Assembly (NCBI GenBank): GCA_944377405.1
Contig: CALWES010000001.1
Location: 1-64,000 of the forward strand
DNA from: an uncultured Lachnospiraceae bacterium
Lineage (GTDB): Bacteria; Bacillota; Clostridia; Lachnospirales; Lachnospiraceae
DNA length: 64,000 nt
Direction: 5' to 3'
Made by a program: the position numbers and the translations under genes. The notes beneath the pieces are model-generated. The model was not told the origin of the DNA and made no database searches. It saw nothing but the letters and a program-made list of their open reading frames with translations. Of this stretch, positions 1-64,000 are shown one piece after another. Each line of letters opens with the position of its first letter. The first letter of the stretch is position 1.

Positions 1-94
<94 letters not shown>

Positions 95-136
95 AAACAG
101 TAAATCATTCAAAAATTTTTATACAGTTTTCAGAGG

Positions 137-178
137 CGCATTGCGTCTGCGGATTTCCGCAGAGGTGATGCGTTTTTT
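137..178 (+). terminator. Strong hairpin plus T6 before the SPFH gene
   Basis: CTGCGGA (147-153) pairs with TCCGCAG (156-162), and CGCAT (137-141) pairs with ATGCG (168-172), with several further pairs in between, directly followed by six T. It has the form of an intrinsic terminator. It ends about 37 bp before the SPFH start codon, so it either ends an unseen upstream transcript or acts as an attenuator for the SPFH operon. Confidence 0.65.
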
Positions 179-214
179 GTTATCAGAAAAAGCAAAAACA
201 GGGAGTGAATAACC

Positions 215-2080
215 ATGTCCAAATTCGTAATCGAATGCCCAAACTGCGGCAAGTATGCCGAAGCAAAAACGGGGTTCTTTTCCAGAAAGAAGATCGAGTG
301 TTCCTGCGGGTACACCATCAATGTAAAGACAAACAAGCTTGCGGCCCGTACCTGTCCTCACTGTGGCAATGAGGTAGTCTTTGACCAGTCCAAGGGGGAG
401 AAGGCCCTGTGCCCTGTATGCCATGAGCCTATCAACAGCCAGTCGGAACAGTCCAAGGTGGAGGAATTTAGCTGTGGCCAGTGTGGGATACGGCTTCGGG
501 CCAACAAGGGAGCCGCCACCTACACCTGCCCGGTATGTGACTATGTAAATGACGTGCAGGAACGGCTCACTGCGGAGCGGATCAGGCAGGAGGGACTTGC
601 CAGCATCATCAAGTATGAAGGGGACAATGAAACTCTGGTGTGGAAGCACCCCATTGAGGACTTCAACATGGGCTCCCAGCTTATCGTCCATGAGAGTCAG
701 GAGGCAGTGTTCTTCCGGGATGGTCAGGCTCTGGATCTCTTTGGAGCGGGCCGATATACCCTGGAGACTCAGCAGCTGCCTCTTCTGGAAAAATTGTATC
801 AGCTTCCCACAAATACAGAAGATACCTTCCATTCGGAGGTATATTTCATCAACCTTGCCACCCAGATGGGAATCAAATGGGGGACAGATTCCAAGGTGCG
901 GCTTTTTGATCCGGCTTCGGGGCTTCATGTGGAGCTGGGAGCCAGCGGAGAGTTCAATATCCGGGTAACGGATTCCAGAAGATTATTGCTGAAGGTGGTT
1001 GGAACCACAGGTGCCCTTCGGCAGGAGGACCTGCTTGGGGGAGGAACCACCAGGGGCATCTTCCGGGCACTGGTGATGACGCAGGTAAAAAGCTATCTTG
1101 CTCAGGCGATTAAAGAAAGCGGCATCAACGTGCTGGAGATCGATGAGCGGCTGATGGAGCTGTCCGAAGCTCTGCGGGATCGGATCAACGAGGGGTTGAA
1201 GGATTACGGCGTAACCATGCCGGAGTTTTTCGTGAGCCGCATCGTGACTCCTGATGAGGATCCCAATTACAAGCGGATGAAGCAGCAGTATGCGGAGCAG
1301 TATCTGCTGGTGCGGCAGGAGCAGATCAGAAAGAGCGAGGCGGAGGCCGCCCAGGCCCGGATGGCTGTGGAAGCGGAAACGGAAGCGAAGATGAAGATCA
1401 TCGGAGCCCAGGGAGAGGCCGAAGCCCTTAAGATCCAGAAAGAAGCTGAGGCAGCAGCCTACCGGATGCAGGCAGCAGCGGAAGCGGCAGAGATGCAGAT
1501 GAAAGGTTACACCTATCAGCAGGAGACCACAAGACAGGTAGGACTGGAAGCCATGAAGAACGGACTTACCGGAGGAGAAGGAAGCGGAGCCGGAGCCCTT
1601 GGGGACATCGCAGGCCTTGGAGTAGCCCTTGGAGCCATGGGCGGAGTCATGGGCATGACCAGAGAAGCCATGGATCCGATACTTTCCGGTGGGAACCAGA
1701 TAGGCCAGGGCCTTGGTGCGGTGATCGCCGGAGGAGAGGCAGGAAATCCACAGGGTGCCGGAAACCTATCGGGAACCGTATCGGAAAAGGACAATGCGGA
1801 CACCTGGGACTGCGTATGCGGAGCCAGAGGCCTTACGGGGAAGTTCTGTCCTGAGTGCGGGGCTAAGCGCCCGGAGCCGGTGAAGGCAGATACCTGGGAC
1901 TGCGCATGCGGAGCCAGGGGCCTTACGGGAAAGTTCTGCCCTGAGTGTGGAGCAAAACGTCCGGAAAAGATAGAAGACGACACCTGGGACTGTGTATGCG
2001 GAACCAAGGGGATCAAGAGCAAGTTCTGCCCGGAATGCGGAAGAAAAAGACCTGAGACATCGGAAGGAGAAACAGTATGA
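215..2080 (+). CDS. SPFH-domain protein with N- and C-terminal zinc ribbons (YdjI/virion-core-like)
   Basis: The 621-residue protein starts with several CxxC pairs (residues about 9-110, e.g. CPNCGK, CPHCGN, CPVCHE, CGQCGI, CPVCDY), which look like three or four zinc ribbons. An SPFH/band-7 core follows at about 130-390, then a long Glu/Ala-rich helix (about 375-430) typical of SPFH oligomers. A Gly/Ala-rich linker leads to three near-identical zinc ribbons (about 529-615). Databases often call relatives virion core protein because of a poxvirus resemblance; that is not evidence of phage origin. SPFH proteins form membrane-associated rings or scaffolds; no signal peptide is visible. Its stop overlaps the next gene's ATG, so the two are coupled. 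Its partners here are a membrane protein and two TIR proteins that also carry zinc ribbons. The family call is firm, the job is not known. Confidence 0.88.
   Translation: MSKFVIECPNCGKYAEAKTGFFSRKKIECSCGYTINVKTNKLAARTCPHCGNEVVFDQSKGEKALCPVCHEPINSQSEQSKVEEFSCGQCGIRLRANKGAATYTCPVCDYVNDVQERLTAERIRQEGLASIIKYEGDNETLVWKHPIEDFNMGSQLIVHESQEAVFFRDGQALDLFGAGRYTLETQQLPLLEKLYQLPTNTEDTFHSEVYFINLATQMGIKWGTDSKVRLFDPASGLHVELGASGEFNIRVTDSRRLLLKVVGTTGALRQEDLLGGGTTRGIFRALVMTQVKSYLAQAIKESGINVLEIDERLMELSEALRDRINEGLKDYGVTMPEFFVSRIVTPDEDPNYKRMKQQYAEQYLLVRQEQIRKSEAEAAQARMAVEAETEAKMKIIGAQGEAEALKIQKEAEAAAYRMQAAAEAAEMQMKGYTYQQETTRQVGLEAMKNGLTGGEGSGAGALGDIAGLGVALGAMGGVMGMTREAMDPILSGGNQIGQGLGAVIAGGEAGNPQGAGNLSGTVSEKDNADTWDCVCGARGLTGKFCPECGAKRPEPVKADTWDCACGARGLTGKFCPECGAKRPEKIEDDTWDCVCGTKGIKSKFCPECGRKRPETSEGETV
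1799..2068 (+). repeat. Three tandem 90-bp units encoding zinc ribbons
   Basis: Units begin at 1799, 1889 and 1979, each starting with the codons for DTWDC and containing the pattern CxCG...FCPECGxKRPE. The exact 90-bp period keeps the frame, so gain or loss of units would change the number of zinc ribbons without truncating the SPFH protein. Confidence 0.92.
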
Positions 2081-2784
2081 TGAAGATCAGGAAGAATGAA
2101 AAAAGATGGCTTTCGGTACTGGCTATCGTGACAGTGGTTTACTGTGTCCTGCTGTTTGCATTGCCATTTCCTAAAAATGGAGTATTTGCTCTAAGCCTTA
2201 TCTTTTCCCTTATAGCTCTGGGAGCTCAGATATATGTGATAAGGTCGGCCTTTTTTCAGGGAGAAGCCATAAGAAGTAAGTTTTACGGGTTCCCCATCGC
2301 AAAGATCGGTTTGATCTATCTTATGGTGCAGCTTGTGCTGGGGTTCCTGTTTGCAGCGCTGGGATCGATCATACCTTTTGCAGTACCGCTGGTGATCTAC
2401 GTGTTGATTCTTGGAGCAGCGGCAGTGGGCCTCATAGGAGCGGAGGCAGCCAGAGATGAAACAGAGCGACAGGAGGTACGCCTGAAAAAGGATGTAAGCC
2501 GTATGCGGAAGTTCCAGGCCCATGTGAAGATGCTGGAAAAGGAGGGGCAGATTCCGGAGGCAAAGGAGGCGCTTCGGGAGCTGTCCGAGGCCTTCCGTTA
2601 CAGCGATCCGGTAAGCAGCGAGGCATTACAGGAATTAGAAGATCAACTGGAAGAAGACCTGGCTCAGTTGAAGGATGTGTTGGCCTTATTGGAGAAGGAT
2701 AAGGTAATGGAGCTGTGCCGGAAGACGAGGAGGGACCTTGCGGAACGGAATGAGATGTGCAGGATGAATAAGAATCTTGATTAA
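2077..2784 (+). CDS. Four-helix membrane protein with cytoplasmic coiled coil, unknown function
   Basis: The 235-residue protein starts in an ATGA overlap with the SPFH gene. Hydrophobic stretches at about residues 11-31, 35-60, 68-90 and 92-115 suggest four transmembrane helices. The C-terminal 120 residues are charged and helical (EALRELSEAF, LEDQLEEDLAQLKD), probably a coiled coil on the cytoplasmic side. I do not recognise a named family. Tight coupling to the SPFH gene suggests it anchors or partners that protein at the membrane. Confidence 0.75.
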   Translation: MMKIRKNEKRWLSVLAIVTVVYCVLLFALPFPKNGVFALSLIFSLIALGAQIYVIRSAFFQGEAIRSKFYGFPIAKIGLIYLMVQLVLGFLFAALGSIIPFAVPLVIYVLILGAAAVGLIGAEAARDETERQEVRLKKDVSRMRKFQAHVKMLEKEGQIPEAKEALRELSEAFRYSDPVSSEALQELEDQLEEDLAQLKDVLALLEKDKVMELCRKTRRDLAERNEMCRMNKNLD

Positions 2785-2818
2785 CGAAAAAAGATGGATA
2801 GAAGGGAATGTAGATTGT

Positions 2819-3550
2819 ATGGGATGGCAAATTGAAGAGGAACCAAACGGTGGATTCTCCAGGTATCAAGTGATTTTCACAGAAACAGATAAGGCGGAGG
2901 CCTTTGATAAGCTAGCCGAAAAGTTTTACAAGAGAAATTTTGGAACGATGTCTAAAGCGGATATCGAGACCTTGATGTTTAGCATCTATATCGAGCAGAT
3001 TTTAAAAACAGAGGAAGATGATTTTAACTCATACAGCGATTACAGACTGGCTGTGGAACTTGGAATCAGTCAGTCGAAAATCAGCAGCCTGAAGGTCAGA
3101 AAGCAGATGCAGTACCCAAGGAAATTTGATTGGAAGAACTCTCTTGCAAAAGTTAGCCCAAATGCCCGCTACGAAGACGGAAAGATTTTTATACAGATAC
3201 CGGACATCAACCTGTATAACGAGATTAAAAATTCAGTAGAGATAAATGGCGGATACATTGACGGAACTTTGACCCGAAACCTGCTTAAGATATCACCAGA
3301 ATATTTTATTGACCTGATGGTTTCTGTTTCGGAAGAAATGGAACGTAAGGAAATCCGTAAAAAATTGCGGGAGGAGTTCCGCAAGCAAGGCGGTGATCAG
3401 GAATATCTGGATACGGAGCCGCTTTACAAACAATTGAAAGGTTTGGGAAAGGAAGCGGTCAAGACAGCTTTTGATGCGGTAATCGAAACATCCATTCAGG
3501 GAAGTCCAATTCAGACAACCTGTAAAACGATTTGGAAAATCATGAATTAG
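2819..3550 (+). CDS. Unknown protein, possible helix-turn-helix segment
   Basis: I use the ATG at 2819 (243 residues); the frame is open back to a TTG at 2777, but that lies inside the preceding gene and has a poor ribosome site. A stretch at about residues 68-95 (YRLAVELGISQSKISSLKVRK) resembles a helix-turn-helix, so DNA binding is possible. The C-terminal part is a charged helix followed by a segment rich in Lys and Leu. No signal peptide or membrane helix is visible. Base composition is more AT-rich than the SPFH gene. The gene lies 14 bp before the first TIR gene and may be its regulator or partner; this is inference only. Confidence 0.7.
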   Translation: MGWQIEEEPNGGFSRYQVIFTETDKAEAFDKLAEKFYKRNFGTMSKADIETLMFSIYIEQILKTEEDDFNSYSDYRLAVELGISQSKISSLKVRKQMQYPRKFDWKNSLAKVSPNARYEDGKIFIQIPDINLYNEIKNSVEINGGYIDGTLTRNLLKISPEYFIDLMVSVSEEMERKEIRKKLREEFRKQGGDQEYLDTEPLYKQLKGLGKEAVKTAFDAVIETSIQGSPIQTTCKTIWKIMN

Positions 3551-3564
3551 TTGGGAGGAAAAAA

Positions 3565-6162
3565 ATGATCATCAAATGCAAGATGTGCGGCGGAGACCTT
3601 GAATTGATTCCGGATGCAACAGTAGCTGAGTGTCCCTACTGTGGTACAAAACAGACCATTCCGACTCCAGACAATGAAAAGAAAATGACGCTTTTTGCCA
3701 GGGCAAATCGGCTGCGGTTTAATTGTGAGTTTGACAAGGCAGCGAGTGTATACGAGATGATTGTTGGAGAATTCCCGGAGGAACCAGAAGCTTATTGGGG
3801 GTTGGTGCTTTGCAAATATGGTATTGAATATGTGGATGACCCGGCTACTGGGAAAAAGATTCCTACCTGCCACCGCTCTTCCTTTGATTCCGTTATGGAG
3901 GATGAGAACCTGGAGCTTGCCATGGAGTATGCGGATGTGGTGGCAAAACGGATTTATCGGGAAGAGGCCAAGCAGATCGAAGAGATCCGAAAAGGGATTG
4001 TTGAAGTATCAGCTAAAGAAGCACCTTATGATGTGTTTATCTGCTATAAAGAGACAGATGAGAATGGGAACAGAACCCTGGACAGCGTATTGGCTCAGGA
4101 CATTTACAATGAGTTGGTTGATAGGGGTTATCGGGTTTTCTTTAGCCGGATTACTCTGGAAGACAAGCTGGGACAGGAATACGAGCCCTACATCTTTGCT
4201 GCCCTTCATTCTGCGCGCGTGATGGTGGCGGTGGGAACCTGTTATGAGTATTACGATGCAGTATGGGTAAAAAATGAGTGGAGCCGTTATTTGCAATTGA
4301 TGGCGGCAGGAGAGAAAAAGACTCTGATTCCCTGTTATAAAAATCTGGATGCCTATGATATGCCTAAAGAGTTTGCAAAGCTGCAGGCTCAGGATATGGG
4401 AAAAGTAGGGGCGATGCAGGATCTGATGCGTGGATTGGAGAAGATCCTTGGAAAGATCGGGGGACAGGGCGCCTCCTCAGTGAATACAGCGGCAGTCTCT
4501 GGCATGGTGGTGTTGAACGCACAGACAGAAGCCTTGTTAAAGCGTGGAAAAATGGCGTTGGAAGACGGAGAATTTGAGAAGGCGACGGAGTTTTTTGAAC
4601 AGGTACTGAATAATGATGCGGAGTGCGGGCAGGCGTATTTTGGAAAAGTATTGGCAGCGAAGAAGGTATATGATTCAGAAAGTCTGATTCAAAGATTGAG
4701 ACAACAGGTAATTGCCTATGCAAATAGAACAAAAATAATCATAAGACCTGGTTTTGATCTGGTAAAGCTTGCTCGGGAAGCGGATACAGAAACAGGAATG
4801 CTTACGGATTTTTCAGATAGCCAATTAAAAAATCTGATGCTTTGCAAATTTGAGGAAGTAGAACCTATATACTACAAAGATTATCCTTTATATTTTGAAG
4901 CGATATCAGCGGAAAGCAAAGGTCAGGATTTATTACATAGCTTGATAAATAATGTTGATTTCAAATATGCAGAAAAATATGCAGATGCTGCGATTGGTGA
5001 AACTATTCGTGCAATGCAAAAAGAATTGAATGAGGATGCTGCGAGAGAAAAACTGTTTTTTGTTTTACGGGAGATAGAGCAGATAAAACAGAAAGATGAC
5101 ATCCTGGAAAAATTAACAGGACTGCTGAAAAGAGCAGAAGATAATATTGAAAACTGGAAAGCGAAAGAGGAAGACGAGAAAAGGAAGGAAGTCGAACTGG
5201 CCGAAAAAAAGGCCGAGGAAGATTATCAAACAGCAATGCGTAACTATGAGGATGATTATGCAAAACTAGTAGGAGAATGGGAAAAGGCAAAGATACTCTA
5301 TCAGGAAGAGTGTGGTGTTGTGGCAAAAAAGCAGTCAGCATTACAGGACAGGATTGCGAACTTGGAACAGGAAAAAGCACTGCTAAAGGGCTTCTTTACT
5401 GGAAAAAAACGGAAGGAATTGGAAAGTGATATAGCGGTGCTAAAGGCTGATCTCGCCGCGATGGAATTTCCGCAAGAACCGGGCGAGCCTCCGGCTCGCG
5501 ACAATATCCCGCTTCGGGAAAACTTTTGTCCCAAAGTTATCCATCCTCAAAGCCAGATAAAAAGCCGGATAGAAGCGGAGGTTTTCCTGCAGGATATTTT
5601 AAAAAATCTAATGAAGGCGTCTGTTGGCGAGAAGGTATATTTAGGAACCTATCCTTATGATAAAGCAGGTAATATACAGAGAATTCAATGGCGTGTTTTG
5701 GAGAAAAAAGAAAATACTCTGCTGCTGCTCACAGAATATGGGGTTGATACTAAAGAATACAATGATAAACATGAGAAAACGTCATGGGAAAATTGTACCT
5801 TGAGGAGATGGCTGAATAAAGATTTTTTGGAAAAAGCGTTTTCTGATTTTGAAAAAAAATTGATTCAGACAACAAGTGATACTGGAGACAAAATATTTCT
5901 TTTGAGCAATGAGGAAGCATTTGAGAATTATTTCTCAGATGATGATTCCAGATGTTGCATTCGGACAAACTATGCCTTGGCTCAGGGTGCATGGAGATAC
6001 AACGGAGAGAAGTGCAGATGGTGGCTGCGGTCGCCTGGCCGTACTCAGGAGTATGCAATGGAGGTATCCGCGAATGGTATCCGCGACGACCGCGGTGTCA
6101 GCGACGCTTACACTTGTGTTCGACCCGCGTTGTGGATCAATCTGGATTCGGCAATTGACTGA
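3565..6162 (+). CDS. Zinc ribbon-TPR-TIR-coiled coil-DUF6273-like protein (paralogue 1, soluble)
   Basis: Start ATG at 3565 follows GGGAGG at the right distance; the frame is open upstream but the paralogue at 6197 begins identically (MIIKCKMCGGD). In the 865 residues: a zinc ribbon (Cys5, 8, 23, 26), a TPR-like segment (about 40-90), a TIR domain (about 153-260) with DVFICYKE at its start and WVKNE where Glu238 matches the catalytic Glu of NAD-cleaving TIRs, a second TPR-like segment (about 325-365), a long charged coiled coil (about 480-650), and a C-terminal DUF6273-like, C-type-lectin-like domain (about 690-865) ending in VRPALW. No membrane helix is visible. TIR domains of this type often degrade or convert NAD+ in defence. 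The middle and the DUF6273 part are AT-rich, but the last 100 bp before the stop are suddenly GC-rich, in a stretch that differs from its paralogue mainly at codon positions 1 and 2. Confidence 0.88.
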   Translation: MIIKCKMCGGDLELIPDATVAECPYCGTKQTIPTPDNEKKMTLFARANRLRFNCEFDKAASVYEMIVGEFPEEPEAYWGLVLCKYGIEYVDDPATGKKIPTCHRSSFDSVMEDENLELAMEYADVVAKRIYREEAKQIEEIRKGIVEVSAKEAPYDVFICYKETDENGNRTLDSVLAQDIYNELVDRGYRVFFSRITLEDKLGQEYEPYIFAALHSARVMVAVGTCYEYYDAVWVKNEWSRYLQLMAAGEKKTLIPCYKNLDAYDMPKEFAKLQAQDMGKVGAMQDLMRGLEKILGKIGGQGASSVNTAAVSGMVVLNAQTEALLKRGKMALEDGEFEKATEFFEQVLNNDAECGQAYFGKVLAAKKVYDSESLIQRLRQQVIAYANRTKIIIRPGFDLVKLAREADTETGMLTDFSDSQLKNLMLCKFEEVEPIYYKDYPLYFEAISAESKGQDLLHSLINNVDFKYAEKYADAAIGETIRAMQKELNEDAAREKLFFVLREIEQIKQKDDILEKLTGLLKRAEDNIENWKAKEEDEKRKEVELAEKKAEEDYQTAMRNYEDDYAKLVGEWEKAKILYQEECGVVAKKQSALQDRIANLEQEKALLKGFFTGKKRKELESDIAVLKADLAAMEFPQEPGEPPARDNIPLRENFCPKVIHPQSQIKSRIEAEVFLQDILKNLMKASVGEKVYLGTYPYDKAGNIQRIQWRVLEKKENTLLLLTEYGVDTKEYNDKHEKTSWENCTLRRWLNKDFLEKAFSDFEKKLIQTTSDTGDKIFLLSNEEAFENYFSDDDSRCCIRTNYALAQGAWRYNGEKCRWWLRSPGRTQEYAMEVSANGIRDDRGVSDAYTCVRPALWINLDSAID
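6031..6135 (+). other. Putative hypervariable (DGR-type VR) segment, paralogue 1
   Basis: Twenty-nine codons between WWLR and CVRPALW, with long runs of NNC/NNT codons (13 in a row from 6079 to 6117). Aligned codon by codon with 8885-8989, third bases agree at most positions and in seven consecutive codons (6082-6102 against 8936-8956), while first and second bases differ. That pattern is expected when AAY codons are mutagenised by a diversity-generating retroelement. The following 21 bases (6115-6135) are nearly identical in both genes and could act as the mutagenic-homology boundary. Confidence 0.6.
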
Positions 6163-6196
6163 TTTATGTTATTCTAAGAAGTGTGAGGAAAAAACA

Positions 6197-9016
6197 ATGA
6201 TCATTAAATGCAAGATGTGCGGCGGGGATATGGAGATATCTGCCGACCAGCTGACGGGAACGTGTGAATACTGCGGTTCCACCATGACTTTGCCGAAAAT
6301 AGATGATGAACAGCGAGCAGCAGCCTTTAACCGGGGCAACCACTTCCGTCGGATCGGGGAGTTCGATAAGGCCCTGACAGTCTATGAAAGCATTGTCCGG
6401 GAAAACGAAGCAGATGCGGAGGCCCACTGGTGCTGCGCTCTTTGTCGTTTTGGTATCGAGTATGTAAAAGACCCGGCAACCGGAGAATACCTTCCCACTT
6501 GCCACCGGGCAAGCTTCGACAGCTTTCTGGAGGACGTGGATTATCAGGCTGCTCTGGAACATGCGGACGTGGTGGCAAGAGAACAGTACCAGAAAGATGG
6601 AGAAAAGATCGCTCAGGTACAGAAGGGGATTCTGTCCATTTCTCAGAAGGAACAGCCCTTTGATGTATTCATCTGTTATAAGGAAAGCGATGAGCGTGGG
6701 AACAGAACTGTGGATTCTACTCTGGCCCAGGAGATATACTATCAGCTTACCGACCAGGGAAGACGGGTATTCTTTGCCCGAATCACACTGGAGGACAAGG
6801 CAGGGCAGGAGTATGAGCCCTATATTTTTGCGGCCCTCCATTCAGCGAAAGTAATGGTAGTGGTAGGCACAAAGCCGGAATATCTGAACGCGGTATGGGT
6901 GAAGAATGAATGGAGCCGCTACCTGACTCTTATGAAGCATGACAGAAAAAGACTCCTGATCCCTTGCTACCGGGATATGGATCCCTACGATCTGCCGGAG
7001 CAGCTTTCTGTGCTGCAGTCCTACGATATGAGTAAGATTGGATTTATCCAGGATCTGATTCGGGGGATTGCCAAGGTGTTGGATGCGGACAAGAAGCCGG
7101 AGAAACAGGAAGTAAAAGAGACTGTGGTCCTGCAGGGAGAAGGAAACGTCAACCTTGCAGCCCTTTTAAAACGTGGATGGCAGGCTCTGGAAGATGAGGA
7201 ATGGGAGAAGGCAGATGGATTCTTTGACCAGGCCCTGAATATTGATGCAGAGTGTGGAGAGGCCTTTTTTGGGAAAGAGCTGGCAAGCGAAAAAAAGCGG
7301 AACCCAAAAGCCTTTATTGATGATGTTTCTGCCAATGAGGATTTGAAATCAGAGATGCTGACACTTCCGAGTCTGGGACAAAAAGTGATCAAGATGACGG
7401 CGGAAAACTGGAAGGAGGCGGTTGCAGAAACCACCCGTATGATGGAAGCTGCTCTTAAACGAGGCGAAACTCCCCCGTTTCTGCAAGTTGGAGAAACACT
7501 GGAAGCCTGTCCTCGGGATGAGAAGCAGATTGAAGAGATTGCCTCCAGATACGAGGTCCCCGGATATCTGACAAAGGAGGAAATCCGAAAGGACTTTTCC
7601 GAAGGAAATATGCGCAGCTATATTTCTGCGGTATCCATTCGGCGTTTATTCCAGTCGAACGGAGAAAACCGACTGAAGGAAAACAAAAATCTGGTCCGTG
7701 CAAGTCGATATGCAAAGGGAGTATTTGCCCAGGAGTTCAATGAAATTTGTGGAGAAATCGACCGGATCTTTCATGAAAGAATGTCAGAAGCAGAGGCGAG
7801 AGATGCGGAAACCCAAAAGCGGATCAGGGAGGAGTATGAGAATTTCCTTGTAAAGGCGGAAAAGCTGACTGAGGAGAAAAGCAAAGAGGCACAGGAAAGA
7901 AGAAAGGCAGACTACCTTGTAGCCTGTGAAAAGAAGGAAAAGGCAAGAAGTTCGGATGATTTCCAATCAGCGGCAAAAAATTTTGAAAAACTTGGAGCCT
8001 ATAAAGATTGCACAACTTTGGCGGAGGACTGCAGGAAGAGAGAAAAAGAACGAAGAAGAGAAGAAGAGCAGAGACGCAATATAGCGGAGCAACATGAAGA
8101 ACAGCTGAAAAAGCAGAAGAATAAAAAGATAGCAATCATCGCATCGATTGCTGCAGTAGGTGTGATTGTCGCGTTTCTTGTGAATAGTATGATCATCCAG
8201 CCGCCCCAAAAATATAAAGAAGCTCAAAGTTTAATGGTGGAAGGCAATTATGAGGAAGCATATTCTGCGTTTGAAGAATTGCTGGGATATAAGGATGTAG
8301 ATGAAGAATTTTTGAAAGACATAAAATATGAAGAAGCGCAAAGCCTGATGGCGGAAGGCAATTATGAGGAAGCGTACTTTATATTGGATGAATTGCACGG
8401 ATACAAGGATGTTGATGAGCTATTGGGGATAAATTCTGAATACGCAATTGGAAGAGAAGTCATGTTTGGCAGCTATGAACAGGATGGAAATACAGAAAAT
8501 GGAGAAGAAGACATTGAATGGATCATATTGGCCCGAACGGGGGATAAAGCCTTTTTGCTGAGCAAATATGGCCTGGATGCAAGGGCGTATAATATGGAAC
8601 AGGAAGATATTACTTGGGAGCAATCTGATATCAGAAACTGGCTGAATGGTAGTTTTATGAATAGAGCTTTTACAGAGGAGGAGCAAAGAGCAATTTTAAG
8701 AATGAAGGTAGATGAAATGACAGGCCAAAATAATAAGGAAGATCAAGTATTCCTGTTAGATTATATAGAAGCATGTTATGATTATTTTACAAGTGATGAA
8801 GAACGAATCTGCATGCCGACCGCTTATGCGGTGCAGAATGGAGCATATACAAATGATACCGGAGCCTGCGAGTGGTGGTTACGAGAGGATAGCTACAATC
8901 AAGGACTTGTATCAAGCATCGAAGCATCTGGTTCGGGCGGCACCAGCCTTGTCGGCAATGTCGATGTTTGTGTTCGTCCCGCTTTATGGGTAAATTTGGA
9001 ATCCGGTATCTTCTAA
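6197..9016 (+). CDS. Zinc ribbon-TPR-TIR-coiled coil-TM-repeat-DUF6273-like protein (paralogue 2, membrane-anchored)
   Basis: Start ATG at 6197 follows GTGAGGAA, and the N-terminus matches paralogue 1; upstream in-frame codons lie inside the previous gene. In the 939 residues: zinc ribbon (Cys5, 8, 23, 26), TPR-like segment, TIR domain (about 153-260, FDVFICYKE, candidate catalytic Glu238 in WVKNEW), second TPR-like segment (about 320-360), charged helices with a basic stretch near 610-640, one transmembrane helix (about 644-666), two 38-residue repeats (673-748) and a DUF6273-like domain ending in VRPALW. The N-terminal TIR half would be cytoplasmic and the repeats plus DUF6273 domain probably outside, so it resembles a receptor with an intracellular effector. 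The gene is 34 bp after paralogue 1 and probably in the same operon. The variable C-terminal segment supports a ligand-binding role for DUF6273; ligand unknown. Confidence 0.88.
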   Translation: MIIKCKMCGGDMEISADQLTGTCEYCGSTMTLPKIDDEQRAAAFNRGNHFRRIGEFDKALTVYESIVRENEADAEAHWCCALCRFGIEYVKDPATGEYLPTCHRASFDSFLEDVDYQAALEHADVVAREQYQKDGEKIAQVQKGILSISQKEQPFDVFICYKESDERGNRTVDSTLAQEIYYQLTDQGRRVFFARITLEDKAGQEYEPYIFAALHSAKVMVVVGTKPEYLNAVWVKNEWSRYLTLMKHDRKRLLIPCYRDMDPYDLPEQLSVLQSYDMSKIGFIQDLIRGIAKVLDADKKPEKQEVKETVVLQGEGNVNLAALLKRGWQALEDEEWEKADGFFDQALNIDAECGEAFFGKELASEKKRNPKAFIDDVSANEDLKSEMLTLPSLGQKVIKMTAENWKEAVAETTRMMEAALKRGETPPFLQVGETLEACPRDEKQIEEIASRYEVPGYLTKEEIRKDFSEGNMRSYISAVSIRRLFQSNGENRLKENKNLVRASRYAKGVFAQEFNEICGEIDRIFHERMSEAEARDAETQKRIREEYENFLVKAEKLTEEKSKEAQERRKADYLVACEKKEKARSSDDFQSAAKNFEKLGAYKDCTTLAEDCRKREKERRREEEQRRNIAEQHEEQLKKQKNKKIAIIASIAAVGVIVAFLVNSMIIQPPQKYKEAQSLMVEGNYEEAYSAFEELLGYKDVDEEFLKDIKYEEAQSLMAEGNYEEAYFILDELHGYKDVDELLGINSEYAIGREVMFGSYEQDGNTENGEEDIEWIILARTGDKAFLLSKYGLDARAYNMEQEDITWEQSDIRNWLNGSFMNRAFTEEEQRAILRMKVDEMTGQNNKEDQVFLLDYIEACYDYFTSDEERICMPTAYAVQNGAYTNDTGACEWWLREDSYNQGLVSSIEASGSGGTSLVGNVDVCVRPALWVNLESGIF
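8213..8440 (+). repeat. Two tandem 114-bp units in the membrane-anchored TIR gene
   Basis: Units start at 8213 and 8327, each encoding Y-x-EAQSLM-x-EGNYEEAY followed by GYKDVDE. The second is a slightly diverged copy. They directly follow the transmembrane helix and look like TPR-type hairpins that space the C-terminal domain from the membrane. Confidence 0.85.
8885..8989 (+). other. Putative hypervariable (DGR-type VR) segment, paralogue 2
   Basis: Partner of the 6031-6135 segment: same length (29 codons between WWLR and CVRPALW, no gaps), many NNC/NNT codons (12 in a row from 8936 to 8971), with conserved third bases and diverged first and second bases. The bases 8969-8989 match 6115-6135 at 18 of 21 positions, the mismatches all being third-codon bases. 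Confidence 0.6.
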
Positions 9017-9186
9017 TTTTAGATCTTAAGAACGGGAGGAGGGAGAGTATAGCGCAGCAATTCAGAACCGCAGCTCATCACCTATGGAAAAAAACTGAGC
9101 AGATGTATCATGACCGTCACGCAGAAAACTCCCAAAAAACAAGACAAGCAACATAGCTGATCGTCTGGATTTGTAAGAACTTAAGT

Positions 9187-9222
9187 GGCAGGTATGAGAG
9201 TTTTATCTCAATCATACCTGCC
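9187..9222. terminator. Hairpin between the TIR genes and the toxin-antitoxin pair
   Basis: GGCAGGTATGA (9187-9197) pairs perfectly with TCATACCTGCC (9212-9222) around a 14-base loop, followed on the plus strand by CTATTTTC. It sits between the convergent TIR operon and the minus-strand toxin gene, so it may end transcription from either side. The remaining 9017-9279 sequence holds a purine-rich AGGAGG-like stretch (about 9031-9042) with no start codon behind it, and no gene that I can support. Confidence 0.6.
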
Positions 9223-9279
9223 CTATTTTCGTGTTGGAACTATCTGCCTATATAGATCCTGCCATTTGATTACTGAATA

Positions 9280-9693
9280 TCACCCCTCCATCCGCCCCCT
9301 CAACTCAGACGGCGTAAAGGCAGTAACCTTGCTTCTCGAAAAATCCCGCACATTCCGCGTAACGATATGATCCGCATGGATCCGTTCCGCTGTTACGCTT
9401 TGCAGGGCGTCTTCAAAGTCATCCCACTGCAGCCGTGCAGCTGAGGTGAGATCAGAGGGCGATAATTCCGTGAAGGTGAAGATCAGGGAGAGCTTATGCA
9501 GGACTTCTTCGATCTGCCCCGGATCCAGTTCCCTGCGCATGACGTAGACAAGATTGGCAAAGGTCAGAGAAGAAACAAAGCCTTCGGCCTGCCGGGTCTC
9601 ACACATCTTCCAGATGACGGAGGAATCCTTCACGTGGGGGCTGCGGTTCTGAAGGACATCCAGGATTACATTAGCGTCAATCAGCAGTCTCAT
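9280..9693 (-). CDS. PIN-domain toxin of a type II toxin-antitoxin pair
   Basis: This 137-residue protein begins MRLLIDANVILD, with the first PIN acidic residue at Asp6, a second acidic region around TFTELSPSD and the C-terminal DHIVTRNVRDF, as in VapC-type ribonucleases that cleave RNA with Mg2+. The length is normal for the family. The start overlaps the antitoxin's end by 17 bp, so the two are translationally coupled. It is the second gene of the pair, under the antitoxin's autoregulated promoter. RNA target unknown. Confidence 0.9.
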   Translation of the reverse strand: MRLLIDANVILDVLQNRSPHVKDSSVIWKMCETRQAEGFVSSLTFANLVYVMRRELDPGQIEEVLHKLSLIFTFTELSPSDLTSAARLQWDDFEDALQSVTAERIHADHIVTRNVRDFSRSKVTAFTPSELRGRMEG

Positions 9694-9922
9694 ATTTTTC
9701 TGCTAACCTTTCTGCTTTTTCTTTATCAAGATCATGGTCTCCCTTTAAGATACCGGTAAGGGAATCCGTAAGGTAGGAGACTGCCGTATCCTTTGGAATA
9801 AAGCGGCCCACTTCCTTCCCGTTCTTCGTTACAATAACTTCCTGGCCGGAAAGAACGAGATTTAAGTAGCGGCCAAAATTATTCTGCATTTCTGTGGCGG
9901 TTGCTGTTGTAATGCTGCTCAT
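9677..9922 (-). CDS. Phd/YefM-family antitoxin
   Basis: The ATG at 9922 gives 81 residues and is 8 bases after AGGAGG (9936-9931 on the minus strand); a GTG at 9931 overlaps that ribosome site and is unlikely. The N-terminus (SSITTATATEMQNNFGRYLNLVLSGQEVIVTKNGKEVGRFIP) is the classic Phd/YefM DNA-binding fold; the charged C-terminus (DLDKEKAERLAEKY) is where such proteins bind the toxin. It should repress its own promoter, where an inverted repeat lies directly upstream. Confidence 0.9.
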   Translation of the reverse strand: MSSITTATATEMQNNFGRYLNLVLSGQEVIVTKNGKEVGRFIPKDTAVSYLTDSLTGILKGDHDLDKEKAERLAEKYETAD

Positions 9923-9937
9923 AAAACACACCTCCTT

Positions 9938-9968
9938 TAGCTAATTTAATGATATAATAAATTAGCTA
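9938..9968 (-). promoter_or_regulatory. Promoter/operator of the toxin-antitoxin pair
   Basis: TAGCTAATTT (9938-9947) and AAATTAGCTA (9959-9968) form a perfect 10-bp inverted repeat with an 11-bp centre containing a -10-like TATTAT on the minus strand. It lies immediately upstream of the antitoxin's ribosome site. A palindrome over the promoter is typical for Phd/YefM autorepression. Confidence 0.75.
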
Positions 9969-10239
9969 GTTTAGCAAGAGAAGAATACCGGATGCGGAAA
10001 GGAGTTTCCACTTCTTTGATGAATTCAGTTTGAAAACCTGTCTGTGAAGATGTATCAAATCCCAATCAACCCCCAATAACCGGAATATCCCTTGAGAATT
10101 TTTTGACAGAATGGTATCATTAAACGAAACAGGGCCTGAGCTGAAGTCCCTCCATGCGCGTGATCCCATGGAAAAAAGCATAAGCAAAAGCATACATGAG
10201 CATACATAAGCACGCATAAAGGAAGGAAACACAGAATCC
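9969..10239. other. Non-coding gap with helically phased AGCATA repeats
   Basis: No gene is supported in this gap; the open frame on the minus strand across it lacks a ribosome site and recognisable content. Near its right end AGCATA occurs at 10178, 10189 and 10199, with a degenerate copy at 10209, spaced 10-11 bp apart, just before the kinase-like gene. A TTGACA at 10103 has no good -10 partner. The phased repeats could be regulator sites or chance. Confidence 0.4.
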
Positions 10240-11301
10240 ATGCCGCTTTTTACAGAGGATGCACTGAAAACCTATCTCAACAGCAGCACCTTCCGCAGGG
10301 CCCTCGCTCTGCCGGAGGAGGTGAAGCTTGTGCCCAGGCTCTTAGCCCAGGGGGAGTGTAACAGGAATTACCTGATCACCCATCCCGTGACGGGAAAGAA
10401 GCTGGTGCTCCGCGTCAATCTGGTGAGCCAGATGCACCTTCCGGATCAGATCGGCTATGAGTACCGGGCTTTAAAGGCCCTTGCCCCTTCGGGAAGGACC
10501 CCGGTGCCCCTTTATGCGGACCCGGCTGCCCCGGGACTTGGAAATGGCCTTATGGTCTATGAGTACCTGCCGGGACGTCCCCTCTGCTATGAGCGTGACC
10601 TGCCAAGGGCAGCGGCACTGCTTGCGGACATCCACAGCCTGAGGCCTGGACAGGAAGCTATCGATCAGTTCCTCAGCCCGGAGGACCCCATAGGAGCCGT
10701 GCTTTCGGAATGCAGGGAGATGCTGGGCCATTACCTGGATTCCCCCCTGGCGGATCCGAAGATAAGCCGGAGCCTTCAGGAAATGCTCCTTCTGGGGCAG
10801 CAGATGGCGGAGGAAGCCCCTGCCTTTTCGGGCTACCGCTGTATCATCAATACGGAGCTCAACTCCGGAAATTTTCTCATGAATGACGCCGGAGACCTTT
10901 CCGGGAAAGCTGGTCCTGGGAAAGGCAATTCCGGGGATCACCTCATCGACTGGGAAAAGCCCCTTTATGGGGAGCCGGCCCAGGATCTGGGACACTTCCT
11001 GGCTCCCACAACCACCTTCTGGAAGACGGATTCCATCCTGTCCCGCAGGGAGACGGAGGACTTTATTTCAGAGTATGAGAGGGCGGCAGGGGGACGTTTT
11101 GATACCGGAGGCATCCGGCGGAGGACCCTTCTCTTTATTCCCATCACCTGCCTGCGAGGCCTTACCTGGTCCGCCATGGCCTGGGTCCAGTATCAGGATG
11201 AGAGCTCCGGGGCGCCAAAGAATCCGGACACCTGGAAAAAACTTTGTATCTATCTGAGTCCGGAATTCCTTGGCAGGATCCGGGAGGAGTATTTAACATG
11301 A
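10240..11301 (+). CDS. Aminoglycoside/choline-kinase-like phosphotransferase with unusual catalytic loop
   Basis: The 353-residue protein has the layout of the APH/choline kinase family: a Gly-containing loop (LAQGECNRNYLI), a Lys in VLRVNL, and a late metal-binding LIDWEKP at about residue 237. The catalytic loop, normally HxDLxxxN, reads NTELNSGN, so His and the catalytic Asp are replaced by Asn and Glu. It might be a divergent kinase or a non-catalytic relative. It is joined to degV by an ATGA overlap and heads a cluster with a ferredoxin, a HAD protein and a transporter. I do not think it is a resistance gene; substrate unknown. Confidence 0.78.
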   Translation: MPLFTEDALKTYLNSSTFRRALALPEEVKLVPRLLAQGECNRNYLITHPVTGKKLVLRVNLVSQMHLPDQIGYEYRALKALAPSGRTPVPLYADPAAPGLGNGLMVYEYLPGRPLCYERDLPRAAALLADIHSLRPGQEAIDQFLSPEDPIGAVLSECREMLGHYLDSPLADPKISRSLQEMLLLGQQMAEEAPAFSGYRCIINTELNSGNFLMNDAGDLSGKAGPGKGNSGDHLIDWEKPLYGEPAQDLGHFLAPTTTFWKTDSILSRRETEDFISEYERAAGGRFDTGGIRRRTLLFIPITCLRGLTWSAMAWVQYQDESSGAPKNPDTWKKLCIYLSPEFLGRIREEYLT

Positions 11302-12134
11302 AACTAAGATGTATCACAGATCTTTCGGCGGATATTCCGGAGGCACTGGCGAAAAAATATCATATCCTGCAGATCCCCGCGCCCGTGACCTTTCCCGACG
11401 GGGAAAGCTATTCCGACCTGAAGTCATTTTATGGGCTTTTGCGGGAGGGAAAGTGGGCAGTGGTGGAGCCGATCCCAGAGGAGGCTTATTACACTGCCTT
11501 CTGCAGCTGTGCAGAAAAGGGAGAGACAGCGGTATACTGCAGTCCCTCCGGGGAGCTTTCCCATAATCTTCGGAATGCGGAGGCGGCAAAGGCCAGGGCG
11601 GAGGCAAGCTATCCGGAGGCGGATATTCAAATCCTGGATTCCAGGGAGGTCTCCTTCGGCCTGGGACTGCCGGTGCTGTCTGCCGCAAAGGATGCAGCGG
11701 AGGGAGCTTCCCGGGACCGGGTGATCAACAAGCTCCACTTTGACTTCAGGCACCTGAAGCTGATCTTCACCCTGGCTCACCCGGAGTTCTTATCCGGATA
11801 TTTCCCCTGTAAGCCGGGGGCAAATCCCTTCGGGGAGCAGGAGGCCTTTCCTGTCTTCGAGATCAATCCCCAGGGCAGGATCTCCATCGTAGAGCGGGAG
11901 CACAAGCCGGAGGATGCGGTGGAACGGCTCCTGAAGCTGGCAGGACAGTACGGCACGGACCATAAGGGGAAGCTTATGGGCATCGTTCACGGAGACGATC
12001 AGGAGCTTCTGGAGTATGCCATGGAGGAGCTTTCCTACAGGTATCAGCCTGCAAAGCTGATCACCGGATGTATCGGCTGTACCGGGGCGGCGAACCTAGG
12101 CCCGGGGGCCCTCGGGATCGCCTTCCAGTATTAA
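11298..12134 (+). CDS. DegV-family fatty-acid-binding protein
   Basis: Start at the ATG overlapping the previous stop (ATGA) gives 278 residues. It has the DegV hallmarks: MKLRCITDLSADIPEALAKK at the N-terminus, a Ser-containing loop (CSPSGELSHNLRNA) and the C-terminal GCTGAANLGPGALGIAF. DegV/FakB proteins bind a fatty acid and present it to a fatty acid kinase. No FakA is visible here, so the link to the upstream kinase-like gene is only positional. Confidence 0.87.
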   Translation: MKLRCITDLSADIPEALAKKYHILQIPAPVTFPDGESYSDLKSFYGLLREGKWAVVEPIPEEAYYTAFCSCAEKGETAVYCSPSGELSHNLRNAEAAKARAEASYPEADIQILDSREVSFGLGLPVLSAAKDAAEGASRDRVINKLHFDFRHLKLIFTLAHPEFLSGYFPCKPGANPFGEQEAFPVFEINPQGRISIVEREHKPEDAVERLLKLAGQYGTDHKGKLMGIVHGDDQELLEYAMEELSYRYQPAKLITGCIGCTGAANLGPGALGIAFQY

Positions 12135-12177
12135 AAATCGGTATTAAAAACCAGTATTAAAAATCAGTATGAAAAAG
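12126..12177 (+). repeat. Four tandem 13-bp repeats over the degV stop codon
   Basis: Units CAGTATTAAAAAT, CGGTATTAAAAAC, CAGTATTAAAAAT and CAGTATGAAAAAG begin at 12126, 12139, 12152 and 12165. The degV stop is inside the first unit, so the others are untranslated and fill most of the gap to the ferredoxin gene. Confidence 0.9.
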
Positions 12178-12199
12178 TTCAAGGAGTTCATGGATTCAA

Positions 12200-12445
12200 A
12201 TGGACAGTAAAGTCGTTTATCAATTACGGATGCTGGCAGGGGCCTGCTTTGACTGCGGAGAGTGCACGGCGGTGTGCCCGGCCATCCTGAAGGACCACAA
12301 TATGACGCTGCAGGGCTTTGCCTACAGCCCGGAGCTTTATGAGGAGTGCATGCGCTGCGGCGCCTGCACAGAGGTCTGCCCCAAGGGCATCGACGGCGTG
12401 GAGATCGCCGAAAAGGCAGAGGAGGCCATGCAGCAGGATGCTTAA
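12200..12445 (+). CDS. Small 2[4Fe-4S] ferredoxin-like protein
   Basis: The 81-residue protein has two cluster motifs, CFDCGECTAVCP (from about residue 16) and CMRCGACTEVCP (from about residue 50), each CxxCxxCxxxCP. The spacing between them (more than 20 residues) is larger than in ordinary clostridial ferredoxin and like that of electron-transfer subunits such as HdrC. It overlaps the next gene by 8 bp. It probably passes electrons to an unidentified partner. Confidence 0.85.
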   Translation: MDSKVVYQLRMLAGACFDCGECTAVCPAILKDHNMTLQGFAYSPELYEECMRCGACTEVCPKGIDGVEIAEKAEEAMQQDA

Positions 12446-12914
12446 GATCGACATACCGGGATACGGGAAGCTGGAGCTTACCCATCTGGTGATGGATTAT
12501 AACGGGACCATCGCCCGGGACGGAAAGATCCTGCCGGAGCTTCTGGAGCCCCTTGCGGCCCTTGCAAAGGACCTTCGGCTTTTTGTGCTGACGGCGGATA
12601 CCCATGGGACTGCGGCGGCGGAATGCGGCGCCACGGGACTTCCCATTCAGATCATGACCTTTCCTTCGGACAAGGCGGCGGCCTCCAAGCTGGAGATCAT
12701 CCGGGGCCTTGGAACAGAGGGGGTCTGTGCCGTTGGAAACGGCAGGAACGATCTGCCCATGCTTTCCGAGGCAGGCCTTTCCATTGCGGTATGCGGCCCT
12801 GAGGGCTGCTATGGAAAACTGGCAGGGACGGCGGAGGTCCTTTGCGGCAGCATGGAGGATGCCCTCCTGCTCCTTACAAGACCGGAGCGGCTGATCGCCA
12901 CCCTCCGGGGCTAA
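12438..12914 (+). CDS. HAD-superfamily hydrolase, soluble P-type-ATPase-like
   Basis: Start at 12438 overlaps the ferredoxin; 158 residues. Motif I is DYNGT, so the nucleophile Asp is present but the usual second Asp (DxD) is Asn, as noted in a group of small soluble HAD proteins resembling the P-type ATPase phosphorylation domain. Motif II is LTADT, and motif IV is GNGRNDLPML. No cap domain of size is present. The lower frame upstream to 12318 lies inside the ferredoxin gene and is a shadow. Substrate unknown. Confidence 0.82.
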   Translation: MLKIDIPGYGKLELTHLVMDYNGTIARDGKILPELLEPLAALAKDLRLFVLTADTHGTAAAECGATGLPIQIMTFPSDKAAASKLEIIRGLGTEGVCAVGNGRNDLPMLSEAGLSIAVCGPEGCYGKLAGTAEVLCGSMEDALLLLTRPERLIATLRG

Positions 12915-12943
12915 GGAAATCAAAAGGGAAGGAAGCAAAGCAA

Positions 12944-13855
12944 ATGAATTTTTTCCTGATCACTTTCGGGCAGATCTTCGAACTGTTCCTCCTGATCCTT
13001 CTGGGAGCCCTGCTCTGGAAGCTGGGACTGATCTTCGGCGAAGCCAAAAAGTCCCTTTCCGGGATCCTGATCAATCTGGTGATCCCCGCAGTCATCCTGA
13101 ATTCCTTTCAGGCGGAAAACGATACCTCAAAGCTTGAGGTCCTTCTGGAGGCATTTCTTCTGAGCGTGGCAGCGCACCTTTTGCTGATCTTCTTAAGCTC
13201 AGTCTTTATCCCGAAAAAGAACAATCCCCAGGCTGCCATGGAGCGGCTGTGTGCGGCCTATACCAACGCCGGTTTTATGGGGATCCCCCTTCTGACTGCA
13301 CTTTTTGATGTACAGGGAGCCTTTTATGCTTCCATCTATGTGACCGTATTCCACCTTTTTCTCTGGACCCAGGGGGTCTGCAGCCTGTCCCGGGGCGGAG
13401 AGGAGAAGGGCAGGCTCAAAAAGCTTCTGAGCCCCACGGTGATGACCGTAGGGGTCTCCCTGGTGCTTTATCTTCTGGGGATCCGCCTTCCCAGGCTCAT
13501 TATGGAGCCGGTGCAGTGGCTTGCAGGCATGAACACGCCTCTGGCCATGCTTGTGACGGGAGCCTCTCTGGCCTCCTGCGGCCTGGGAGCCCTCTTTGAA
13601 AACCGGAGGATCTTCTATGTGACGGCCCTTCGGAACCTGATCCTGCCGGCCATTCTGGTGCTTCTGTTCAAGGCCTTCGGACTCCTCAGCACAGCCTCCG
13701 TCTGCGTGCTGATCGCGGCCTGCTGCCCGACGGCGGCGGTGATCCCCATGATCGCTCTGCAGTACGGCCAGGATGAGCAGAGAGCCTCCGGCATCTTTGC
13801 CATGACCACGGTCTTAAGTCTCTTTACCATCCCCCTGTTTATGTTTTTCGTCTAG
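12944..13855 (+). CDS. AEC-family (auxin efflux carrier type) transporter
   Basis: Starting at 12944 after GGGAAGGAAG, the 303-residue protein has about ten hydrophobic segments in two similar halves and typical AEC phrases: LILLGALLWKLG, NLVIPAVILNSF, NAGFMGIPLL, NTPLAMLVTGASLA and CPTAAVIPMIALQYG. Members export or import small organic anions such as malate. A strong terminator follows, so it closes this cluster. Confidence 0.88.
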   Translation: MNFFLITFGQIFELFLLILLGALLWKLGLIFGEAKKSLSGILINLVIPAVILNSFQAENDTSKLEVLLEAFLLSVAAHLLLIFLSSVFIPKKNNPQAAMERLCAAYTNAGFMGIPLLTALFDVQGAFYASIYVTVFHLFLWTQGVCSLSRGGEEKGRLKKLLSPTVMTVGVSLVLYLLGIRLPRLIMEPVQWLAGMNTPLAMLVTGASLASCGLGALFENRRIFYVTALRNLILPAILVLLFKAFGLLSTASVCVLIAACCPTAAVIPMIALQYGQDEQRASGIFAMTTVLSLFTIPLFMFFV

Positions 13856-13887
13856 GAAGGGGAAGCTTGCTTCCTTTTCCTTTTTTT
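13854..13887 (+). terminator. Intrinsic terminator after the AEC transporter
   Basis: AGGAAGGGGAAG (13854-13865) pairs with CTTCCTTTTCCT (13870-13881) with two G-U pairs and a CTTG loop, followed by a run of seven T. Confidence 0.85.
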
Positions 13888-13895
13888 GTTATACT
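13867..13895 (+). promoter_or_regulatory. Possible parE promoter
   Basis: TTGCTT (13867-13872), 17 bp, then TATACT (13890-13895); the start would be about 27 nt before the parE ATG and leaves its GGAGG site in the leader. The -35 is weak and overlaps the upstream terminator. Confidence 0.45.
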
Positions 13896-13929
13896 TTTCA
13901 GTTGATTGAATTTTTTGTCGGAGGAAAAC

Positions 13930-15858
13930 ATGGCAAAAACACAATATAACGCAGACAGCATTACCGTTCTGGAGGGCCTGGATCCTGTCCGCGCCCGTCC
14001 CGGCATGTATATCGGAGGGGTGGGCCAGAAGGGCCTGAACCACCTGATCTATGAGATCCTGGACAACTCCGTGGACGAGCACCTTGCAGGCTTCTGTAAG
14101 GAAATATGGGTCACTCTGGAGGCAGACGGCTCCTGTACCGTAGAGGACGACGGAAGAGGCCTTCCGGTGGATCTCCACCAGAAGGGGGTCTCCGCAGAAC
14201 GTGTCATCCTCACCACCCTCCATGCAGGCGGAAAGTTTGACCATGACTCCTACAAGACCTCGGGAGGTCTTCACGGCGTGGGCTCTTCCGTAGTAAATGC
14301 CCTGTCCAGATATATGACCGTGGAGGTGTCCAGAGACGGACTTTTATACCGGGATACCTATGAGCGGGGCATCCCCACCACAAAGCTGGAGAAGGGGCTT
14401 CTGCCGGTGGTGGGAAAGTCAAAGCATACGGGAACGAAGATCAACTTCCTGCCGGATGACGAGATCTTCGAGCGCACCGTATTCAGGGCGGACTGGCTGA
14501 AGTCAAGGCTCCATGAGACCGCCTACCTGAACCCGGAGCTTACGATCCACTATCGGGATCTGCGGGAGGGGACCCAGGAGGAACAGACCTTTTCCGAGCC
14601 GGAGGGTCTCAGGGCCTATGTGGCAAGCCTCAACAAGGGCCAGGAGACGGTGACCCCCGTGATCTACTTCAAGGACAGCTACGAGGGCTCCGAGGTGGAG
14701 GTATGCCTCCAGTTCGTGGACGCCTTCGAGGAAAATATCCACGGCTTCTGCAACAACATCTTCACCCAGGAGGGAGGAACCCACATTACGGGCTTCAAGA
14801 CCAAGTTCACCCAGCTTGTGAACCTCTATGCCCGCCAGCTGGGGCTCCTGAAGGAAAAGGACGACAATTTTACCGGCTCCGATACCAGAAACGGCATGAC
14901 CTGCGTGGTGGCCCTCAAGTTCCCGGAGCCCATCTTCGAGGGACAGACCAAGACAAAGCTGGCCTCCGCAGAGGCTGCCACGGCGGTGGCGGCGGTGACG
15001 GGAGAGAAGCTGGAGCATTACTTCGACCGGAATGTGGAGGTCATCAAAAGCATCATTTCCTGTGCGGAAAAATCCGCAAAGATCCGCAAGCAGGAGGAGA
15101 AGGCCAAGACCAACATGCTTTCCCGTTCAAAGTTCAGCTTTGATTCCAACGGAAAGCTGAAGGTCTGCACCTCCAAGGACCCGGAAAAGTGCGAGATCTT
15201 CATCGTGGAGGGAGACTCTGCAGGCGGCTCCGCAGGCACCGGAAGGAACCGGGAGTTCCAGGCCATCCTGCCGATCCGGGGAAAGATCCTGAACGTGGAA
15301 AAGGCCTCCATCGACAAGGTCCTGGCCAACGCGGAGATCAAGACCATGATCAATACCTTCGGCTGCGGTTTTTCCGAGGGCTATGGCAACGACTTCGATA
15401 TTACGAAGCTCCGGTACCACAAGATCATCCTCATGACGGATGCGGACGTGGACGGAAGCCATATCGATACGCTGCTTCTGACCTTCTTCTACCGCTTCAT
15501 GCCGGAGCTCATCTATAACGGACATGTCTATGTGTCCATGCCGCCCCTTTATCTGGTGACCCCTAAGGGAAAGGGCGGGACTCCCAGGTATCTTTACGAC
15601 GACCGGGAGCTCCAGAAGTACCAGAAGGAGCACGACCCCTCCACCTTCGATCTGAAGCGTTTCAAGGGCCTCGGTGAGATGGATCCCCCGGACCTCTGGG
15701 CCACCACCCTGGACCCGGAGAGAAGGGTGCTGAAGCAGGTGGAGATCGAGGACGCAAGGCTTGCGTCGGAGGTGACGGAGATGCTGATGGGCTCCGACGT
15801 GGGTCCGAGACGGCAGTTTATCTATGAGCACGCCCATGAGGCGGAGCTGGACTGGTAG
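13930..15858 (+). CDS. parE: Topoisomerase IV subunit B (ATPase subunit)
   Basis: ATG at 13930 follows GGAGG; a TTG at 13906 is in frame but inferior. The 642-residue protein has the GHKL ATPase domain (EILDNSVDEH near residue 42, DDGRGLPV, GLHGVGSSVVNALS), the transducer domain, a TOPRIM domain (VEGDSAGGSAGTGRNR near 422, DADVDGSH near 505) and the C-terminal RFKGLGEM...R. Together with the next gene it unlinks daughter chromosomes. I call it ParE rather than GyrB because its partner lacks a clear GyrA box; gyrase should be elsewhere. Confidence 0.9.
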   Translation: MAKTQYNADSITVLEGLDPVRARPGMYIGGVGQKGLNHLIYEILDNSVDEHLAGFCKEIWVTLEADGSCTVEDDGRGLPVDLHQKGVSAERVILTTLHAGGKFDHDSYKTSGGLHGVGSSVVNALSRYMTVEVSRDGLLYRDTYERGIPTTKLEKGLLPVVGKSKHTGTKINFLPDDEIFERTVFRADWLKSRLHETAYLNPELTIHYRDLREGTQEEQTFSEPEGLRAYVASLNKGQETVTPVIYFKDSYEGSEVEVCLQFVDAFEENIHGFCNNIFTQEGGTHITGFKTKFTQLVNLYARQLGLLKEKDDNFTGSDTRNGMTCVVALKFPEPIFEGQTKTKLASAEAATAVAAVTGEKLEHYFDRNVEVIKSIISCAEKSAKIRKQEEKAKTNMLSRSKFSFDSNGKLKVCTSKDPEKCEIFIVEGDSAGGSAGTGRNREFQAILPIRGKILNVEKASIDKVLANAEIKTMINTFGCGFSEGYGNDFDITKLRYHKIILMTDADVDGSHIDTLLLTFFYRFMPELIYNGHVYVSMPPLYLVTPKGKGGTPRYLYDDRELQKYQKEHDPSTFDLKRFKGLGEMDPPDLWATTLDPERRVLKQVEIEDARLASEVTEMLMGSDVGPRRQFIYEHAHEAELDW

Positions 15859-15872
15859 GGAGTATCCTGTAA

Positions 15873-18113
15873 ATGGCAGAAAAGATCTTAAAAACAGAAT
15901 ACAGTGAGGAGATGCAGCGGTCCTATCTGGACTACTCCATGTCCGTGATCACCGCAAGGGCCGTGCCGGATATCCGGGACGGCTTAAAGCCGGTACAGCG
16001 CAGGCTCCTCTACGACATGAACGACCTTCATGTGAATCACGATAAAAAGGAAATGAAGTCCGCCCGTATCGCCGGCGACTGTATGGGACGCTTCCATCCC
16101 CATGGAGATTCCTCCATCTACGAGACCATGGTGGTGATGGCCCAGCCCTTCAAGAAGTCCGTGCCCCTGGTGGAGGGAAAGGGAAACTTCGGCTCCATCG
16201 AGGGAGACAGCGCCGCAGCCTACCGTTATACGGAGGCAAAGCTCCAGAAGTTCACCGATGAGGTGTTCCTCAGGGATCTGGACAAGTCCGTGGACTTCAT
16301 GCCGGCATACACCAATACGGAGGAGGAGCCGGTGGTACTGCCGGTTCGTATCCCCAATTTCCTTCTGAACGGCTCCGAGGGGATCGCGGTGGGCATGACC
16401 ACCTCCACCCCCTGCCACAACTTAAGCGAGCTCTGCGACCTCTGTGCCGCCTATGTGAAGGACCCGGAGATGAGCGTGGAGGACATGCTGAAGATCATGC
16501 CGGGACCGGATTTTCCCACGGGAGGCATCATTGCAAACCGCTCAGAGCTTCAGAGCATCTACGAAACGGGAAGCGGAAGGCTGAAGCTTCGGGGAAAGCT
16601 TTCCTTCGAGCCGGGAAAAAAGCGGGGCGAGAAGGACAAGCTGATCGTAACGGAGATCCCCTACACCATGATCGGCGCCGGCATCGGAAAGTTCATGTCC
16701 GATACGGCGGAGCTGGTGGAGGCAAAGAAGCTTCCGGAGATCACGGATATCGGAAACGCCACTGCCGGAGACGGAGTCAGCATCTTCATGGAGCTTAAGA
16801 AGGATGCGGACATCGACAGGATCCGGAATATCCTGTATAAAAAGACAAAGCTGGAGGACACCTTCGGCGTCAATATGCTGGCCATCTGCGACGGAAGACC
16901 GGAGGTCATGAGCCTTCCCAGGATCCTTGCGGAATGGCTGCGCTTCCAGCATGAGATCCTGGACCGGAAGTACCGGGTGCTTCTGGAAAAGGAAGAGGGC
17001 AAGCGGGAGATCCAGGAGGGACTCATCGCCGCCTGCAACATCATCGACCTGGTGATCGCGGTGATCCGGGGCTCCAGAAACCGGAAGGACGCGGAGAACT
17101 GCCTGACAAAGGGGGATACCAGCGGCGTGGTCTTCAAGGAGGAGAGCCTCCGGGAGGACGCGGAGAAGCTCCACTTCACCCAGAGACAGGCAGACGCCAT
17201 CCTGGAGATGAAGCTCTACCGGCTCATCGGCCTTGAGATCATGGATCTGGAGAAGGCCCACCGGGAGACGGTGAAGAAGATCCGGGAGTATAAGGCCATC
17301 ATCTCCGGAAAGGAAAAGAGGGATGAGCTGATCTGTCAGGACCTGGCCCAGATCAAGGCGGAGTACGGATATCCCCGCCGCACCCTCATTGAGGACGGAA
17401 AGGAAGCGGTCTACGAGGAAAATGTCATTACGGAGGCCCCCTGCGTCTTCGTTATGGACAAGCTGGGCTATGTGAAGCTCCTGGATCCGGCTGTTTATGA
17501 GAGGAACCGGGAGGCGGTGGACAGCGAGAACCGCTTTGTGGTGCCCTGTATGAATACGGGCAGGATCCTCCTCTTTACGGATCACGGCAACATGCACCAG
17601 ATCAAATGCATGGACGTGCCCCAGAAGAAGATGAAGGATAAGGGAGTCCCCGTGGACAACCTGTCCCGGTACACCGCCTCCGAGGAGGAGATCATCTATC
17701 TGGACGCCCTTGCGAACCTGAAGGACCACAACCTGCTGTTTGCCACCAGGAACGGCTACGTAAAGCAGGTCCCCATCGAGGAATTTGAGACCAACAACAG
17801 GATCGTGGCAGCCACCAGACTGGAGGAAGGAGACCTGGTATGCACCGTGGAGCCGGTATCGGAGATCGGAACCAATACGGTGGCCCTCTGGACGGACAAT
17901 GGATACTTCCTGCGCTTTGCCCTGGATGACGTACCCATCCTGAAGAAGGCCACAAAGGGCGTAAAGGGCATCCGGCTCTCAAAGGACGCAGGCCTCCAGG
18001 GAGCCAGAGTCGTCACCGGGGATCCGGTGGTGCTCTACAAGCAGAAGGTGGTCCACCTGAAGAGCCTGAAGACCGCCACCCGCGGCGGCAGCGGAACGAA
18101 ACAGCGGATCTGA
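15873..18113 (+). CDS. parC: Topoisomerase IV subunit A (DNA cleavage subunit)
   Basis: 746 residues, 14 bp after parE. The N-terminal breakage-reunion domain contains YSMSVITARAVPDIRDGLKPVQRR and the catalytic Tyr119 in AYRYTEAKL. The C-terminal beta-pinwheel starts near residue 505, with no intact QRRGG(K/R)G GyrA box, which favours ParC. GDCMGRFHPHGDSSIYE is the quinolone-sensitive region of the family, with Ser at the usual target position. It is followed by topB after one base, forming one operon. Confidence 0.9.
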   Translation: MAEKILKTEYSEEMQRSYLDYSMSVITARAVPDIRDGLKPVQRRLLYDMNDLHVNHDKKEMKSARIAGDCMGRFHPHGDSSIYETMVVMAQPFKKSVPLVEGKGNFGSIEGDSAAAYRYTEAKLQKFTDEVFLRDLDKSVDFMPAYTNTEEEPVVLPVRIPNFLLNGSEGIAVGMTTSTPCHNLSELCDLCAAYVKDPEMSVEDMLKIMPGPDFPTGGIIANRSELQSIYETGSGRLKLRGKLSFEPGKKRGEKDKLIVTEIPYTMIGAGIGKFMSDTAELVEAKKLPEITDIGNATAGDGVSIFMELKKDADIDRIRNILYKKTKLEDTFGVNMLAICDGRPEVMSLPRILAEWLRFQHEILDRKYRVLLEKEEGKREIQEGLIAACNIIDLVIAVIRGSRNRKDAENCLTKGDTSGVVFKEESLREDAEKLHFTQRQADAILEMKLYRLIGLEIMDLEKAHRETVKKIREYKAIISGKEKRDELICQDLAQIKAEYGYPRRTLIEDGKEAVYEENVITEAPCVFVMDKLGYVKLLDPAVYERNREAVDSENRFVVPCMNTGRILLFTDHGNMHQIKCMDVPQKKMKDKGVPVDNLSRYTASEEEIIYLDALANLKDHNLLFATRNGYVKQVPIEEFETNNRIVAATRLEEGDLVCTVEPVSEIGTNTVALWTDNGYFLRFALDDVPILKKATKGVKGIRLSKDAGLQGARVVTGDPVVLYKQKVVHLKSLKTATRGGSGTKQRI

Positions 18114-18114
18114 T

Positions 18115-20217
18115 ATGGGTAAAAGTTTATTTATCGCGGAGAAACCCTCCGTGGCGGCAGAATTTGCCAAAGCACTGAAAATGAATCCCGTCCGGAAGGA
18201 CGGATATATGGAAAACGAACGCTATGTGGTGACGTGGTGCGTGGGGCACCTCGTCACCATGTGCTATCCGGAAAGCTATGATCCGGCCTTAAAAAAATGG
18301 AGCCTTTCCACCCTGCCCTTTATTCCGGAGACCTATCGCTATGAGATCATCCCTTCGGTGAAAAAGCAGTTTGACATCGTGTCGGGGCTTCTGAACCGGC
18401 AGGATGTGGAGCGGATCTACGTCTGCACCGACTCAGGGCGGGAGGGAGAGTATATCTACCGTCTCGTGGACATGATGGCAAAGGTGGAGGGAAAGGAAAA
18501 GCTCCGGGTCTGGATCGATTCCCAGACGGAGGAGGAGATCCTCCGGGGGATCCGGGAGGCCCTTCCGGAAAGCCGCTATGACAATCTTTCCGCCTCCGCC
18601 TTCCTGCGGGCCAAGGAGGACTACCTTATGGGCATCAACTTCTCCCGGGTCCTGACCCTGAAGTACGGGAACCTTCTGGCCAGGGCCACGGGACAGTCCT
18701 ATGCGGTGGTATCCGCAGGCCGGGTCATGACCTGCGTCCTGGGAATGGTGGTCCGGCGGGAACGGGAGATCCGGGCCTTCGTAAAGACCCCCTTTTACCG
18801 GGTGCAGGCCGCGGCAGAGGGGAAGGGGGCTTCCTTTACGGCGGAATGGAAGGCCGGAGAGGGGAGCCGCTACGAGGATTCCCCCCTGCTCTATAAGGAA
18901 AACGGCTTCCGGAAGCGGGAGGAGGCGGAGGAACTGATCCGGGGCCTGCCGGAGCAGGGACGGATCGGGTGCATCGTAAAAAAGAAGGAAAGCAAAAATC
19001 CGCCCCTTCTTTTCAACCTGGCGGAGCTTCAGAACGAATGTGCAAGGCTCTATAAGATCAGCCCGGACAACACCTTGAAGATCGCCCAGGAGCTTTATGA
19101 GAAAAAGCTCACCACCTACCCCAGGACCGATGCCAGGGTCCTTTCCTCCGCAGTGGCAAAGGAGATCTCAAAAAATATTTCCGGCCTTCGGGGAGTCCCG
19201 GCGGTGGCGGCCTATGCCTCCGAGATCCTGGAGAAGAAAGGCTTCGGAGGGATCGCAAAGACAAGGTATGTGAACGATAAGGCCATTACGGACCACTACG
19301 CCATTATCCCAACGGGGCAGGGCCTTTCCGTCCTTCGTTCCCTGTCCCCCCTTTCCTATAAGGTCTATGAACGGATCTGCCGCAGGTTCCTGAGCATCTT
19401 TTATCCTCCGGCGGAGTACCGGAAGGTATCCCTTACGGCGGAGGCAGAGGCCTCCTGGCCCCAGGGACCGGAAGGAGGCCGGAAGGAGAGCCGGGAACGC
19501 TTCTTTACGAACCTCAAGGCCCTTATGAGCCCCGGCTACCTTACGGTCATGGGAGTAGACCAGGAGACGGAAAAGGAGACGGAGAAGAAGAACCGGGAAG
19601 GAGAGGAAGGGGATCAGTCCATTTCCGAAGCAGAGGCGAAAACCATTGCGGAAAAACTGAAAAAAGGTGATATAATAAATTTCAGGGAGTTTTCCATCAA
19701 GGAAGGAGAGACCTCTCCACCGAAGCGTTACACCTCGGGATCCATGATCCTTGCCATGGAAAACGCGGGCCAGCTCATCGAGGACGAGGAGCTGCGGGCC
19801 CAGATCAAGGGCTCCGGCATCGGTACCTCCGCCACCAGGGCAGAGATCCTGAAAAAGCTGGTGAACATCCGCTATCTCAGCCTCAATGAAAAGACCCAGG
19901 TCATTACCCCCACCATGTTCGGAGAGATGGTCAACGACGTGGTTCAGGCCTCCATCCCCAAGCTCCTGAACCCGGAGCTTACCGCCAGCTGGGAAAAGGG
20001 ACTTTCCTATGTGGCGGAGGGAAGCGTCAGCGAGGCGGAATACATGCAGAAGCTGGACGACTTTGTAAGAAGGCGGACGGAAGCGGTGAAGGCGGTGCAC
20101 AATGAGGCCCAGATGCGGGGGTATCTGGCCAGGATCCCGGCCTTCTACCAGAAACAGAAAACGGAGAAGAAAACATCCGGAAGGAGGAAGCCTGATGATG
20201 CAAACAGAGGCGATTAA
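18115..20217 (+). CDS. topB: Type IA DNA topoisomerase III
   Basis: The 700-residue protein starts with a TOPRIM domain (LFIAEKPSVAAEFAKAL; CTDSGREGEYIYR near residue 102) and has the catalytic Tyr335 in TTYPRTDARVL, plus SLTAE- and GIGTSATRA-type motifs near the C-terminal part of the core. No C-terminal zinc fingers are present, as in TopB. It decatenates single-stranded DNA links and fits the topoisomerase IV operon. Its last 23 bp overlap the next gene. Confidence 0.9.
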   Translation: MGKSLFIAEKPSVAAEFAKALKMNPVRKDGYMENERYVVTWCVGHLVTMCYPESYDPALKKWSLSTLPFIPETYRYEIIPSVKKQFDIVSGLLNRQDVERIYVCTDSGREGEYIYRLVDMMAKVEGKEKLRVWIDSQTEEEILRGIREALPESRYDNLSASAFLRAKEDYLMGINFSRVLTLKYGNLLARATGQSYAVVSAGRVMTCVLGMVVRREREIRAFVKTPFYRVQAAAEGKGASFTAEWKAGEGSRYEDSPLLYKENGFRKREEAEELIRGLPEQGRIGCIVKKKESKNPPLLFNLAELQNECARLYKISPDNTLKIAQELYEKKLTTYPRTDARVLSSAVAKEISKNISGLRGVPAVAAYASEILEKKGFGGIAKTRYVNDKAITDHYAIIPTGQGLSVLRSLSPLSYKVYERICRRFLSIFYPPAEYRKVSLTAEAEASWPQGPEGGRKESRERFFTNLKALMSPGYLTVMGVDQETEKETEKKNREGEEGDQSISEAEAKTIAEKLKKGDIINFREFSIKEGETSPPKRYTSGSMILAMENAGQLIEDEELRAQIKGSGIGTSATRAEILKKLVNIRYLSLNEKTQVITPTMFGEMVNDVVQASIPKLLNPELTASWEKGLSYVAEGSVSEAEYMQKLDDFVRRRTEAVKAVHNEAQMRGYLARIPAFYQKQKTEKKTSGRRKPDDANRGD

Positions 20218-20875
20218 AACAGAACATCTGCTGGATCTGTCCCATACGGCGGCGGCAGAGCTTTTCGGCACATGCAGCTATCCCTGGGAGGTGCTGCCGA
20301 AGATCAGGGAGTTTATCCTGAAGCTTGGACAGGAGCTTTCAGAGGAGGAATACCTGCACCCTTCAGAGGATGTGTGGATCCATAAGAGCGCGAAGGTATT
20401 TCCTTCCGCCTACATTGCAGGTCCCTGTATCGTGGGACCGGAGACAGAGGTGCGGCACTGCGCCTTCATCCGGGGCTCCGCCCTCATCGGACAGGGCTGC
20501 GTGGTGGGAAATTCCACGGAGCTTAAGAACGTGATCCTCTTTGACAGCGTCCAGGTGCCCCACTATAACTATGTGGGGGATTCCGTCCTGGGCTATAAGT
20601 CCCACATGGGGGCGGGAAGCATCACCTCCAATGTGAAATCGGACAAAAAGTCGGTGCGGGTCCATCTTCCGGAAGGGGATCTGGAGACGGGCTTCAAGAA
20701 GTTCGGCGCCGTGCTGGGAGACCATGTGGAGGTGGGCTGCGGCTCCGTCCTGAATCCCGGCACCCTCATCGGCAGAAATACGAATATCTACCCCCTGTCC
20801 TCCGTAAGGGGCTTTGTACCGGAGGGCAGCATTTATAAAAAACAGGGAGAGATCGCCCGGAAACAGGCAGACTGA
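20195..20875 (+). CDS. Left-handed beta-helix protein resembling the GlmU acyltransferase domain
   Basis: Start ATG at 20195 (another at 20198) lies after AAGGAGGA; 226 residues. The body contains hexapeptide repeats ([IV]G-type turns such as [55 protein letters not shown]), as in the C-terminal acetyltransferase half of GlmU, but no nucleotidyltransferase domain. It is often annotated as a UDP-GlcNAc pyrophosphorylase-like protein; a trimeric acyl-transferase role on a sugar nucleotide is plausible. Not a replacement for full GlmU. Confidence 0.8.
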
Positions 20876-20888
20876 AAGGAGACTGAAG

Positions 20889-21530
20889 ATGAAACAGATC
20901 TGCGAGAACGTTTATGAATTTACCCATCCCCTGATCCAGCACAAGATCACGATCCTGCGGGATAAGAATACGGGAACCAATGAGTTCCGGAAGGTGGTGG
21001 AGGAGATCGGCATGCTGATGGGCTTTGAGGCCCTGTCCGATCTGCCGGTCAAGGAGATCGAGGTGGAGACCCCTATCGAGACCTGCAAGAGCCCCGTCAT
21101 TGCCGGAAGGAAGCTGGCCATCGTGCCCATCCTCCGGGCAGGCCTCGGCATGGTGCCCGGGATCCTGGCCCTTACCCCTTCTGCAAAGGTGGGCCATATC
21201 GGCATGTACCGGGACGAGGAGACCCATGAGCCCCACGAGTACTTCTGCAAGCTGCCCCAGCCCATTGAGGAGCGGACCATCGTGGTGACGGATCCCATGC
21301 TGGCAACGGGAGGCTCCGCAGTGGACGCCGTATCCCAGATCAAAAAGCACGGGGGAAAAAGGATCAAGTTCCTGGCCATCATCGGTGCCCCCGAGGGGGT
21401 AAAGCGGCTTCATGAGGCCCATCCGGACATTGAGATCTATGTGGGACACATCGACCGCTGCCTCAATGAGAACGCCTATATCTGCCCGGGCCTTGGGGAT
21501 GCGGGAGACCGGATCTTCGGGACCAAGTAA
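20889..21530 (+). CDS. upp: Uracil phosphoribosyltransferase
   Basis: ATG at 20889 follows AAGGAGA; 213 residues, normal length. PRPP-binding loop [13 protein letters not shown] (near residue 130), [11 protein letters not shown], and the uracil-binding C-terminus [17 protein letters not shown]. Makes UMP from uracil and PRPP in the cytoplasm. Follows the beta-helix gene by 13 bp. Confidence 0.95.
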
Positions 21531-21539
21531 ACAAAACGA

Positions 21540-21582
21540 TTGACAAGCATGTTGGGATTTTAGTATGATATTACATGCTTGT
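21540..21582 (+). promoter_or_regulatory. tRNA-Leu promoter with inverted repeat around the -10
   Basis: TTGACA (21540-21545), 18 bp, TATGAT (21564-21569). A perfect 10-bp inverted repeat, ACAAGCATGT (21543-21552) and ACATGCTTGT (21573-21582), encloses the -10 region; it may be an operator or may also form a hairpin that ends upp transcription. Confidence 0.7.
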
Positions 21583-21584
21583 TT

Positions 21585-21664
21585 GCCGCTGTGGCGGAAT
21601 TGGCAGACGCACTTGACTCAAAATCAAGCGGGAAACCATGCCGGTTCGAGTCCGGCCAGCGGCA
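21585..21664 (+). tRNA. tRNA-Leu (anticodon CAA)
   Basis: Acceptor GCCGCTG (21585-21591) pairs with CAGCGGC (21657-21663), discriminator A. The anticodon stem CTTGA/TCAAG encloses the loop CTCAAAA, anticodon CAA, reading UUG. A T-arm with TTCGAGT and a short variable arm are present. CCA is not encoded. No terminator separates it from the PHP gene 25 bp downstream, so it is probably released from a tRNA-mRNA transcript. Confidence 0.95.
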
Positions 21665-21689
21665 CGCATCTCTGAAAGGAGGCACTCCC

Positions 21690-22310
21690 ATGCTTTTGGA
21701 TATGCATATGCACGAGAAGACCTATTCTCCGGACAGCGTCCTGTCCCTGGAGGAGATGGTGACCATTGCCAGAGAAAAGGGCCTTGACGGGATCTGTATC
21801 ACGGATCACGACAGCATGGGCCTTAAGGGCTATGCAGAGGAGTTCAGCAGGAAGACGGGATTTCCCATTTTCGTGGGGATCGAGTTCTTCTCCCTTCAGG
21901 GGGATATCGTGGCCTTCGGCATCGATGAATACCCGGATCACCGGGTGGATGCCCAGACCTTTATCAATTATGTCAGAGCCAGGGACGGCATCACCATCAG
22001 CGCCCATCCCTTCCGGAACAATCAGAGGGGACTGAAGGAGCACCTTCTGGAGGTGACCGGACTGGATGCGGTGGAGGTGCTGAACGGAAGTACCCTTCCC
22101 GACGCCACCTCTCTGGCAGCCCAGTATACCGCAAAGCTCGGTCTTGGAGCCGTGGGAGCCAGTGACTGCCATGTGCCGAGGACCGTGGGGATCTGCGCCA
22201 CCTGGTTTCCGGGTGAGGTGCGCTCCATGCAGGAGCTGATCCGGGCTGTCCGGGCAAAGGAATCGGCCCCGGCCTATTACAGCGGTGCCTATCATATTTA
22301 CGAATTATAG
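21690..22310 (+). CDS. PHP-domain metal-dependent phosphoesterase
   Basis: Start ATG at 21690 after AAAGGAGG; the longer frame runs through the tRNA. 206 residues. PHP metal ligands are visible: HMH at residues 6-8, ITDHDSMGLKGY, GIEFF, ISAHPFR, and SDCHVPRTVG. It resembles the single-domain PHP phosphoesterases of the YciV/TrpH group, which act on 3',5'-nucleotide phosphates or oligoribonucleotides; substrate here not determined. Confidence 0.87.
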   Translation: MLLDMHMHEKTYSPDSVLSLEEMVTIAREKGLDGICITDHDSMGLKGYAEEFSRKTGFPIFVGIEFFSLQGDIVAFGIDEYPDHRVDAQTFINYVRARDGITISAHPFRNNQRGLKEHLLEVTGLDAVEVLNGSTLPDATSLAAQYTAKLGLGAVGASDCHVPRTVGICATWFPGEVRSMQELIRAVRAKESAPAYYSGAYHIYEL

Positions 22311-22329
22311 GATATTACAATCAAATAAA

Positions 22330-22403
22330 ACTTACCGCCGGGTAAAGCGTTGGATTTTGTATCGTCAGGCCGTTAGCAGATACAAAGGTTCAGCGCTTTT
22401 TTT
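22330..22403 (+). ncRNA. Candidate guanidine-IV (mepA-type) riboswitch with terminator
   Basis: P1 is TTAC/GTAA (22332-22335 with 22342-22345), loop CGCCGG. P2 is TTGTATC/GATACAA (22357-22363 with 22379-22385), 15-base loop containing CAGGCCG, which could pair with the P1 loop. AAGCGTTG (22345-22352) can instead pair with CAGCGCTT (22391-22398), followed by seven T: an intrinsic terminator whose left arm overlaps P1. The leader ends 20 bp before a MATE gene. A guanidine-responsive class called the mepA motif is known upstream of MATE genes in Clostridia and works by transcription termination. The class assignment is from memory of its layout and context. Confidence 0.6.
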
Positions 22404-22422
22404 GTCGGAAGGGGAGGAGACT

Positions 22423-23736
22423 ATGGATCGGAAAACAACACTTCTGGAATTTGGAAAATACGTAAGCTTAAGCGTCATCGCCATGCTGGCCGTGTCCTGC
22501 TATATCCTGGCAGACACCTTCTTTGTGTCGAAAAGCCTGGGGACCCGGGGCCTTGCTGCCCTGAACCTGGCCATTCCCGCCTATAACTTCATCCACGGCA
22601 CGGGGCTGATGCTGGGCATGGGTGGGGCCACCCGCTATGCGGTCTGCAAAAGCAGAGGAGAGGACCGGGAGGGGGATCTGATCTTTACGGACAGCTTCCG
22701 CCTTTCCCTGGCGGCATCCCTTTTCTTTGTGATCATGGGGCTTCTGGCTTCAGAGGCTCTCACGGGGCTTCTGGGGGCCGACGAAGAGATCTTTGACATG
22801 ACCCGTACCTACCTTAAGGTGATGCTGCTTTTTGCCCCGGCCTTTATCCTCAACGACCTCCTTGTGTGCTTTGTGAGGAACGACGGGGACCCCAGACTTG
22901 CCATGATCGCCACGGCGGCAGGCAGCATCGCCAATATCTTCCTGGATTATTTCTTCATGTTCCCCCTGGGCATGGGGATCTTCGGCGCCGTCTTTGCCAC
23001 GGGCCTTTCTCCGGTGATCGGCATCCTGATCCTGATCCCCCACTGGATGAAAAAAACAAGGGGCTTCCACCTGGTGAAGGCCTCTCTTTCCGGGAAAAGG
23101 ACAGGGATCATCTTCTCCCTGGGCTTTCCCTCCCTTCTGGGACAGTTTGCCACGGGTATCGTCATTATCGTCTTTAACGCCATCATCCTGGGCCTTACGG
23201 GTAATACAGGGGTGGCTGCCTACGGGGTGATCGCCAACATCTCCCTTGTGGTGGTGGGCATCTATACGGGTATGGCCCAGGGCATCCAGCCCCTGGTGAG
23301 CCGGGAATACGGAAGGGGGAACCGCAGGAAGGAGACCGCCTTCCTCCGCTATGATCTCTGGGCCATGGTGCTCATCTCCCTGGCCCTTTATGCCCTCCTC
23401 TTTTTCTTTGCGGATCCCATTACGGCGGTCTTTAACAGCGAGGGGGATGAGGCCCTTCAGAAGATTGCCTCCGAGGGCCTGAAAATATATTTTACTTCTA
23501 TGGTGTTTGTAGGATATAATATTATCATATCCATGTATTTCACTTCTGTGGAAAGGGCGCTGCCCGCCCACATCATTTCCCTGCTGAGGGGATTTGTCCT
23601 CATTGTGCCCATGGCCTTCCTGCTGTCCGCGCTTCTGGGGATGTGGGGTGTATGGCTGACCTTCCCGGCCACGGAGCTTTTGGTCTTTGTCACGGGCATC
23701 TGTCTTTACGGGCGCTTTCAGCGGACAAGGAGGTAA
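22423..23736 (+). CDS. MATE-family efflux transporter
   Basis: ATG at 22423 follows GGGGAGGAG; the longer frame covers the riboswitch and is discarded. 437 residues with about twelve hydrophobic helices in two halves. Family features: ADTFFVSKSLGTRGLAALNLAIPAY in helix 1-2, GMGGATRYAVCKSRGE, and RNDGDPRLAMIATAAGSIANIFLDYFF in the first half. MATE proteins export cationic compounds by Na+ or H+ exchange. With the upstream leader, guanidine or guanidine-like cations are the likeliest substrate. Confidence 0.9.
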   Translation: MDRKTTLLEFGKYVSLSVIAMLAVSCYILADTFFVSKSLGTRGLAALNLAIPAYNFIHGTGLMLGMGGATRYAVCKSRGEDREGDLIFTDSFRLSLAASLFFVIMGLLASEALTGLLGADEEIFDMTRTYLKVMLLFAPAFILNDLLVCFVRNDGDPRLAMIATAAGSIANIFLDYFFMFPLGMGIFGAVFATGLSPVIGILILIPHWMKKTRGFHLVKASLSGKRTGIIFSLGFPSLLGQFATGIVIIVFNAIILGLTGNTGVAAYGVIANISLVVVGIYTGMAQGIQPLVSREYGRGNRRKETAFLRYDLWAMVLISLALYALLFFFADPITAVFNSEGDEALQKIASEGLKIYFTSMVFVGYNIIISMYFTSVERALPAHIISLLRGFVLIVPMAFLLSALLGMWGVWLTFPATELLVFVTGICLYGRFQRTRR

Positions 23737-23747
23737 AGGAGGGAAAA

Positions 23748-24353
23748 ATGAAACGTATCATTACCATCGGAAGAGAATTCGGAAGCGGAGGACGGGAGCT
23801 GGGACGCAGGCTTTCCGAGCAGCTGGGCATTGCCTACTATGACAAGGAGATCGTTTCGGAGATCGCCAAAAGGACGGCCCTCTCTGAGGAATATGTCCAG
23901 CAGATCATGGAGCACAGGCCCCTTATTTCCTTCCCCATCACCATCGGCAGGAGCTTTTCCCCTGTGGGAGACGCCGCCTTTGAACAGAGCCAGGCCATCT
24001 TCCGGCAGCAGCATGAGATCATCCAGGAGCTGGCCAAAAAGTCGGACTGCGTGATCGTGGGCCGGTGCGGAGATTATATCCTGCGGGATCTGGATCCCCT
24101 CAGGATCTTCGTGTATGCGGATATGGAGAGCCGCATGGAGCGGTGCCGCAGCAGAGCCCGGGAGGGAGAGGACCTTTCCGACAAGGCCCTTCAGAAGATG
24201 ATCCGGAAGGTGGACAAGGAGCGGAAACAGTACTACGAATTCTACACCGGTCTGGTCTGGGGGGACCGGCTGAATTATGATCTCTGCGTCAATACCGGCA
24301 GCAGGCCCCTGAAGGATATCAGTGCTGCCGTGGCAAGACTGATCGGAGGCTGA
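23748..24353 (+). CDS. Cytidylate kinase-like protein
   Basis: ATG at 23748 after AAAGGAGGG; 201 residues. P-loop region ITIGREFGSGGRELGRRL near residue 5 and YYDKEI after it match the cytidylate kinase-like family (a P-loop NTP-binding group distinct from the housekeeping Cmk). C-terminal RCRSRAREGE and the YYEFYTG region fit the lid. The natural phosphoryl acceptor is not established for the family. Its stop overlaps the following gene. Confidence 0.85.
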   Translation: MKRIITIGREFGSGGRELGRRLSEQLGIAYYDKEIVSEIAKRTALSEEYVQQIMEHRPLISFPITIGRSFSPVGDAAFEQSQAIFRQQHEIIQELAKKSDCVIVGRCGDYILRDLDPLRIFVYADMESRMERCRSRAREGEDLSDKALQKMIRKVDKERKQYYEFYTGLVWGDRLNYDLCVNTGSRPLKDISAAVARLIGG

Positions 24354-25207
24354 TGATGAAAAAGGACGATTGCTTTGAACTGTATAACGGAGTCAGGATC
24401 CCGGTCCTTGGCTACGGCACCTATAAGGCTGCGGAGGGAAAGGGAAGCGAGGCCATAGAGCTTGCCATTGAGGCAGGCTACCGCTACTTTGACACGGCCT
24501 CCTTTTACGATACGGAGGGATACCTTGGAGAGGCCATCAGAAAAAGCGGCCTTCCCAGGGAGGACTTCTTCATAAGCTCCAAGGCCTGGAAGACGGAAAT
24601 GGGGTATGAGGAGACAAAGGCCGCCCTTCAGAGGACCCTTGAGAACCTGGGTACGGAGTATCTGGACCTTTATCTGATCCACTGGCCAAGGCCGGAGCTG
24701 GGCTTAAGAGAATGGCGGGAGCTGGACCGGGAGACCTGGAGGGCCATGGAGGAGCTCTATGAGGAGGGAAAGGTAAGGGCCATCGGACTCAGCAATTTCC
24801 TTCCCCAGCACATCCTTCCCCTGCTGGAGCACTGCCGGATCAGGCCCATGGTGGACCAGCTGGAATTCCATCCGGGCTATACCCAGGAGGCGGCCCTTCG
24901 CTTCTGTGAGGAACAGGGCATGCTGGTACAGGCCTGGAGCCCCCTGGGGCGCAGCCGGGTGCTTGCGGATGACCTGATCCTGGAGCTTTCCGCCAAATAC
25001 GGCGTATCCCCCGCAAGGCTCTGCCTCCGCTATGCCCTGCAGCGGAATGTACAGCCTCTGCCAAAGGCATCCTCCCTGGAGCGGATCCGGGAGAATATGG
25101 ACCTATTCTCCTTTGAGATCACGAAGGAGGATCTGTACCGGATCTCCACCATGCCCCAGACCGGATGGTCCGGAGAGCATCCGGACCGGGAAAGGGTCCT
25201 GCTGTAA
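24353..25207 (+). CDS. Aldo/keto reductase
   Basis: Starts in the overlap TGATG with the previous gene (ATG at 24353 or 24356); 284 residues. Motifs: GYGTYKA, DTASFYDTE (catalytic Asp and Tyr), SSKAW with the catalytic Lys, LIHWP with the catalytic His, IGLSNF, and the NADP-binding PLPKASSLERIRENMDLFSFEI. Reduces aldehydes or ketones with NADPH; substrate unknown. TAATG overlap with the next gene. Confidence 0.92.
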   Translation: MMKKDDCFELYNGVRIPVLGYGTYKAAEGKGSEAIELAIEAGYRYFDTASFYDTEGYLGEAIRKSGLPREDFFISSKAWKTEMGYEETKAALQRTLENLGTEYLDLYLIHWPRPELGLREWRELDRETWRAMEELYEEGKVRAIGLSNFLPQHILPLLEHCRIRPMVDQLEFHPGYTQEAALRFCEEQGMLVQAWSPLGRSRVLADDLILELSAKYGVSPARLCLRYALQRNVQPLPKASSLERIRENMDLFSFEITKEDLYRISTMPQTGWSGEHPDRERVLL

Positions 25208-26019
25208 TGGGACAGTGTATGGATGGAAACCACAAGAGCGGAAGCCCCCTGGACGGAAGTCTGGTGGTCCGGGAGCTGGACCGGCTTCTGGACCAGGACA
25301 GGGCGGAGGAGGCGGCAGACTGGCTTTGCCGCTGCCTTTCGGAGAGCCGGCATCAGGAGGACTGGCAGACGGAGCTTACGGTGCTGAATGAAATGATGGG
25401 CTTTTACCGGAATCAGGGAGACCGGAAGAAGGGCCTTCTTGCGGTGGAGGAGGGGATCCGCCTCCTGGGGACCCGTGGTATCAGGGAAAGCGTTACCGCA
25501 GGCACCACCCTTCTGAACGCCGCCACCACCATGAAGGCCTTCGGGAAGACCAAAGAGAGCCTCCCCTGCTATGAGGAGGCGGAGCGGCTTTACGGAAGGT
25601 TTTTGCCGGCGGGGGATTACCGCCTGGCAGGCTTTTACAATAATTATGCCCTGGCCCTCATGGAGACCGGGGATTTCCGCCGCTCGGAGGAATGCTTTCA
25701 AAGGGCCATGTCCATCATGGAAGGACTTCCGGAGAGCACCCTGGAGATCGGCGTCACCCTGGTCAATCTGGCCACCCTCTATGACAGCTGGCAGCAGGGG
25801 GAAGAACGGGTCAGGGACTGCCTGCTCCGGGCCTGGGACTGCTTTGAGGATCCCGGGGTGAGGCGGAACGCCTATTACGCCTTTAACTGCAGGAAATGTG
25901 CCGGTACCTTCGGCTACTACGGATTTTTCTTCATGGAGGAGGAGCTTCGCATGAGGGCAGAGGAGATCTATCAGAGAAACAGGAAGGAACAGGACAGGAG
26001 AGGGCATGAAGATGAGTAA
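25207..26019 (+). CDS. Tetratricopeptide-repeat protein, unknown role
   Basis: ATG at 25207 overlaps the previous stop; 270 residues. Several TPR-type helix pairs are visible: LNEMMGFYRNQGDRKKGL, LLNAATTMKAFGKTKESLPCYEEAERLY, FYNNYALALMETGDFRRSEECFQRA and LVNLATLYDSW. No enzyme motif, signal peptide or membrane helix. It overlaps the DUF4037 gene by 14 bp, and the pair recurs in related genomes as I recall, so the two probably work together. Confidence 0.85.
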   Translation: MGQCMDGNHKSGSPLDGSLVVRELDRLLDQDRAEEAADWLCRCLSESRHQEDWQTELTVLNEMMGFYRNQGDRKKGLLAVEEGIRLLGTRGIRESVTAGTTLLNAATTMKAFGKTKESLPCYEEAERLYGRFLPAGDYRLAGFYNNYALALMETGDFRRSEECFQRAMSIMEGLPESTLEIGVTLVNLATLYDSWQQGEERVRDCLLRAWDCFEDPGVRRNAYYAFNCRKCAGTFGYYGFFFMEEELRMRAEEIYQRNRKEQDRRGHEDE

Positions 26020-26953
26020 CAGGACGGGAAAGGGGCTGACTCTTTCCCGCCGCTTTTTTGAACTGTATGAAGATACCCTCCTTAAGGCGGTGCCGGAGCT
26101 TTCCGGCAGAATGGCTGCAGGGCTCTGCGGGGAGGGCTCGGAGTGCTACGGCTTTGACGACGAGATTTCCGAGGACCACGATTTTGATCCCGGCTTTTGC
26201 CTGTGGGTTCTGCCGGAGGACTATGAGAAGTACGGTTTTCGGCTGTACCGGGCCTATGAGAAGCTTCCCCGGGAGTTTGAGGGACGGAAACGGCTGCCCT
26301 CAGACTTCATCGGCCCCGGCAGGAAGGGGGTGTTTTCCATTCCGGAATTCTACGGAAGGCTTCTGGGCTGCAGCAGGGTGCCGGAGGACCCGATGGACTG
26401 GTTCCGGATCCCGGAGTATGCCCTGTCCCAGGCCACAAACGGAGCGGTATTCCGGGATCCTCCGGGCAGCTTCAGCCGGATCCGGGAGCAGCTTCTTCTG
26501 GGCTATCCCAAGGATGTGAAGCTTAAGAAGATCGCCGCCCGGGCAGCCCTTATGGCCCAGTCCGGACAGTATAATTACCGGCGCTGTCTGGCCCATGGAG
26601 AACAGGAGGCAGCTGCCCTGTCCCTGCAGGAATTCACCGGCCACTGTCTGGCCATGCTTTTCCTTCTGAACGATACCTATATGCCCTATTATAAATGGCA
26701 GTTCCGTCTGCTGCGGGAGCTTCCTTTCTGCAGAAAGGAGGCGGAAGCCCTTTCGGAGCTGATCCTTCGCGGTCCCCTGAAGGAGGGGACCGGAGAGCTG
26801 GTGGAGGAGATCTGCAGAAGGATCGGAAGCTGCCTTCGGGAACAGGGCTTAAGCGACAGCCCTTCGGACTTCCTGGAGGCCCAGGGTCGTTCCGTGACGG
26901 AACGGATCCGGGACGGAAGGATCCGGAATATGCATCTGATGGAGGGGGTCTGA
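26006..26953 (+). CDS. DUF4037 protein, nucleotidyltransferase-like
   Basis: 315 residues, starting inside the TPR gene. Near residues 45-65 it has GSECYGFDDEISEDHDFDPGF, rich in acidic residues and with a G-S element, consistent with the nucleotidyltransferase fold proposed for DUF4037. No membrane segment. Substrate unknown; TPR partner upstream. Confidence 0.85.
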   Translation: MKMSNRTGKGLTLSRRFFELYEDTLLKAVPELSGRMAAGLCGEGSECYGFDDEISEDHDFDPGFCLWVLPEDYEKYGFRLYRAYEKLPREFEGRKRLPSDFIGPGRKGVFSIPEFYGRLLGCSRVPEDPMDWFRIPEYALSQATNGAVFRDPPGSFSRIREQLLLGYPKDVKLKKIAARAALMAQSGQYNYRRCLAHGEQEAAALSLQEFTGHCLAMLFLLNDTYMPYYKWQFRLLRELPFCRKEAEALSELILRGPLKEGTGELVEEICRRIGSCLREQGLSDSPSDFLEAQGRSVTERIRDGRIRNMHLMEGV

Positions 26954-26966
26954 GTCTCCTGGAAAC

Positions 26967-26995
26967 TTGAATTCTGCCCTGGGAAATGGTATGAT
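26967..26995 (+). promoter_or_regulatory. Promoter of the zf-HC2 gene (leaderless arrangement)
   Basis: TTGAAT (26967-26972), 17 bp, TATGAT (26990-26995), then only six bases to the ATG at 27002. No Shine-Dalgarno is possible in the transcript if initiation occurs at the usual distance. Confidence 0.75.
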
Positions 26996-27001
26996 TGGCC
27001 C

Positions 27002-27343
27002 ATGGATTGTCTGACATTCAGAAAAAACATCAATGCCTATATCGGGAAGTCCCTGCCGGATGACGAGCTGAACGCCTTTCTACAGCACCTTTCCTCCTGC
27101 GAAAAGTGCCGGGAGGAGCTGGAGATCAACTATATCGTCAGCGAAGGCATCGGGATCCTCGATGAGGAGAACCACGACTATAATATCAGCCGCGCCTATG
27201 AACGGATGCTCCGGCAGGACCGCAGGCATCTGAAGCTTGTGAGGGTCACCAGGGTCTTCACCTATATCATCGATACCCTAGCCTTCTGGGGCGTCTTTTT
27301 CTGCGCCCTTTTGTGCCTGCGGATCCTGCTGCAGGCCATTTGA
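27002..27343 (+). CDS. Small membrane protein with anti-sigma-type zinc finger (zf-HC2)
   Basis: 113 residues. The cytoplasmic N-terminus has the HxxxCxxC finger (HLSSCEKCREEL, about residues 30-41) of anti-sigma factors; one C-terminal membrane helix (about 85-110) follows. An ECF sigma factor normally sits next to such genes, but none is present. It has its own promoter and lies 24 bp before polA, so polA might be read from here. Role unknown. Confidence 0.82.
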   Translation: MDCLTFRKNINAYIGKSLPDDELNAFLQHLSSCEKCREELEINYIVSEGIGILDEENHDYNISRAYERMLRQDRRHLKLVRVTRVFTYIIDTLAFWGVFFCALLCLRILLQAI

Positions 27344-27367
27344 GCACGGCTTTTATGAGGAGGAGCA

Positions 27368-30085
27368 ATGAAAGGGAAACTTCTGCTGATGGACGGACAC
27401 AGCATCCTGTCCAGAGCCTTTTACGGAATACCCACGCTGACGAATTCCCAGGGAACCCATACCAACGCGGTCTACGGGTTCCTTAATATTATGTTCAAGG
27501 TCATGGATGAGGAGCAGGCGGATCATCTGGCAGTGGCCTTTGACCTGTCCAGAAAGACCTTCCGGACGGATCTTTTTCCGGAATACAAGGGGACCAGAAA
27601 GCCCATGCCGGAGGAGCTCCGGGAGCAGGTGCCCATCATAGAAGAGGTGCTTTCTGCCATGAATATCCCCATCCTTACCCTGGAGAACTTCGAGGCGGAC
27701 GATATCCTGGGGACCATTGCAAAACGCAGCCAGAAGGAGGGCGTTTCCGTTACGGTGCTTTCCGGAGACCGGGACCTTCTGCAGCTTGCGGACGAGGACA
27801 TCAAGATCAGCATCCCAAAGACCTCGAAGGGCAGAACGGAGGTCTTTCATTACTATCCCGAGGACGTAAAGAATGAGTACGGCGTAACGCCTCTGGAATT
27901 CATAGATGTAAAGGCCCTTCAGGGGGATACCTCCGACAATATCCCCGGAGTTCCCTCCATCGGAGAAAAGACAGCCAGAGCCATTATTGAGCGCTATCAC
28001 AGCATCGAGAATGCCTATGAGCATGTGGAGGAGATCACACCTCCCAGGGCAAAGAAAGCCCTTCTGGAGCACTACGACATGGCGCAGCTCTCTAAGGTCC
28101 TGGCCACCATCGATACAGAGGCTCCCATCGGTTTTTCCTATGAGGAGGCAGAGGTGAAGGACCTTTATAACGAAAAGGCCCTCTCCCTCATCAAGCGCCT
28201 GGAGTTCAAGACCATTGCCGCCCGCTTTGCAGAGGCGGGGAAGAATACCCAGGAGCCGGAGCTTTCCCTTCCGGAGCCGAAGCTGGTGGAGGATAAGTAT
28301 ATGGCAGGGGTCATTCTTAAGGATGCCCTGCTGGAAAAGAAGCTTTCCTTTGTGATCTTCGGGGATGAAAAAGGAAGCGCAGCCGGTCTCTGCCTTTCCG
28401 GGGACAGGCTCTATGTCCTGAAGTCCTCGGAGAAATATCCTTCGGAGGAGCTCCTTTCCGACGTGGGTGAGATGCTTCGGAAAGCCGCAGAGGGAAATGC
28501 GGAATTGTATACTATGGAGCTGAAACGCCAGCTGCCCTATCTGCCCGTAAGGCGCAGCGGCCGGATCCTGGATCTGGCCATCGGTGCCTACCTTCTGAAT
28601 CCCCTGAAGGACACCTATGACCATGAGGACCTGGCCAGGGACTACCTGGAGGCGGCGGTCCCCTCCGTAAAGGAGCTTCTGGGGAAGAACGATCCCCTGT
28701 CCGCCCTTTTCGGCACCGGTGGAAAGCAGGAACCGGAGGAGGAGCTTAGGGAGAAGGGCAGGAGACTCCTGGGACTTATGGCCTCCATTCCCTATCTTGC
28801 GGCAAAGTTTGTGATCCGGAAGCTGAAGGAGGAGAAGATGTGGGGGCTTTTCCAGGATATCGAGATGCCCCTTATATACAGCCTCTATGACATGGAGCAG
28901 GCGGGGATCCGCACGGACCGGGAGGCCCTGTCCGCCTATGCGGACCGCCTGAAGCAGGAGATCGACGCCCTGGAGGAACAGATCTTCCAGGAGACGGGGG
29001 AATCCTTCAATCTCAATTCTCCCCAGCAGCTGGGTCATGTGCTCTTTGAAAAAATGGGCTTAAAGGGCGGAAAGAAGACCAAGACGGGCTATTCCACGGC
29101 AGCGGATGTGCTGCAGAAGCTGGCCCCGGAGCATCCGGTGGTGGAGCGGATCCTCCGCTATCGGGCCCTTACAAAGCTTTATTCCACCTATGCAGTGGGC
29201 CTTTCCGCCTATATCCGGGAGGACGGGCGGATCCATGGCACCTTCAATCAGACCATTACCGCCACCGGCAGGATCTCCTCCACGGATCCGAACCTCCAGA
29301 ACATTCCTGTCCGTACAGAGGAAGGAAAGGAGTTCCGGAAGGTATTTATTCCTGCAGAGGGCTATGTTTTCGTGGATGCGGATTACAGCCAGGTGGAGCT
29401 TCGGATCCTGGCCTCCCTGTCCGGGGATGAGAAGCTGATCAACGCCTATAAGAATGCAGTGGACATCCATGCCCTGACTGCCTCAGAAGTATTTCATGTG
29501 CCACTGGAGGCAGTGAGCCCGGAGATGCGCAGGAATGCAAAGGCGGTGAACTTCGGCATCGTTTACGGCATATCCGCCTTCGGTCTGGGCGAGGACCTGA
29601 GTATCAGCAGGAAGGAAGCCCAGGAGTATATCAACAAATATTTTGAGACCTACCCGGGAGTTAAGACCTATCTGGATGGCCAGGTGGCCCAGGCCAGGGA
29701 GAAGGGATATGTCAGGACCTTCTTTGGCCGTATCCGTCCCATCCCGGAGATCAGCTCTTCCAATTTCATGCAGAGGAGCTTCGGAGAGCGGGTGGCCATG
29801 AATTCTCCGATCCAGGGAACTGCTGCGGATATCATGAAGATCGCCATGAACCGGGTGAACATGGCTCTTTCCGGCCTGTCACCGGAGGGAAAGCAGACAG
29901 GAAAGCCCATGCGCTCCCACATCGTCCTGCAGGTCCATGACGAGCTTCTGATCGAAACGGCCCCGGAGGAGCTGGAGCAGGTAAAACAAATGGTGAAGGA
30001 GATCATGGAGGACGCCGCTCACCTGGCAGTCAGGCTTGCGGCAGACGTCCAGTCAGGAGAGAACTGGTATGACTGTCATTCATAA
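27368..30085 (+). CDS. polA: DNA polymerase I
   Basis: 905 residues. N-terminal 5'-3' exonuclease (MDGHSILSRAFYG, AFDLSRKTFRTDLFPEYKGTR, GDRDLLQL, GDTSDNIPGVPSIGEKTA). The middle 3'-5' exonuclease-like domain lacks the catalytic Asp/Glu residues (e.g. VIFGDEKGSAAGLCL), so proofreading is probably inactive, as in many Firmicutes. Polymerase motif A is DYSQVELRILASLSGDE (near 672), motif B RRNAKAVNFGIVYG (near 719), motif C QVHDEL (near 855). GAGGAGG precedes the ATG. It fills gaps and removes primers. Confidence 0.96.
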   Translation: MKGKLLLMDGHSILSRAFYGIPTLTNSQGTHTNAVYGFLNIMFKVMDEEQADHLAVAFDLSRKTFRTDLFPEYKGTRKPMPEELREQVPIIEEVLSAMNIPILTLENFEADDILGTIAKRSQKEGVSVTVLSGDRDLLQLADEDIKISIPKTSKGRTEVFHYYPEDVKNEYGVTPLEFIDVKALQGDTSDNIPGVPSIGEKTARAIIERYHSIENAYEHVEEITPPRAKKALLEHYDMAQLSKVLATIDTEAPIGFSYEEAEVKDLYNEKALSLIKRLEFKTIAARFAEAGKNTQEPELSLPEPKLVEDKYMAGVILKDALLEKKLSFVIFGDEKGSAAGLCLSGDRLYVLKSSEKYPSEELLSDVGEMLRKAAEGNAELYTMELKRQLPYLPVRRSGRILDLAIGAYLLNPLKDTYDHEDLARDYLEAAVPSVKELLGKNDPLSALFGTGGKQEPEEELREKGRRLLGLMASIPYLAAKFVIRKLKEEKMWGLFQDIEMPLIYSLYDMEQAGIRTDREALSAYADRLKQEIDALEEQIFQETGESFNLNSPQQLGHVLFEKMGLKGGKKTKTGYSTAADVLQKLAPEHPVVERILRYRALTKLYSTYAVGLSAYIREDGRIHGTFNQTITATGRISSTDPNLQNIPVRTEEGKEFRKVFIPAEGYVFVDADYSQVELRILASLSGDEKLINAYKNAVDIHALTASEVFHVPLEAVSPEMRRNAKAVNFGIVYGISAFGLGEDLSISRKEAQEYINKYFETYPGVKTYLDGQVAQAREKGYVRTFFGRIRPIPEISSSNFMQRSFGERVAMNSPIQGTAADIMKIAMNRVNMALSGLSPEGKQTGKPMRSHIVLQVHDELLIETAPEELEQVKQMVKEIMEDAAHLAVRLAADVQSGENWYDCHS

Positions 30086-30380
30086 GGAGCTTATCAGCAG
30101 AGAGATCACAAGACATGACATTCTGCCCCTGTCCTTTCTGAAGAAGTCTCCCTATACAGGCTCAAAGGGAGGCATGCGCTTCCGCATGGAGAAGGCGGAG
30201 GAAGGCGAAGAGGAGGAGAAGCAGACGGTGCTTCTTTGCAGCGTATGGCCGGAGCCCTTTGCCTATGAGGAGACGGATCCGGAGAAGATCGTGAGAAAAA
30301 GCTTTGCTTTTTCAGATCCGGGGATCGAGGACAGCATCCTCTGGCTGAATGAGGAACTGGAAAAGAGGAGACAGGAATAA
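30069..30380 (+). CDS. Conserved small protein between polA and coaE, unknown
   Basis: ATG at 30069 overlaps polA by 17 bp and its stop overlaps the coaE ATG (TAATG), so it is coupled on both sides. 103 residues, no membrane helix or metal motif; features are EITRHDILPLSFLKKSPYTGSKGGMRFRM and a C-terminal acidic helix. Base composition is like its neighbours, which supports a real gene. I do not recognise a family. Confidence 0.75.
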   Translation: MTVIHKELISREITRHDILPLSFLKKSPYTGSKGGMRFRMEKAEEGEEEEKQTVLLCSVWPEPFAYEETDPEKIVRKSFAFSDPGIEDSILWLNEELEKRRQE

Positions 30381-30991
30381 TGGAGGTACTGGGAATCACG
30401 GGAGGCATCGGCAGCGGAAAGTCCATGGTGCTGGCCCTGCTTTCCAAACAATACGGATATCAGGTGCTGCGCACCGATGAGATCGCAAAGGAACTGATGG
30501 ATTCGGAGGGACCCTGCAGGGAGGCGCTCCTTGAGGCCTTTGGCAGAGGGATCCTTTCGGAAGAAGGGGGCATCGACAGGGCTGCCTACGGAAGGCTGAT
30601 CTACGGGGATCCGGAAATGCGCCGGCGCTCCGATGCCATCGTGCATCCTGCCGTCTGGAAGGAAGTGGAAAAAAGGCTTCAGGGGATCCGGGCCGAAGGC
30701 AGAAGGGCAGCAGTGGAGACCGCCCTGCCGGGGGAGGAGTTCCGCCGCCTCTGTGACAGGATATGGTATGTGTTCTCCCCGAGACCGGTCCGCATGAACC
30801 GGCTTATGGGGGACCGGGGCTACAGCTTTGAACGGTGCCTGGAGATCATGGGGCAGCAGATGGCGGAGGATGGCTATGCCGCTTATGCAGATGTGGTGAT
30901 CGATAACGGCAGATCCTTTGAGGAGACGGAAGGGCAGATCGGAGAGCTCCTTTCCGAAAAAGAGGTGCAGCAGAGAGAGGAAACTGAATGA
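30380..30991 (+). CDS. coaE: Dephospho-CoA kinase
   Basis: 203 residues with the P-loop GGIGSGKS at residues 8-15, TDEIAKELM and the lid and C-terminal region of CoaE. It phosphorylates dephospho-CoA, the last step to coenzyme A. It is coupled with the 103-residue gene upstream and the next gene by overlaps. polA-coaE proximity is typical in Firmicutes. Confidence 0.93.
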   Translation: MEVLGITGGIGSGKSMVLALLSKQYGYQVLRTDEIAKELMDSEGPCREALLEAFGRGILSEEGGIDRAAYGRLIYGDPEMRRRSDAIVHPAVWKEVEKRLQGIRAEGRRAAVETALPGEEFRRLCDRIWYVFSPRPVRMNRLMGDRGYSFERCLEIMGQQMAEDGYAAYADVVIDNGRSFEETEGQIGELLSEKEVQQREETE

Positions 30992-31839
30992 TATTTGTAA
31001 GTCTTGCCAGCGGAAGCAGTGGAAACTGTACCTTTCTTGGGACAGATACAGCCAATATCCTGATCGACTGCGGGATCAGTGCAAAGAGAATCGACGAGGG
31101 CCTTCGGGCTCTCGGTTTATGTGTGGATAAGATCGACGCCGTGTTCCTGACCCATGAGCATACGGACCATATCAAGGGTCTGAAACGGCTGATGAGCGCC
31201 TACCGCATTCCGGTATACGCATCCGAGGGGACCTTAAGGAGCCTTGCAGGGGCTCTCAAGGATGAATATTTCAATTATGGGGGCAGGGAGCTCATGAATC
31301 CTCTGCGGGCGGACAGCCCCACAAGGATCGGCAGTCTCTCGGTCCTTCCCTTTGCCATATCCCATGATGCGGCACAGCCCTTCGGTTATCGGATGGAGGG
31401 AAGTGAGGCTTTGTCCGCATTTTTCGGAGAGGAGGAAGCGGGCTTCCGCCACTTCTGTACCGCCGTGGCCACGGATATGGGCTATTACGATGATAGTGTC
31501 CGGGATCACCTGCTGGGGCTGGATGCAGCCCTCATTGAGGCAAACCACGACAGAGGCATGCTGGCCAACGGCCCCTATCCCATGTATCTGAAGCGGCGGA
31601 TCATGTCCCGGGAGGGACACCTGTCCAACAACAGCTGTGGCAGGCTTCTGTCGGAGATTGCAGGTCCTTCCCTGAAGCAGGTGCTTCTGGGACATCTGTC
31701 CAGGGATAACAATACGCCGAAGATCGCCCTGGATACGGTGGAGTCCGAGTACCGGGTCTTCAGCCGGGAGGATCCGGACAGGGGACCCAGGATCTCCGTG
31801 GCGCCCCATGACGGGCTGTCGGAGATCTTTCGCATGTAA
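30988..31839 (+). CDS. MBL-fold metallo-hydrolase, YycJ/WalJ-like
   Basis: 283 residues with ATGA overlap with coaE. Metallo-beta-lactamase motif THEHTDHIKGL at about residue 54 (HxHxDH), preceded by SLASGSSGNCTFLGT, the typical start of YycJ/WalJ and related proteins; further ligands in ISHDAAQPFGYRM, VATDMGY and LGHLSRDNN. YycJ relatives act as 5'-3' exonucleases implicated in repair. Convergent with tmcAL with a 3-bp gap. Confidence 0.87.
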   Translation: MIFVSLASGSSGNCTFLGTDTANILIDCGISAKRIDEGLRALGLCVDKIDAVFLTHEHTDHIKGLKRLMSAYRIPVYASEGTLRSLAGALKDEYFNYGGRELMNPLRADSPTRIGSLSVLPFAISHDAAQPFGYRMEGSEALSAFFGEEEAGFRHFCTAVATDMGYYDDSVRDHLLGLDAALIEANHDRGMLANGPYPMYLKRRIMSREGHLSNNSCGRLLSEIAGPSLKQVLLGHLSRDNNTPKIALDTVESEYRVFSREDPDRGPRISVAPHDGLSEIFRM

Positions 31840-31842
31840 GAA

Positions 31843-33057
31843 TTATAGGATGACAATCTGGCGTTCATATTCGTTGGGAATCCGGCTTCCGTGGCCTGTC
31901 TGGACGCCGTAATAGAGATTGGAGGCCAGGATGTCGGCAGCCAGGACCTGGCGGAAGGGAGCAGGCCTTGTGATCACAGGCACGGAGGCATTTTTCTTAA
32001 GGGCCGGAAGCAGGACGCTTCCGGCCTTTGAAAATCCCAGAAGCCGCAGACAGGGGATATAATCCTCCTGCTTCAGGCCATCGGCCATGTCCTTTGTGAA
32101 GCCCAGAAGGATATGGAGCAGCACGCGGCTGATCCGGCTTCTGGTGTATTGCTTGGTCCAGAGGCTCTCCACCCGCTCTGAGAAGCTCATGAGTTGTTCC
32201 GCGCTGCGGGAGAGCCGGTGGGCGATCTCGGGAGAAACATCCAGAAACTCAGAAAAGTCACTGCCGGAGGCTGCAAGTCGCAGGAGCCGTTCCGTCAGCA
32301 TGGAGGACAGGGCCTCAGGGGAAACGGCAGCTCCGGGTGTGCTGAGAAGCTTCCGGTACTGGGGCAGCAGACATTCCGGAAGATAGGCGGAAAGGGCCTC
32401 AGGACTGTCTCCGGAGAGGATCAGCCTGCGAAGGGCCGTTGCCGATGCAAAGGGACTTCCTGAGGGATCCTGGGCCCGGTATCCGTCCCCTTTCCGCAGA
32501 AGGCAGAGGGGCTTTATGGAGGAATGGCGGAGCTTAAGGGCTCTGAGGTATTCCGAGGCCAGGATGTTGTTTGGCATGGATAAAAGTCCGGGATTGGAAA
32601 AACCCGATGCAAGCAGGGCACGCTCCCTGGCCAAAGGAAAGCTTTCTCCCTTTCTGAGGGATGCCTGCAGGGCTTCCCGGTAGTGGGGGGCTTCCTGCAG
32701 GAGGGTATCCGCCATGGAGGAAAGAAGGGAAAGCTCTCCGATTCCCTCCGTTCCGAAGAGAAGCTGATCCACAACGCCGGTCTTATCGGCCAGGGCCACG
32801 GAGGCCATGGCGAATTCCCGGGCCGCAGAGGTGGCGAAAACCGCAGGCAGCTCAAAAACAAGATCCGCACCGCAGGAAAGGGCCATGAGGGTCCTCTGGA
32901 ATTTGTCAAAAACAGCGGGCTCTCCCCGCTGTACGAAGTTGCCGCTCATGATGATCAGCACCAGATCAGAGGAGAGGTCCTCCTTTGCGTGACGGATCAG
33001 ATGGGCATGGCCGTTATGGAATGGATTGAACTCTGCAATAATGGCTGTAGTCTTCAT
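31843..33057 (-). CDS. tmcAL: tRNA(Met) cytidine acetate ligase
   Basis: Start ATG at 33057 (404 residues) begins MKTTAIIAEFNPFHNGHAHLI, with the HxGH nucleotidyltransferase motif; MSGNFVQRGEPAVFDK and SCGADLVFELP follow, as in B. subtilis YlbM. It uses ATP and acetate to acetylate the wobble cytidine of elongator tRNA-Met. An upstream ATG at 33066 would add three residues but lies inside the -10 region. No Shine-Dalgarno in front of the start. Confidence 0.92.
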   Translation of the reverse strand: MKTTAIIAEFNPFHNGHAHLIRHAKEDLSSDLVLIIMSGNFVQRGEPAVFDKFQRTLMALSCGADLVFELPAVFATSAAREFAMASVALADKTGVVDQLLFGTEGIGELSLLSSMADTLLQEAPHYREALQASLRKGESFPLARERALLASGFSNPGLLSMPNNILASEYLRALKLRHSSIKPLCLLRKGDGYRAQDPSGSPFASATALRRLILSGDSPEALSAYLPECLLPQYRKLLSTPGAAVSPEALSSMLTERLLRLAASGSDFSEFLDVSPEIAHRLSRSAEQLMSFSERVESLWTKQYTRSRISRVLLHILLGFTKDMADGLKQEDYIPCLRLLGFSKAGSVLLPALKKNASVPVITRPAPFRQVLAADILASNLYYGVQTGHGSRIPNEYERQIVIL

Positions 33058-33064
33058 AGGGCCC

Positions 33065-33093
33065 ATTATATACGTAATTTTATACAATCGTAA
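33065..33093 (-). promoter_or_regulatory. tmcAL promoter with -10 seven bases from the ATG
   Basis: On the minus strand TTACGA (33093-33088), 17 bp, TATAAT (33070-33065), then GGGCCCT and the ATG at 33057. The -10 is perfect, the -35 poor. Initiation at the usual distance would put the start at or beside the ATG. Confidence 0.6.
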
Positions 33094-33182
33094 AGTAGAT
33101 TTTTAGGTGCTTTTGTGTTATTATGAAAGAAATCCGCAGGCAAAATCGATGCTGTAGAAGACTGCGGGAAAGGAGAAATACG

Positions 33183-33515
33183 ATGAAACTGATTTATGCG
33201 ATCGTGAGGAATGACAACGAGGACGACGTGATCTCCGCTCTTAACAAGGAAAAGTACAGCGTTACCAAGCTTGCCACCACCGGCGGATTCCTGAGAAAGG
33301 GGAATATCACCCTGATGATCGGAACCGATGATGAGAAGGTGGATCACGCCATCAATATCATCCGCAAGGAGTGCGGCAACAGCCAGAACATTACGGTAAA
33401 TATGCCCTATATCTCCGGCACCAGCATGGTGAACTATGCCACGATGCCCATGAATGTAGAGGTAGGCGGAGCCACTATTTTTGTAGTAAACGTAGATCGT
33501 TTTGAAAAGTTCTAA
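33183..33515 (+). CDS. darA: Cyclic-di-AMP receptor of the PII-like DarA/PstA type
   Basis: ATG at 33183 follows AAAGGAG; 110 residues, as expected. Begins MKLIYAIVRNDNEDDVISALNKE with TTGGFLRKGNITLMIG and ends with GGATIFVVNVDRFEKF, the signature of DarA. These trimeric cytoplasmic proteins bind c-di-AMP. Followed by pduL after 41 bp. Confidence 0.92.
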   Translation: MKLIYAIVRNDNEDDVISALNKEKYSVTKLATTGGFLRKGNITLMIGTDDEKVDHAINIIRKECGNSQNITVNMPYISGTSMVNYATMPMNVEVGGATIFVVNVDRFEKF

Positions 33516-33556
33516 ATAAGACGGAAGAAATCGTATATCTGGAGGGAAGAGAAGCA

Positions 33557-34129
33557 ATGAACGATTTTATGGTAGAAACAAGCGCCCGTCACGTACATGT
33601 GACGAAGGAAACTCTTGAGAAGCTTTTTGGTCCTGGCTATGAGCTCACGGTAAAAAAGGAACTCTCCCAGCCGGGACAGTTTGCCTCCAATGAGCGCATC
33701 ACTGTTGTTGGACCGAAAAAGGAGCTTAAGAACGTTTCCATCCTGGGCCCCTGCCGCAGCGGAGACCAGGTAGAGCTTTCTGCTACCGACGCCCGTTCTC
33801 TGGGCATTGACGCACCGATCCGCGAGTCCGGCGATACCAAGGGCTCCGGCGCCTGCAAGCTTGTGGGACCGGCAGGAGAGGTGGAGCTTTCCGAGGGAGT
33901 TATCGTGGCAAAGCGCCATATCCATATGACACCGGAGGACGCAGAGCGCTTCGGCGTTGAAAACGGACAGATCGTAAGCGTGAAGCTGGACAGCGGAAAC
34001 GGCAGAGCCACCATCTACGGCGACACGGTGATCCGCGTATCCGGAAGCTACGCTCTGGCCATGCATATCGATACGGACGAGTCCAATGCGGCTGCCTGCG
34101 GCAGAGATATGCGGGGAACGATCTGCTGA
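33557..34129 (+). CDS. pduL: Phosphate propanoyl/acetyltransferase PduL
   Basis: 190 residues, ATG after TGGAGGGAAG. Two PduL domains with zinc-binding motifs: SARHVHVTKE near residue 10 and AKRHIHMTPEDAERFG near 118. No microcompartment targeting helix at the N-terminus, so it should be cytosolic. With ackA next it probably works as the phosphotransacetylase for acetyl-CoA to acetate and ATP instead of a Pta enzyme. Confidence 0.92.
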   Translation: MNDFMVETSARHVHVTKETLEKLFGPGYELTVKKELSQPGQFASNERITVVGPKKELKNVSILGPCRSGDQVELSATDARSLGIDAPIRESGDTKGSGACKLVGPAGEVELSEGVIVAKRHIHMTPEDAERFGVENGQIVSVKLDSGNGRATIYGDTVIRVSGSYALAMHIDTDESNAAACGRDMRGTIC

Positions 34130-34196
34130 TCATTTCCACACATCAATATTGTAAAAACCACAGGGTTTTAATAAAGAAAAAAAGGGGAAAAGTCCA

Positions 34197-35396
34197 ATGA
34201 AGATTTTAGTTCTGAACTGCGGAAGTTCATCACTTAAGTACCAGATCATCAATATGGAAAACAAAGAGGTGATGTGTAAGGGTCTCTGCGAGCGTATCGG
34301 CATCGAGGGATCCCAGCTCACCCACAAGGTTCCCGGCAAGGAGGACTTTGTACAGGTGGAGGCTATGCCGGACCACAAGAGAGCAGTAGAAATGGTTATG
34401 GCAGCTCTTACGGATGCTGAGCACGGCGTTCTGAAGTCTGTTGACGAGATCGACGCCATCGGCCACAGAGTCCTTCACGGCGGCCAGAAGTTTACCAAGT
34501 CCATTATTGTAAACGATGAGGTAAAGGCAGCCATCAGAGAGTGCTTTGACCTTGGACCGCTGCATAACCCGGCAAACCTGATGGGTATCGAGGCCTGTGA
34601 GGCAGCTATGCCCGGAAAGCCCAATGTAGCCGTATTCGATACCTCCTTCGGTATGGGTATGGAGCCCAAGGCATATACCTATGCCATCCCCATCGAGTAC
34701 CTGGAGAAGTACAGCGTACGTCGTTACGGATTCCACGGAACCTCTCACGACTATGTATGCCACAGAGCCATTGAGTTCGCAGGACTGGATCCCAAGAATG
34801 CAAAGGTGATCGTATGCCACCTGGGCAACGGCGCATCCATTTCCGCATCCATCGGCGGTGTCTGCGTTGATACCTCCATGGGCCTTACCCCGCTTGAGGG
34901 TCTGATCATGGGAACCCGTTCCGGCGACCTTGATCCGGCCATCGTGCAGTACATCTGCAATAAGGAGGGCAAGGATGTCAACGAGATGCTGAACATCCTT
35001 AACAAGAAGTCCGGCGTACTTGGCATGAGCGGCGGCGTTTCCTCTGACTTCCGTGACATCGAGAAGGCAGCAGAGGAGGGCAACCAGAAGGCAGCAACTG
35101 CACTGGAGGCCTTCAGATACAGAGTAGCAAAGTACATCGGCGCTTATGCAGCCGCCATGAACGGCGTTGACTGCATCTGCTTCACCGCAGGCGTAGGTGA
35201 GAACGACAAGGGCACCAGAAAGGCTATCTGCGATCAGTACCTTGGCTACCTTGGCGTTAAGATCGATGACGCAAGAAACGATGTAAGAGGTAAGGAGACC
35301 CTGATCTCCGCTGACGATTCCAAGGTAAAGGTCCTTCTGCTTCCCACCAACGAGGAGCTGAAGATCGCCATGGATACCGAGGCACTTGTAAAGTAA
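34197..35396 (+). CDS. ackA: Acetate kinase
   Basis: 399 residues: LVLNCGSSSLKYQI at the start, ATP/acetate motifs GHRVLHGG, PLHNPANLMGI, YGFHGTSHDYV, GNGASI and GVGEND. ATG after AAAGGGG. Makes ATP from acetyl phosphate. Its codons are the most biased in the window, as expected for a strongly expressed fermentation enzyme. Between pduL and ackA is a 67-bp gap with an AAAACC/GGTTTT hairpin of low stability. Confidence 0.96.
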   Translation: MKILVLNCGSSSLKYQIINMENKEVMCKGLCERIGIEGSQLTHKVPGKEDFVQVEAMPDHKRAVEMVMAALTDAEHGVLKSVDEIDAIGHRVLHGGQKFTKSIIVNDEVKAAIRECFDLGPLHNPANLMGIEACEAAMPGKPNVAVFDTSFGMGMEPKAYTYAIPIEYLEKYSVRRYGFHGTSHDYVCHRAIEFAGLDPKNAKVIVCHLGNGASISASIGGVCVDTSMGLTPLEGLIMGTRSGDLDPAIVQYICNKEGKDVNEMLNILNKKSGVLGMSGGVSSDFRDIEKAAEEGNQKAATALEAFRYRVAKYIGAYAAAMNGVDCICFTAGVGENDKGTRKAICDQYLGYLGVKIDDARNDVRGKETLISADDSKVKVLLLPTNEELKIAMDTEALVK

Positions 35397-35472
35397 TCAG
35401 GCTCTGAAAGAGAATCAGCACTTCAGGGAGCGGCCCTTTTTGGGGTAGCTCTCTGCTATATGGAAAAATTAC

Positions 35473-35501
35473 TTGACAACACAATATCTGGTATGTATAA
35501 T
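35473..35501 (+). promoter_or_regulatory. Perfect sigma-A promoter for rpmF
   Basis: TTGACA (35473-35478), 17 bp, TATAAT (35496-35501): both consensus hexamers. The leader is about 80 nt with a GGAGG-type site at its end. In related Firmicutes a DUF177 (YceD) gene stands between ackA and rpmF; here the 195-bp gap contains only this promoter. Confidence 0.92.
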
Positions 35502-35591
35502 ATCTGATGTTGTCTAAAAATGAAAACTGTTGGATGATATATATAAAGGATCTGCGGTTTCATTGATGTTGAGCAAAAAGGAGGTGTAGAC

Positions 35592-35774
35592 ATGTCAATC
35601 TGTCCAAAGAATAAATCTTCTAAAGCAAGACGTGATTCCAGAAGAGCAAATTGGAAGATGAGTGCGCCGAACCTCGTAAAGTGCAGCAAGTGCGGAGCTC
35701 TGGTTATGCCCCACAGGGTCTGCAAGAATTGCGGGTCCTACAACAAGCGCGAGATCATCAAGGTTGAGGATTGA
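35592..35774 (+). CDS. rpmF: 50S ribosomal protein L32
   Basis: 60 residues, ATG after AAAGGAGG. KNKSSKARRDSRRANW followed by a zinc ribbon (CSKCG...CKNCG), the C+ form of L32. Followed by a terminator. Confidence 0.95.
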   Translation: MSICPKNKSSKARRDSRRANWKMSAPNLVKCSKCGALVMPHRVCKNCGSYNKREIIKVED

Positions 35775-35809
35775 TCTCCTGCCTGCAGATTTGCGAGTAA
35801 AGGAACAAA

Positions 35810-35838
35810 AAGGCTGTCCGGAAGGGCAGCCTTTTTTG
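35810..35838 (+). terminator. rpmF terminator
   Basis: AAGGCTGTCC (35810-35819) pairs with GGGCAGCCTT (35824-35833, one G-U) around GGAA, followed by a T run. Confidence 0.93.
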
Positions 35839-35856
35839 CGATCGTAAAGAAAAAGC

Positions 35857-35919
35857 GTGACATATAAATTTATATGAGGTAGAATAAATCTCAACGAGGC
35901 AGCTTTAGGGTTGCCTTTT
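35857..35919 (+). promoter_or_regulatory. Promoter, spacer palindrome and attenuator-like hairpin of the ABC exporter
   Basis: GTGACA (35857-35862), 17 bp, TAGAAT (35880-35885). The spacer carries a perfect 14-bp palindrome, ATATAAATTTATAT (35862-35875), a likely operator. In the leader AGGCAGC (35897-35903) pairs with GTTGCCT (35910-35916), one G-U, followed by TTT: a weak terminator-like hairpin about 60 bp before the start codon. Confidence 0.6.
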
Positions 35920-35979
35920 CATTGCGGAAAGCTTCGGAAGGGCTGTCTGCGATAGAATGTTAGTGAGAGGGAGATTATT

Positions 35980-37719
35980 ATGATCAGAATTATCAGACAT
36001 AGTTTGCGGGAGTATAAGACTCCGGCCATCATTACCATGATCCTGGTAATCTTTGAGGGAATCCTGGAATGTATGATTCCGTACACCATTGCCCAGCTGA
36101 TCTCAGTGGTGAGACTCGCCGACATGGACGGTATCAGGCGCTACGGTCTTATCCTGATCCTGCTGGCGATCATTTCGCTCCTTTGCGGAGCCGGAGGCGG
36201 TATCGCTTCGGCGGATGCGGTAACGGGACTTTCCAGGAATCTGAGAAAGGACATGTTTGAGAGGATCCAGTCCTTTTCCTTTGAAAATATCGACAAGTTT
36301 TCCACACCCTCCATCGTTACGAGGCTGACCACGGATGTCATGAACGTCCAGCAGTCCTTCATGATGGTGATCAGAATGGTCATGCGGGCTCCCGTTATGA
36401 TCGTATTTGCAACCATCATGTCCTTCAGGATCTCCAGCCAGATCTCCATGATGTTCCTGGGTATGATCCCCATCGTGGCGATCCTCCTGTTCCTGATCGT
36501 ACGGATCGTCATGCCCGTATTCCGGAGAGCCTTCCGGAAGTACGATAACCTGAACGCTTCCGTAGAGGAGAACATCGAAGGCATTCGGGTGGTGAAGACC
36601 TATGTCCATGAGGACCTGGAGGAAGAGAAGTTCCGGAAGGCTTCCCGGGACCTGCAGGCGAACTTTACCACGGCAGAGCGGATCCTGGCCTGGAATGCGC
36701 CCCTGCTTCAGTTCTGCATCTATGCGGTCATTACGGCAGCTCTTTATATCGGCGCCCAGACCATCATCGATTCCCAGGGACTTCTGCTGAACGTAGGAGG
36801 CATCTCCTCCATCGTGGTTTACGGCATGCAGATCCTTATGAGCCTGAATATACTGTCCATGGTATTTACCATGATCTCCATGTCCATGGAGTCCGCAGAG
36901 CGTATCGAGGAGATCCTGGACGAGGAGCCGAAGATCAAGAATCCGGCAGAGCCCGTTTACGAGGTAAAGGACGGAAGCATCGACTTCGATCATGTGAGCT
37001 TTGCATACAATGAGAAAACTGCGGATGTGCTGAAGGACATCGACCTTCACATCCGGGAGGGGGAGACCATCGGTATCGTAGGCGGCACCGGCTCCTCCAA
37101 GACCTCCCTTATCAGCCTGATCTCCAGGCTTTATGACGTGACTGCAGGAAGAGTCCTCGTGGGAGGCCGGGACGTCAGGGAATATGATCTGGACACCCTC
37201 CGTAAGGAAGTGGCAGTGGTGCTGCAGAAGAACGTGCTGTTCTCAGGCACCATCAAGGACAACCTGCGCTGGGGCAACCCGGAGGCAACGGATGAGGAGC
37301 TTGTGGAGGCCTGCCGGCTGGCCCAGGCGGATGAATTCATCCAGACCTTCCCGGACAAGTATGATACCTATATCGAACAGGGAGGCACCAACGTGTCCGG
37401 CGGACAGAAGCAGAGGCTCTGTATCGCCCGGGCGCTTCTGAGAAAGCCCAAGGTGCTGATCCTGGACGATTCCACCAGTGCCGTGGATACCTATACGGAC
37501 GCTCTGATCAGAAAGGCCTTCCGGGAGTCCCTTCCCAGGACCACCAAGCTGATCATCGCTCAGCGTATCTCCTCCGTGCAGGACTGTGACCGGATCATCG
37601 TTCTGGATGAGGGACGGATCAACGGCATCGGAAACCATGAGGAGCTCCTGGAGAACAACAGGATCTACCGGGAGGTTTATGAATCTCAGCAGAGAAAGGC
37701 GGTGGAAGAGCATGAGTAA
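35980..37719 (+). CDS. ABC exporter half, degenerate-site subunit
   Basis: 579 residues: six-helix membrane domain (about 15-300) and ATPase (about 335-570). Walker A is GGTGSSKT (a Ser in place of the usual Gly before Lys), signature NVSGGQKQR, Walker B VLILDDSTSAVD with Asp instead of the catalytic Glu. This is the pattern of the non-canonical subunit in heterodimeric exporters (BmrCD/TM287-288 type). Overlaps the second half-transporter by 8 bp. Exports a lipid, peptide or drug; substrate unknown. Confidence 0.92.
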   Translation: MIRIIRHSLREYKTPAIITMILVIFEGILECMIPYTIAQLISVVRLADMDGIRRYGLILILLAIISLLCGAGGGIASADAVTGLSRNLRKDMFERIQSFSFENIDKFSTPSIVTRLTTDVMNVQQSFMMVIRMVMRAPVMIVFATIMSFRISSQISMMFLGMIPIVAILLFLIVRIVMPVFRRAFRKYDNLNASVEENIEGIRVVKTYVHEDLEEEKFRKASRDLQANFTTAERILAWNAPLLQFCIYAVITAALYIGAQTIIDSQGLLLNVGGISSIVVYGMQILMSLNILSMVFTMISMSMESAERIEEILDEEPKIKNPAEPVYEVKDGSIDFDHVSFAYNEKTADVLKDIDLHIREGETIGIVGGTGSSKTSLISLISRLYDVTAGRVLVGGRDVREYDLDTLRKEVAVVLQKNVLFSGTIKDNLRWGNPEATDEELVEACRLAQADEFIQTFPDKYDTYIEQGGTNVSGGQKQRLCIARALLRKPKVLILDDSTSAVDTYTDALIRKAFRESLPRTTKLIIAQRISSVQDCDRIIVLDEGRINGIGNHEELLENNRIYREVYESQQRKAVEEHE

Positions 37720-39610
37720 GCAGCAGAAAAAACCGAAAACAGCCATGGGCTGGGTCTTCCAGGAGATCTTCAAGACCTATCCGGTCCTGATGCCGGTGAC
37801 CATCGTCTGCATCCTGGTAAGCTCCGGCATAACGGCCATCCCCTCCATTTTCATGGAGCGGATCTTTGATGTGATCGAGACCGGTCTGGCCCAGGGCCAG
37901 GACTGGAGCCAGGTAGGAGGAACGATCATTTCCTATGTGGCGGTGCTGGCGGGACTTTATGTCTTCTCCCTGCTGATCGTTGCCTTTTATCAGCAGACCC
38001 TTGCCATTATGGGACAGGGTTCCCTGATGGCCATGCGTAACCAGATGTTCGCATCCATGCAGCGGCTTCCCATCCGCTATTTTGATACCCATAAGCATGG
38101 AGACATCATGAGCTATTACACCAACGATATCGACCTTCTGCGTCAGCTGATCACCCAGGTGGTGCCCAGTGCCCTGATGCAGGGAACGATCCTGCTCTGT
38201 GTCTTCTTCATCATGCTTTATTACAGCATCCCCCTGGCCCTTATCGTTGTGGTGGGCTCCATCCTTATGACCATCGTGGCCAAGAAGTTCGGAACCACCG
38301 CTTCCCGCCATTTCATGACGAATCAGAAATACATGGGAGCCATGGAGGGCTACATCCAGGAGATGATGAACGGCCAGAAGGTGGTAAAGGTATTCTGCCA
38401 CGAGAAGGAAGCCCTGGATGGCTTTGTGGATATTTCTGACAAATTTTACATGGAGTCCAGAAGCGGTAACCGCTTCGCCAACATGCTGATGCCTCTGGTA
38501 GGCAATATGGGAAATGTGATCTACGTGCTGGTAGCCTTTGCAGGAGGCGTGCTGCTCCTTTCCGGTTCCGGAAACCTGAGCTTAAGCGGCGCTCCCTTCA
38601 GCATCGCCATTGTGGTGGCCTTCCTTCAGATGACCAGACAGTTCTCCAACAACATCACCCAGATCTCCAGCCAGCTGGGCTTCGTAGTTATGGCCATGGC
38701 CGGTGCAGACCGTGTATTCACTCTGGTCAGCGAGGCTCCGGAGGTGGACGACGGATATGTGGAGCTGGTGAATGCCACGGAGAAGAACGGTACCCTGACG
38801 GAGTCCAAAGAACGTACCGGCGTGTGGGCCTGGAAGCATCCCCATAAGGCGGACGGTACCGTCACCTACGAGAAGCTCCAGGGAGACGTGCGCTTCATGG
38901 ACGTAAGCTTCGGATATACGCCGGAGAAGACTGTACTTCACGATATCTCCCTTTATGCGAAGCCCGGCCAGAAGGTGGCCTTCGTAGGAAGCACCGGTGC
39001 CGGAAAGACCACCATCACCAACCTGATCAACCGTTTCTACGATATTCAGGAAGGAAAGATCCGCTACGACGGCATCAATATCAAGAAGATCAAGAAGGAC
39101 TCCCTGCGGAGATCCCTGGGTATGGTGCTGCAGGATACGAACCTGTTTACGGGCACCATCATGGACAATATCCGTTACGGCAATATGGAAGCTACCGATG
39201 AGGACTGTATCGCAGCCGCCAAGATGGTAGGCGCTCATTCCTTCATCATGCAGCTTCCTGCAAAATATGATACCTTCCTCACGGGAAACGGCGCCATGCT
39301 GTCCCAGGGACAGAGACAGCTGCTCTCCATTGCCAGAGCGGCAGTGGCGGATCCACCGGTCATGATCATGGATGAGGCCACCTCCTCCATCGATACCAGG
39401 ACGGAGGAGATCGTGCAGAAGGGCATGGACGCCCTGATGCAGGGAAGGACCGTATTCGTTATTGCCCACAGACTTTCCACGGTACGGAACTCCGACGTGA
39501 TCATGGTGCTGGAGCATGGCCGCATCATCGAGCGGGGCACCCACGAGGAACTGCTGGAGCAGAAGGGCACCTACTACAGGCTTTATACCGGCGCCTTTGA
39601 GCTGGATTAA
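37712..39610 (+). CDS. ABC exporter half, catalytic subunit
   Basis: ATG at 37712; 632 residues. Membrane domain (about 15-340), then a longer linker with an insert around residue 345-390, and ATPase: Walker A GSTGAGKTT (near 426), signature LSQGQRQ, Walker B VMIMDEATSSID with the catalytic Glu, and H-loop IAHRLSTV. With the preceding gene it forms a heterodimer with one active site. It has 12 bp to plsX, so transcription may run on. Confidence 0.93.
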   Translation: MSKQQKKPKTAMGWVFQEIFKTYPVLMPVTIVCILVSSGITAIPSIFMERIFDVIETGLAQGQDWSQVGGTIISYVAVLAGLYVFSLLIVAFYQQTLAIMGQGSLMAMRNQMFASMQRLPIRYFDTHKHGDIMSYYTNDIDLLRQLITQVVPSALMQGTILLCVFFIMLYYSIPLALIVVVGSILMTIVAKKFGTTASRHFMTNQKYMGAMEGYIQEMMNGQKVVKVFCHEKEALDGFVDISDKFYMESRSGNRFANMLMPLVGNMGNVIYVLVAFAGGVLLLSGSGNLSLSGAPFSIAIVVAFLQMTRQFSNNITQISSQLGFVVMAMAGADRVFTLVSEAPEVDDGYVELVNATEKNGTLTESKERTGVWAWKHPHKADGTVTYEKLQGDVRFMDVSFGYTPEKTVLHDISLYAKPGQKVAFVGSTGAGKTTITNLINRFYDIQEGKIRYDGINIKKIKKDSLRRSLGMVLQDTNLFTGTIMDNIRYGNMEATDEDCIAAAKMVGAHSFIMQLPAKYDTFLTGNGAMLSQGQRQLLSIARAAVADPPVMIMDEATSSIDTRTEEIVQKGMDALMQGRTVFVIAHRLSTVRNSDVIMVLEHGRIIERGTHEELLEQKGTYYRLYTGAFELD

Positions 39611-39622
39611 CAGGAGGAACAG

Positions 39623-40648
39623 ATGATAAGGATCGCTTTGGATGCAATGGGCGGAGATAACTGCCCGGGAGAGATCGTAAAGGGAGCTCTGGACGCTCTG
39701 GAAAGGAGCAGCGGGATCTCCGTGATTCTCACAGGCCCTGAGGAGACGATCCGTAAGGAGCTTGCGGGCTGCCAGTATGATAAGGAGCGGCTTCAGATCG
39801 AAGCCGCTTCAGAAGTGATCACTCTGGACGAGGCACCGGTCCAGGCCATCCAGAAAAAGAAGGATTCCTCCATTGTAAAGGGGCTGATGCTCCTGAAGGA
39901 GGGAAGGGCGGATGCCTTCCTGTCTGCAGGCTCCTCCGGGGCCATCCTGGCAGGAGGACAGCTTAAGATCGGAAGGATCAAGGGGGTAGAGCGTACGCCT
40001 CTGGCTACCCTGATCCCCACAGAGTCCTCCCCCTCCCTGCTTCTGGACTGCGGCGCAAATGTGGATGCAAAGCCCCAGTGGCTTCTGCAGTTTGCCCGGA
40101 TGGGACAGATCTATATGGAGAATGTCTGCGGCATCAAGGATCCTTCCGTGAAGCTTGTAAACATCGGCCTGGAGGAGGAAAAGGGCAACAACCTCATCAA
40201 GGAGACGAAGCCCCTGATGGAGGCCCTTTCGGATATCAACTATCAGGGCTATATCGAGGCCCGGGAGATCCCCCATCACGGTGCAGACGTGGTGGTGGCG
40301 GACGCCTTTACGGGGAACGTGATCCTGAAGCTCTATGAGGGTACCGGCGGGACTCTGATCAAGGCGGTGAAGGAAGGACTGATGAGCAGCCTCCGTTCAA
40401 AGATCGGAGCACTTCTCATCAAGCCGGCCCTGAAAAAGACCCTGAAGAAGTTCGATACCTCGGAGTACGGCGGAGCACCCCTTCTGGGACTGAAAGCCCT
40501 GGTGATGAAGTGCCATGGCAATGCCACCAGGAAGGAGATCGCCAATGCCCTTCTGCAGTGTGAGAGCTTCGTAAAACTCGGGATCAACGAAAAGATCAGC
40601 GAGGCCCTCCTTCGGGATAAGGAACTTACGGCTCCTTCGGAAAAATAA
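39623..40648 (+). CDS. plsX: Phosphate acyltransferase PlsX
   Basis: 341 residues; starts MIRIALDAMGGDNCPGEIVKGAL, with GSSGAILAGGQLKIGRIKGVER and VADAFTGNVILKLYEG. It makes acyl-phosphate from acyl-ACP for phospholipid synthesis at the membrane. The usual downstream acpP is absent: rnc follows after 15 bp, so acyl carrier protein must be encoded elsewhere. Confidence 0.94.
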   Translation: MIRIALDAMGGDNCPGEIVKGALDALERSSGISVILTGPEETIRKELAGCQYDKERLQIEAASEVITLDEAPVQAIQKKKDSSIVKGLMLLKEGRADAFLSAGSSGAILAGGQLKIGRIKGVERTPLATLIPTESSPSLLLDCGANVDAKPQWLLQFARMGQIYMENVCGIKDPSVKLVNIGLEEEKGNNLIKETKPLMEALSDINYQGYIEAREIPHHGADVVVADAFTGNVILKLYEGTGGTLIKAVKEGLMSSLRSKIGALLIKPALKKTLKKFDTSEYGGAPLLGLKALVMKCHGNATRKEIANALLQCESFVKLGINEKISEALLRDKELTAPSEK

Positions 40649-40663
40649 TTGCGGGAAACAGAT

Positions 40664-41353
40664 ATGAATACAAATTTAAGAGAACTGGAAGATACGATCA
40701 AATACCGTTTTTCTGATGAAGAGCTCCTGCGCCAGGCTCTCTACCATCCCTCCTATTCAGGGGAGATGCGCTGGGGAAGAGAGCGTTCCAATCAGCGCCT
40801 GGAATTCCTGGGGGATGCGGTGCTGGAGCTGGTCGTGTCGGATTATCTTTACAGGGCTCATCCGGATGTGGAAGAGGGAGAACTGACAAGGATGCGGTCC
40901 TCCCTTGTTTTTGAGGCCGCCCTTACGGTCTGTGCCAGGGATATCAGTCTGGGGGATTATATCTACCTTGGAAAGGGGGAGGACTCCTCCTTTGGCAGGG
41001 AGAAGCCTTCGATCCTTTCCGATACCTTTGAGGCGGTGATCGGAGCCATCTATCTGGACGGGGGAGTGGAAGCGGCAAAAAGGTTCATTTACACCTTCCT
41101 CATCGACGACATCGATGAGATGAGCCTCCTTCGGGACGGAAAGAGTCTGATCCAGGAGTATACCCAGCGGTTCGAGAACATGTCGCTCCGCTACAATACC
41201 TTTTCCCTGGACAGTCCGGATCATCAGAAGAAGTTCCGTTCGGAGCTCTATATCAATGAGAAGCTGGTGGCTGAGGGGAACGGACACTCCAAGAAGACAG
41301 CGGAGCAGGACGCCGCACTGAAAGCCATCAGGATCATGGGAATCAGGAATTAA
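40664..41353 (+). CDS. rnc: Ribonuclease III
   Basis: ATG at 40664 (TTG at 40649 is an alternative with no better site); 229 residues. Signature QRLEFLGDAVLELVVSDYL near residue 43, DTFEAVIGAIYLDGG with the second metal-binding acidic residues, and a C-terminal double-stranded RNA-binding domain (about 155-229). Processes rRNA and other structured RNA. Confidence 0.94.
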   Translation: MNTNLRELEDTIKYRFSDEELLRQALYHPSYSGEMRWGRERSNQRLEFLGDAVLELVVSDYLYRAHPDVEEGELTRMRSSLVFEAALTVCARDISLGDYIYLGKGEDSSFGREKPSILSDTFEAVIGAIYLDGGVEAAKRFIYTFLIDDIDEMSLLRDGKSLIQEYTQRFENMSLRYNTFSLDSPDHQKKFRSELYINEKLVAEGNGHSKKTAEQDAALKAIRIMGIRN

Positions 41354-41360
41354 GTAATAT

Positions 41361-44300
41361 ATGTATTTAAAAAGTATTGAGATCCAGGGCTTCAAGTCCT
41401 TTGCCCAGAAGACGGTCCTTGTGTTCCACGAGGGCGTCACGGGCATCGTAGGGCCTAACGGCTCCGGAAAATCCAATATTGCAGACGCAGTGCGCTGGGT
41501 CCTGGGAGAACAGAAGGTGAAGAGTCTGAGGGGCGCATCCATGCAGGATGTGATCTTTGCGGGCACTCAGCTTCGGAAGCCCCAGGGCTTTGCCTATGTG
41601 GCCATCACCCTGGACAACAGCGACAGGGTCCTGCCGGTGGATTACCGGGAGGTGACTGTTTCGAGACGGCTGTACCGTTCCGGAGAGTCGGAGTATATGA
41701 TCAACGGGCAGGCGGTACGCCTTCGGGACGTACAGGAGCTTTTCTATGATACGGGAATCGGCCGGGAGGGCTACTCCATTATCGGCCAGGGACAGATCGA
41801 CGCAATCCTGAACGGAAAGCCGGAGGAACGCCGAGGTCTTTTTGACGAAGCTGCCGGCATCGTCAAGTTCAAGCGGAGAAAGCAGATCGCGGAAAAAAAG
41901 CTGGAAACGGAACGGGCCGACCTTCTGCGGATCAGCGATATCCTTTCGGAGCTTGAGCGGCAGGTGGAGCCCCTGCGGAAGCAGTCTGAGAATGCCAGGG
42001 AATATCTGCGCCTTCGGGAGGAGCAGAAGCTCTATGACCTGAACCTTTTCCTGCGGGAGACCGGCTCTATCCTGGAAAAAGTGGCGGAGACGGAGGAAAA
42101 ACGGCGGATAACAGCCGCCTCCCTGGAGGAGACCAGGCAGGAAAGCGAAAAACTGAGGGCGGAGTACGAATCCCTGGACGAGAGCCTTTCCGAGCTGGAA
42201 CGGTCCATGGCTGAGGAACGGGAATCCCTGCAGAAGGCGGACCTCCTCGTCAGCAATCTGGAAAATCAGATCGACCTGGGAAAGGCCCGGATCGAAACGG
42301 AAAAGAACAGTACGGGCCATTATGAGCAGCGCCTGGAAAAGATCGGCCAGTCGGTATCGGAGAAGGAGCAGCTGGCGCTTTCCTATCTTCGGTCCCTGTC
42401 TGCTCTGTCCCAGCAGCTTAGGCTGATCCGGGAGAGACAGGGGCAGGAGGAGCTTCCCATGGAAGAGGGAGAGCTGTCTGCTCTACTGGAGAAGACCGAC
42501 AGCTTTTCGGAGAAGCTCCGGGAGATCCTGTCCCTGAGTCCGGAGGAGGCGGAGCTTGCTCTGCAGCAGCCCGGTCCGGAGGAGGAAGGAACGGAGGAGG
42601 ACGACTTCGGGGAGCCGGAGTGGCTTTCCGAGATCCGTACCAAGCAAAGCGCCCTAAGCTCCATCCGGGACAGGGAGGAACGGACCAGGGAATGGCTTTC
42701 CCGTTCCGGCAAGGAGCAGGAACAGGCGGCGCTCCAGGTAAAGGATCTGAACCGCCGCTTAAACGACCGCCAGCAGGAATACCATGTGGCGGCCACCCGT
42801 TACGATTCCCTCCGGAACATCGCCGAGCGCTATGAGGGCTACGGACAGAGCATCCGGAGGGTCATGGAGGTCCGGGATCGGGTAAGGGGCATCCACGGTG
42901 TTGTGGCTGACCTGATCAAGACCCGGAAGGAGTACGAGACGGCCGTTGAGACGGCTCTGGGAGGAAGCATCCAGAATATCGTGACGGACTCTGAGGAGAC
43001 CGCCAAGATCCTGATCGAACATCTGAAGAAAAATCGCTTCGGACGGGCTACCTTTTTACCCCTTTCCGCCATCCGCGGAGGAGCGGCAAAGGAGTACGAA
43101 GAGGCCAAAGGGGAGCCGGGAGTCATCGGCCTTGCCTCGGAGCTTACGGAGACGGAGGAAGCCTACGGGGAACTGAACCGGTATCTCCTGGGGAAGAACC
43201 TGGTGGTGGATACCATGGACAATGCCGTCCGCATTGCCAGAAAGTATAAGCACCGTCTCCGGATCGTGACCCTGGAGGGAGAGCTTCTGAGCCCGGGAGG
43301 ATCCATTTCCGGCGGTGCATATAAGAACAGCTCCAATCTTATCGGACGCCAGAGGGAGATCGGCGAACTGAAGGAGACCATGGACCGGATCCTCAGGGAA
43401 GTGGACCGGCTGAACCAGGAGATCGTGGAAGCGGAAAAGGCCGTATCGGAAAAGGAAGCGGAGATCGCCGAGCTTCGGGAGGAGCTTTCAGAGATATCTC
43501 TGGAAAAGAACAGCCTGACCCTGGGGATCATGAGCGATATGAAGCTGCGTTACAGCGGCCTCTCCCAGAAAACGGAGTTTATCGCTGAGAATATCGGCAG
43601 GCTCAGCCAGGAGCTGGAGGAGCTTTCGGAGGAACGGGAGCAGAACCTTGCGGCAAGAAAGCAGAGCTTTGAGGTCATCCGGCAGAAGGAAGAGGAGATC
43701 CGGGAGCTTTCAGAGCACATCCTCCGGGTAAAGGAGGAGGCGGAGAAGCTTTCCCTGTCCCTGAAGGATACCACAGGTAAGCGGGAGGACCTGGCTGCGG
43801 AGCGGAAGGAGTATTTCGCAAAGCGGGAGGCCCTTTCCGAGGAAACCGTGGCTCTGGAAAAGGAGCTTCTCAGGATTGAGAACCAGAAGGAAAAGGAAGA
43901 ACAGCGCTTTGACGCGAAAACGGAATATATCTGGAATGAATATCAGCTGTCCAGAGATGGAGCAGGGGAATGGTACCGGGAGGATCTTGGATCCCTTTCG
44001 GAGATCCGGGACCGGGCGTCAGGCCTTAAGAATGAGATCCGGGCCCTGGGGCCGGTCAACATCCAGGCCCTTGAGGATTATAAGGAGGTATCGGAACGCT
44101 ATCAGTTCCTGAAGACCCAGCATGAGGATCTGACGGCTTCGGAGCAGTCGGTGCTGCAGATCATCCGGGAACTGGATGAGGGAATGAAGCGTCAGTTCAA
44201 CGAGACCTTCTCCAGGATCCGCCAGGAGTTCGATCAGGTATTCAAGGAGCTCTTCGGCGGCGGCCAGGGCAGCATCGAGCTGGTTGCGGAGGAAGGAGAA

Positions 44301-44663
44301 GACGTGCTTTCGGCAGGGATCTCCATCATCGCCCAGCCTCCGGGAAAGAAGCTGCAGAACATGATGCAGCTTTCCGGCGGAGAGAAGGCCCTTACGGCTA
44401 TTGCCCTCTTATTCGCCATCCAGAACCTGAAGCCTTCACCCTTCTGCCTTCTGGACGAGATCGAGGCAGCTCTGGACGATTCCAACGTAGGACGCTTTGC
44501 AAGCTATCTTCACAAGCTGACGGAGCATACCCAGTTTATTCTGATCACCCATCGAAGGGGAACCATGGAGGCTGCGGACAGACTTTACGGTGTGACCATG
44601 CAGGAAAAGGGCGTTACGGCTCTGGTATCCGTGGACCTGGTCAGCAGCCAGCTGGACAACTGA
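41361..44663 (+). CDS. smc: Chromosome segregation protein SMC
   Basis: 1100 residues. N-terminal Walker A GPNGSGKSNIADAVRWVLGEQ, coiled coil, hinge (about 505-660: GVVADLIKTRKEYETAVETALGG, then LEGELLSPGGSISGG), second coiled coil, and C-terminal LSGGEKALTAIALLFAIQ with DEIEAALDD. About 80 residues shorter than the usual ~1180, mainly in the first coiled coil, which also has an acidic insert (QQPGPEEEGTEEDDFGEPEW). Forms the condensin ring with ScpA and ScpB. Followed by ftsY. Confidence 0.95.
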   Translation: MYLKSIEIQGFKSFAQKTVLVFHEGVTGIVGPNGSGKSNIADAVRWVLGEQKVKSLRGASMQDVIFAGTQLRKPQGFAYVAITLDNSDRVLPVDYREVTVSRRLYRSGESEYMINGQAVRLRDVQELFYDTGIGREGYSIIGQGQIDAILNGKPEERRGLFDEAAGIVKFKRRKQIAEKKLETERADLLRISDILSELERQVEPLRKQSENAREYLRLREEQKLYDLNLFLRETGSILEKVAETEEKRRITAASLEETRQESEKLRAEYESLDESLSELERSMAEERESLQKADLLVSNLENQIDLGKARIETEKNSTGHYEQRLEKIGQSVSEKEQLALSYLRSLSALSQQLRLIRERQGQEELPMEEGELSALLEKTDSFSEKLREILSLSPEEAELALQQPGPEEEGTEEDDFGEPEWLSEIRTKQSALSSIRDREERTREWLSRSGKEQEQAALQVKDLNRRLNDRQQEYHVAATRYDSLRNIAERYEGYGQSIRRVMEVRDRVRGIHGVVADLIKTRKEYETAVETALGGSIQNIVTDSEETAKILIEHLKKNRFGRATFLPLSAIRGGAAKEYEEAKGEPGVIGLASELTETEEAYGELNRYLLGKNLVVDTMDNAVRIARKYKHRLRIVTLEGELLSPGGSISGGAYKNSSNLIGRQREIGELKETMDRILREVDRLNQEIVEAEKAVSEKEAEIAELREELSEISLEKNSLTLGIMSDMKLRYSGLSQKTEFIAENIGRLSQELEELSEEREQNLAARKQSFEVIRQKEEEIRELSEHILRVKEEAEKLSLSLKDTTGKREDLAAERKEYFAKREALSEETVALEKELLRIENQKEKEEQRFDAKTEYIWNEYQLSRDGAGEWYREDLGSLSEIRDRASGLKNEIRALGPVNIQALEDYKEVSERYQFLKTQHEDLTASEQSVLQIIRELDEGMKRQFNETFSRIRQEFDQVFKELFGGGQGSIELVAEEGEDVLSAGISIIAQPPGKKLQNMMQLSGGEKALTAIALLFAIQNLKPSPFCLLDEIEAALDDSNVGRFASYLHKLTEHTQFILITHRRGTMEAADRLYGVTMQEKGVTALVSVDLVSSQLDN

Positions 44664-44699
44664 TCATAAACATACAGCAGAGGGAAAGGAGAAAAACCC

Positions 44700-45614
44700 A
44701 TGGCAGGATTTTTTGAACGCCTGAAGGAAGGACTCAGCAAGACAAGGACCAATATTGTAAACGGACTGGACAGCGTATTCGGAGATTATTCCCAGGTGGA
44801 TGACGACTTTTTCGAGGAGCTGGAGGAGCAGCTTGTGATGGCGGACATGGGAGTGGCCGCTACGGAACGGATCCTGCAGGATCTCCGGACAAAGATCAGG
44901 GAGCAGCACATCAAGGAGCCGGCAGCCTGCCGCAGCCTGCTGATCGAAAGCATCGCAGCCCAGATGAAGCCTGCGGAGGACGCCTATGCTTTTGAGGAGG
45001 AGAAATCCGTGGTTCTGGTCATCGGTGTGAACGGCGTGGGCAAGACCACCACCATCGGAAAGCTGGGCCTTAACCTGAAGAATGCGGGAAAAAAGGTGCT
45101 CTTCTGCGCGGCGGATACCTTCCGGGCGGCAGCCATCGAACAGCTTACGGAATGGGCAGAGAGGGACGGCATCGATATCATCAGCCAGCATGAGGGTTCA
45201 GATCCGGCCTCTGTGGTTTACGATGCCATTGCAGCCTATAAAAAGCGGGATGCGGATATCCTGATATGCGATACTGCGGGCCGCCTTCATAATAAGAAGA
45301 ACCTGATGGAGGAGCTCTCCAAGATCGGCCGTATTATCAGCCGGGAGCTTCCTGATGTGCGGAAGGAGGTCCTTCTGGTCCTTGACGGGACCACGGGCCA
45401 GAATGCCCTGAGTCAGGCAAAGGAGTTCCTGAACGTGACGGACGCCACGGGGATCATACTGACGAAGATGGACGGAACTGCCAAGGGCGGCATCGCGGTG
45501 GCCATCTCCGCCGAGCTTTCCATTCCCGTAAAGTACATCGGTGTGGGAGAGCATGCGGAGGATCTGCAGAAATTTGATCCGGAAAACTTTGTAAAGGCAC
45601 TTTTTGAAGAATAA
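44700..45614 (+). CDS. ftsY: Signal recognition particle receptor FtsY
   Basis: 304 residues, ATG after AAAGGAGAAAAA. Short N-terminus without the acidic A domain, then the N domain and the GTPase: GVNGVGKTTTIGKL near residue 109, AADTFRAAAIEQL, DTAGRLHNKKNLMEEL, TKMDGTAKGG, YIGVGE. Pairs with Ffh at the membrane. Confidence 0.95.
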   Translation: MAGFFERLKEGLSKTRTNIVNGLDSVFGDYSQVDDDFFEELEEQLVMADMGVAATERILQDLRTKIREQHIKEPAACRSLLIESIAAQMKPAEDAYAFEEEKSVVLVIGVNGVGKTTTIGKLGLNLKNAGKKVLFCAADTFRAAAIEQLTEWAERDGIDIISQHEGSDPASVVYDAIAAYKKRDADILICDTAGRLHNKKNLMEELSKIGRIISRELPDVRKEVLLVLDGTTGQNALSQAKEFLNVTDATGIILTKMDGTAKGGIAVAISAELSIPVKYIGVGEHAEDLQKFDPENFVKALFEE

Positions 45615-45626
45615 AGGACAGGAGAC

Positions 45627-46907
45627 ATGAGACGATTTTTACAGGAGGAGATCAAAAACGACCAGACAGAGTTTCTGGATAATCTTGGATATTTTATGAA
45701 ATGGAGCATGTTCGCCGTTATGGCCGGCCTTGCGGGTGGTTCCATCGGAGCCGCCTTCGTAAAGCTGGTGGCCTGGGCCACGGATGTGCGGGAGCTGCAT
45801 CCGCAGCTCCTTTTTTTCATGCCGGTGGCAGGTATCCTGATCGTATTCCTTCATGAGATCTTCCATGAAAAAGGAAACCGGGGTACCAATCTGGTGCTGG
45901 AAGCGGTGACGGGAGACCGGCCGGTGGACAGGCCTATTCCCCTGCTGATCTTCATATCCACCATCCTGTCCCACCTGGTGGGAGCCTCCGTGGGACGGGA
46001 GGGAGCAGCCCTCCAGATCGGAGGCGGCCTGGGCGGCTGGCTTGGAGAGAAGCTTGGATTTGACCAGAAGGACAGGAAGGTGGCGGTCATGGCGGGGATG
46101 AGCGCGGTCTTTGCCGCCGTCTTCGGGACCCCCATTGCGGCAGCGGTATTTTCCATCGAGGTCATATCCGTGGGGATCATGTATTTTTCCGCCCTGGTGC
46201 CCTGCGTGTTATCCGCCTTTACGGGCTACTATATTTCCAGGACCCTGGGGGTGTCCTTTGAGCATTTTGACGTATCGGACATTCCGGCCTTTGATTTTAA
46301 GAGCGCTGCCCTGATCATCCTCCTGGGGATCCTCTGCGGCCTCTGCGCCCAGCTTTTCTGCCGGGTCCTGGCACTTTCGGACCGGCTTTACGGCCGCTAT
46401 ACGAAGAATTCCTACAGCAGGATCCTTCTGGCCTCCCTGCTGTTCATTCTCCTGACCCTGCTTTGCGGGACGGACCTTTATGAGGGCACCAGCATGAGGA
46501 TCATAGGAGCCTCCCTGGGAGGACAGATCGGCTACGAGGTCTTCCTTCTGAAGATGCTCTTTACGGCCATTGCCGTAGGGGGAAAGTTCAAGGGCGGAGA
46601 GATCGTGCCGGTGTTCTGTGTGGGCTCTGCCTTTGGCTGTGCCTTCGGGATGATCACGGGCTTTTCGCCGGCCCTCTGTGCGGCCTGCGGCCTGGCAGGG
46701 CTTTTTGCCGGGGTGACGAACTGCCCCGTCTCCACCCTGATCCTGGCCCTTGAGCTGATGGAGCCGGGAGCCCTTCCCTATTACAGCCTTGTGATCGCCA
46801 TATCCTTCTGCTTTTCCGGCTACACGGGGCTCTATGCCTCCCAGAGGATCATGTATTCCAAAACAAAGAGCTCTTACATCAATAAAACCGTAGGGGGAGA
46901 AGACTGA
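45627..46907 (+). CDS. ClC-family anion channel/antiporter, possibly a fluoride (CLC-F) exporter
   Basis: 426 residues with about ten hydrophobic segments. The gating-glutamate motif VGREGAALQ (near residue 123) is present, while the usual GSGIPE is replaced by RGTNLVLEAV and the third motif reads FKGGEIVPVF. The short length and these changes resemble the CLC-F fluoride/proton antiporters, but plain chloride transport cannot be excluded. It is inserted between ftsY and ylxM, which are usually near each other. No fluoride riboswitch is visible in the 12-bp gap before it. Confidence 0.85.
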   Translation: MRRFLQEEIKNDQTEFLDNLGYFMKWSMFAVMAGLAGGSIGAAFVKLVAWATDVRELHPQLLFFMPVAGILIVFLHEIFHEKGNRGTNLVLEAVTGDRPVDRPIPLLIFISTILSHLVGASVGREGAALQIGGGLGGWLGEKLGFDQKDRKVAVMAGMSAVFAAVFGTPIAAAVFSIEVISVGIMYFSALVPCVLSAFTGYYISRTLGVSFEHFDVSDIPAFDFKSAALIILLGILCGLCAQLFCRVLALSDRLYGRYTKNSYSRILLASLLFILLTLLCGTDLYEGTSMRIIGASLGGQIGYEVFLLKMLFTAIAVGGKFKGGEIVPVFCVGSAFGCAFGMITGFSPALCAACGLAGLFAGVTNCPVSTLILALELMEPGALPYYSLVIAISFCFSGYTGLYASQRIMYSKTKSSYINKTVGGED

Positions 46908-46940
46908 TCCGGGCTGGAAAACACTGTAAAGAAAAACTAC

Positions 46941-46969
46941 TTGACACCCATCCTCCTTATGGGTATAAT
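46941..46969 (+). promoter_or_regulatory. Perfect sigma-A promoter of the ylxM-ffh operon with spacer inverted repeat
   Basis: TTGACA (46941-46946), 17 bp, TATAAT (46964-46969). The spacer starts with CCCAT and ends with ATGGG (inverted repeat). Only ten bases separate the -10 from the ylxM ATG, so the mRNA leader would be about 0-5 nt. Confidence 0.9.
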
Positions 46970-46979
46970 AGCGCATGTT

Positions 46980-47231
46980 ATGGAAAAAATAGTAAGACAG
47001 GGCATGTTATTCGATTTATACGGTGAACTGCTGACAGAGCATCAGCGGGAGATCTACGGCTGCCTTGTGAACGACGATATGTCCCTTTCGGAGCTGGCAG
47101 AGCAATACGGCATCAGCAGACAGGGCGTACATGATCTGATCAAGCGCTGTGACCGTCAGCTGGAGGGCTACGAGGAAAAGCTCCATTTGCTGGCCAGAAA
47201 GCTTGAGGAAGAGACCGGAGAAGAGGACTGA
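46980..47231 (+). CDS. ylxM: YlxM-family helix-turn-helix protein (SRP-associated)
   Basis: ATG at 46980 gives 83 residues. MEKIVRQGMLFDLYGELLTEHQREIYGCL followed by LAEQYGISRQGVHDLIKRC, a sigma-70 region-4-like helix-turn-helix. YlxM (UPF0122) is linked to ffh throughout Firmicutes and stimulates SRP GTPase in some species. The longer frame upstream begins inside the -35 box. Leader essentially missing; ends 2 bp before ffh. Confidence 0.9.
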   Translation: MEKIVRQGMLFDLYGELLTEHQREIYGCLVNDDMSLSELAEQYGISRQGVHDLIKRCDRQLEGYEEKLHLLARKLEEETGEED

Positions 47232-47233
47232 TT

Positions 47234-48613
47234 ATGGCATTTGAGAGCTTATCCGATAAACTCCAGAATATCTTCAAGAACCTCCGGGGCAAGGGACGCC
47301 TTAGCGAAGAGGATGTGAAGACTGCCTTAAAGGAAGTCAAGCTTGCACTTCTGGAAGCGGACGTGAACTTCAAGATCGTCAAGCGTTTCATCAAGGACAC
47401 GGAAGCCAGGGCTGTGGGCGAAGAGGTCCTGAACAGCCTGACGCCGGCCCAGATGGTCATCAAGATCGTAAACGAGGAGCTGGTGAAGCTCATGGGCGGT
47501 GAGCCTGCAGAGCTTAAGCTGAAGCCCTCAGATGAGATCACGGTGATCATGATGGCGGGCCTTCAGGGTGCCGGTAAGACCACCACGGCGGCCAAGCTTG
47601 GAGCAAAGCTCAAGGCAAAGGGCCGGAACGTGCTTCTGGCAGCCTGCGACATCTACCGTCCTGCGGCCATCAGGCAGCTCCAGGTAAACGGAGAAAAGCT
47701 GGGGATCCAGGTCTTTTCCATGGGAACGGACACAGAGCCCCCAAGGATCGCTGAGGAAGCCTACCGCTATGCCAAAGAGCATTCCATGAATGTTCTGATC
47801 CTGGATACCGCCGGAAGACTGCATATCGACGAGGATATGATGGCGGAGCTTTCCGAGATCAAGAAGCGGATCCCGGTGGATACCACTGTGCTGACGGTGG
47901 ACGCCATGACGGGACAGGATGCGGTAAATGTGGCATCCATGTTCGCTGAAAAGGTTGGCATCGACGGCATTATCATCACAAAGCTGGACGGTGATACCAG
48001 GGGCGGTGCAGCCCTTTCCATAAGAGCCGTTACGGAAAAACCCATCTATTATGCAGGTATGGGAGAAAAGCTTTCGGACCTGCAGGAATTTTATCCGGAC
48101 CGTATGGCATCCCGTATCCTGGGCATGGGAGATATCCTCTCCCTCATTGAGAAGGCCCAGGAAGAGATGGACCTGGAAAAGCAGAAGGAAGCTGCCAAGA
48201 ACCTCCGGAAGGGAGAGTTCACCTATGACGACTTCCTGGAGCAGATGCGGCAGATGAAAAAGCTGGGCGGTCTTTCCGCCATTATGAGCATGATGCCCGG
48301 CATGAACGGCTTCAACGCAGATGCCATCGATGAGAGTCAGATGGACCGGGTAGAGGCCATCATCCTGAGCATGACCCCGGCGGAACGGCGGAACCCGAAG
48401 CTGATGAATCCATCCCGGAAGCAGCGTATCGCGAAGGGATCCGGAACGGATATCGCTGAGGTAAACCGGATCGTCAAGCAGTTCGACCAGATGCAGAAGC
48501 TGATGAAGCAGATGGGCGGCATGATGGGCAAGAAGGGCCGCGGGCCCTTTGGCGGAGGTTTTCCGGGAATGGCCGGAGGCAATCCCTTCAAGGGACTGAA
48601 GCTTCCGTTTTGA
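47234..48613 (+). CDS. ffh: Signal recognition particle protein Ffh
   Basis: 459 residues. N domain, G domain with GLQGAGKTTTAAKL near residue 107, DTAGRLHIDEDMM, TKLDGDTRGGAALS, and a methionine-rich M domain (MRQMKKLGGLSAIMSMMPGM; QMQKLMKQMGGMMG). Binds 4.5S/6S-type SRP RNA and signal sequences. Gly/Phe-rich tail. Confidence 0.96.
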   Translation: MAFESLSDKLQNIFKNLRGKGRLSEEDVKTALKEVKLALLEADVNFKIVKRFIKDTEARAVGEEVLNSLTPAQMVIKIVNEELVKLMGGEPAELKLKPSDEITVIMMAGLQGAGKTTTAAKLGAKLKAKGRNVLLAACDIYRPAAIRQLQVNGEKLGIQVFSMGTDTEPPRIAEEAYRYAKEHSMNVLILDTAGRLHIDEDMMAELSEIKKRIPVDTTVLTVDAMTGQDAVNVASMFAEKVGIDGIIITKLDGDTRGGAALSIRAVTEKPIYYAGMGEKLSDLQEFYPDRMASRILGMGDILSLIEKAQEEMDLEKQKEAAKNLRKGEFTYDDFLEQMRQMKKLGGLSAIMSMMPGMNGFNADAIDESQMDRVEAIILSMTPAERRNPKLMNPSRKQRIAKGSGTDIAEVNRIVKQFDQMQKLMKQMGGMMGKKGRGPFGGGFPGMAGGNPFKGLKLPF

Positions 48614-48682
48614 TCAGGCATATAGAAGCCAGGAGCTTTTATATATAAATCAACATTTTATTTTACGAAGGAGATCAAAAAC

Positions 48683-48928
48683 ATGGCAGTTAAGATCAGA
48701 TTAAGAAGACTTGGTCAGAAGAAGAGACCGTTCTACAGAGTTGTTGTAGCAGATTCCCGTTCTCCCAGAAACGGCAGATTCATCGAGGAGATCGGATACT
48801 ATGATCCCAACCAGGAGCCCAGCGTGATCAAGATCGACGCAGAGGCAGCAAAGAAGTGGCTCGGCACCGGCGCACAGCCCACAGAGACTGTAGCTAAGCT
48901 TTTAAAGCTTGCAGGTATTTCCAAGTAA
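48683..48928 (+). CDS. rpsP: 30S ribosomal protein S16
   Basis: 81 residues, [42 protein letters not shown] after AAGGAG. Codon use is strongly biased, as in other ribosomal genes here. Confidence 0.96.
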
Positions 48929-48969
48929 AAAGAACCTGAAAGGCTGTTTGCAGAGTGCGAGGTGACTCT

Positions 48970-49200
48970 ATGAAAGAATTACTCGAGGTGATGGCAAAGT
49001 CACTGGTGGACTGCCCGGAGGAGGTTACGGTGACCCAGGAAGAAAAGGGAGACCTGCTGGTTCTGAAGCTTCGGGTCGCTCAGTCCGACATGGGTAAGGT
49101 GATCGGAAAGTCCGGACGCATCGCCAAGGCGCTGCGGCAGGTTCTTAATGCTGCGGCATCCAGAGAGAATACAAAGGTGGTCGTGGACATCGGAGACTGA
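48970..49200 (+). CDS. khpA: KH-domain RNA-binding protein KhpA
   Basis: ATG at 48970 after GAGGTG; 76 residues. KH motif VIGKSGRIAKALRQVLNAAA (GxxG loop at GKSG). KhpA pairs with KhpB on structured RNAs and lies between rpsP and rimM as in other Firmicutes. Confidence 0.93.
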   Translation: MKELLEVMAKSLVDCPEEVTVTQEEKGDLLVLKLRVAQSDMGKVIGKSGRIAKALRQVLNAAASRENTKVVVDIGD

Positions 49201-49230
49201 TGGACGGGCCCCGCAATGTGAGGACATTTG

Positions 49231-49743
49231 ATGAACGCGGATTTAAGAGTTGGCGTCATAACGAGGACTCATGGAATAAGAGGAGAGGTGAAGGTTTATC
49301 CAACGACCGACTCTCCTCTTAGATTTAATGAGATCGAAGAAGTGATCGCCAAGCTTGGCAAACGGGAGAAGCTCCTTAAGCTGGAGCATGCCTCCTATTT
49401 TAAAAATCTGGTGATACTGAAGTTCGCCGGCCTGGATCACATCGAGGATGTGGAGGCTCTGAAGGGTGCTGAGCTTTACGTAAAGCGCAGCGACGGAGAG
49501 GAGCTGGGGGAAAACGAGTATTATATCGCGGATATTATCGGCATGGAGGTCTACGACGAAGAGGGCCTTCGGATCGGTACGGTGAAGGATGTGCTGGAGA
49601 CCGGCGCAAACGATGTTTACATCGTGAGCCGGGAGGCAGAAAAGGACCTGCTGCTTCCTGCCATACATCAGTGCATCAGGAATGTGGATGTGGAAAATAA
49701 CAGGATGACGGTCCATATCATGGATGGACTTCTGAACCTTTGA
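49231..49743 (+). CDS. rimM: Ribosome maturation factor RimM
   Basis: ATG at 49231 after GTGAGG; 170 residues. LRVGVITRTHGIRGEVKVYPTTD at the start and a C-terminal PRC-barrel (YYIADIIGMEVYDEEG...). Helps 30S assembly with S19. Confidence 0.94.
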   Translation: MNADLRVGVITRTHGIRGEVKVYPTTDSPLRFNEIEEVIAKLGKREKLLKLEHASYFKNLVILKFAGLDHIEDVEALKGAELYVKRSDGEELGENEYYIADIIGMEVYDEEGLRIGTVKDVLETGANDVYIVSREAEKDLLLPAIHQCIRNVDVENNRMTVHIMDGLLNL

Positions 49744-49753
49744 TATTGAATAT

Positions 49754-50542
49754 ATGAATTTTTATGTTATGACCCTGTTTCCGGAGATGATCATGCAGGG
49801 AGTCTCCACCAGCGTCACCGGGCGCGGGATGGCCAGGGGTGCCATCAGCGTGGAAGCGGTGAACATCAGGGACTATACAAATGAAAAGCATGGGCATGTG
49901 GATGATGCCCCTTATGGAGGCGGCGCCGGTATGGTAATGCAGGCGCAGCCTATTTGTGATTGTTACAGAGCGCTGGAAAAACGGATCCTGGAGGGACAGC
50001 AGGCAGAGGGGCGAGAGCAGAAAAAGCCCCGGGTCCTGTATATGACGCCCCAGGGCCGGGTCTTCGATCAGAAGCTCGCGGAGGAACTGGCGAAGGAAGA
50101 GGACCTGATCCTTCTTTGCGGGCACTACGAGGGAGTGGACGAACGGGCCCTGGAGATCCTGCAGACGGAAAACGTCTCCATCGGCGACTATGTTCTGACA
50201 GGCGGAGAGCTTCCTGCCATGGTCATGATCGACTGTATCTCCAGACTGGTGCCGGGGGTCCTGGGCAAGGAGGAGTCCGCAGACATTGAGACCTTCCATG
50301 ACAGCCTTCTGGAATATCCCCAGTATACAAGGCCCGAGATCTACGAAGGACGGAGAGTGCCGGAGATCCTCCTTTCCGGCCACCATGCCAATGTGGAAAA
50401 ATGGCGGAGAGAACAATCCATTGCAAGGACATTGGCCTTCCGGCCGGATCTTCTGCCGGAAGCCAACCTGAATAAAAAAGAACAGAAATACCTGGAAAGC
50501 CTGCTTGCAGAAGCAGAGGAACGAAAAAAGGAGTGTAATTAA
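49754..50542 (+). CDS. trmD: tRNA (guanine37-N1)-methyltransferase
   Basis: 262 residues, ten bases after rimM and without a visible Shine-Dalgarno. MTLFPEM, DDAPYGGGAGMVMQAQPI, LCGHYEGVDERAL, IGDYVLTGGELPAM (trefoil-knot SAM site). Methylates G37 of tRNAs. rplS usually follows directly; here a CNNM gene intervenes. Confidence 0.95.
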   Translation: MNFYVMTLFPEMIMQGVSTSVTGRGMARGAISVEAVNIRDYTNEKHGHVDDAPYGGGAGMVMQAQPICDCYRALEKRILEGQQAEGREQKKPRVLYMTPQGRVFDQKLAEELAKEEDLILLCGHYEGVDERALEILQTENVSIGDYVLTGGELPAMVMIDCISRLVPGVLGKEESADIETFHDSLLEYPQYTRPEIYEGRRVPEILLSGHHANVEKWRREQSIARTLAFRPDLLPEANLNKKEQKYLESLLAEAEERKKECN

Positions 50543-50547
50543 AAGAC

Positions 50548-51819
50548 ATGGACGGAGGAAGTGCCATACAGCTATTGGTCATTGTGATCTTACTCGGGCT
50601 CTCGGCTTTTTTCTCATCGGCGGAGACGGCCCTTATGGCCTGCAACAAGATCCGGATGAAGAATCTGGCGGAGGACGGCAATAAGAAGGCGGCAAAGGTC
50701 CTACAGGTAACGGAGAACCAGCCGAAGATGCTCAGCGCTATCCTGATCGGAAACAACCTGGTGAACCTGAGTGCGTCTGCCCTGGCAACGGTGTTTGCCA
50801 CAAACACCTTCGGAAGCGGCGCGGTAGGACTGTCCACCGGTATCCTGACCCTGCTGGTCCTGCTCTTCGGAGAGATCACCCCCAAGGGGATCGCCTCCCA
50901 GAAATCGGATGACATTGCTCTGGCCTATGCAGGCTATGTATATTTTCTCATGCAGATCCTGACGCCGGTGATCTACTGCATCAACCTGCTGTCCCAGGGA
51001 GTTCAGAGACTGCTTCGCATCGATTTGAGCAAGAAGCAGGACGCCATCACGGAGGAGGAGCTCCGGACCCTGGTGGATATGGGCCATGAAGAGGGCGTCA
51101 TCGAAACGGATGAAAAGAAGATGATCACAAATGTGTTCGACTTCGGAGATCAGGTGGCAAAGGACATCATGATCCCCAGGGTGGAGATGACCTGTGTGGA
51201 CGTGGAGACGGACTTCCAGGAAGTGCTGGAGATCTTCCGCAAGGAACGCTATACCCGTATGCCGGTTTATGAAGAGGATACGGATAACATCATCGGTATC
51301 CTGAACATCAAGGACGTGTTCCTGAAGGGACAGGAGAGGAACTTCTCCCTCCGGAGTCTGATGCGGCAGCCTCTGTTCACCTTTGAACTGAAAAAAGTCT
51401 CAAAGCTTCTCAATGAGATGAGAAAATCCTCCAGTAACGTGGCTATCGTACTGAATGAGTATGGTTCCTGTGTGGGTATGATCACCCTGGAGGACATGCT
51501 GGAGGAGATCGTGGGAGACATCCACGACGAGTACGACGAAGAGGAAGAGGAGGAGATCGGAAAGATCCGGATCTCAGACCATGAGTACCTGGTTGAGGGC
51601 TCCATGAAGCTGAACGATCTGAACGAGATCCTTGGAACGGAACTGGAATCCGAGGATTATGATTCCATCGGCGGATACCTGACGGGGCTTTTCGAGCACC
51701 TGCCCAACAAGGGGGAGGCTGTGATCGAAGGGGGCCTGAAGTTCGTGGTGGAAGCAGCCAACGATACCAGGGTAGAAAAAGTCCGTATCTTCAAGCTTGA
51801 CGAAGAAGGAAAAGTATGA
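50548..51819 (+). CDS. CNNM/CorC-type membrane protein (hemolysin-like)
   Basis: 423 residues: N-terminal DUF21/CNNM with three or four helices (LIVILLGLSAFFSSAETALMA, NNLVNLSASALATVF, LLVLLFGEITPKGIA), two CBS domains (about 205-330) and a C-terminal CorC_HlyC domain. Such proteins are tied to Mg2+ or other divalent-ion export and binding of adenine nucleotides. Located between trmD and rplS. Confidence 0.9.
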   Translation: MDGGSAIQLLVIVILLGLSAFFSSAETALMACNKIRMKNLAEDGNKKAAKVLQVTENQPKMLSAILIGNNLVNLSASALATVFATNTFGSGAVGLSTGILTLLVLLFGEITPKGIASQKSDDIALAYAGYVYFLMQILTPVIYCINLLSQGVQRLLRIDLSKKQDAITEEELRTLVDMGHEEGVIETDEKKMITNVFDFGDQVAKDIMIPRVEMTCVDVETDFQEVLEIFRKERYTRMPVYEEDTDNIIGILNIKDVFLKGQERNFSLRSLMRQPLFTFELKKVSKLLNEMRKSSSNVAIVLNEYGSCVGMITLEDMLEEIVGDIHDEYDEEEEEEIGKIRISDHEYLVEGSMKLNDLNEILGTELESEDYDSIGGYLTGLFEHLPNKGEAVIEGGLKFVVEAANDTRVEKVRIFKLDEEGKV

Positions 51820-51839
51820 TAACATACTTAAGTTGCAGT

Positions 51840-51939
51840 GGGACCGGAGTCCCTCTGTGACAGAAATCATTAAAAGTATGACGCTCCGCTGGCGCAAAAG
51901 GGTGTTAAGAACGTCGGATTATTTTAAGGAGGAACAGAC
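51840..51939 (+). promoter_or_regulatory. Possible L19 leader region
   Basis: The 120-bp gap before rplS contains GGGAC/GTCCC (51840-51844, 51849-51853) with the loop CGGA, and a second short CGC/GCG hairpin near 51881-51895, followed by AAGGAGG before the ATG. An L19 autoregulatory leader is known in Firmicutes; I cannot confirm the match. No convincing promoter was seen. Confidence 0.35.
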
Positions 51940-52290
51940 ATGCAGGAGATCATTGCAAAGATCGAGGAAGAGCAGCTGAGAAAGGAAGCTCTGGCTGACT
52001 TCAACGTAGGAGACACCATCAGAGTTCACAATCTGATCCGCGAGGGAAACCGTGAGCGTATCCAGATCTATGAGGGAACCGTTATCCAGAGACAGGGTCA
52101 CGGCGCCCGTGAGACCTTCACCGTAAGAAAGCTTTCCAACGGTGTAGGAGTTGAGAAGACCTGGCCCATCCACAGCCCCTTCGTTGCCAAGATCGAGGTT
52201 GTTAGAAGAGGTAAGGTAAGACGTGCAAAGCTTTTCTATCTGAGAGACAGAATCGGCAAGGCTGCAAAGGTAAAAGAGCTGATCAAATAA
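51940..52290 (+). CDS. rplS: 50S ribosomal protein L19
   Basis: 116 residues; [41 protein letters not shown] and [25 protein letters not shown]. Followed by a terminator. Confidence 0.96.
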
Positions 52291-52306
52291 TTGAAAAGAA
52301 CCGAAT

Positions 52307-52341
52307 GCCGTACGGTCTCCGGACTGTACGGCTCTTTCTTT
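52307..52341 (+). terminator. rplS terminator
   Basis: GCCGTACGGTC (52307-52317) pairs with GACTGTACGGC (52322-52332, one G-U) around TCCG, followed by TCTTTCTTT. Confidence 0.9.
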
Positions 52342-52370
52342 ATCCAGAAATAAGATGTGGGGAACGGACT

Positions 52371-53261
52371 ATGATGAAACGACTGTTGCTGATCTGTAAT
52401 CCGAAGGCCGGAAGGGGCATGTCTCCGGAAAGGCTGATGGAGATCCTGCGCTTTTACGGAGAAGAGGGCTTTCTTCCGGCTGTTTATTTTACGCACCCGG
52501 AGGAGGACTTCCGGGAGCTTCTTGCCTCGGTCTCCCAGGATACGAGACTTGTGCTGAGCGGCGGAGACGGTATGATCAACCTGCTCCTGAACGCCATGCA
52601 CCGGGAAAAGAAGCTGATGCCCTTCGGATATATCCCCGCAGGGACCACGAATGATTTTTCCAGGAGCATCGGGATCCCCCAGGACCTGCAGGACCGGCTT
52701 GTCAACAGCATCGTTCCGGAGGTGCAGAGCCTGGATGCGGGGGTATTGTGCGGCAGATATTTTGCCTACGTGGCAGGCTTTGGCATCTTTACAGATGTCT
52801 CCTATAAGACACCTCAGCGTTCGAAGAATGCCTTTGGCTATCTGGCCTATGTGGTGGAGGGGCTCCGTTCCCTGTCCGAGCTTCGCTCCCAGAAGCTTAC
52901 GGTACAGGCGGATGAGGAGACCATTACCGGAGATTTTATCCTGGGAATGGTGACGAACTCCATGTCCGTGGCGGGAATGAAGTCCCTGGTACAGGAGGAG
53001 ACGAAGCTGGACGACGGGAAGCTGGAGCTTCTGCTGATCCGGAGGCCCAAGCATCTTTCGGACCTCAGGGGGATGGCGGAATCCGCCATGTCCATGAAGA
53101 TCCTGGATTCCCCCCTTATCGAGTACCGGCAGGGAAGCCATTTTTCCTTTGAAGGGGAAAGCCTTGCCTGGACCCTGGACGGGGAATACGGGGGAAGCTT
53201 TGTACGGTCGGAGATACAGGTGGAGAAGGGCGGCCTTCTGATCCACTCCGCTTTGCAATAA
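52371..53261 (+). CDS. Diacylglycerol/lipid kinase family protein
   Basis: ATG at 52371; the longer frame crosses the rplS terminator. 296 residues with the NAD/lipid-kinase fold: LLICNPKAGRG (phosphate loop), VLSGGDGMINLLLNAM, PAGTTNDFSRSIG. The C-terminal beta domain follows. Probably phosphorylates diacylglycerol back to phosphatidic acid (DgkB-like). Inserted between rplS and lepB. Confidence 0.88.
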   Translation: MMKRLLLICNPKAGRGMSPERLMEILRFYGEEGFLPAVYFTHPEEDFRELLASVSQDTRLVLSGGDGMINLLLNAMHREKKLMPFGYIPAGTTNDFSRSIGIPQDLQDRLVNSIVPEVQSLDAGVLCGRYFAYVAGFGIFTDVSYKTPQRSKNAFGYLAYVVEGLRSLSELRSQKLTVQADEETITGDFILGMVTNSMSVAGMKSLVQEETKLDDGKLELLLIRRPKHLSDLRGMAESAMSMKILDSPLIEYRQGSHFSFEGESLAWTLDGEYGGSFVRSEIQVEKGGLLIHSALQ

Positions 53262-53280
53262 ACTGAAAATATGTTAAAAT
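53253..53280 (+). promoter_or_regulatory. lepB promoter with -10 seven bases from the ATG
   Basis: TTGCAA (53253-53258), 16 bp, TAAAAT (53275-53280), then ACTCGAC and the ATG at 53288. There is no room for a Shine-Dalgarno. Confidence 0.65.
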
Positions 53281-53287
53281 ACTCGAC

Positions 53288-53833
53288 ATGGGATTATATA
53301 CATACGAAGACAATTCAATCTTAAGATCCGTGGTCCACTGGATCTGCGACCTTATCGTGGTGGTGGCCTTTGCCTGGTTTCTGGTATACGGATTCCTGAA
53401 TCAGACCATCATCAGCGGACACAGCATGTCCCCCACTCTGGAGGCGGAGGATATGTGTCTGGTGAACCGGCTTGCCTATGACGTGGGGGACCCGAAGCGC
53501 TACGACATCGTGGTGTTTGAACGGGAGGATACGAAGCAGACCAATGTGAAACGGGTCATAGGACTTCCCGGGGATACGATCCAGATCGTGGCGGGATCCG
53601 TTTACGTCAATAACCGGAAGCTGAACGACCCAAGGATCGGAAACGTATCCCTTCCCGGGATCGCGGAAAATCCGGTGGAGCTCTCCGAGGGAGAATACTT
53701 CCTTCTGGGGGACAATGCGGACTCCTCGGAGGACAGCCGCTTCTCCAATGTGGGAAATGTCCGGCGGGAGGCCATACGGGGCAAGGTATGGTTCCGGCTG
53801 AAACCTTTTAGAAATATAGGACTGATCAGATAA
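53288..53833 (+). CDS. lepB: Signal peptidase I
   Basis: 181 residues. One N-terminal membrane helix (about 17-36), catalytic Ser46 in SGHSMSPTLE, catalytic Lys88 in VKRVIGLPGD, and GDNADSSEDSR box E. Cleaves signal peptides outside the membrane. Its stop overlaps the rbgA ATG. Confidence 0.95.
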   Translation: MGLYTYEDNSILRSVVHWICDLIVVVAFAWFLVYGFLNQTIISGHSMSPTLEAEDMCLVNRLAYDVGDPKRYDIVVFEREDTKQTNVKRVIGLPGDTIQIVAGSVYVNNRKLNDPRIGNVSLPGIAENPVELSEGEYFLLGDNADSSEDSRFSNVGNVRREAIRGKVWFRLKPFRNIGLIR

Positions 53834-54729
53834 TGAACATACAGTGGTATCCCGGTCATATGACCCGGGCAAAACGAAATATGCAGAACGACGTGAAGCT
53901 GGTGGATCTGGTGATCGAGCTTCTGGATGCCAGAGCTCCCCTTTCCACGGAAAACCCGGACATCCGCCGGCTCACGGAAGGGAAAAAGAGGCTTGTGCTG
54001 CTGAACAAGTCCGATCTGGCTGACGACAGGGCTACGGGACTCTGGATCAACTATTTCAGAGACCAGAACTGCGAGGTGGTGGCCCTGGATTCCAGAAAGC
54101 GGGACGGCATCGGCCTTGTGCGCCAGGCAGCGGCCCGGCTTTCTGCGGAAAAATGGGAACGGGACCGGAAAAAGGGGCTGACCCAGAGGAGACCCGTAAA
54201 GGCCATGATCTGCGGTATCCCCAATGTGGGAAAATCCACCTTTATCAATTCCCTCCTGGGAAAGGCCTCCGCAAAGACAGGGGACAAGCCGGGTGTCACA
54301 AGGGGAAATCAGTGGATCACCGTAAACAACGAATTTATCCTTCTGGATACACCGGGGGTCCTGTGGCCAAAATTCGACGATGAGACCGTAGGCATCCATC
54401 TGGCCCTGATCGGAGCCATCAACGATGAGATCGTAAACCGGGAAGAACTGGCCATGCGGCTCATAGGAGAGCTTCGGATACATTATCCGAGCCTGCTGCC
54501 GGAGCGCTACGGTATCATGGAGGAGGAGCTCAAGGAGCGGCTTTCGGAACGGGGAGACATGGATGTGATCGGGCTGGATCACGAATCCCTCTGCTATCTG
54601 GAGCTGATCGCGGAAAAACGGAAATGTATCCGCAAGGGCGGCCTTCCGGATTATGAGAGGGCTGCAAGGCTTCTGATCGACGACCTTCGCAGCGGACGGC
54701 TGGGAAGGATCTCCCTGGAGAGGCCATAA
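53833..54729 (+). CDS. rbgA: Ribosome biogenesis GTPase RbgA (YlqF)
   Basis: 298 residues, circularly permuted G motifs: NKSDL first (near 57), then [12 protein letters not shown] (near 131), [23 protein letters not shown] at the start is typical. Needed for late 50S assembly. Confidence 0.95.
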
Positions 54730-54731
54730 GC

Positions 54732-55445
54732 ATGAAGAAGCTCAGTGAAGAAAAACTCCTTCAGGAACGGGAACGGCTTTCTGCCATGAGAAAGCACGAG
54801 GAAGCTCTGCTCCGTCAGGGCTACGGATATGTCATAGGCGTGGATGAAGCAGGAAGGGGGCCTCTCTGCGGCCCCGTGGCTGCCGCCGCCTGTATCCTGC
54901 CGCCGGACTGTGAGATCCTGTTTCTGAACGATTCCAAAAAGCTCTCTGAAAAAAAGAGAGAGCTGCTTTTTGATGAGATCAGGGAAAAGGCCCTGGCCTA
55001 TGGTATAGGACTGGCAGAGCCCGCCCGGATCGATGAGATCAACATCCTGAACGCCACCTTTGAAGCCATGAGGTCCGCCGTGGACCAGTGCCGGCAGATG
55101 CTTACAGAAAAGCTGCAGGAAACGGGCATTCCGGAAGAAACTCCGGATCCCTCCCCCATAGTGCTGGTGGACGGAAACAAGGTGATCCCGGGACTTTCCC
55201 TGCCGGAGGAAAGCATCATAAAGGGGGACGCCAGTTCCCTGTCCATTGCAGCCGCCTCCATCCTGGCAAAGGTTACCAGGGACAGGATGATGTATGAGTA
55301 TGACAGGCTCTATCCGGGATACGGCTTTGGAAAGAACAAAGGCTATGGCACGAAGGAGCACATGGAGGCTATCAGACGCCTGGGAAAGACACCGATCCAC
55401 AGGGTGAGCTTTTTGAAAAACATCCTTCCGGAGGAAGAGGCTTGA
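54732..55445 (+). CDS. rnhB: Ribonuclease HII
   Basis: 237 residues with [14 protein letters not shown] near residue 36, [12 protein letters not shown] and [15 protein letters not shown]. An additional N-terminal helix of about 30 residues precedes the core. Removes ribonucleotides from DNA. Overlaps the next start (TTGA). Confidence 0.95.
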
Positions 55446-55798
55446 GGGAGAGCAGCAGCAGAAAGGGAAGACGGTACGAGGGGATCGCAGCGGATTTCCT
55501 GAGGGGGCAGGGCTATGAGATCCTGCACCGGAATTACCGCTGCCCATCCGGGGAGATCGACCTTGTGGCAAGGGAGGGAGATGCCCTTTGCTTTATCGAG
55601 GTCAAATACCGGAGCTCCGAGGCCTTCGGTATGCCGGGAGAAGCGGTGGACAGAAAAAAACAGCAGCGGATCCGCAGAGCCTCCATAAGCTATCTGCAGG
55701 AGGCGGAGGAAGGCGGCAAGGAGCTGCGTTACGACGTGGTGGAGATCCTGGGGAACAGGATCAGAGTGATCAGAAATGCATTTGGATTTTCAGTTTAA
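55442..55798 (+). CDS. yraN: YraN family (UPF0102) putative nuclease
   Basis: 118 residues with a TTG start in overlap with rnh[49 protein letters not shown], an Asp/Glu-x-Lys nuclease core. Role unsettled in the family. Overlaps pgeF by 23 bp. Confidence 0.92.
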
Positions 55799-56660
55799 AA
55801 ATCAGGATAAGGTATGGAACATCCATGAGGAGGGGACTCCCTATCTGAGTTTCCGGGCCCTGGATGAGACAGGGATCTTCCCAAATGCTTTTTCCACAAG
55901 GCTTGGAGGCGTCTCGGAGGGTTACCTTTCCAGCATGAATCTTACCTTCCAGAAGGAAGAGGAAGAACCGGAGCACGTGCTGGAAAATTACAGGCGCATC
56001 AGCGAGGCGGCGGGCTTTTCCCTGGAGAAGATGGTCCTTTCCCATCAGACCCATACCACGAATGTGCGGGAGGCCACGGAGGCGGATTTTGGAAAAGGGA
56101 TCCTGAGGCCCCGGGATTACGAATCCGTGGACGGCCTTGTGACCAATGTTCCCGGCCTCACCCTGGTGACCTTTTATGCGGACTGCGTCCCTCTTTATTT
56201 TGCAGATCCGGAGAAACGGGCCATAGGCCTGAGCCACAGCGGCTGGAGGGGCACCGTGGGAGGAATGGGGGCTGTTACCCTGAAAAAGCTCCGGGAGCTT
56301 TACGGCAGCGATCCGGAACGGGTGATCTGCTGCATCGGCCCAAGCATCTGCAGGGACTGCTTTGAGGTGGGACCTGAGGTGGCGGAGGCCTTCCGGGAGG
56401 TCTTCCCGGAGGAGCATCACCGGGAGCTGATCTACGGACCGTACCAGAGCCGGACAGGGGAGGAAAAGTACCGCATCGACCTCTGGAGGGCCAATGAGCT
56501 GGTGCTGCTTTCGGCAGGTGTCAGAAAGGAACACATCCATGTGACCAATATCTGCACCCGCTGTAATCCGGAGCTCCTCTGGTCCCACAGACTGCTGGGG
56601 ACCCGACGGGGCAATCTGGCTGCTTTTTTATCCATCAAAGATGAGAACAGGAGAATATAA
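55776..56660 (+). CDS. pgeF: Multicopper-like purine nucleoside phosphorylase/peptidoglycan editing factor (PgeF/YlmD)
   Basis: 294 residues starting inside yraN. Family residues: SHQTHTTNV, FYADCVPLYF, SHSGWRGTVGGM and CIGPSICRDCFEVG with the His/Cys/His zinc site. The family has purine phosphorylase activity and edits peptidoglycan precursors. Confidence 0.9.
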   Translation: MHLDFQFKNQDKVWNIHEEGTPYLSFRALDETGIFPNAFSTRLGGVSEGYLSSMNLTFQKEEEEPEHVLENYRRISEAAGFSLEKMVLSHQTHTTNVREATEADFGKGILRPRDYESVDGLVTNVPGLTLVTFYADCVPLYFADPEKRAIGLSHSGWRGTVGGMGAVTLKKLRELYGSDPERVICCIGPSICRDCFEVGPEVAEAFREVFPEEHHRELIYGPYQSRTGEEKYRIDLWRANELVLLSAGVRKEHIHVTNICTRCNPELLWSHRLLGTRRGNLAAFLSIKDENRRI

Positions 56661-56662
56661 AA

Positions 56663-57775
56663 ATGGCTGAGAACAAGAAACACATCATATTGACGGGAGA
56701 CCGTCCCACGGGAAAGCTGCATATCGGACATTATGTAGGTTCCCTGAAAAGAAGAGTGGCTCTGCAGGAGAGCGGCGATTTTGATGAGATCTATATCCTG
56801 ATCGCAGATGCCCAGGCTCTTACGGACAATGCGGACAATCCCGAGAAGATCCGGGAGAACATCATTGAGGTGGCCCTGGATTATCTGAGCTGCGGTATCG
56901 ATCCGGAAAAGACCACCATCTGCATCCAGTCGGAGCTTCCGGCCCTTCCGGAACTCAGCTTTTACTATATGAATCTGGTGACAACGGCCCGCCTTGAGCG
57001 GAACCCTACGGTAAAGACGGAGATCCGCATGAGGGGCTTTGATGACGGCGGAGCCGGCATCCCGGTGGGCTTTTACACCTACCCCATCTCCCAGGCAGCG
57101 GACATCACCGCCTTCAAGGCAGACTGCGTTCCTGTGGGCGACGACCAGCTTCCCATGCTGGAGCAGTGCAAGGAGATCGTCCACAAGTTCAACAGCGTAT
57201 ACGGCGAGACCCTGGTGGATCCGAAGGTCATGCTGAACGATAACGAGACCTGCAGAAGGCTTCCCGGCACGGACGGCAAGGCAAAGATGAGCAAGTCCCT
57301 TGGAAACTGCATCTATCTTTCCGATCCCAAGGAGGAGGTCCACAAAAAGATCATGTCCATGTACACGGACCCCAACCATATCAATATCACGGATCCGGGA
57401 CAGGTGGAGGGAAATGCGGTATTCACCTATCTGACGGCCTTTGCCAATGACGGACATTTTGAAAAGTATCTTCCGGAATATAAGAATCTGGAGGAGATGA
57501 AGGAGCACTACAGAAGAGGCGGCCTTGGAGACGTGAAGTGCAAGAAGTTCCTGGAGAAGGTGCTCAATGAGGAGCTGGAGCCCATCCGTGAGAGAAGAGC
57601 CAGATGGGAGGCGGATATCCCGGCGGTCTATGAGATCCTGAAGAAGGGTACGGAACGGGCAAGGCTGACCACGGATGTCACTCTGCGGGAGGTAAAAGCT
57701 GCCATGAAGATCAACTATTTCGAGGACAGCGCCCTCATCGAGGACTGGAGCAGGAAGCTCTCCCAAAAGGCATAA
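56663..57775 (+). CDS. trpS: Tryptophan--tRNA ligase
   Basis: 370 residues. Class I motifs: TGDRPTGKLHIGHYVGSL (HIGH) and KAKMSKSLGN (KMSKS near residue 208), GDDQLPMLEQCKEI. Belongs to the longer TrpRS group found in many Firmicutes. Confidence 0.94.
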   Translation: MAENKKHIILTGDRPTGKLHIGHYVGSLKRRVALQESGDFDEIYILIADAQALTDNADNPEKIRENIIEVALDYLSCGIDPEKTTICIQSELPALPELSFYYMNLVTTARLERNPTVKTEIRMRGFDDGGAGIPVGFYTYPISQAADITAFKADCVPVGDDQLPMLEQCKEIVHKFNSVYGETLVDPKVMLNDNETCRRLPGTDGKAKMSKSLGNCIYLSDPKEEVHKKIMSMYTDPNHINITDPGQVEGNAVFTYLTAFANDGHFEKYLPEYKNLEEMKEHYRRGGLGDVKCKKFLEKVLNEELEPIRERRARWEADIPAVYEILKKGTERARLTTDVTLREVKAAMKINYFEDSALIEDWSRKLSQKA

Positions 57776-57780
57776 GACAG

Positions 57781-58332
57781 ATGGCAACATGGAAGGGACA
57801 CGGCTTAAGGGGATCCATGCTGGAGGAGATCCTGAACCGGACCAATGAGGCCTACCGGCTGAACGGCCTTGGACTGATCCAGAAGATCCCCACCCCCATA
57901 ACCCCGGTGGACATGAACCGGCAGCGGCAGATCACCCTGGCCTACTTTGAGAAAAAGAGTACCGTGGACTATATCGGCACCGTACAGGGGATCCCGGTTT
58001 GCTTTGACGCCAAGGAATGCGCCGTAAGCACCTTTCCCCTGCAGAATATCCATGAGCATCAGATCCGCTTCATGCGGGAGTTCGAGGCCCAGCAGGGGAT
58101 CGCCTTTATTATCCTGTACTATACGGCAAAGGACGAGATGTATTACATTCCCTTCCGGGAGGTGGACAGGATCTGGAGGCGGATGGAGGCCGGAGGCAGG
58201 AAGTCCTTCACCTATGAGGAGATCACAAAGGACTATCCCATCCGCAGAAAGGGAGAGTACCTGTGCCACTACCTGGAGCCCCTGGCAAGGGACCTTTCAG
58301 AAAGGCAGGGTACTTCCGGAAAAACTACTTGA
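57781..58332 (+). CDS. recU: Holliday junction resolvase RecU
   Basis: 183 residues. GSMLEEILNRTNEAYR, VCFDAKECA (metal-binding Asp and Glu-Lys), IIYYTAKDEM-like core. Resolves recombination junctions. Ends near the rplU promoter. Confidence 0.9.
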   Translation: MATWKGHGLRGSMLEEILNRTNEAYRLNGLGLIQKIPTPITPVDMNRQRQITLAYFEKKSTVDYIGTVQGIPVCFDAKECAVSTFPLQNIHEHQIRFMREFEAQQGIAFIILYYTAKDEMYYIPFREVDRIWRRMEAGGRKSFTYEEITKDYPIRRKGEYLCHYLEPLARDLSERQGTSGKTT

Positions 58333-58357
58333 CAGGGGAAGCGTGTTTTGCTAATAT
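58329..58357 (+). promoter_or_regulatory. rplU promoter
   Basis: TTGACA (58329-58334), 17 bp, TAATAT (58352-58357). It overlaps the end of recU; transcription begins about 80 nt before rplU. Confidence 0.8.
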
Positions 58358-58359
58358 AC

Positions 58360-58440
58360 TAAGGTATGCCGCATAACGAGGTATAAGTGCGTCCATGGAC
58401 GCCACCGAAATTAGCGAGTAATGATGAAGGAGGTACCTAT
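58360..58440 (+). ncRNA. Probable L21 leader
   Basis: Structured untranslated leader of rplU. GCGTCCATGGACGC (58389-58402) is a perfect palindrome forming a hairpin, followed by an AAGGAGG site. L21 leaders of this length are known in Firmicutes and thought to bind the ribosomal protein. Confidence 0.5.
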
Positions 58441-58749
58441 ATGTACGCTATTATTGCAACGGGCGGAAAGCAGTACAAGGTAGCCGTGGGAGATGTCATT
58501 AAGGTTGAGAAGCTGGGAGCTGAGGAAGGCTCACAGGTAACCTTCGACAAGGTGCTCCTGATCGGTGAGGACGGAGTAACTGTTGGAAATCCTTATCTTG
58601 AGGGCGCATCTGTAAAGGCAACCGTAACCAAGAACGGTAAGGCCAGAAAGGTGATCGTTTACAAGTACAAGAGGAAGACCGGTTATCACAAGAAGAACGG
58701 TCACAGACAGCTTTTCACCGAAGTTAAGATCGACGAGATTTGCAAGTAA
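58441..58749 (+). CDS. rplU: 50S ribosomal protein L21
   Basis: 102 residues; [23 protein letters not shown] and [14 protein letters not shown]. The longer frame upstream covers the leader hairpin. rpmA follows after 55 bp without a Prp gene between. Confidence 0.96.
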
Positions 58750-58804
58750 GATTTTGCCGCTTTTGAAGCGGAGGTCATTCCAGAGCACAAGGGAGGTGTT
58801 ATAA

Positions 58805-59074
58805 ATGGCTCATAAAAAAGGTATGGGTTCTACAAAGAACGGTAGAGACAGTAATTCCCAGCGTCTTGGAGCAAAGCGTTCAGACGGACAGTTCGTACTG
58901 GCTGGCAACATCCTGTACAGACAGCGCGGCACTCATATCCATCCGGGCGTTAACGTAGGCATCGGCAAGGACGATACCCTGTTCGCTAAGGTAGACGGAA
59001 TTGTAAGATACGAGAGAAAGGGCAGAGACCGCAAGCAGGTTTCTGTATACCCGGAGACCGCAGCAGCTGATTGA
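58805..59074 (+). CDS. rpmA: 50S ribosomal protein L27, without N-terminal extension
   Basis: 89 residues starting directly with [16 protein letters not shown]. Most Firmicute L27 proteins start with an extension ending in FFA that the protease Prp removes; here an in-frame TAA is directly before the ATG and no Prp gene lies between rplU and rpmA. GGGAGG precedes the ATG. Confidence 0.96.
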
Positions 59075-59109
59075 TCTTCTGCGGAATAATATTGCTTTTT
59101 TGAGATTTG

Positions 59110-59146
59110 GGACTGTGTTATATCGGATATATGCACAGTCCTGATT
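59110..59146 (+). terminator. Hairpin between rpmA and obgE
   Basis: GGACTGTG (59110-59117) pairs with CACAGTCC (59134-59141), with ATAT pairs inside, followed by TGATTTTT. Likely an intrinsic or partial terminator. Confidence 0.75.
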
Positions 59147-59165
59147 TTTATATCGAGGTAAAAAT

Positions 59166-60455
59166 ATGTTTGCAGATACTGCAAAAATCTATATCAGAAG
59201 CGGCAAGGGCGGCGACGGCCATGTCTCCTTCCGGAGAGAACTCTATGTGCCCAACGGCGGCCCCGACGGCGGCGACGGCGGCAAGGGCGGCGACCTGATC
59301 TTCGAGGTGGACAAGGGACTCAATACCCTTTCCGATTTCCGCCATAAGCGGAAGTACATCGCAGAGGACGGGGAAGAGGGCGGCAAAAAGCGCTGCCACG
59401 GCAAGGACGGAAAAAGCCTTGTGGTAAAAGTGCCCTACGGCACGGTAGTGCGGGAAGCGGAAAGCGGTAAGGTCATTACGGACATGTCCGGGGACAACCT
59501 TCGGGAGGTGATCCTGAAGGGCGGCAGAGGCGGACTTGGCAATCAGCATTTTGCCACGGCCACCATGCAGGCTCCCAAGTATGCCCAGCCCGGAAAGCCG
59601 GGTCAGGAGCTGAACGTGACCCTGGAGCTTAAGGTCATTGCGGACGTGGGCCTGGTGGGCTTCCCCAACGTGGGCAAATCCACCCTGATCTCCGTGTCCT
59701 CCAATGCCAGACCCCAGATCGCAAACTATCATTTCACCACCATCAATCCCCACCTGGGCGTGGTGGACCTGGAGGACGGAGTCTCCTTTGTAATGGCGGA
59801 TATTCCGGGACTTATCGAAGGTGCCGCAGAGGGAGTCGGCCTGGGTCATGATTTCCTTCGTCACATCGACCGCTGCCGGGTGCTGATCCACGTTGTGGAT
59901 GCGGCAGGTACCGAAGGCAGGGATCCGGTGGAGGATATCCAGAAGATCGAACGGGAGCTGGAAAGCTATGATCCGGCACTTCTGGAAAAGCCCATGGTCA
60001 TTGCGGCCAACAAGATGGACGCCTATGTGCCCCTTGAGGGGGAGGAGGATCCGGTGGAGCGCATCCGCAGGATCTGGGAGCCAAAGGGCGTGAAGGTATT
60101 CCCCATTTCGGCAGTTACGAAAAAGGGCGTGTCCGAGCTTCTGTATCATGTAGCCCGGCTCCTTTCCGAAACGGATCAGAAGCCCATGGTATACGAAAAG
60201 GAATATGACGTGAACGCTCATCAGTACGATGAACTTCCCATCAGCATCACCAGAGAAGGCGAGGGCCTTTATGCGGTGGAGGGCGCCCGGATCGATAAGA
60301 TGCTGGGCTATACGAACCTGGAATCCGAGAAGGGATTCAATTTCTTCCAGAACTATATGAAGGAACAGGGCATCATCGACAGACTGAAGGAGCTGGGTCT
60401 CTCAGAGGGAGATACGGTGCGAGTTGCGGGAATGGAGTTTGAATATTATGACTAG
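59166..60455 (+). CDS. obgE: GTPase Obg
   Basis: 429 residues. Gly-rich Obg domain (1-158), G domain with GFPNVGKSTL near residue 164 and ANKMDAY, and a C-terminal OCT domain (about 345-429). Links ribosome assembly with growth control. Overlaps yhbY by 8 bp. Confidence 0.96.
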   Translation: MFADTAKIYIRSGKGGDGHVSFRRELYVPNGGPDGGDGGKGGDLIFEVDKGLNTLSDFRHKRKYIAEDGEEGGKKRCHGKDGKSLVVKVPYGTVVREAESGKVITDMSGDNLREVILKGGRGGLGNQHFATATMQAPKYAQPGKPGQELNVTLELKVIADVGLVGFPNVGKSTLISVSSNARPQIANYHFTTINPHLGVVDLEDGVSFVMADIPGLIEGAAEGVGLGHDFLRHIDRCRVLIHVVDAAGTEGRDPVEDIQKIERELESYDPALLEKPMVIAANKMDAYVPLEGEEDPVERIRRIWEPKGVKVFPISAVTKKGVSELLYHVARLLSETDQKPMVYEKEYDVNAHQYDELPISITREGEGLYAVEGARIDKMLGYTNLESEKGFNFFQNYMKEQGIIDRLKELGLSEGDTVRVAGMEFEYYD

Positions 60456-60753
60456 TAAGGAAAGAAGCCGGCTGAAGGGCCTGGCCATGAATATAGACCC
60501 CCTTTTCCAGATGGGTAAGGAATCCCTGACCCCTGAGTTCACAAAGGCAGTGGATGAGGCCCTGGAGAAGCGGGAGCTTGTAAAGATCAACATACTGAAG
60601 AACTGTGATGACGACAGGAACGCCATTGCAGAGACCCTGGCGGAGCGTACCCGCTCCGAGGTGGTTCAGGTAATCGGAAGGAAGATCGTCCTGTTCCGCT
60701 ATCAGAAGGACCCGAAAAAGAGAAAGATCGAGCTTTCCGGCGGTACGGACTGA
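60448..60753 (+). CDS. yhbY: CRM-domain RNA-binding protein YhbY
   Basis: ATG at 60448 inside the end of obgE; 101 residues with RSRLKGLAMNIDPLFQMGKE and VQVIGRKIVLFR. Binds pre-50S particles. Confidence 0.92.
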   Translation: MTSKERSRLKGLAMNIDPLFQMGKESLTPEFTKAVDEALEKRELVKINILKNCDDDRNAIAETLAERTRSEVVQVIGRKIVLFRYQKDPKKRKIELSGGTD

Positions 60754-60754
60754 T

Positions 60755-61348
60755 ATGGAAGAGCTTCAGAAGATACTTGAGATCCGAAAAAAACTGAAGA
60801 GGAAGCTGGATCCCTTCCGGTATGAGCACAGCCTTGGAGTCGCTTTTACGGCGGCAGCCCTGGCCATGCGTTACGGAGAGAATATCGGTAAGGCGGAGCT
60901 GGCAGGGACCCTCCATGACTGTGGAAAATACGGCACGGAGGAGGCGTTGATCAAAAGGTGCCGTAAGAACGGCGTAACCCTTACGGAGGCTGAACTTAAG
61001 AGTCCGGCAGTGATCCATGCCAAATACGGCCGTTATCTTGCGGAAGCAAAGTACGGTATCAGGGATCAGGATATCCTGAATGCGGTGGCCTATCATACCA
61101 CAGGCAGAGCAGGCATGTCCCGGCTTGAGAAGATCGTTTTCATAGCGGACTACATCGAACCCCTCCGGGATAAGGCAGAGGACCTCCCCCGGATGCGGGA
61201 GCTGGCCTTTCGGGATCTGGACCGCTGCATGTATGAGATGCTTCTGGGAACGGAAGCTTATCTGAAGAAAAAAAGATCCGGGATCCATCCGGACAGTATA
61301 GAGGCTTTACATTATTTTGAGAGGCTGATAAAGGAGGAGCGCCCATGA
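60755..61348 (+). CDS. yqeK: HD-domain bis(5'-nucleosyl)-tetraphosphatase YqeK
   Basis: 197 residues. HSLGV, GTLHDCGKYG (HD near residue 53), VIHAKYG and AVAYHTTGR with further metal ligands. Hydrolyses Ap4A symmetrically. In many Firmicutes nadD precedes yqeK; here nadD comes two genes later. Confidence 0.92.
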   Translation: MEELQKILEIRKKLKRKLDPFRYEHSLGVAFTAAALAMRYGENIGKAELAGTLHDCGKYGTEEALIKRCRKNGVTLTEAELKSPAVIHAKYGRYLAEAKYGIRDQDILNAVAYHTTGRAGMSRLEKIVFIADYIEPLRDKAEDLPRMRELAFRDLDRCMYEMLLGTEAYLKKKRSGIHPDSIEALHYFERLIKEERP

Positions 61349-61710
61349 GCGAACGTGAGAACATCGTCAGACTGGTAAAAACAGCCGTTAAGGCACTGGA
61401 GGAAAAGAAAGCTTCTGATATCACCGTCATCGATATCAGCGGCGTATCCACCGTGGCGGACTTTTTCATCATTGCTTCCGCAGAAAATATCCGTCAGACG
61501 GCAGCCCTCTGTGACAACACGGAGGAGGCGCTGTACAAGGCCGGATTCCCCTGCAGACAGGTGGAGGGAAAGGCTGCGGCAAACTGGATCCTGATGGACT
61601 ACAATGATGTGATCATCCATATTTTCGATAAGGAGAACAGGGCCTTTTACGACATCGAGCGGGTATGGAGAGACGGTAAGACCATTACGGATATCGAGGC
61701 CCTTTCTTGA
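61345..61710 (+). CDS. rsfS: Ribosomal silencing factor RsfS
   Basis: 121 residues starting in an ATGA overlap; KKASDITVIDISGVSTVADFFIIASAENIRQ and a WILMDYNDVIIHIF core. Prevents subunit joining by binding L14. Confidence 0.94.
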   Translation: MSERENIVRLVKTAVKALEEKKASDITVIDISGVSTVADFFIIASAENIRQTAALCDNTEEALYKAGFPCRQVEGKAAANWILMDYNDVIIHIFDKENRAFYDIERVWRDGKTITDIEALS

Positions 61711-62348
61711 GACACATCGGCATTCTGGGAGGCACCTTCGATCCCATCCATAAGGGCCATCTGTGGATCGCCTCCCAGGCAAAGGAGGAATACGGGCTTA
61801 CGGAGATCTGGCTTATGCCTGCCGGAAATCCCTACTTCAAGGAGGGAGATCCGGTGACGCCGGCTCCCCTGCGGTTTCAGATGACAGCCCTTGCGGCAGG
61901 AGAGCGGCCCGGTTTTTTCGCCTCGGATTACGAGATCCGGAAGGAAGGAAGGACCTATACGGCAGAGACCCTGCAGGGGCTTTGCCGGGAGTATCCGGAG
62001 GACCGGTTTTATTTTATCATCGGTGAGGACGCCCTTTTACAGCTCCGGCACTGGTATCACCCGGAGATCCTCTTCCGTTACGGGGTGATCCTCTGTGCAA
62101 AACGGCCGGAGGGTCCGGATGAGGAGGAGCGGGGTCAGGCCCTTCTGGAGGAGATCCGGGCCCTGAAGAGGGATTTTTCCCACAGCGGCTGCGATATCCG
62201 CCTGATCCATTGCAGGGAAATGGACCTTTCCTCTACGGAGATCCGGGAACGGGTCCGGGAAGGAAAATCCATAGAGGGACTGGTGCCTGCTTCCGTGGAG
62301 GCCTTTATCAGGGAGCAGGGGCTTTACAGGAGCGGGGCAAATAGTTAA
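61707..62348 (+). CDS. nadD: Nicotinate-nucleotide adenylyltransferase
   Basis: 213 residues with a TTG start overlapping the rsfS stop. GGTFDPIHKGHLWIA (HxGH type) near residue 8 and the ISSTEIR-like DLSSTEIRERVREGKS. Makes nicotinate adenine dinucleotide for NAD+ synthesis. Confidence 0.93.
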   Translation: MRHIGILGGTFDPIHKGHLWIASQAKEEYGLTEIWLMPAGNPYFKEGDPVTPAPLRFQMTALAAGERPGFFASDYEIRKEGRTYTAETLQGLCREYPEDRFYFIIGEDALLQLRHWYHPEILFRYGVILCAKRPEGPDEEERGQALLEEIRALKRDFSHSGCDIRLIHCREMDLSSTEIRERVREGKSIEGLVPASVEAFIREQGLYRSGANS

Positions 62349-62406
62349 GAATTTCTTAATACCCCCATATTTTGTGGTGTTTGATCGAAAAAACGGCAAT
62401 TCCTTG

Positions 62407-62464
62407 TTGACATATCCCGGGCTTTTGTTGATAATATAAGAGATATATGTGTGCATTGCACACA
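62407..62464 (+). promoter_or_regulatory. sepF promoter with palindromic leader element
   Basis: TTGACA (62407-62412), 17 bp, GATAAT (62430-62435). Just downstream, at about +6, TGTGTGCA and TGCACACA (62448-62455, 62457-62464) form a perfect 8-bp inverted repeat around one T. It could be an operator or a 5' mRNA hairpin. Confidence 0.8.
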
Positions 62465-62485
62465 GTTTTAATAGGAGAAACAGGA

Positions 62486-63016
62486 ATGAGTATTTTAGGT
62501 AAATTCATGGACAGTGTGAAGTTCAATTCCGAAGATGAGGACGACGACTACTTCTTAGATGACGAATATGATGATGAGGGATATGACGAGGGCTCTGAGG
62601 GCAGAAAGGGCGGCCTTTTCGGAAAGAAGGCTGCTTATGAGGAGAAGCCTTCAGGAGAGCGCAGATCCGGCGGCTTCCTGAACAGGAAGGTGGTTCCCAT
62701 CAGACAGGGTGCAGGCGGCATGGAAGTGACCATGATCAAACCGTCTTCCATTGAGGACTCCAGAGATATCTGCGATTACCTTCTGGCAGGTAAGGCAGTG
62801 GTCCTGAACATGGAAGGCATGAACATGGACGTGGCACAGCGTATCATCGATTTCACCTCCGGTGCAACCTATTCCATGGACGGAAACCTCCAGATGATCT
62901 CGAAGTATATCTTCATTGCAACTCCGGGCAGCGTGGAGCTTTCCGGGGACTTCCAGGATATCCTTTCCGGAGGAGGAAAGGCACAGCCTGTAAACGGACT
63001 TGGATTTAATGTATAA
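62486..63016 (+). CDS. sepF: Cell division protein SepF
   Basis: ATG at 62486 after ATAGGAG; 176 residues. N-terminal membrane-binding helix (MSILGKFMDSVKF), acidic linker rich in Asp and Tyr, and the SepF domain (about 85-175; IKPSSIEDSRDICDYLLAGKAVVLNM). Anchors FtsZ to the membrane. Confidence 0.94.
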   Translation: MSILGKFMDSVKFNSEDEDDDYFLDDEYDDEGYDEGSEGRKGGLFGKKAAYEEKPSGERRSGGFLNRKVVPIRQGAGGMEVTMIKPSSIEDSRDICDYLLAGKAVVLNMEGMNMDVAQRIIDFTSGATYSMDGNLQMISKYIFIATPGSVELSGDFQDILSGGGKAQPVNGLGFNV

Positions 63017-63512
63017 TCACAGCAGATGGAAGCTCAAAAGGCTTTCTGCCGTTTTGGCAGTTGTCTGCCTGCTTGTTCTTTTTGATCAGTGGACAAAGGG
63101 ACTGGCAGTCAGCTGTCTGAAGGGGAGAGAGCCTTTCGTTCTTGTGAAGGGAATCCTGGAGCTTCTTTACGTGGAAAACACTGGAGCAGCCTTTGGAATG
63201 CTGAAGGGCATGCACGGCTTTTTTTATGTGATCGGGATCGGCGTCACCCTGGGGGCGCTCTTTGCCCTGAACAGGATGCCCTCCGGAAGGCGGTATCTGC
63301 CTCTTTACGGAGTTACCTCCATGATCATTGCCGGTGCCATAGGAAACCTCATCGACCGGATGAAGCAGTCCTATGTGGTGGATTTTATCTATTTCAAACC
63401 CATCGACTTTCCTGTGTTCAATGTGGCGGACATCTATATCACCTGTGGCTGTCTGCTTCTGGTGCTATTGTTCCTGTTCTATTATAAGGAAGATGAATTG
63501 CAGTTTCTATGA
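63009..63512 (+). CDS. lspA: Lipoprotein signal peptidase
   Basis: ATG at 63009 overlaps sepF; 167 residues, four membrane helices. VENTGAAFGML, GNLIDRM and FNVADIYI carry the two catalytic aspartates. Cleaves lipoprotein signal peptides. Confidence 0.94.
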   Translation: MYNHSRWKLKRLSAVLAVVCLLVLFDQWTKGLAVSCLKGREPFVLVKGILELLYVENTGAAFGMLKGMHGFFYVIGIGVTLGALFALNRMPSGRRYLPLYGVTSMIIAGAIGNLIDRMKQSYVVDFIYFKPIDFPVFNVADIYITCGCLLLVLLFLFYYKEDELQFL

Positions 63513-64000
63513 TCCTGAAATACGATAAACCTGAAAAAACGCGGATCGACTCATATCTTTCAGAGGTGCTTGAAGATATGAGTCGTTCTCATATACAGAA
63601 GAAGATCCGGGAAGGCGCTATCACGGTTTTTGGAAAACCGGTAAAAAGCGGCTTCCTTCTTTCCCAGGGGGATGAGATCGCCCTTCCGGAGGAAGAGGAG
63701 CCGGAGCCCATGGAGGCGGAACCGGAGGATATCCCCCTGGACATCGTCTATGAGGATCAGGATGTGATCGTCATTAATAAGCCCAAGGGGATGGTGGTGC
63801 ATCCCGCGGCGGGGCATGCCACGGGGACTCTGGTAAATGCCCTTCTGTATCATTGCGGAAGCAGTCTCTCCGGGATCAACGGGATCCTGAGGCCCGGTAT
63901 CGTCCATCGTATCGATAAGGACACCACGGGGCTTCTGATGGTGTGCAAGAACGATGCAGCCCATACAGCCCTTTCGGAGCAGCTGGCGGTCCACAGCATT
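63509..64000 (+). CDS. rluD: 23S rRNA pseudouridine synthase RluD family (cut by window end)
   Basis: ATG at 63509 overlaps the lspA stop (ATGA); the frame is open to the window end (164 codons). S4-like domain (about 13-60: RIDSYLSEVLEDMSRSHIQKKI) and the start of the synthase domain: INKPKGMVVHPAAGH and HRIDKDTTG with catalytic Asp136. The usual lspA neighbour. Confidence 0.92.
   Translation, partial: MILKYDKPEKTRIDSYLSEVLEDMSRSHIQKKIREGAITVFGKPVKSGFLLSQGDEIALPEEEEPEPMEAEPEDIPLDIVYEDQDVIVINKPKGMVVHPAAGHATGTLVNALLYHCGSSLSGINGILRPGIVHRIDKDTTGLLMVCKNDAAHTALSEQLAVHSI

Follow-up and report, generated by a model that had tools for sequence, protein, structure and literature searches.

The window analyzed here is a single stretch of DNA of 64,000 nucleotides (64 kb). 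Within it, a structured leader on the forward strand occupies the gap between a gene for a PHP-domain protein, which ends at 22310, and a gene for a MATE efflux transporter (22423-23736, forward strand; PF01554, E 1.5e-39; TIGR00797 above cut-off). A first-pass annotation had described two hairpins and a terminator at 22330-22403 with a MATE gene immediately downstream; the domain matches bear out the gene, and the positions are right to within 2 bases of the leader delimited here, which comprises a putative aptamer and a terminator and spans 22329-22405. A stretch of 19 bases separates the T tract that closes the leader from the MATE gene. A cytidylate kinase-like gene (PF13189; 23748-24353, forward strand) follows the MATE gene at a distance of 11 bases, which suggests that the two probably share a transcript. 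A clear sigma-70 promoter was sought just upstream of the leader on the forward strand and none was found; a TACAAT at 22316-22321 would put the start of transcription near 22328. Further upstream, a tRNA-Leu (CAA) at 21585-21665 is overlapped by a long open reading frame call (21579-22310), and the PHP protein probably starts later than this call, near 21699.

Architecture of the leader

The leader folds into two adjacent hairpins. The first, P1 (22332-22345, forward strand), pairs TTACC (22332-22336) with GGTAA (22341-22345) around a GCCG tetraloop (22337-22340), as indicated by the sequence, the fold and covariation in the class. At 5 bp it is a short form, and a comparison of P1 lengths gives 6-9 bp in most relatives. 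The second is an 18-bp terminator hairpin (22346-22397, forward strand), with 14 of the 17 pairs of helix 3 covarying in the class. In the predicted fold it consists of a lower stem (22346-22355 with 22388-22397), an upper part, P2 (22356-22363 with 22379-22386), a single bulged G at 22387 and an unpaired loop of 15 bases (22364-22378; GTCAGGCCGTTAGCA). A tract of seven T (22397-22403, forward strand) completes the intrinsic terminator. The left arm of the terminator had been said to overlap the first hairpin, and A22344 and A22345 of P1 can indeed lengthen the terminator by pairing with the T tract; the arms therefore overlap or abut. The fold has an energy of -25.6 kcal/mol versus a mean of -17.6 for shuffled sequences (z -2.87), 2 of 200 shuffles being equally good. 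A simple terminator scan missed the hairpin because its 15-base loop exceeds the limit of 8 set in that scan.

The loops of the two hairpins are complementary. GCC (22337-22339) in the P1 loop faces GGC (22368-22370) within the conserved AGGCC core (22367-22371) of loop 2, all on the forward strand, in pseudoknot columns 9-11 with 58-60, and the sequence permits the pairs G22337-C22370, C22338-G22369 and C22339-G22368. Of 68 aligned matches of the class, 63 have AGGYC followed by N3-G. The window has AGGCC-GTTA-G (N4-G) in place of the usual AGGYC-NNN-G, and owing to this one extra base a G stands at +7 (22376) instead of +6; an identical arrangement occurs in the L068 genome before sugE.

Homology, covariation and the silence of Rfam

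Homology is the decisive evidence and comes from covariance models built with the window left out. Leaders of SMR (PF00893) genes were sought across the phylum, which gave one, L061, whose loops are spaced as published, and a narrow pattern scan of genome contigs returned seven matches, of which only L068 was judged real. This genome, 'Candidatus Pseudoscilispira falkowii', carries two tandem sugE-like genes, each with a leader of its own (2446-2530 and 2914-2994). Model R1, made from these three leaders of sugE-type genes, has a single match in the 64-kb window, at 22333-22405 (41.5 bits, E 1e-8). Across 398 genomes of the phylum R1 identified 17 sites in 16 genomes; one, in L093, falls within a coding gene and was dropped as false. 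Model R2, made from 16 relatives, scores 51.5 bits at the window site (E 3e-9). An initial pattern search, which required 1-3 bases at a point where no base intervenes in the window, gave two matches, no better than the control, and was discarded.

In the 17-sequence alignment, annotated with the pseudoknot, 95% of cells are paired and 21 of 27 pairs have changed on both sides. The covariation score is 0.663, compared with 0.275 for shuffles and at most 0.12 for a slid structure; because the sequences were aligned by fitting to the model, the counts are biased in its favor, but the margin over the controls is wide. The structure of the model did not include the kissing pairs. All three are present in each of the 17 sequences, the variable first pair being G-C in 9, A-U in 5 and G-U in 3. 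Their register is that of the published Clostridium botulinum pairs C30-G71 and A29-U72 (PMC11611296). The A29G/U72C double mutant of that RNA is reported to restore the kissing loop (PMC11611296), and the G-C found at the second pair in the window equals this combination. An early six-position pairing of ACCGCC with GGCCGU was dropped, as relatives covary only at RCC with GGY.

Rfam 15, run at gathering score and at E values up to 10, gave no meaningful match at the window site; the weak matches obtained (bglG-cis-reg, Ref64 and miRNAs) are at chance level, far below their gathering scores. The same library recognized none of ten other loci of the class (L061, L068 and eight more, several directly before sugE), so its silence is no evidence against class membership, and we infer that Rfam 15 appears to have no model for the guanidine-IV class. 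The first-pass annotation had proposed a search with the Rfam model of this class. That check returned nothing, here or on the ten loci, and in its place the models built for this work match the site at the E values given above.

The match of the leader to the guanidine-IV (mepA) class, as first proposed, is thus backed by both models and by covariation, kissing register, terminator design and gene associations, all of which agree. As judged from its sequence, the window element is an additional member of this known class, which was described in 2020, with a compact P1.

Relation to guanidine-IV and Gd4v riboswitches

Like the published guanidine-IV riboswitches (mepA motif, GGAM-1; PMC7736828, PMC11611296), the element has two hairpins that kiss in the same register, a 3' hairpin that is the terminator, a conserved loop-2 core and MATE, SugE and PnuC genes as the targets of its relatives. 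It differs from them in a P1 of only 5 bp that lies flush against the terminator, in the extra loop-2 base before the conserved G, which guanidine-IV RNAs have at +6 counted from the G of the GU/GY step (G72 in Lactococcus lactis, G77 in C. botulinum), and in a variable kissing pair that is G-C rather than A-U, G-C being common in the family. The short P1 and the extra base are two local departures, either of which could weaken binding. Guanidine-I, -II and -III riboswitches have different folds and share with the element the presumed ligand and the export genes; Rfam gave no match to any of the three within the window.

A 5-bp P1 and a 15-base loop are unusual, and the terminator, at -25.6 kcal/mol, is strong, as might be expected of a class member whose switch was damaged by these changes and which now acts mainly as a constitutive attenuator. 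We consider this very unlikely, since the conserved core is intact and a compact P1 beside the terminator is seen repeatedly in the family (L091, L094, L125, L127, L130 and L145), in some cases before sugE. It is also improbable that the compact form, with its short P1 flush against the terminator and its extra loop-2 base, defines a sub-type that is linked to a single branch of MATE pumps and differs in affinity or in the guanidino compound it binds. The hairpin also lies 36 bases past the stop codon of the PHP gene and carries a T tract, as a terminator of that upstream gene would; however, an unrelated terminator whose P1 and loop match the class by chance is scarcely credible given E values of 1e-8 and 3e-9 from models that do not contain the window sequence, and given that the closest MATE relative, which belongs to another genus (L130), is preceded by the same RNA.

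A closer competitor is Gd4v, a guanidine-IV variant that responds to a ligand other than guanidine, is frequent among gut bacteria and may precede MATE genes (PMC9788692); an element of this kind would use the same switch mechanism for a different signal. Its overall architecture is shared by the window element and MATE genes are among its targets (PMC9788692), a hairpin-bearing form occurs in the genus of the window (L149), and the extra loop-2 base sits where Gd4v-like forms carry an extra hairpin. In contrast, in the Gd4v core set, whose members stand before transaminase genes, the terminator hairpin always bears this extra hairpin (feature D2; PMC9788692), whereas the 15 bases of loop 2 in the window are unpaired in the fold. 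Where loop 2 ends, the window element also retains a G ahead of NAG; feature D1 of Gd4v is not G, and if D1 corresponds to the G of GNAG, this position is a G (22376) in the window. The only other leader with N4-G, and hence of equal loop-2 length, is that of L068, which precedes sugE, a gene never linked to Gd4v. Because the window element has no extra hairpin and its N4-G counterpart precedes sugE, we assign it to guanidine-IV proper and give the Gd4v variant a low probability.

The Gd4v-like leader of L149 (1501-1594, minus strand) bears the extra loop-2 hairpin AGCAGC-AGTAAC-GCTGT and precedes a gene for a multi-pass membrane protein, YitT-like by eye. Members of the class at L142:617-720 and L143:1615-1722 likewise carry a long additional hairpin within loop 2. 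The gene behind the L142 leader encodes a MATE protein of the guanidine-IV group, which blurs the border between guanidine-IV and Gd4v here.

Proposed switch, its pump and the downstream genes of the class

We propose, with a probability of about 0.9, that the element belongs to the guanidine-IV class and acts as a transcriptional ON switch. The class assignment follows from the structure, homology, covariation and gene association shown in this analysis; guanidine as ligand, the ON direction and the substrate of the pump are predicted by analogy with other members of the class. Without ligand, the full 18-bp terminator hairpin would form and the polymerase would stop at the seven U. In this terminated state the lower stem would begin at 22346, directly after the end of P1 at 22345, leaving no linker between the hairpins; with only P2 formed, a ten-base linker (22346-22355) would enable the loops to kiss. 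As P1 is flush with the lower stem and the kiss needs a linker, a ligand that stabilizes the kiss should block closure of the lower stem. Guanidine would bind where GCC of the P1 loop kisses GGC of the upper terminator hairpin and would keep P1 beside the partly formed hairpin P2, preventing the lower stem from zipping and allowing read-through into the MATE gene, the product of which would most likely export guanidinium. The same switch model has been published for the class (PMC11611296, PMC12186494), and the linker argument has been made previously (PMC9788692).

An otherwise generic multidrug MATE pump thereby gains a likely substrate, guanidinium. Neither an SMR gene (PF00893) nor a guanidine-I riboswitch was found in the host genome, and the pump may for this reason be the guanidine outlet of the host. 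The window MATE protein groups with that of L130 (66% identity) in a branch with support 100/99 that lies apart from nearly all other MATE proteins of the genus; 27 of its 28 rows are riboswitch-linked, a share that is not a fair sample, as the linked rows were included because of their leader and the remaining ones because they resemble the window MATE. The cytidylate kinase-like gene is absent beside riboswitch-linked MATE genes in ten neighborhoods. In L134, a guanidine-IV leader precedes a relative that is 58% identical.

R2 detects the RNA in 102 of the 329 genomes sampled from the family of the window (about a third). Within the genus of the window, 5 of 25 genomes have a match, and two of these matches were judged variant or doubtful (L149 with the extra hairpin, L150 weak). 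The class is frequent in the family yet invisible to the Rfam scan, so routine annotation will miss such riboswitches. Among 68 aligned matches, the last of which (a second match in L098, on the other strand) is false, the downstream genes encode MATE (30), SMR (10), PNPOx/Nim-like (10) and PnuC (9) proteins and, more rarely, radical SAM (2) and DUF1989 (UAAP-like; 1) proteins, with a cytidylate kinase-like gene further on in one case and no assignment in five. Published guanidine-IV targets include SugE, MATE and PnuC (PMC7736828), and the class was first named the mepA motif after its MATE genes (PMC12186494). A SugE-type gene follows the RNA in three other genomes of the genus (L125, L145 and L147).

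PNPOx genes stand behind guanidine-IV leaders in L102, L108, L121, L085, L131, L133, L136 and others; the L102 protein is near the NimABCDEF nitroimidazole reductase family of NCBIfam, below the cut-off. Rarer genes directly after the RNA encode radical SAM (L083, L084), PPDK_N (L080) and UAAP-like DUF1989 (L089) proteins, and DUF1989 relates to urea/guanidine carboxylase accessory proteins.
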